A stretch of DNA of 20,991 bases from positions 1 to 20,991 of the IMG/VR virus record IMGVR_UViG_3300008450_000575, one strand, 5' to 3'. Position numbers and translations under genes: made by a program. This DNA is from a virus. This document shows positions 1 to 20,991 of this stretch, in pieces. A model generated the notes under the pieces. That model was not told where the DNA came from. It searched no databases and was given only the letters and a program-made list of their open reading frames with translations. Positions within the stretch are counted from its first letter, which is position 1, and every line of letters starts with the position of its first letter.

Positions 1-477
1 TAGCCCGTTTTTCTTTTCCCCTATAACAAAGTTTTGCTCATTCGGTACTTCGATATTGTAAAGCGATAATAGTTTATTAGAGAGAACCGCATCAAATCTA
101 AAGTGGGTAGAATCTACGGTGAATGAATCGGTGAACGCTTCACAAGGTAATTGCTCACGAAAAACGTGGTTTATTGTATCGTACTTGAACACACTTTTAT
201 ACTTCACCAGCACATCAACAGTCTTTAATTTTAAATCCTTTTTCAGTCGCTCGACCTCTTGACTTTTGTTTTCTGCTAATAATTGTACTGCGTGATTGTA
301 CTCTACTAAATTTCCATTGGCTGTTTTATACACCTTGATTGAATCGGTATAATTTAGCAACTCGTTATTCATTAACATTAGCTCTTTTTTCTTTCCGCAG
401 CTATCAAGCCAAAAGAAAATCAAAGCAGCTACGCAAAGAAATATAATGATGTCTTTTATGTGTATTTTATACTTCAT
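1..477 (-). CDS. Spanin-like membrane-anchored lysis protein, 3' end outside window
   Basis: An open frame starts with ATG at 477 and runs off the left edge, giving 159 visible residues without a stop. Its ATG overlaps the TGA of the lysozyme gene (ATGA), so the two are probably translationally coupled. Residues about 8-25 form one hydrophobic segment (IIIFLCVAALIFFWL) followed by a cysteine in LDSCGK, which does not fit a good lipobox. A heptad-like charged stretch follows (about 68-90, with LLAENKSQEVERLKKDLKLK), then a mixed, probably beta-rich region ending near VIGEKKNGL. A protein with an N-terminal anchor and a periplasmic coiled coil, placed straight after the endolysin, is what an inner-membrane spanin looks like. 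That is inference from position and layout; I see no diagnostic motif. It could also be an unrelated membrane protein of Bacteroidota phages. Confidence 0.7.
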   Translation of the reverse strand, partial: MKYKIHIKDIIIFLCVAALIFFWLDSCGKKKELMLMNNELLNYTDSIKVYKTANGNLVEYNHAVQLLAENKSQEVERLKKDLKLKTVDVLVKYKSVFKYDTINHVFREQLPCEAFTDSFTVDSTHFRFDAVLSNKLLSLYNIEVPNEQNFVIGEKKNGL

Positions 478-1010
478 TTTTTGAAGTATAATTGTGATTC
501 CGCACTTCTTCTATTTGCTAATCCTTGCAGTTTTTTCTTTTCTCCTTCTTCGTCTATCAAGCCATCACCATCATCATCAACTCCATTCTTTGTTCCATCG
601 CCTGCATATTGCCATTTTTTAAACTCATACAATATACTAGGGTCGTTTGGATTTGCATTTACTTTTTTTAGCAATGTAGAGTTCTTTAATGCGTTAACCC
701 CTGCATTATACGCAAAGTCAACTAAAGCATCGAATTGATATTGATTTATATCATCTCTTGTAAAACTATTTACAGCGTTTTCATATTGCGCTATAGTCTT
801 TTTAAATATCTCGTATGCCCTTTCTTTAGTTATTGGCTTATCGGTCATTTTTACTTTTGTCCCATCTTCATAAAACGTAGAACCTAGACCTATTGTAGGC
901 ACTCCAGCAGGACACTTGTAAGGCTTTAAATACTTTGTAACATCTCCGCTACATTCAAAATATTCAACTAATTTAATTAGTTCTATTGATGATTTACTTA
1001 TCATTTCCAT
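474..1010 (-). CDS. Phage endolysin, GH24 (T4-type) lysozyme with an acidic Ca-loop-like insertion
   Basis: This 178-aa protein is a peptidoglycan muramidase that would degrade the host wall at lysis. The catalytic region is recognisable: Glu19 in VEYFECSG, then YKCPAGVPTIGLGST (31-45), in which Thr39 matches the catalytic Thr of the E-D-T triad. The Asp position is Cys33, a substitution I know from many CPAGVWTIG-type phage lysozymes. The Glu-to-Cys spacing is longer than the Glu-Asp spacing of T4 lysozyme because of a few extra residues (DVTKY). The middle part (QFDALVDFAYNAG, 92-104) and the end (LQGLANRRSAE, 161-171) are typical of the family. Residues 145-155 (DDDGDGLIDEE) form an unusual acidic loop. 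No signal peptide or signal-arrest-release helix is visible, so release should depend on a holin. The start overlaps the preceding gene by 17 bp; Met3 is an alternative start. Confidence 0.93.
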   Translation of the reverse strand: MEMISKSSIELIKLVEYFECSGDVTKYLKPYKCPAGVPTIGLGSTFYEDGTKVKMTDKPITKERAYEIFKKTIAQYENAVNSFTRDDINQYQFDALVDFAYNAGVNALKNSTLLKKVNANPNDPSILYEFKKWQYAGDGTKNGVDDDGDGLIDEEGEKKKLQGLANRRSAESQLYFKK

Positions 1011-1227
1011 TTGTTTTTTCCTTATCAGGTGTTTTCATGACGTGTTGAATAAATGCGCCAAATGATATACTAAACGCTGTTTCTAATTTCGCTATCAAGA
1101 CCTCATTATTTTTAGGATACTCAACAAAGAATGCAAGTATAAAAGCAATAGCCAAAATAGTACCTATCATGAATCCTATTACATAACGCGCCTTTGCCTC
1201 AGCCTTTATCTTTTCCCACATCGTCAT
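994..1227 (-). CDS. Holin-like small membrane protein
   Basis: The product has 77 residues, a short charged N-terminus (MTMWEKIKAEAKARY), one clear transmembrane segment at about 15-35 (VIGFMIGTILAIAFILAFFV), a second weaker hydrophobic stretch at about 50-63 (TAFSISFGAFIQHV), and a charged Lys/Asp/Asn-rich tail. Size, topology and position directly before, and overlapping, the lysozyme gene are those of a phage holin, which would make holes in the inner membrane at a set time. Holins share little sequence, so this rests on context and hydropathy. The next upstream small membrane protein is a competing candidate, and the two might act as holin and antiholin. ATG at 1227 gives MTMW; a start at Met3 is possible. 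Confidence 0.65.
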   Translation of the reverse strand: MTMWEKIKAEAKARYVIGFMIGTILAIAFILAFFVEYPKNNEVLIAKLETAFSISFGAFIQHVMKTPDKEKTNGNDK

Positions 1228-1254
1228 AGAGTTAGTTCGTAATTTTCAAATATT

Positions 1255-1461
1255 TCATTTATCATCTTCTTTCTTTTTTATTACTAGCTCATATACCTTT
1301 TTCCAGTTAAGAACTATGATTAATGATAAAGATATAATTGATACAAATTTAAATATAACGCTAACTAATAAATCAACTTGGTTTAATTGTATTGCTCCAA
1401 GCCATGTAGCACCACCGATGGTAGCTAAAAAAAAATCTACTATCCCTTCGTGCTGTTTCAT
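1255..1461 (-). CDS. Small membrane protein of the lysis cassette (second holin candidate)
   Basis: This 68-aa product has a moderately hydrophobic N-terminal half (IVDFFLATIGGATWLGAI, about 7-24) and a strong transmembrane segment at about 29-51 (DLLVSVIFKFVSIISLSLII), followed by a basic and acidic tail (KKVYELVIKKKEDDK). It therefore may cross the membrane once or twice. Its start overlaps the end of the 71-aa gene by 4 bp, and 27 bp separate it from the next holin-like gene, so it belongs to the same cassette. Function is not recognisable from sequence. Holin, antiholin or a pinholin-like role are all possible. Confidence 0.6.
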   Translation of the reverse strand: MKQHEGIVDFFLATIGGATWLGAIQLNQVDLLVSVIFKFVSIISLSLIIVLNWKKVYELVIKKKEDDK

Positions 1462-1673
1462 TTTTTTAACGATTCATTTTCCGCTTTTAACTTCTCGTTT
1501 TCTTCAATCAATTTAGTTAATGTAATAGTAGCATTTTTACCAAATTCAAAGAATGACATTGAAGCCTGTTCAAATCTATTTCTTTCGTTGCTTAACAAAT
1601 CATAAAAGAATGTTACAGCGTCTTTTGCGTTATCCGCTTTTAGTATTACTGGTTCTGCTGGTTTATTATCCAT
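1458..1673 (-). CDS. Small helical protein, unknown function
   Basis: I do not recognise this 71-residue protein. It has no membrane segment. The N-terminus is short and polar with two prolines (MDNKPAEPVILKADNAKDA). The rest is predicted helical, and the last third (about 50-71, TLTKLIEENEKLKAENESLKK) has leucines in heptad spacing with alternating Glu and Lys, a classical short coiled coil. The gene overlaps both neighbours (8 bp upstream, 4 bp downstream), so it is certainly part of the lysis-region transcript. A cytoplasmic partner of one of the small membrane proteins is a guess and nothing more. Confidence 0.55.
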   Translation of the reverse strand: MDNKPAEPVILKADNAKDAVTFFYDLLSNERNRFEQASMSFFEFGKNATITLTKLIEENEKLKAENESLKK

Positions 1674-2019
1674 AATTCTCGCTTGCTTTTTCTACGTGGT
1701 TAGGGTCGATTTTATTTAATACCAAAGCTATAAATTTACCAGTGCTTTTCAAAGTGTTATTTCTTTTATTGATACCTAGCACCGCACTTATAGTATCGTC
1801 AGGATTTCCGAATTTATATCCTTCACTTTTTATAAGGAAATCATTCATTAAATTGGCTAAAACAACATTTCCCATTTGGTCAAGTGATATAGCCATCTTC
1901 TTAAAGTACTCATCAAGCCTTCCCCATCTTACTCTAAAAGTAATCAATGAATAAAACCACCCGATAGGAAAAAGAACCCAGCTAAGTAGCCTTGCTATTA
2001 TGAGGAGTATTAAGCCCAT
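1666..2019 (-). CDS. Conserved-looking Bacteroidota phage membrane protein, unknown function
   Basis: The 117-aa product begins with a long hydrophobic segment (about 2-27, GLILLIIARLLSWVLFPIGW and following) that would anchor it in the inner membrane or act as an uncleaved signal. A soluble domain follows, with DEYFKKMAISLDQMGNVVLA (36-55) and YKFGNPDDTISAVLGINKRN (68-87). I associate this layout, a hydrophobic N-terminus followed by a GNPDDTIS-type motif, with proteins found near lysis or late genes of Bacteroidota phages, but I know no biochemical function. The gene starts inside the stop codon of the preceding gene (TAATG) and overlaps the next by 8 bp. Confidence is high that it is a gene and low on any role; a lysis-timing or superinfection function would fit the location. 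Confidence 0.65.
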   Translation of the reverse strand: MGLILLIIARLLSWVLFPIGWFYSLITFRVRWGRLDEYFKKMAISLDQMGNVVLANLMNDFLIKSEGYKFGNPDDTISAVLGINKRNNTLKSTGKFIALVLNKIDPNHVEKASENYG

Positions 2020-2366
2020 TAAGCTTCAATACAAGATAGTCCCGATTCATATAATTCCTCAGCTATCTTAACATAGATAGAGCCAAAGAAATCACCCAGC
2101 GTGGGAGTATAATCATTTGGATTATCAGAAGTAAAAGAGAAATTGCTTTTAATTTGAAGCTCAGCAGTATCTCTAATATCTGCATCTCTATCAGTCTTAC
2201 TTTTAAACGTCTTTACGTAAACATCTAAATTCCCCTCCTTATTTCTGCTCACTGAGTCAATGAATAAATAGGCTTCGTTTGTTGTGCCTATAATGTCATG
2301 AGTCAACTCGTTGTAAGGTCTAATTTTTTTCTTATACCCGATTGATGTTGTTATCTTAATTGCCAT
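2019..2366 (-). CDS. Hypothetical protein between fibre and lysis genes
   Basis: This 115-residue protein is not recognised. It is soluble, with no signal peptide or membrane segment. The first 70 residues look beta-rich (AIKITTSIGYKKKIRPYNEL, then EGNLDVYVKTFKSKTDRDAD) and the last 30 look helical (DFFGSIYVKIAEELYESGLS). The start lies 11 bp downstream of the fibre gene stop, and its stop overlaps the next ATG, so it is co-transcribed with both. A small tail-tip or fibre-associated protein is possible given the distance to the fibre gene, but nothing in the sequence decides this. Confidence 0.55.
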   Translation of the reverse strand: MAIKITTSIGYKKKIRPYNELTHDIIGTTNEAYLFIDSVSRNKEGNLDVYVKTFKSKTDRDADIRDTAELQIKSNFSFTSDNPNDYTPTLGDFFGSIYVKIAEELYESGLSCIEA

Positions 2367-2376
2367 AGTATTGTTT

Positions 2377-3627
2377 TTAAATATTTACCCACGTTGAACC
2401 ATTATAATAACTTGCCTGATTAAGTGTAGAATCATAAACCATTAACCCAGCTCTAGGTGATGAAACTGCATTCTTCTGCGTTGTAGTCATTGATGGAAGA
2501 CCTAAGCCTTTTGTAGTGCTTGTTATATCAAATATTGCACTAGCGTTGGCAGCACTTGCGCCTACCGCTAAACTATTTATAAAATATGAATCCCCACTAC
2601 CAGCTAACGACGTTTTAGTTACTGCGGTGCTATTTTTAATATCTACGTACCCATGCCCTCCACTATGTCCTATGTATATGGTGTCAGCACTTCCGTTAGT
2701 TTGTACAAAGCCCAAGCTGCTTGTTGTTCCTGCTGCGTGAAAATTAATGAAAGAGTTATAATTCATGTGCGATGCAATACCTGCAGGACGTGAAGCGTAA
2801 ATCAAGCCAGCAGAATCGAACCTAAACAATTCTTGACCACTGGAATTATAAACATTCCAAGCGTAAGAACTACCCGCTGCAAGATATTGAAGCATTGCCC
2901 AAGCAGTAACTCCGTAAGTGTCAAATTTAATTCCAGGTTGACCACCTGAATCACCTATAACAATTTGTTTATCACCTCTAAATCTTATGAGTTCATCAGT
3001 ACCATTTGTAATCTCTAAATAGTTTGTGGAGGCTGTTCCGTTTAAAATAAATTGCCTAGCGTTTGATGTTGATGTTAAATCGGCAGAACCTAAGTTGGGT
3101 GCTGCTGCCCAAGATGGTACACCAGCAGCTAAAGTAAGTACGTGCCCATTTGTACCTGCTGCTAATTTTGCCAGCGTGTTCGATGCAGACGAATAAAGAA
3201 TATCTCCAGTTGTATAAGAACTAATACCCGTACCTCCCTCTGTCGCTGCAACTTGTGTGCTTACTGTTATTAATCCTGTGCCTGCCGATGTCTTAACAAA
3301 ACCATTAGTAGTATATCCACCAATTAAAATAGTTCTATCGCCTTTTAATTTCAATATCTCGGCTGCTGAACCATTTAAAAAAGCTAAACTTTCTGTTGAT
3401 GTACCTGCTAATGTATATGTTCTTGCTGCATTATCAGCCGTTAAATTGGCATTTCCTAAATTATTTGAAGCTGGAAATGTTAAATCTGTATTGAGTTCTG
3501 TCAATAAGTTAGCGTATGTAATCTTTCTAGTAGCATAGGTGGAAGCACCCATATCTTTAGAGATGTCCAATAAATCACCATTCGCTAGTGTTGTTATCGC
3601 TGTGTATGTGCTTATCTTATTTCCCAT
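2377..3627 (-). CDS. Tail fibre-like protein with internal repeats
   Basis: This 416-aa protein is rich in Gly, Ser, Thr, Ala and Asn and predicted beta-rich, as phage fibres are. The N-terminus (STYTAITTLANGDLLDISKD, 6-25) is of the attachment type seen in such proteins. A unit of about 48 residues occurs twice, at 57-104 and 178-225, sharing NLGxAxLT, NAR, a Gly-Thr pair and GDxxIxIG. Between them is GGTGISSYTTGDILYSSASN with VPSWAAA (131-176), a fibre motif common in phages. The C-terminus (LGLPSMTTTQKNAVSSPRAG to YYNGSTWVNI) matches a terminal segment I associate with Bacteroidota surface and fibre proteins. No S74 intramolecular chaperone domain is visible. The protein probably trimerises at the tail tip and takes part in host binding. 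It is preceded by a 58-bp AT-rich gap, one of the few in the region. Confidence 0.75.
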   Translation of the reverse strand: MGNKISTYTAITTLANGDLLDISKDMGASTYATRKITYANLLTELNTDLTFPASNNLGNANLTADNAARTYTLAGTSTESLAFLNGSAAEILKLKGDRTILIGGYTTNGFVKTSAGTGLITVSTQVAATEGGTGISSYTTGDILYSSASNTLAKLAAGTNGHVLTLAAGVPSWAAAPNLGSADLTSTSNARQFILNGTASTNYLEITNGTDELIRFRGDKQIVIGDSGGQPGIKFDTYGVTAWAMLQYLAAGSSYAWNVYNSSGQELFRFDSAGLIYASRPAGIASHMNYNSFINFHAAGTTSSLGFVQTNGSADTIYIGHSGGHGYVDIKNSTAVTKTSLAGSGDSYFINSLAVGASAANASAIFDITSTTKGLGLPSMTTTQKNAVSSPRAGLMVYDSTLNQASYYNGSTWVNI

Positions 3628-3685
3628 TATTATATAAAATTAAAATTTATTTTTACAATTTGTCAATTTTGCCAAACATTATTTG

Positions 3686-4639
3686 TTAGAAATAATTACG
3701 CTTTATTGTATCTCGTGTTTTAGCTTTCATCGTTGCTTTAACTTTAGCGCATTTGTTTTGAACGTATGTTTTAACCTCTGTAATGGCAGATGGCTTTAAA
3801 GCTAATTCAGTTATTGGTGCGTGGTTGTAGTAATTGTAGTCAGTTACATATATTTCATTGCCCAAAAAAACATCCTTTAAAACATGTTGCATATTACTAT
3901 AATCTAACAACTCACTCTCGAATTCGTATCTATCTTCAATCCTATCTTGAATCTGTATAAACTCGTGGCTACTCTTTTCAATCTCATCTACAATAATCTC
4001 AGGAGTTGCATAAGTAACCATGCCTTTAACCCTTAACCATTGCTCAATATTTAAGCCTGTGAAGTTCACCTTGTTATTGAATATCTTACCATTTTGAAAC
4101 CAATTAAAAACTACTGTACCATTGGCTTTAATTGCTGAATAAATACGTAAGTAATATTCGTCGCTATATGTAGTGGTTGTTCCCCCTCCAAGTGCAGCCG
4201 TTACGGTTTTAATTCTATAATAACCTTCACCATAATTTGCGAGTACTGTTGCCCAATCTAAATAGAATGTTGCTAGTTTTGGCTGTGCTGTATAATCTCC
4301 TACATCTTGCCACACTCCATAAGTACTATTCGATACTTGAAATAAATCAGACCAAGTGCCACCGCTTTTTGTTTGAACGAAGAAATTAACATAACTAGCA
4401 GTAGACAAAGCAACTCCGAAAAATTGCGTTTTATCGTTGTATAAAGCATTGCTAAATACCAACTCCGCAAATACTTCATTTTGGTTTACTATTACATCGC
4501 ACTCATCTAACTCACCTAATGATTGAATTGCGCTTGTTGGCGTTTCTGTTGATGCCTCAGCAATAGTAAACACTTGCTCATATACGATGCCATCCATTAT
4601 CATTGGATTAGCGTTTGTCATATCTGTTGTAATTGCCAT
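3686..4639 (-). CDS. Putative baseplate or tail-tip structural protein
   Basis: The 317-aa product is soluble and mostly beta in its first two thirds. It contains a stretch resembling a fibronectin or receptor-tip sandwich (WQDVGDYTAQPKLATFYLDW near 112-131, then YYRIKTVTAALGGGTTTTYS). The last third looks helical and charged (EIEKSSHEFIQIQDRIEDRY, then HVLKDVFLGNEIYVTDYNYY) and ends in a Lys/Arg-rich tail (KVKATMKAKTRDTIKRNYF). I do not recognise a named family. Its ATG directly abuts the stop codon of the 802-aa gene with no spacer, and the fibre gene follows, so a role in the tail tip between hub and fibre is likely from synteny alone. Confidence 0.6.
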   Translation of the reverse strand: MAITTDMTNANPMIMDGIVYEQVFTIAEASTETPTSAIQSLGELDECDVIVNQNEVFAELVFSNALYNDKTQFFGVALSTASYVNFFVQTKSGGTWSDLFQVSNSTYGVWQDVGDYTAQPKLATFYLDWATVLANYGEGYYRIKTVTAALGGGTTTTYSDEYYLRIYSAIKANGTVVFNWFQNGKIFNNKVNFTGLNIEQWLRVKGMVTYATPEIIVDEIEKSSHEFIQIQDRIEDRYEFESELLDYSNMQHVLKDVFLGNEIYVTDYNYYNHAPITELALKPSAITEVKTYVQNKCAKVKATMKAKTRDTIKRNYF

Positions 4640-7048
4640 CTATTCTATCTCTTTAATATTGCCGTCTTCTAATTGTTTGTATGCCCCTGCTTCAGTTAAT
4701 TTACCTAAAGCCATCAATCCTGCATCGTGCATTATTCTACTGCTTATTCTTATCTGAGTACCAGCAGGAAATAAAGCCGCATACTCTTTTTTAAACAATG
4801 CCTCAAAAACTACTGTTGTTCCGTTGTTTGTAATCTTCAATTTAGTTTGACCGCTCACTGGTTCAAAGTTCATATACGTTGGTGTAGCATCAATACTATT
4901 TATTTCACCTTGAACAGACAAACCACCTGCATCATTCTTTTCCGCTCTAGTCATTCCATCAACTTCTAAGCCTGTTGATATTGCCGAGTTATACGTGAAT
5001 GTTGTTTTAATCAAAGTATCCGCATCTTTTAATATCTCGGTAGTTGGAAGCGCAACGCCTGCAACCGTATTAGATGTAATTGCTATACTGCTAAATTGCG
5101 CCAAGCTGTTATCATCATTATACGTGTAAATATCGAAGTACGGGAATCGATTAATATAAGTTGTTACTGTTCCTGCTGTTCCTTTTACATCGGCTTCTAC
5201 AATCAATCTAAGTTGATAGTTATTCACCCCGTCATAGTGTGAAGCCTCCATGTTCAAACCGTTGTTAGCCTCCGTTGAATCGAAGAAAACACCATCTGCA
5301 CCGCTTAACGCTGTGTAATCCATGTAAGGCACTCTAAAAGGATAGCGAACTAAATAATATTCTGTGCTTCCACTTGTTGAATCGTTGGCAACTGTGATGT
5401 ATTTAAAATCTCCTGCTGTGCTTTGTTGATATGGTTGCGCTTTACTTAGATTAATTTGCTGCGTTGAGCCACTATAAACAGGTGTACCAAATCCTATTTT
5501 ATCTTCTGTTATCGTAAAGTATTCACCGCTTACTGTGTTGTATGCCACAAACTTGAAACGCATCTCACTAATATTTGCATCTAGTGAAGTATCTAAACCA
5601 AAAGCAAACTGTAAAAGCGCTGTGTCTTCAACGCATCCAACGTAATTACTAAATGGCGTGTCAACTCCTACTGCCATATCTTGACGGTAAAAACCAAAGT
5701 CTGATATCGTATAAAGTCCAGTTACATCGCTACTTATTTCAATGCTTGTAGTGTCTAGCATCGTTGTTCTATACACCCCTAAATTGTTCAAGTCATCAAC
5801 GGCTATCATTATAGCGTAATCATCACCATTTGTTAGCCTTGCTTCTTGCAACGTAGTAAAGTCTATTGAAAATTGAATCTGTAATTTAGTGCCTCCACTA
5901 TATGAACTAACTACTAAATCTTGAATTATAGTGCTATCTGCCGATGCTGCGCCTCTTACATTTCTAAGTGAATCGAATATAAAATTAGTTTCATAGTCAT
6001 CTGTTTGCACTATATCGCTATCCTCAGGCAATGCAGATAAATACACCATAGCAGCGTGATTGTAATTCATACCAACTCCAGTAGGCGAATTAACTATTAC
6101 TGTTACATCTGTAATGCCGTCGCCAACTATTCCCGTAGCTGTAAGACCTGTTGAATGGTCTAAATATGTAATGCTTTCTATTGCGAAGTTCGGCAGACCA
6201 CCGTTAAATGTTTCATCAAATCCACCCACATTGCCCAGTAACTGATTATCTTCAACAATCTTTATTTCATTCGGGTTCTGCGAAGTTACGCCAGCTTTAA
6301 GATCAAAAATATATTTGTAAGTATTGTTATTTAGCAACGCAGCTATATTTGTTCCGCTTAGTAGTTGCGTTCTTTCTGCATCTAAGAAGTATGGAAATAC
6401 TCTAAATATATGCTCAAATTGAAACTCCTGCGTATAAGCATCAACATCTTGCACGAATTTAATCTTAAAACTGCCAGTCTTTCCCGTCTTTGCGCTGTTT
6501 GCCCATACGCCATCTACAAGCGATGTTGAACGTGCGCCAATAGCACCTAAGCCAACATTCTCGGCAGTCCAAGCCATTAAATTACCATCTTGCAGGTTAA
6601 CAAATGTCTTTGAACTATTATTGTCTATAAGATTATACGATAATTTGAAACCACGTAAAGCCGTTTTACCTCTTACTACTGCATTTGTGCTAGTAAATGC
6701 GGTGCAAGTTCCGCTAAACATAATAAGCGTGTCGCTTACGTACGTGATAACTAAATTTGAACCTACTGCTGGATTACTAATATCATCAAAAATATCTATT
6801 GTATCGCCTGCAATAAATCCATCTTCTAAAAACGAGCCGCTATTTCTAATGATTTGCGATGTGGTAGCACTAAAAGCATCGGTAGCACTTGCATCACTTC
6901 TCCATGAATAACGAACTGTAATAACCGCTTTAATTAACTCAGGTACATTGGCTTTTAAGTACGTGTCGTAAGTACCCGTATTACTTGCAAAAGTAGTACC
7001 GTTAACTAGCTGATTATAAAATTTTCTATCTGTTACAATATACGGCAT
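4640..7048 (-). CDS. Large beta-rich tail/baseplate structural protein
   Basis: At 802 residues this is the second largest product here. It is almost wholly beta-rich and dense in Thr, Ser, Asn, Asp and aromatic residues, with no catalytic motif, signal peptide or membrane segment that I can see. Near the N-terminus, residues about 64-127 (including GSFLEDGFIAGDTIDIFDDI and LVITYVSDTLIMFSG) resemble a small barrel domain found in phage tail proteins, in which a Gly-Asp turn is followed by short strands. Further on are several putative beta-sandwich segments, for example around AALFPAGTQIRISSRIMHDA close to the end. Its ATG overlaps the stop codon of the 80-aa gene. Between the hub-like protein and the fibre it is probably a baseplate or central tip component. 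Function is inferred from position only. Confidence 0.65.
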   Translation of the reverse strand: MPYIVTDRKFYNQLVNGTTFASNTGTYDTYLKANVPELIKAVITVRYSWRSDASATDAFSATTSQIIRNSGSFLEDGFIAGDTIDIFDDISNPAVGSNLVITYVSDTLIMFSGTCTAFTSTNAVVRGKTALRGFKLSYNLIDNNSSKTFVNLQDGNLMAWTAENVGLGAIGARSTSLVDGVWANSAKTGKTGSFKIKFVQDVDAYTQEFQFEHIFRVFPYFLDAERTQLLSGTNIAALLNNNTYKYIFDLKAGVTSQNPNEIKIVEDNQLLGNVGGFDETFNGGLPNFAIESITYLDHSTGLTATGIVGDGITDVTVIVNSPTGVGMNYNHAAMVYLSALPEDSDIVQTDDYETNFIFDSLRNVRGAASADSTIIQDLVVSSYSGGTKLQIQFSIDFTTLQEARLTNGDDYAIMIAVDDLNNLGVYRTTMLDTTSIEISSDVTGLYTISDFGFYRQDMAVGVDTPFSNYVGCVEDTALLQFAFGLDTSLDANISEMRFKFVAYNTVSGEYFTITEDKIGFGTPVYSGSTQQINLSKAQPYQQSTAGDFKYITVANDSTSGSTEYYLVRYPFRVPYMDYTALSGADGVFFDSTEANNGLNMEASHYDGVNNYQLRLIVEADVKGTAGTVTTYINRFPYFDIYTYNDDNSLAQFSSIAITSNTVAGVALPTTEILKDADTLIKTTFTYNSAISTGLEVDGMTRAEKNDAGGLSVQGEINSIDATPTYMNFEPVSGQTKLKITNNGTTVVFEALFKKEYAALFPAGTQIRISSRIMHDAGLMALGKLTEAGAYKQLEDGNIKEIE

Positions 7049-7290
7049 TACTTAGCGCTTTTTGTAAAGTTTATAATGTCTTCGATTACTTTGTTATTCG
7101 ATTTTAAAACATTGTCATTATTAGCGTTCATCTCAAATGACACTTTCTTTGCATTCTGTTTTACCTCGTTAACCTTTGTAATAAAGAACTTTTTTTGTTC
7201 ATCACTTAAGCTGCTCAAATCAATATTATCAATATCTTTTAGAGCTTGCTTCATCATTTTATTTGCCATGTTTATTTGCTGCTTCCACAT
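7048..7290 (-). CDS. Small helical protein, unknown function
   Basis: I do not recognise this 80-residue protein. It is Lys, Asn and Asp rich and predicted helical throughout, with two amphipathic stretches (MANKMMKQALKDIDNIDLSS and DEQKKFFITKVNEVKQNAKK). It has no membrane segment or metal motif. ATG at 7290 lies 2 bp after the stop of the preceding tail gene; Met8 (ATG at 7269) is an alternative start. The stop overlaps the ATG of the 802-aa gene. A small tail-tip or assembly factor is plausible from its place between two large tail proteins. Confidence 0.5.
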   Translation of the reverse strand: MWKQQINMANKMMKQALKDIDNIDLSSLSDEQKKFFITKVNEVKQNAKKVSFEMNANNDNVLKSNNKVIEDIINFTKSAK

Positions 7291-7292
7291 AT

Positions 7293-9083
7293 CTAAATTG
7301 TTATAATTGTTTCTTTTAAATTCGTGTCGTATGGCTTTCTAATTCTATACGTTGCAACGGCTTTGTCTTTGTCGTGTTCCCATGTTATCTTCTCCATTCT
7401 GCACACATCGCCATCACTGTTATAAAAGTAGTTATTATTTCCAATTGCTACAAAAGAAGAACGGGAAAAAGGTATAATAATATTTTCGTATATCCTCCAT
7501 TGCGCTCTATAATTATTTGCAACAAATGATTTATCAATTATGTAGTTATCATAAAAGTATTTAGCGCCACATACATCTCTTTGGTTGTTTGCTAAAACTT
7601 TATATTGACCTCCTGCTATATTTATAGTAACACATTTTAATAGTTTAGGCATCTTGGTTTGGTCGTCTTGAATCTTTAATGCAGATGCTATATGTTGATA
7701 TGCTGCAACCGTAGGAGATACACCAATTCCGAATATGTTAGCTATGTCGTTTATTCCATTGTATAAAGCGCCCAGCATTTCTTCTATTTTATTTTTATTC
7801 TCCTTTTGATTACCTAAGGCAAGTTCAATTCTTACCTCGTCATAGCCTTTAATTAAAGATCGTTGTGCATTTGGTATATTTGCAACTTCCGTATGTATTT
7901 CATGAGCCGTTCCGCTATATTTTTCCTTAGTCCATATATCATAATCATCTGTTTCAAACTTAACAACTCTCACACCGCTTATCTCCTCTGTATTAGGTCG
8001 CCAGCCCGAAATATAAACATCTTCCATTTGGTAAGTAGATTGGCTTGGCAAAGTAGACTGGCTTAACCAAAATACATCATTATTTAATGGCTCAAAGTGA
8101 ACTGTTTTTTTTGCGTTGTCTATTTTAAACTTTGCATTAAATAACTTTTCAACTAATTGAAAATACTCGCCTACAATATATCCGTAGTCTTTAACATTAA
8201 AATAACCTGTATCTGTACTAGGTGAATTCAATGGCTTATTATCTACTACCAAATCCTTAGAAGGGAATATGTACAACGTGTTTAAATCTATTATGCTACT
8301 GCTGAATTTATAACCTCCAAAAGCATTACAAGCAATGTTCATGTATTGCTTTAATGTTAATGCTTTAGCATATCTAGGCATAGGTAAAAACACTTCTAAT
8401 ATTTTATTGTACAGCTTTATTAATGCTACTAGCAACGCTATTGAATAAACTAACTGTATAACGGCTACCGCAATAGTAAAGCCACCTCCTGCAATTGGTC
8501 CAGATACACCTCCTACTGTATGCGCTACTATATTCGCAACATTTTTGGCTAAATCTGCTATTGCTTGCGCTAATAATATAGATGTTTGCATTATCTGCAC
8601 TTCTATCATCAACACCTCTAGTGCGTCAAATGGCTTTTGCTTAACGTAAAGTATTTTACTAAACATAGTGCTAGTAATATATCCTTGCGATTCCAACAGC
8701 GCCCAAGTAGTACCCATTGCTTTAGCCTTGAATGTATCTATTTGGTTACGCTCTTTGATAGTGCATTGAACTTTAAATTGTAATGTTTCATCGCTAGGCG
8801 TTAAATCTACGTATCCTTCTGTAAAATCAATATACCCGTCAAATACATACGAACTTCCACTATCCTCATAATCTTCAAAAGTGATAGGAAGTGAAGTGAA
8901 ATATCCATTAGCGTTGACAAAATCTTTTATTGCCTTTGCTGCATCGGCTACAAATGTAAAGTTCGTAGTAGTAATATTGGCTTGTACGCTATCATTATCC
9001 CATGTCATTAAAGACTGAACACCCTGCCAACCTTCTGGCGCTTGTACAACTACGCCATCTATTTTACAAATCAGTTGCCCCAT
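7293..9083 (-). CDS. Tail protein following the tape measure (hub/distal-tail candidate) with hydrophobic insertion
   Basis: This 596-aa protein lies directly after the tape measure gene (TAATG overlap), where siphoviruses encode distal tail and hub proteins. Residues 1-115 look like a beta domain (MGQLICKIDGVVVQAPEGWQ, then VFDGYIDFTEGYVDLTPSDE). Residues about 155-234 are strikingly hydrophobic and helical (EVLMIEVQIMQTSILLAQAI; a GGVSGPIAGGG turn; TIAVAVIQLVYSIALLVALI), enough for two membrane-spanning hairpins. The rest is soluble and mixed, with several Trp/Tyr-rich strands (IYENIIIPFSRSSFVAIGNN) and a final RKPYDTNLKETIITI. No lysozyme or peptidase motif is visible. The role is assigned by synteny. 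The hydrophobic part is unusual in a hub protein and might insert into the host membrane or pack against the tape measure. Confidence 0.65.
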   Translation of the reverse strand: MGQLICKIDGVVVQAPEGWQGVQSLMTWDNDSVQANITTTNFTFVADAAKAIKDFVNANGYFTSLPITFEDYEDSGSSYVFDGYIDFTEGYVDLTPSDETLQFKVQCTIKERNQIDTFKAKAMGTTWALLESQGYITSTMFSKILYVKQKPFDALEVLMIEVQIMQTSILLAQAIADLAKNVANIVAHTVGGVSGPIAGGGFTIAVAVIQLVYSIALLVALIKLYNKILEVFLPMPRYAKALTLKQYMNIACNAFGGYKFSSSIIDLNTLYIFPSKDLVVDNKPLNSPSTDTGYFNVKDYGYIVGEYFQLVEKLFNAKFKIDNAKKTVHFEPLNNDVFWLSQSTLPSQSTYQMEDVYISGWRPNTEEISGVRVVKFETDDYDIWTKEKYSGTAHEIHTEVANIPNAQRSLIKGYDEVRIELALGNQKENKNKIEEMLGALYNGINDIANIFGIGVSPTVAAYQHIASALKIQDDQTKMPKLLKCVTINIAGGQYKVLANNQRDVCGAKYFYDNYIIDKSFVANNYRAQWRIYENIIIPFSRSSFVAIGNNNYFYNSDGDVCRMEKITWEHDKDKAVATYRIRKPYDTNLKETIITI

Positions 9084-11704
9084 TAGAATAGTTTATTACC
9101 TCGTTCGTAATGCTTTCTTAGTAAATTGTTGCCCTCTCTTATATCTTCTCTCACTCCTTTTGTTATTTCGCTAACAGACCACGATGGCACTGGCTTAGTT
9201 CTTATTGCTTCCTCTACTCTTTCTAACTTCTCAACTACTTTAGTACTTATCGGTTCACTAAATGAATATGCACTTTGAGAAGGTGTTGAAACATAGTCCA
9301 AAGGATTAAATCGCCCTTCGTTGATGTCGTATAACATTTGCTCACCATATTTGTTTACAGCATCATGTTTTACCACGAACTCCTCGCCCTTCTCATTAAT
9401 TCTAACTAACTGCTCTCCACCGTCAACTAAACCACCTTTCTCGAACGCTTTTATTTTATTCAATGCACCTTCAAGGTTAGATAGTAATCCGTTTACTTGA
9501 TTAGTAGCATCTCCACTTGGATTAGTGCTGCCAGCTCTAGCCGACGCTATAAATGCTTCAATACCTGCCAATATAATAGCTTGTTCACGTTGTCTTTTCA
9601 ATGCCTTTTCTCTTTTACTTTCTAGTTCTGCTTGGCGCTTTTCTTCTAGTGCGATAGACTGTTGAGCGTTTAACTGCCCTTGTTGCGCTAATGTTTTAAG
9701 CTGGCTTTCTCTTTCTTCGCTTGCGCTTAACTCTTTATCGATAGCATCTAGTTTAGCCTTTGCGGTTTCTTCGCTTATCTTCTCCATAAATTGTAGCGCT
9801 TCTTGAGCGAATTGTTTACGTCGCTCAAATGATTCTTTTTCCTTTTCTTCTGCTAATTTTCTTAATCTATCTTCTTCTTCAATTTGCTCATAAACTAAAT
9901 CCATCTGCTTTTCATTCATCTCTACTTTTGCTTGCCACTCTGCATCGTCCGCTTCTTCTTTTTGTTTTTGTATTTCTTGCTCTGTTTTTAGTAAATCCAT
10001 TTCAGCATTAAGAGAATCCATTATTTCTTTTTCCTCTTGCTCCATTTTCTTTTTAGCGTAATCCTCTCTTGTTTTACGCTTTTTCTTTAAACTATCTTTT
10101 TCTTTTTCTTCATCCTCAATTCTTTTCTTTTCTTTCATGTACTCTATATCAGCCTCATAGTTGAATTCTATCTCTTTTTTCTTAATATTATAAACTTCTA
10201 ATATTTTTGCTTGCTCTGCTTGATTTTCATCTAAGTTTTTTTGCTGCTCTGCTAAATATTCTTTCTGAGGATCTAAAGATTCAATTCCCCACTCTGGATG
10301 TTCTTTTAATAATTTTTTTTGTATTTCTAATCCTTTAATGGCTCTATCTCTTTTAGCTGTCAATTCTTTTTCTTCTTCTTGTAAATCTTTTACTAAATCT
10401 AACTGCTCTTTGTATTCATTATTTAATTCATTTATTTGCTTCTTAAATTCTATACTTCTTGCTTGTTGTTGTAATACAAACATTTTTGTATATTCTTTAT
10501 TTAATTCAGCCATTCTAATCTTATGATTGTACATAGATAAAGAAAGTTGTGAATACGCATCAGAAGTAGCAAGTATGCTTTCATTTAATTTATTATTTGT
10601 ATCTGTCGCTTTTTCGGTTTCTTCATCGAAAAATCCCATAGCATCGGCCAGAGAACCCAATAAAACAACTATTGCTCCGATACCTGTAGAAATTAAAGCT
10701 ATCCTAAATGCTTTTGTTGCTACCGTTGCTCCACCTGTTGCAAAGGCATATAATGATTGAGCAGCCGCAGCCGCTTTTGTTCTTACTGAATTTAAAAACA
10801 TCATTGCAGCGCTTTCCTTTTGCAAAGCGTTTTGAATTTCTTGAATACCGCTTGTTACAGCCATAATAGCTTGTAACTTAACCATCGTTTCTTTCCATTC
10901 TTCACCGCTTTCACCCATTAACGCCATTGCGCCTTCTGCCACTTGAAATCCATTAGCAAGTAAATTAACGCTACCAACAAGCCCATCGATAGTTTTAGTA
11001 TCACTTGCCATGTTGCTAATCTCTGCTTTAGTATCTGAAATAGTATCTTTAAGCTCAGCAGCTCGTTTTTGCATCTCTCTAAATGCTGCACTATCTCTTT
11101 GCCCTGCTAGTTCTAAATCAATTAACTGCTTTGTTAAGTCTTTTAATTCTGCCGTTGCGCTTGCGTAGTTACCGACGTTACGCTGAAACCTTTTTACGCT
11201 TTCCTCCGCATTTTTAACCTCTCCAAATAGCCTATTAAATTCGTCTGCTAGTTCCTTTGGCGCTTTATCCGTACCACCTAAAGCCATTATCTGTTTAGAA
11301 AGTCGGTTTAAAAGCACTACGTTTTTCTCGTATTGTGTACTTTTTTCGCTTTCTAGTATGGCATTTTCTCTGTTTAATTGGTTTTGGCGCTTTAACTCTA
11401 GGTTGTATTGTGCTTGCTCTTTAGCTGCATCACTAGTAGCTTTATTCAACTTTTCTTGAATTTTAGCTAGTTCAGCGCTTTGTTTCTTTAAATCTTCTAC
11501 TTCTTTCTTAGTATTTTCTATCTCTTTTGCACCGCTTGCAGTTGACGGACTAGCACCACGTACTTTTGCGCTTAATGTTTGAGCAGAAGCCTTTAAATTT
11601 TCTTTAAGAGTTAAAGCCATAGCGTTCAACTCTTCCAATCTTTGCAAGCCTAATTTTCCAAAGTCATCGGAAAACAAATCATCAAAAGCCGTCTTTTTAG
11701 CCAT
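9083..11704 (-). CDS. Tape measure protein
   Basis: At 873 residues this is the longest product. Residues 1-240 are helical coiled coil with many Lys, Glu, Gln and Ala (KEIENTKKEVEDLKKQSAEL). A hydrophobic Ala/Gly-rich stretch follows at about 310-357 (AAAAAQSLYAFATGGATVAT, then ISTGIGAIVVLLGSLADAMG). Residues about 385-710 are a very long charged coiled coil, and the last part has Gly-rich GGLVDGGEQLVRINEKGEEF followed by VVKHDAVNKYG, an end I know from other tape measure proteins. This architecture, and its place between tail-assembly genes and hub genes, identify the tape measure, which sets tail length and is ejected with the DNA. At the usual rule of about 0.15 nm per residue the tail would be near 130 nm. 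The ATG overlaps the preceding gene by 8 bp. Confidence 0.92.
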   Translation of the reverse strand: MAKKTAFDDLFSDDFGKLGLQRLEELNAMALTLKENLKASAQTLSAKVRGASPSTASGAKEIENTKKEVEDLKKQSAELAKIQEKLNKATSDAAKEQAQYNLELKRQNQLNRENAILESEKSTQYEKNVVLLNRLSKQIMALGGTDKAPKELADEFNRLFGEVKNAEESVKRFQRNVGNYASATAELKDLTKQLIDLELAGQRDSAAFREMQKRAAELKDTISDTKAEISNMASDTKTIDGLVGSVNLLANGFQVAEGAMALMGESGEEWKETMVKLQAIMAVTSGIQEIQNALQKESAAMMFLNSVRTKAAAAAQSLYAFATGGATVATKAFRIALISTGIGAIVVLLGSLADAMGFFDEETEKATDTNNKLNESILATSDAYSQLSLSMYNHKIRMAELNKEYTKMFVLQQQARSIEFKKQINELNNEYKEQLDLVKDLQEEEKELTAKRDRAIKGLEIQKKLLKEHPEWGIESLDPQKEYLAEQQKNLDENQAEQAKILEVYNIKKKEIEFNYEADIEYMKEKKRIEDEEKEKDSLKKKRKTREDYAKKKMEQEEKEIMDSLNAEMDLLKTEQEIQKQKEEADDAEWQAKVEMNEKQMDLVYEQIEEEDRLRKLAEEKEKESFERRKQFAQEALQFMEKISEETAKAKLDAIDKELSASEERESQLKTLAQQGQLNAQQSIALEEKRQAELESKREKALKRQREQAIILAGIEAFIASARAGSTNPSGDATNQVNGLLSNLEGALNKIKAFEKGGLVDGGEQLVRINEKGEEFVVKHDAVNKYGEQMLYDINEGRFNPLDYVSTPSQSAYSFSEPISTKVVEKLERVEEAIRTKPVPSWSVSEITKGVREDIREGNNLLRKHYERGNKLF

Positions 11705-12179
11705 TGTCTTTCTCTTTTAATTTTTTAACGCTTCGTTTCATTAACTCGATGTATCCAAAGAATTTAGAAACGCATACTTTTTTTTCTTCAATTGAAAAGT
11801 TCATAAACTTCTCAACATTTACAATCACCTCAACTAAATTCGCTTTACCTTCCTGCTCTTTTACCCCTTCTATCTTAGCCTTTTCAGCCTTTAATCGTGA
11901 GCGTGTAATGCTATCATTATTAATCAATACATCTAGTTCAAGTTGCAGTATTTTCTTCTCTATAATCATACGGTTAACGTATTGCTCAGTCAATCCATAC
12001 TCAAATAAAAACCTATCATCAATTGCTTTCCACGCCTCAAATAGTTCTTTGGCTACCTTCTGCGTCATAGCCTTACCATGTAAAGCCTCATCTATAAACA
12101 TATAAGATAAGTCGCCAGTTTCTTTCACCTTGTAAAAGTTCCAAATAGGCAAATTATCTATGCTATTGTAAAATGTCAT
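11697..12179 (-). CDS. Tail-assembly region protein, possible chaperone
   Basis: This 160-aa protein is soluble and largely helical. It starts with YNSIDNLPIWNFYKVKETGD (4-23), continues with VAKELFEAWKAIDDRFLFEY, and ends in a Lys-rich tail (ELMKRSVKKLKEKDNG). It lies directly before the tape measure gene, with an 8-bp overlap, and its start shares an ATGA with the preceding gene. That is the slot where tail-assembly chaperones are encoded in siphoviruses. I see no slippery site or frameshifted extension joining it to its upstream neighbour, so a lambda G/GT arrangement is not supported. The identification is by position only. Confidence 0.55.
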   Translation of the reverse strand: MTFYNSIDNLPIWNFYKVKETGDLSYMFIDEALHGKAMTQKVAKELFEAWKAIDDRFLFEYGLTEQYVNRMIIEKKILQLELDVLINNDSITRSRLKAEKAKIEGVKEQEGKANLVEVIVNVEKFMNFSIEEKKVCVSKFFGYIELMKRSVKKLKEKDNG

Positions 12180-12628
12180 GCAGCGTTCTTTTTAATTTCA
12201 AATACAAACTCTCTTACTAACAACTCTCTCAATCTCTCCTTATTATCTTCGTTCAATCCTAAAATATCTATGCCGTACATATCGAATAAATTATGCCCAC
12301 CACCCTTATCAGCATCGGCATCTATAATAAACTCTCCACTACTCACCTCTACCGTCATGCTATTGTAAAAATCACCCGTATCTCTTAGCGTTATGTGGTC
12401 TACTCGTTGCCCTTTTTTCTCTTTTATCCAAATAGTTATCGGTGAATAACCGCCGCCCCCAATCAATTCACCATTGCTATCTTGCCCTAGTTCATACATT
12501 TGTTCTTGGTTCATCTCAATAATCATTTCTTGCACCTCTTTTCTTCGCAATATATTTGCTATTGCCTTTGTAACTTCCTCTCTAGAAAGTTTCTTTTTAA
12601 AGTATTTTATGGCTGCAAAAAATTCCAT
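12176..12628 (-). CDS. Tail-morphogenesis region protein, start reassigned
   Basis: I place the start at ATG 12628 (MEFFAAIKYFKKKLSREEVT), giving 150 residues. A longer frame begins at 12691, but its first 21 codons run through an intrinsic terminator hairpin and translate to an implausible MFICLFWGCPPIKKGG-type leader, so I reject it. The protein has a helical N-terminal half (LSREEVTKAIANILRRKEVQ), then ELGQDSNGELIGGGGYSPIT and TLRDTGDFYNSMTVEVSSGE, and a helical end. The Gly-rich turn followed by YSP and the DTGDFY motif are of a type I associate with small phage proteins near the tail genes, of unknown exact role. The gene overlaps the next by 4 bp. It follows the terminator by 4 bases with no ribosome-binding sequence visible. 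A tail completion or minor tail role is possible. Confidence 0.6.
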   Translation of the reverse strand: MEFFAAIKYFKKKLSREEVTKAIANILRRKEVQEMIIEMNQEQMYELGQDSNGELIGGGGYSPITIWIKEKKGQRVDHITLRDTGDFYNSMTVEVSSGEFIIDADADKGGGHNLFDMYGIDILGLNEDNKERLRELLVREFVFEIKKNAA

Positions 12629-12632
12629 ACTT

Positions 12633-12668
12633 AAAAAAAATTGCCCACCCTTTTTAATAGGTGGGCAA
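12633..12668 (-). terminator. Strong intrinsic terminator after the tail tube unit
   Basis: On the minus strand TTGCCCACC pairs perfectly with GGTGGGCAA (9 bp, loop of 10 bases) and is followed at once by eight T residues. This is a textbook rho-independent terminator in the direction of transcription. The plus strand lacks a T-run after the stem, so it is one-directional. It lies 27 bases past the stop of the 87-aa gene and 4 bases before the ATG of the next gene. Confidence 0.9.
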
Positions 12669-12694
12669 CCCCAAAACAAACAAATAAACAAAAG

Positions 12695-12958
12695 CTATTT
12701 TAATTTCTTTTTACCTTTTTTTGGCTTTGCTACCTCTGCCACTGGTACTTCTTCAACTTCTTTTACTTGCTCTACTTCATCTAATTGAATAGTTTGAATG
12801 AACTCATAAATATCTCGTGCGTGTGGAATCTTACCCATATACATTTCATCAAACTCTTCCCAGTTTAACTCTTTTGCATAAGTTAGGTTGATTTCAAGTT
12901 TTAAACCTTGAAACCTAACCCACTTCTCACGCCCATTATTGAATAATTCGTGCTTCAT
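12695..12958 (-). CDS. Small acidic/basic-tailed protein after tail tube gene
   Basis: This 87-aa product begins 2 bp after the stop codon of the tail tube gene. The first 60 residues form a compact domain rich in Trp, Tyr, Glu and Leu (REKWVRFQGLKLEINLTYAK; NWEEFDEMYMGKIPHARDIY). The tail is low-complexity: Val/Glu-rich (LDEVEQVKEVEEVPVAEVAK) and then a run of Lys (PKKGKKKLK). The place between tail tube and tape measure is that of a tail-assembly chaperone, and the small size fits. A terminator right after the gene makes a frameshift product with the next gene unlikely. It probably binds the tube protein or is made with it; I do not recognise the family. Confidence 0.6.
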   Translation of the reverse strand: MKHELFNNGREKWVRFQGLKLEINLTYAKELNWEEFDEMYMGKIPHARDIYEFIQTIQLDEVEQVKEVEEVPVAEVAKPKKGKKKLK

Positions 12959-12960
12959 AA

Positions 12961-13881
12961 TTAAGGAATTGCAATAGCGTCAGTTGAAACATCGTAACCG
13001 TTTTTCAATACCTTAACAGTCATTGAATCGGCAGATGTTTGAGCTGTAAATGTAGCTGTATAATTACCTGCACTATTCTCTGTTAATCCTGTTACTGCAA
13101 CATCGGCAGCATCAGTAGTATTTCTAATCTTAGAAGTAGCACCACCAACAGATGAAACTAAATCCGCAGCTACTAAATTCTCAACAGCATCACCGTAAGT
13201 ATCAGTTACAGTAAAAGTGATTGAAGTAGTTGTAGCACTTGCGCACTCAACAGTTGCATCAATCAAAGCGTAAGAATCAGTTAACGGATTGAAATCTGTC
13301 AAATCTGAGTATTTCAACACATTAATAGATGAATCTTTGAAGTATGAAGCAACATCGAATTGAATCATAATTTTTTCTACTGCTGAATCTGTAGGCATTA
13401 CTAACATAGTGTCGAATGAACCATTTTCAACTGGAATAGGATATAAAGCTGTGTCATTTGCTTTTTTGTTGTATCCAATGTTACCCCCAGCATCGAAGAT
13501 ATAAAAACCAAAGTTTGAAATATTTTCCCATGCTTCAATTTTACCTAAAAAAGAAGCGCCTTCTTGGATAAAGAAACCTGTGAAAGTTCTTTGTCCTTTT
13601 CTTAATTTGCTTTTTCTTCCACTATTGAATGTTTCAAATTCACTAGCAGCTCTTTCAGTTGCTACGTTTTCGATGATAGGCGTTGGATAAAATCTATCCT
13701 CAGTATCTACATCATTATACTTCAATATCCATTGCGCTTTTAATTTCGCATTAGTTAAAGAGATTGAGTTTTCGCTCCCATCAGCACCGTAAAGAGGCAC
13801 TAGAACGAGCATTTTAGTTACTTCCAAAACTGATTTACAGTTTCTAGTTCCTAAGTCTACGAGTGTTTGACAAGCTGCCAT
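12961..13881 (-). CDS. Major tail tube protein with C-terminal Ig-like domain
   Basis: The 306-aa product is the best candidate for the major tail protein. The first 200 residues are one beta-rich domain with a helical segment, lacking membrane or catalytic features (GRKSKLRKGQRTFTGFFIQE, 88-107; KIEAWENISNFGFYIFDAGG, 114-133). Residues about 207-300 form a separate Ig-like domain of the bacterial invasin type (SITFTVTDTYGDAVENLVAA, 220-239; GLTENSAGNYTATFTAQTSA, 265-284; then MTVKVLKNGYDVS). Tail tube proteins often carry such C-terminal Ig-like decorations that stand out from the tube and may stick to cell-surface sugars. Position supports the call: completion protein upstream, small gene and tape measure downstream. 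A promoter-like element sits in the 72-bp gap before it and a strong terminator follows the next gene, which fits a product needed in many copies. Confidence 0.8.
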   Translation of the reverse strand: MAACQTLVDLGTRNCKSVLEVTKMLVLVPLYGADGSENSISLTNAKLKAQWILKYNDVDTEDRFYPTPIIENVATERAASEFETFNSGRKSKLRKGQRTFTGFFIQEGASFLGKIEAWENISNFGFYIFDAGGNIGYNKKANDTALYPIPVENGSFDTMLVMPTDSAVEKIMIQFDVASYFKDSSINVLKYSDLTDFNPLTDSYALIDATVECASATTTSITFTVTDTYGDAVENLVAADLVSSVGGATSKIRNTTDAADVAVTGLTENSAGNYTATFTAQTSADSMTVKVLKNGYDVSTDAIAIP

Positions 13882-13928
13882 TTTTCTATTTTTATTTTAA
13901 AGTTACACAAAATTTAATTTTTCCTATT

Positions 13929-13961
13929 CAAATATATACAATATTTTATTTGGTTAGCAAT
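13929..13961 (-). promoter_or_regulatory. Bacteroidota-type promoter candidate for the tail tube gene
   Basis: On the minus strand the gap before the tail tube gene holds TATATTTG (13929-13936), an exact match to the Bacteroidota -7 element TAnnTTTG. ATTG at 13958-13961, 21 bases upstream, is a 3-of-4 match to the -33 TTTG element. From the -7 box to the ATG there are 47 bases, giving a leader of about 40 nt that is A-rich and has no Shine-Dalgarno site. AT-rich DNA can give such matches by chance, so this is a candidate. Confidence 0.5.
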
Positions 13962-14676
13962 TTCCGCACAAAATATTTGCATTTTTTGATATAGGTATAT
14001 TTCCATTTAATTCTACGCCTGCAAGATCATTGTTAAATATTGCCTCGCTGCCATTCTTTCCGTTGCGTACTACTTGCACATTCCATCTACTCCATTTAGC
14101 TAGTGAATAGTTTTCGTTTTGAGCATAAAACAGCCTTCTAGTGCGTATTTTACGAATAAACTCTAGTGCTAATTGGTGCATTCTGTCAACAACATTGCCG
14201 TACAAAGTTTCTATAACGCTGCTAGTCGGGTCGTATTGGTCTACAAAAAACATCTGAACTCTAGGTATTGAGCCAATAGGTGAATCAATATTAGGTAATT
14301 CAATATCTTTTATCTCGAACAATACTACTGCTGGATAGTTTTTATGCTGCTGCTGTTCTTTTCTGTCTATCTCAGCGCTTATGTCAATAGGCTGCCCGTA
14401 AAAGAAATAAGGAGCTAAAGCACTCCACGTAGTTGAACCCGTTAAGCTAGTAGAAGATTTAACTGTAAATGAAATATTAATACTCACCGCAGTAACTTTA
14501 ACAGCCGTAGCGCCAACATTAATATATTGACCTACTACAATATCCTTTGTGCAATCAACATTTATAGTCCAAGAGTTACTACCATTATTCACAACCGATA
14601 AAATAGAACCTGTTCTATCGGCTCTCATTTCGTCGATAACTTCTTTAATAATATCTTCCTCGCTTATGAATGTCAT
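13954..14676 (-). CDS. Tail completion / head-tail joining protein with small beta insertion
   Basis: The 240-aa product sits between the connector gene and the tail tube gene, the usual site for tail-completion or tail-terminator proteins. Residues 1-20 (ISEEDIIKEVIDEMRADR) are helical. Residues about 24-94 form a small beta domain (SILSVVNNGSNSWTINVDCT; VGQYINVGATAVKVTAVSIN). After it come IDRKEQQQHKNYPAVVLFEI, VQMFFVDQYDPTSSVIETLY and a helical stretch (VVDRMHQLALEFIRKIRTRR) that look like the body of a tail-terminator-type fold. The small beta domain resembles one in the protein encoded just upstream. The C-terminus is Cys-containing (NILCGNC). Its ATG overlaps the stop codon of the upstream gene by 1 bp. 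The role is inferred from synteny. Confidence 0.6.
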   Translation of the reverse strand: MTFISEEDIIKEVIDEMRADRTGSILSVVNNGSNSWTINVDCTKDIVVGQYINVGATAVKVTAVSINISFTVKSSTSLTGSTTWSALAPYFFYGQPIDISAEIDRKEQQQHKNYPAVVLFEIKDIELPNIDSPIGSIPRVQMFFVDQYDPTSSVIETLYGNVVDRMHQLALEFIRKIRTRRLFYAQNENYSLAKWSRWNVQVVRNGKNGSEAIFNNDLAGVELNGNIPISKNANILCGNC

Positions 14677-15464
14677 TATAACGAGTTATTTAAAAACATT
14701 TTATCTTTCTTCTTGCCTTTGAATGTCGGGAAAGCATCGTATGAAACCAATGTCGCAGCGTTAAAGTTAATACTAGCGCTTTCATTTATCTTAAATGATG
14801 TGTTAGCAACAAGTGAACTAATATTATAATCTGTTCCGCTTATGTTTACTGTGTCGCCATTTGCCATATAAGTAGTAGAAGGCACATAAAAAGTATGTGT
14901 TCCATCACCATTATTACTTACGCTTGTCGATGTAGTTTCAATATCTTTATGGTCTAGTATGAACTTTCTTGCTGCTCTATATAAATCAATGGCTGTGTTA
15001 TACTTTAACTCTAACCTTGCTAACATTTCACCGTTATCTAGTACAGCGCCATTCTGTGAACTTCCTTTTACGTTACCTAACATTGTATTGTGAAATACTT
15101 GGTCGTGTGCGTAGTTATAGTACGTGAATAACTTCAACATTCTTTCTAATCCTGTGTAATCTACGTTTAAATCAACGTCATCATCTACGCTTTCTTCGCT
15201 GTTGTTGTATGTTTCTATTACACTTTTGCGTGGGTCAACATAAACAACTCCATTCAATAAATCATCATACTTTGTTCCGCTTGTTGGTGTTGGCAATGTT
15301 GCGCCAAACTTCATATACAAATCATCACCTAGCAAATCTTTTAAGATGCTTTCTTGCACTTCTGCAATATATGCATCTACATCATCCTCAGTAAATGTGT
15401 TTACAGCTATTTTAACCTCACCTGTAAAGTCTGTATTTGCTAATATGCTAGTGTATTGGCTCAT
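14676..15464 (-). CDS. Head-tail connector (adaptor) protein with C-terminal beta domain
   Basis: This 262-aa product resembles the helical gp6-like adaptors that dock below the portal ring. Residues 25-55 (TEDDVDAYIAEVQESILKDL, then LGDDLYMKFG) are the characteristic helix pair, and 103-170 hold further helices (YTGLERMLKLFTYYNYAHDQ; NTAIDLYRAARKFIL). Residues about 178-248 are a separate beta segment (TSVSNNGDGTHTFYVPSTTY; GDTVNISGTDYNISSLVANT), which looks like an appended small barrel. The end is basic (KGKKKDKMFLNNSL). It starts 13 bases after a tRNA gene and overlaps the next gene by 1 bp. The adaptor assignment rests on the helical motif plus its place between capsid and tail tube genes. 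Confidence 0.7.
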   Translation of the reverse strand: MSQYTSILANTDFTGEVKIAVNTFTEDDVDAYIAEVQESILKDLLGDDLYMKFGATLPTPTSGTKYDDLLNGVVYVDPRKSVIETYNNSEESVDDDVDLNVDYTGLERMLKLFTYYNYAHDQVFHNTMLGNVKGSSQNGAVLDNGEMLARLELKYNTAIDLYRAARKFILDHKDIETTSTSVSNNGDGTHTFYVPSTTYMANGDTVNISGTDYNISSLVANTSFKINESASINFNAATLVSYDAFPTFKGKKKDKMFLNNSL

Positions 15465-15477
15465 CTTTTTATTTTTG

Positions 15478-15549
15478 TTGCGAGTGATGGACTCGAACCA
15501 CCGCCCTCTAGATTATGAATCTAGTGCTCTTCCTCTGCGCTAACTCGCG
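15478..15549 (-). tRNA. tRNA with anticodon CAT (Met, or Ile2 if lysidine-modified)
   Basis: The minus strand folds into a 72-nt cloverleaf. The acceptor is CGCGAGT against ACTCGCA: six pairs, with C1 opposite A72. The D arm is GCGC with loop AGAGGAA and GAGC (a G12/A23 mismatch). The anticodon stem CTAGA/TCTAG closes the loop TTCATAA. The variable loop is AGGGC, and the T arm is GGTGG-TTCGAGT-CCATC. The discriminator is A, and no CCA is encoded (CAA follows). The C1/A72 mismatch is an initiator-tRNA hallmark, but the anticodon stem lacks the three G:C pairs of initiators and position 11/24 is C:G, as in elongators. CAU could also be read as Ile2 after lysidine modification. The gene lies 10 bases after one stop codon and 13 before the next ATG, so it is co-transcribed with structural genes. 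Confidence 0.92.
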
Positions 15550-15559
15550 ATAACCTTAA

Positions 15560-16324
15560 TTACTTCTGTGGTAATATGTACCCGTATAGCTTACCTGCCA
15601 TTGTTCCAGAACCAGTCCAAGACAATCGGTAATATCTATATGGAGAACCAGTAATAATAAACATTCTTGTATTAATCGATACGTTTGAGCAACTCAATGT
15701 TGCAGAACCACCGCTAATATATGATGTGTTTACTGTTACATAGTTAGTACCATCATTAGAACCTTGCAAAGTAACTGTTCCACCAATAGTTCCGCTAGTT
15801 TTAGAACAAACTACTTGAATGGTTGCTACTTCGTATTGGTTTTTAACTTGAATTGATACAGTACCAGTACCTGAGTTAGTTACAGTAGTGCCGTTGGTAC
15901 TCATTTCGCTAACTATACCTTTACCTCCAATGGTCTGAGCAAATAAATAGCCATTGATAGAACCAGTCAATGTAGTTGACCCCGTAAATACTACTTTGTA
16001 CTTTCTGTATGCGTTATTATCAACTATCCACACATAAGAACTTGTACCACTTGCAGCCATCGCCAAAGTATCTGTACCAATTTGCTTGTAGTTTGAACCG
16101 TCAATAGAACCGTATAACTCTGCCTTACCTGCTGCTGTTCCGCTAATTCTTGTGAATGTAGCGTGAATAGATACCGATTTAGCGTAGTTGCTAACTGTGT
16201 AATATACACTATCAGCAGTTGTGTTAGTGATTGTATCACCGCTTCCAGTCATAGTAATTACATACTGTTGACCGTTAACAGCGAAAGCACACACTAAACA
16301 AACTAAGAATAATAAATTTTTCAT
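15560..16324 (-). CDS. Secreted protein with two copies of a beta domain, in the head gene cluster
   Basis: The 254-aa product starts with a clear signal peptide: MKNLL, a hydrophobic core to about residue 16, and a probable cleavage site before Gln19 (AVNG/QQ). There is no good lipobox. The mature part is beta-rich and holds two related domains, about 45-130 and 163-253. They share an SGT-xxG turn, AELYGSIDGSNY versus VTLQGSNDGTNY, YRKYKVVFTGSTTLTGSING versus YRYYRLSWTGSGTMAGKLYG, and YxxxQ at the end. The duplication is therefore clear at protein level. No catalytic motif is visible. A signal peptide is unexpected between capsid and connector genes, because virion proteins are assembled in the cytoplasm. 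It may be a cargo (moron) gene acting at the host surface. The start follows the previous stop by 1 bp, so it is co-translated. Confidence 0.8.
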   Translation of the reverse strand: MKNLLFLVCLVCAFAVNGQQYVITMTGSGDTITNTTADSVYYTVSNYAKSVSIHATFTRISGTAAGKAELYGSIDGSNYKQIGTDTLAMAASGTSSYVWIVDNNAYRKYKVVFTGSTTLTGSINGYLFAQTIGGKGIVSEMSTNGTTVTNSGTGTVSIQVKNQYEVATIQVVCSKTSGTIGGTVTLQGSNDGTNYVTVNTSYISGGSATLSCSNVSINTRMFIITGSPYRYYRLSWTGSGTMAGKLYGYILPQK

Positions 16325-16325
16325 C

Positions 16326-16529
16326 TTATTTTTTTTTAGATTTTGATTTCTCTTTTTTTACTTCTGCTTCTTTTTTCTCCACGTCCTTAGCATCTTTATA
16401 CTCAACATAACCCATTACAACAAGTTCCTTCGCTGTTCTTAACGGCAAATTTAACTCTGAGCCATCTTGTATCTTTCCGCTTGGGAATGAATCACCAAAG
16501 CCTTTTTTAACTACTACTTTAACTTTCAT
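16326..16529 (-). CDS. Small basic protein after the capsid gene
   Basis: This 67-residue product is not recognised. The first 42 residues form a small mixed domain (MKVKVVVKKGFGDSFPSGKI; LPLRTAKELVVMGYVEYKD) whose pattern of a few strands and one helix recalls short head proteins that follow capsid genes in other phages. The last 20 residues are nearly all Lys, Glu and Ser (KKEAEVKKEKSKSKKK), a flexible charged tail. It is separated from the capsid gene by a 47-bp gap with a hairpin and from the secreted-protein gene by one base. A head accessory role is a guess from position. Confidence 0.6.
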   Translation of the reverse strand: MKVKVVVKKGFGDSFPSGKIQDGSELNLPLRTAKELVVMGYVEYKDAKDVEKKEAEVKKEKSKSKKK

Positions 16530-16546
16530 AAGTATTTATTTAATAA

Positions 16547-16568
16547 GAGGAGAGCAGAAGCCCTCCCC
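16547..16568 (-). terminator. Hairpin after the capsid gene, weak terminator or mRNA-protecting stem
   Basis: On the minus strand GGGGAGGGC can pair with GCTCTCCTC (9 bp, two of them G-U) around the 4-base loop TTCT. It begins 8 bases past the capsid stop codon. What follows is TTATTAAATAAATA, not a clean T-run, so termination would be partial at most. A role in protecting the 3' end of the capsid message is equally possible. Confidence 0.5.
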
Positions 16569-16576
16569 TAGATTAT

Positions 16577-17830
16577 TTATGCAGTTTCAAGCGCTGCCAT
16601 GTCGGTAGCGAAAGTACCAGTTACGAAAGCTGTTCTGTCGTTATTCTTAACGAAGCAAACACCTCTCCACTCTGCTCTGATGGTTTTGAAGTTTTTAACG
16701 AAGTTATCAGAGTTCAATCCGATTTCAACAGTTACAGCTTTTCTATCCCATACATAAGCCTTAGTGAAATCACCCACTAAGTAAGTACCAGCAGTTACTA
16801 AAGTAGTTTCGATGATTGGTGTACCATCTACGCTCATTGCACCGTTAACCAACATTAATCTGTCAATGTAACGCTTATCGGTTGAACTTACCTTAGCAAC
16901 TTTCAATTTAGTTACATCAGTTGGGTGCATCATGATATAGTTTGGTGCATCTTGGTTAGCGATTTTGATTTGGTTAATCGCAACAGCTAATACATCTACT
17001 TCGTTTGCGTTATCAATTGCAGCAGCAAATGAACCAGCAGCGAAAGCAGTAGCAACAGTTTTGATACCATTCAAGATAGGTGATACACCAGAACCAGAGT
17101 AGCAACCAAGTTCAACAGCTTTTAACAACTCTTTTCTCAACTCACCGTCAATGATGCTTGCCATTTGTTCAGCATCTTCCAACATCTCATCGGTGATAGT
17201 GATGTAAGCTGTAACTTTCTCTACTTTTTGTGAACCTACCAATAAATCAAAATCAATTTGGTTTTTAGCAGCACCTTCGGCAGTTGCACCAGCAGTACCA
17301 TCTTTGTTAGCTTGGTAAACCCATTCTACTAATTTAGTAGATACAGAACCTCTTGAAACGATGTCCAATAATCTTGGCATACGTGAAGGGTAGAAGTTTA
17401 CACCCGCTACACGAGTAGCTTGTGGCACTTCGCCTGTTACGTTGTTTGAGAAACTCATGTCGCCAGCAGTTTTGATTTCAAACTTTACGTTTGCACCACC
17501 TTCTTTGATGGCTTTAATCTCGTTTGCTTTCTCTACTACAACATCTCTCAATGATTTCTCACTAACAGGCTCTTGTTTAGATAGTTTCTTCAACATAACA
17601 CCTTGCGCTTCTAATGCTGCGTTAAGTTGTTTAAGTTGATTGTCTTTCATTTCAGCGAAAGCAGCTTTTAAAGCCTCTACATTTTCAGAGTTAGCTTTAG
17701 TAGCATCTTCAATCTCTTTTCTTGCTTTTTCGTTGTACTCATTGTACAATCCTGCTAATTGTTCAGCTTCCATAGATTTAAGAGCCTCAACAGTTAGACT
17801 TTTTCCTTTTAAGAAATCTTCAAATTTCAT
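16577..17830 (-). CDS. Major capsid protein, HK97 fold
   Basis: The 417-aa product is the main shell protein. Residues 1-110 are helical and highly charged (LKSMEAEQLAGLYNEYNEKA; NVEALKAAFAEMKDNQLKQL), the scaffolding delta-domain of HK97-type capsids. This part is normally removed by the prohead protease, probably near 105-125. The mature part starts around KTAGDMSFSNNVTGEVPQAT and shows family features: the E-loop region (WVYQANKDGTAGATAEGAAK, 170-189), a spine-helix stretch (VTAYITITDEMLEDAEQMAS) and the P-domain (NYIMMHPTDVTKLKVAKVSS; then TPIIETTLVTAGTYLVGDF). Length and order fit the family. Its ATG overlaps the protease stop (ATGA). The final VKNNDRTAFVTGTFATD is also typical. Confidence 0.92.
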   Translation of the reverse strand: MKFEDFLKGKSLTVEALKSMEAEQLAGLYNEYNEKARKEIEDATKANSENVEALKAAFAEMKDNQLKQLNAALEAQGVMLKKLSKQEPVSEKSLRDVVVEKANEIKAIKEGGANVKFEIKTAGDMSFSNNVTGEVPQATRVAGVNFYPSRMPRLLDIVSRGSVSTKLVEWVYQANKDGTAGATAEGAAKNQIDFDLLVGSQKVEKVTAYITITDEMLEDAEQMASIIDGELRKELLKAVELGCYSGSGVSPILNGIKTVATAFAAGSFAAAIDNANEVDVLAVAINQIKIANQDAPNYIMMHPTDVTKLKVAKVSSTDKRYIDRLMLVNGAMSVDGTPIIETTLVTAGTYLVGDFTKAYVWDRKAVTVEIGLNSDNFVKNFKTIRAEWRGVCFVKNNDRTAFVTGTFATDMAALETA

Positions 17831-18591
17831 TTTTTTAATAGATTTAAGTAAAACATTTTTTGTGCGAGTTCCTTTGCGTGCAGATTTTCGTTCGGCTCTT
17901 CTGTTCGCAAAGTGTCTTTCACAGACGGCTTTACTTCTTTGAGTGAATCTATTAACTGTTGTATTTGCTTGAAACGGAACTCTAATCCTTCAAGCCTTTC
18001 ATCAGTACCTTTGCCATGTCTTAACGCTTTTTCAAACGATAGACACATATTATTAAGCTTTTCAGCTACATTATCAAATCCTTCTAATCCTTTCGCTACG
18101 TCAATAACTGGCGTGAACTCATTAGCGCCAAATGTAACGCCCGACACTTCCCATAACTTAACCTCGAATATTTCAAAGGTAGTTTCATCTATCTTCTTAA
18201 TCTTGTCCTTTACGTAGTTAAAGCCTATTGAATGCTCTCTAAGTATCTCATCTTGGTAATCTCTTAAAGCATCTTCGCCTTTAGTTGATGTTCCCATCTT
18301 AGAAACCACGAATAATCCTTTAGAATCTTCGCTAATCTCTTGGATATTTCCTATTTGATGTTCCCAGTCGTGGTTACGTAAGTGCGCTATTTTGCGACCT
18401 GTTGAGTCAGCGCCACGCTCTTGAATAGACTTTTTAAAAGCACCTTTTTTAATTATATCTCCATCACTATCCTTAATATCAAATGCAGAAGCGTAGAATT
18501 TAACCATACGGCTACCTTCGTCAATGTCGCTAACAGCTAAGTCTAAAGTCTTAACCGCATACTTTTTATTTAATCTTACCTCTACGCTCAT
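17827..18591 (-). CDS. Prohead protease, HK97 (U35/S78) family
   Basis: This 254-aa serine protease cleaves the delta-domain from the capsid protein during head maturation. The N-terminal third has the typical GSRMVKFYASAFDIKDSDGD (26-45) and KKGAFKKSI. The catalytic His is His74 in HLRNHDWEHQIG, matching the NHD motif, and the nucleophile is Ser121 in REHSIGFN. The strand EIFEVKLWEVSGVTFGANEF follows, also a family signature. Residues about 165-254 are a charged helical tail (NVAEKLNNMCLSFEKALRHG; LEFRFKQIQQLIDSLKEVK), perhaps a scaffold-like extension. The gene sits between portal and capsid genes and overlaps the latter by 4 bp. Confidence 0.92.
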   Translation of the reverse strand: MSVEVRLNKKYAVKTLDLAVSDIDEGSRMVKFYASAFDIKDSDGDIIKKGAFKKSIQERGADSTGRKIAHLRNHDWEHQIGNIQEISEDSKGLFVVSKMGTSTKGEDALRDYQDEILREHSIGFNYVKDKIKKIDETTFEIFEVKLWEVSGVTFGANEFTPVIDVAKGLEGFDNVAEKLNNMCLSFEKALRHGKGTDERLEGLEFRFKQIQQLIDSLKEVKPSVKDTLRTEEPNENLHAKELAQKMFYLNLLKK

Positions 18592-18623
18592 ATTTCAAAA
18601 GTATAAAATTTTTCAATTAGTTG

Positions 18624-19877
18624 TTATTGCGAAATATTATTTTGTTCAGGTTGGCTTTGTTTAGGTATATCCATTTCTGGAATAGGCAATTTATCATACC
18701 CCATAATCTCACGCCCTTCATTAGGAGAGTAAACACCTGCTTCAATCATCATTTTAACTCTGCTTGCCATCTCTGTTAGGTCAACTTGCAAAGCCTTAAC
18801 ATCGTCTAAACAGAATTCAATCTTATATGTTTTGCCATCTTGCTTATTATAAGAAGGTACTAACCATGTATTTAAAGCGCTTTCAATATCTTTTAGCATT
18901 GGAATAATGGCATTATCCCACATTGCCTTCTCTGCTTCTTTACGGTTGCTATATGTTTTATTGTCGGGGTCATTTAATAATGAACTATCTACCCCGTAAA
19001 CATTACATATCGCTCTTAATGGAATAATACCTAGTTCAACTAGCTTTAGGTCTGCTGGCGACATACCAATAGGTACAAATGATAAATCACCATTGCTTAA
19101 TATAGGTGTACCAAATTTCTTTGCTCCTGCGTACTTCTCTCTAAACTTAGCATCCATTTCATCTTTGGTGCTTTGGTCTATTCTTACATTGCTTTTACTT
19201 GTAATAATACCCATTGCACCTCTATTCTTTAAGATAGATGCGTTTGCCTCCCATTGATTTTTGCTAGTAATTACAGCGTTGTATGCAGTTCTAATCGGGC
19301 TTAAACCGTAAAGCCTATCATATGAATTGCCGATAGGGTTGAAGTTCTTTATGTGCTTTACTTCGCTTGCATCATAGCTGCTTAGTATTTCATCTTTAAC
19401 TATGTAGCCTCTAATAGGCTCTAGTGTTCCTCTAATAATCTCTACTTTGTCGGCAGGTAGTACATTCAACTCTCTAAACGCTTCACCAAATCCGATAGCC
19501 TGAGTGCCTTGTAAGTACCCATTACCAGTCAATAGCTTATATGCTGCAAGGTGTTCAATTAATTCGTACCATGATTGATGGCTGTTAGGTTTAGCCATTA
19601 ACTCATTAAGTGATGAATCTTTAACCTCTTCTTTTTCCCCTTTCTTATTTATTGCGTACACTTCCCATTCAGCCATACGCATTGAAACAAGTATCTTATT
19701 GATAACACTATACACATCATTAGACGTAGCATAAGTTTCTTCTAATAACTTTGAATCGTTGCCAGCTAATTGAACAGCACCACCTAATCCAATTAATGAA
19801 GAGTCGGTGAAGAACTGAGGTGATGTACGCCCAAATAAGGATAAAGCCTTTTGAAAAATATTGAATTTTCCTTGCAT
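18624..19877 (-). CDS. Portal protein, HK97-type
   Basis: The 417-aa protein would form the dodecameric ring at the head vertex through which DNA is packaged and ejected. Family features are visible: NDVYSVINKILVSMRMAEWE near 53-72, PNSHQSWYELIEHLAAYKLL followed by TGNGYLQG (the LLxGNxY signature), RELNVLPADKVEII, VKHIKNFNPIGNSYDRLYGL followed by SPI (the GxSPI motif), a helical stretch through NQWEANASILKNRG, and LGIIPLRAICNVYGVDSSLL with NRKEAEKAMWDNAIIPMLKD (the late helix region). The C-terminus is Gln/Pro-rich and probably disordered. Length is normal. It begins 58 bases past the terminator that follows the terminase gene and 32 bases separate it from the protease gene. Confidence 0.93.
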   Translation of the reverse strand: MQGKFNIFQKALSLFGRTSPQFFTDSSLIGLGGAVQLAGNDSKLLEETYATSNDVYSVINKILVSMRMAEWEVYAINKKGEKEEVKDSSLNELMAKPNSHQSWYELIEHLAAYKLLTGNGYLQGTQAIGFGEAFRELNVLPADKVEIIRGTLEPIRGYIVKDEILSSYDASEVKHIKNFNPIGNSYDRLYGLSPIRTAYNAVITSKNQWEANASILKNRGAMGIITSKSNVRIDQSTKDEMDAKFREKYAGAKKFGTPILSNGDLSFVPIGMSPADLKLVELGIIPLRAICNVYGVDSSLLNDPDNKTYSNRKEAEKAMWDNAIIPMLKDIESALNTWLVPSYNKQDGKTYKIEFCLDDVKALQVDLTEMASRVKMMIEAGVYSPNEGREIMGYDKLPIPEMDIPKQSQPEQNNISQ

Positions 19878-19897
19878 CTTTTAGATATATCTTTTTC

Positions 19898-19931
19898 AAA
19901 TATACTTATTTTCAAAATATAAAGTATATTT
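19898..19931 (-). promoter_or_regulatory. 10-bp inverted repeat with a promoter -7-like element before the portal gene
   Basis: AAATATACTT and its exact reverse complement AAGTATATTT are separated by 14 bases in the gap between terminase and portal genes. On the minus strand TATATTTG (19897-19904, -7 consensus TAnnTTTG) overlaps the portal-proximal half. No TTTG lies 19-21 bases upstream, so only one promoter element is supported. An operator or a weak late promoter is possible; chance in AT-rich DNA is not excluded. Confidence 0.4.
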
Positions 19932-19935
19932 TTCT

Positions 19936-19958
19936 AAAAAAAACCAAATTTAATTTGG
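19936..19958 (-). terminator. AT-rich intrinsic terminator after the terminase gene
   Basis: On the minus strand, directly after the TAG of the terminase gene, CCAAAT pairs with ATTTGG (6 bp, loop TAA) and is followed at once by eight T residues. The form is that of a rho-independent terminator, but the stem is short and AT-rich, so it may be leaky. It would separate packaging from head transcripts. Confidence 0.6.
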
Positions 19959-20991
19959 CTAGTAGAATTCTATTTTACTTACATTAACCATCTCGGCTGC
20001 ACCTGTTAACGCATCGGGTGCGTCATCGTGCTTGTTCTTGCCTTGTGCTGTGTAAGTCTTTAAGGCTGTGTAAAACTCAGAGTAGTTATGCTCCCAATTA
20101 TAAGGGAAGTAACAGTTTTGCTCTATCCAATGTTTATTTGTTAATATACGTGCTTCTTTGTTAGCTGTTTGATGATACCAATCTAATATGATGTTCGGAT
20201 GTCCTTTACGGTCTAGTATCGATTGAACCGCTCTAGTGAACCCTTTCCCTCCGTTATTACTTTCAATCTTGCAGTACTGCACACCGTTTTTTATAAGTAC
20301 ATCGGCTATCGCTGGTTCTGTTACCTCCATGCCTTCTTTGCTGTAATACACATCAAGCACGTACATACATGAGTTGTGAATAGCGAATACAACACAGCAT
20401 AAGTAGTCATCACCGCTATCCGCAGTATCAATATAGGCATGAATAGGTAGAAGTAATGTTTTTCCTTGCTCATCTTTTGGCAGTTCGTTATAAACTTTAA
20501 ATGACTTATAAAGCCTACCTTGCACATCCATAGGCTGCTGGTGGTAGTTTGCTCTTAGTATCTCGGTTGCCATTTTCTTCTTCTTGTCGTTGTAATCTTC
20601 AAGGCTTAACAAGTCGCTGCATAACATATTACCAGCTTCATCGCATACCTCCATTTTCAACACATACCAATCCTCAGGCTCTTGATCTAACAACACACCG
20701 CATAAATCTTTAGTCGCCCACCTAGTCATGTTGATAATCTGAATAGAACCGCTTTCAAGTCGTTGTAAGAATGTATTAACATAAAAGTCATAGTGCGATT
20801 GTAATACCCTATCATTAAACGCCTCTTCTGCGTTCTTTATAGGGTCATCAATAATTCCTATGTTACATCCTACCCCCGTAACAGTACCAGTAAACGATGA
20901 ACCTAAGTAATTAAAGAATTGCCCCTCTAAACTCCAAAGCTGAGCCGATGCGTCGCCATGCTTTATCTTTGTTTTAAATACATCTTGAAAG
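19959..20991 (-). CDS. Terminase large subunit, 5' end outside window
   Basis: The frame is open to the right edge and yields 343 residues, so the ATG at 20729 is internal and not the start. The visible protein begins inside the ATPase domain. GIIDDPIKNAEEAFNDR (45-61) is the Walker B region and INMTRWATKDLCG (86-98) is the coupling motif of TerL proteins. The Walker A part must lie beyond the edge. The nuclease domain follows: AYIDTADSGDDY (first acidic site, near 188), CKIESNNGGKGF (near 243) and HDDAPDALTGAAE (near 322), matching the RNase H-like TerL nuclease with its three acidic clusters. The enzyme pumps DNA into the prohead and cuts concatemers. It is followed by portal, protease and capsid genes, the standard order. 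Confidence 0.95.
   Translation of the reverse strand, partial: FQDVFKTKIKHGDASAQLWSLEGQFFNYLGSSFTGTVTGVGCNIGIIDDPIKNAEEAFNDRVLQSHYDFYVNTFLQRLESGSIQIINMTRWATKDLCGVLLDQEPEDWYVLKMEVCDEAGNMLCSDLLSLEDYNDKKKKMATEILRANYHQQPMDVQGRLYKSFKVYNELPKDEQGKTLLLPIHAYIDTADSGDDYLCCVVFAIHNSCMYVLDVYYSKEGMEVTEPAIADVLIKNGVQYCKIESNNGGKGFTRAVQSILDRKGHPNIILDWYHQTANKEARILTNKHWIEQNCYFPYNWEHNYSEFYTALKTYTAQGKNKHDDAPDALTGAAEMVNVSKIEFY

Follow-up and report, generated by a model that had tools for sequence, protein, structure and literature searches.

Assembly of tailed-phage particles is regarded as a cytoplasmic process. The known cement and decoration proteins compared in this study are without an export signal, whereas one is predicted in 72 of the 74 distinct members of the family described below. 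Carin-1, a phage of Cobetia marina, encodes such a protein, gp42, which its genome record labels 'cement protein; structurally identified and validated' and which adjoins the gene for the major capsid protein (MCP), gp43; we equate it with chain A of structure 8cjz because its 130 residues agree with that 129-residue chain. In Pseudanabaena phage Pan5 (ON968456), gp7 (UXO94049) is named 'cement protein' by authors whose annotation relied on BLASTp, HHpred and AlphaFold2 plus Dali, and this role is a predicted one. XepA and YomS (PDB 6i56, 6i5o) stem from Bacillus subtilis prophages; XepA, from prophage PBSX, belongs to a lytic cassette, forms pentamers of two-domain subunits and has been suggested to be active at the membrane (PMC6834076). 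In phages of Porphyromonas gingivalis, capsid proteins are reported to carry signal peptides and five unknown genes to obey the Q-rule (PMC10367356), that is, a glutamine at position +1 of signal peptidase I substrates, as is characteristic of Bacteroidetes (PMC5837995, PMC10653852). Unlike the protein considered here, the latter were not linked in that study to a cement-like family.

Here we analyse a gene (the target) in a stretch of 20,991 nucleotides, referred to as the window, of IMG/VR virus record IMGVR_UViG_3300008450_000575; L numbers denote loci in our collection. Searches of the open-licence literature found no account of Bacteroidota phages exporting a product of the head operon, and none of the target family.

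The target gene and its surroundings

The target (15560-16324, minus strand) encodes 254 amino acids, which comprise, according to ORF call, alignment and model, a putative signal peptide and two beta-sandwich domains. The plus strand across the region is interrupted by many stops, and the coding ORF runs from 16324 to 15560 on the minus strand. Read from right to left, the head operon consists of TerL, the portal protein (PF04860; 18624-19877), a prohead serine protease (Peptidase_S78, PF04586; 17827-18591), the MCP (phrog_10; 16577-17830), a small lysine-rich protein of 67 residues (phrog_2616; 16326-16529) that stops 1 nt short of the target, the target itself, a tRNA-Met (CAT; 15477-15549) and, as the next head/neck gene, a connector-like gene with a weak match to DUF6712 (14676-15464). 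A 240-residue head-tail gene, whose place is conserved among relatives, follows at 13954-14676, and all of these features with coordinates lie on the minus strand. The neighbours from TerL to the connector-like gene confirm the head-cluster location given in the preliminary description, and co-expression of the target with the head genes is likewise supported. No terminator adjoining the target was seen in the window sequence, and the nearest sigma70-like match (16600-16572, minus strand), 5' of the small gene, is at chance level in a scan without Bacteroidota promoters. Between two close target relatives (L001 and L003) dN/dS is 0.085/1.12, and the gene is therefore under purifying selection.

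A tRNA-Met (CAT) also lies directly 3' of the target, inside the head operon, in several two-domain relatives (L001, at 4311-4383, L002, L003, L005 and L031); the copy in L025 is degenerate. At the far end of the window, positions 1-477 (minus strand) encode a 159-residue protein with an N-terminal transmembrane segment that adjoins the lysozyme gene and resembles an inner-membrane spanin.

A predicted signal peptide conserved across the family

Residues 1-18 of the target (MKNLLFLVCLVCAFAVNG; 16271-16324, minus strand) constitute, on the evidence of sequence and family conservation, a signal peptide with predicted signal peptidase I cleavage before Q19, in keeping with the Q-rule. The stretch, followed by QQ, has K at position 2, a hydrophobic core whose best 12-residue Kyte-Doolittle mean is 3.18, then V-N-G/Q (the slash marks the cut), with a small residue at -1 and Q at +1. 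By its basic N-terminus, core, AxA-like site and Q at +1 the target qualifies as a predicted substrate of Bacteroidota signal peptidase I. Conservation across the family is the stronger test of the predicted peptide. When a basic start, an acid-free and hydrophobic core and an AxA-like site with Q at +1 were demanded together, 72 of 74 distinct relatives passed, compared with 0.9% of shuffled N-termini and a single one of the 302 head proteins encoded nearby, so that the cleavable signal peptide noticed earlier looks genuine. The AxA/Q site is retained in nearly all members while the rest of the peptide diverges, and this pattern fits the combined action of signal peptidase I and glutaminyl cyclase.

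Two other export classes were considered and set aside. Type IX secretion cargo was rejected, as no T9SS domain occurs among the Pfam matches and the chain ends with the second beta-sandwich, and a lipoprotein was ruled out by the lack of a lipobox at the cleavage site.

A duplicated beta-sandwich domain

The two halves of the target align with 36 of 116 positions identical (31%), and their score of 159 lies far outside that of 2000 shuffles (mean 38.1, sd 7.0, maximum 79). An AlphaFold2 model based on 13 two-domain relatives (mean pLDDT 90.6) contains two beta-sandwiches joined by a linker of about 10 residues, the strands stopping at mature residue 117 and restarting at 128. Alignment and model place domain 1 at about residues 19-131 (15932-16270, minus strand) and domain 2 at about residues 132-254 (15563-15931, minus strand). 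The identity between the halves and the modelled pair of sandwiches bear out the duplicated beta domain of the preliminary description, and both kinds of motif recorded there, GSIDGSNY / GSNDGTNY and YRKYKVVFTGSTTLTGSINGYLF / YRYYRLSWTGSGTMAGKLYGYIL, recur in both domains; the domain length, however, is about 110 residues and not about 90.

Family libraries returned for the window protein merely weak matches to F5/8 type C (E 0.006) and phrog_16217 (E 0.018). Among 49 relatives, no Pfam or PHROGs match was common to more than 2, and a sequence search of the PDB yielded nothing convincing, with Carin-1 gp42 absent from the matches. At the level of structure, the best solved match of the family is XepA (Z 10.2 and 10.6). 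Carin-1 cement (8cjz_A) matches the single-domain model with Z 7.8 (rmsd 3.1, 104 residues, 22% identity), a value below XepA's and in the range, under 8, where Z can reflect merely a common arrangement. Z alone thus proves little, and the argument for a link with the Carin-1 cement combines gene position and fold. Like members of the target family, gp42 is a single beta-sandwich of about 130 residues encoded directly downstream of the MCP; unlike them it has no signal peptide, and its sequence similarity to the family is weak (the family HMM matches with E about 5e-5 in a one-sequence search, and hhalign gave no match). The preliminary description held that a fold known from capsid decoration would speak against a surface-modifying role: the Carin-1 match is of that kind, but XepA matches better.

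The resemblance to XepA introduces the most serious alternative, in which the target is exported late and acts in the periplasm or at the membrane, for example by blocking superinfection or re-adsorption to debris, or by an XepA-like weakening of the envelope for release, its place in the head operon serving merely high-level production. XepA, thought to be membrane-acting (PMC6834076), has two beta-sandwich domains as the target does, and the strongly conserved, genuine-looking Q-rule signal peptide also speaks for an envelope protein. On the other hand, XepA is pentameric and encoded in a lysis cassette, its linker measures 30 residues instead of about 10, and identities in the structure alignments are low, 2-10% for XepA and YomS together and 7-10% for XepA. 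The window lysozyme (474-1010) is 14 kb away, and the target is not in the lysis region.

Family size and genomic address

About 80 relatives of the target were collected from IMG/VR and 84,980 genomes, a single one coming from a Bacteroidota MAG; 395 Bacteroidota genomes, searched in addition, contained further ones in prophages. The family is without a name in Pfam and PHROGs, and is built of known kinds of parts, a cement-like fold and a Q-rule signal peptide. Most members have a single domain, and the window type has two fused behind one signal peptide; in L109 two target-family genes lie in tandem, each with its own signal peptide, which suggests a route to the fusion. When 50,697 phage records were searched by tblastn with the window protein and with three of its relatives, the sole good match was to Pan5, besides a marginal one in a Rhodobacteraceae phage. 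Loci L011-L018, which lack a signal peptide and share the GSNDGTNY motif and part of the gene order, were not accepted as proof of kinship, having been picked by motif and matching the profile over 28 columns.

Pan5 gp7, whose gene immediately follows that of the capsid protein, truly belongs to the family and has a Q-rule signal peptide; it differs from the window target in having one domain and an MCP of family phrog_7231. In this phage (L019, L021) gp18 and gp19 carry Q-rule signal peptides as well, and gp10 matches a Bacteroidota-phage tail gene (E 2e-27). Pan5 may thus in truth infect a member of the Bacteroidota that accompanied the cyanobacterium in culture, although high Q-values occur in some cyanobacteria too.

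In about 70 of the roughly 80 loci, the target lies either in the interval from MCP to connector or in the one that separates the connector from the head-tail gene after it. In about 23 loci 1-14 nt separate the MCP stop from the target start, and in 2 more the two genes overlap. The accompanying capsids belong to at least three unrelated types; head modules other than that of the window include phrog_7231 (Pan5, L087), phrog_267 (L222) and S49-protease modules (L093, L223). In L037/L038 the target adjoins virion structural and tail-like genes rather than an MCP. Sequence similarities are correlated between connector and target (Mantel r 0.62) and between MCP and target (0.39), the value for MCP and connector being 0.24.

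As these loci had been collected via the target, two extra scans were anchored on the MCP; the downstream tail gene was too divergent in alignment for scanning. For one MCP group the target lay directly downstream in about two-thirds of loci. Of the roughly 40 loci with the window-type MCP, the closest kin alone had it; the others that were examined closely had capsid and connector genes with no target-like gene in between. Since many relatives with similar MCPs lack it, the target is an accessory gene with a fixed address, not an essential part of the shell.

This distribution bears on two alternatives. The preliminary description regarded the gene as a possible superinfection or surface-modifying moron, and a recent acquisition would account for its patchiness around the window-type MCP. 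Yet the gene recurs in head operons, is tightly coupled to the MCP and co-inherited with connector and MCP, and its fixed place beside at least three unrelated capsid families makes a lone recent acquisition highly improbable. An envelope-acting protein fares better, as dispensability across relatives and tolerance of several unrelated capsid types are what such a function would allow. Coupled with the XepA match, dispensability makes this alternative a serious one, although we consider it less likely than a cement role: the target is nearly always beside head genes, and phages of other hosts have counterparts without a signal peptide at the corresponding position.

Among these counterparts is Pseudomonas phage PPpW-3, in which the MCP, a small gene and the beta-domain protein ORF-7 follow one another as in the window, ORF-7 having no signal peptide and matching the family HMM weakly. 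In L225, a protein of the same fold, also without signal peptide, directly follows a coat-like gene.

Other signal-peptide genes occur in such neighbourhoods. In prophage L223 of a Bacteroidota genome, the target relative adjoins two more (316 and 1099 aa) beside an S49-protease head module, and in L168 (5149-5871) a distant MCP is followed downstream by an unrelated Q-rule signal-peptide protein (MKTILSLLCVTVLACSAFGQ). More than one family of head-operon proteins may be exported.

Signal peptides on reported virion proteins

The preliminary description considered a signal peptide out of place in a virion part. This premise is weakened by five structural proteins annotated by MS/MS in Cellulophaga phages, all with Q-rule signal peptides: gp091-gp094 of phi10:1 (KC821618, L231; four out of four) and gp08 of phiSM (KC821616, L235). 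Export therefore does not exclude a role in the virion, although these proteins might be adhering contaminants, showed no Pfam family in common with the target, and are encoded close to the portal gene or among the tail-fibre genes. Among the structural proteins of phi38:1 and phiST none has a Q-rule signal peptide. The Cellulophaga phage structural proteins gp087-089 and gp094 of KC821608 (L234) also carry Q-rule signal peptides.

In related loci, one or two transmembrane-like segments form the N-terminus of about 11 of some 60 distinct MCPs (L004, L005, L006, L008, e.g. MKKVKDPTCMLGRKQKHASKIKGLALFAIFAIAMLFVGSMF, L009, L036, L042, L073, L086, L088, L096 and prophage L222), possibly a sign that some phages of Bacteroidota assemble their heads in association with a membrane. 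On this basis one could suppose that the N-terminal segment of the target does not serve export but attachment, either to the membrane or to the hydrophobic N-termini of capsid proteins, while heads assemble at a membrane, its removal, if any, being due to the prohead protease; prohead protease cutting of MCP signal peptides has been proposed for P. gingivalis phages (PMC10367356). Most MCPs, that of the window included, lack such segments, and the AxA/Q site of nearly all members fits signal peptidase I and glutaminyl cyclase, which leaves such an anchor rather improbable.

Proposed role and mechanism

We favour the reading that the target is a cement- or decoration-type accessory head protein that takes the Sec route and attaches to particles when the cell lyses, and give it a probability of about one half. 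The position next to the MCP recurs across head types; proteins of the same fold without signal peptide occupy the same place elsewhere (Carin-1 gp42, PPpW-3 ORF-7, L225); signal-peptide proteins are reported from virions of phages of Bacteroidota (phi10:1, phiSM); and the target is co-inherited with head genes while keeping its Q-rule signal peptide. For these reasons a cement role is proposed. At the sequence level the case is established for a predicted signal peptide, the duplication, the operon position, the probable fold class and family-wide conservation.

The target would be synthesised late, together with the other products of the head operon, and its precursor would cross the inner membrane by means of the host-type Sec signal peptide. 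Signal peptidase I would remove the latter and the new N-terminal glutamine would be cyclised. The folded beta-sandwich protein might then be stored in the periplasm and, at cell burst, bind released particles, most likely at the head surface. In the window lineage, two such domains would act as one protein, fused behind a single signal peptide.

Several findings speak against a cement role. Export parts the target from capsids formed in the cytoplasm, and late docking is an assumption. The best fold match is XepA, a lysis-cassette protein (Z 10.2-10.6 versus 7.8). Many relatives with similar MCPs lack the gene, and the L037/L038 copy is away from an MCP. Finally, the signal-peptide proteins detected by MS belong to the fibre region, not the head, and phi38:1 and phiST have none. 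Taken together, the data suggest that the family is either a virion-shell part exported before joining the particle or a shell-type protein turned into a cell-envelope tool.

Implications for phages of Bacteroidota

More generally, and tentatively, tailed phages of Bacteroidota might send decoration and fibre proteins through Sec, store them in the periplasm and attach them as the cell opens, with assembly continuing outside the cytoplasm; we rate this somewhat below even odds. To our knowledge, an export-dependent assembly step would, if shown, be new for tailed phages. The conserved export signal in a head operon, together with virion proteins carrying signal peptides, makes the addition of virion parts outside the cytoplasm directly testable. 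When Bacteroidota phages are annotated, the presence of a signal peptide should not by itself lead to the verdict 'not structural'. The family would bear, moreover, on capsid display and on the question of which phage proteins meet the host envelope.
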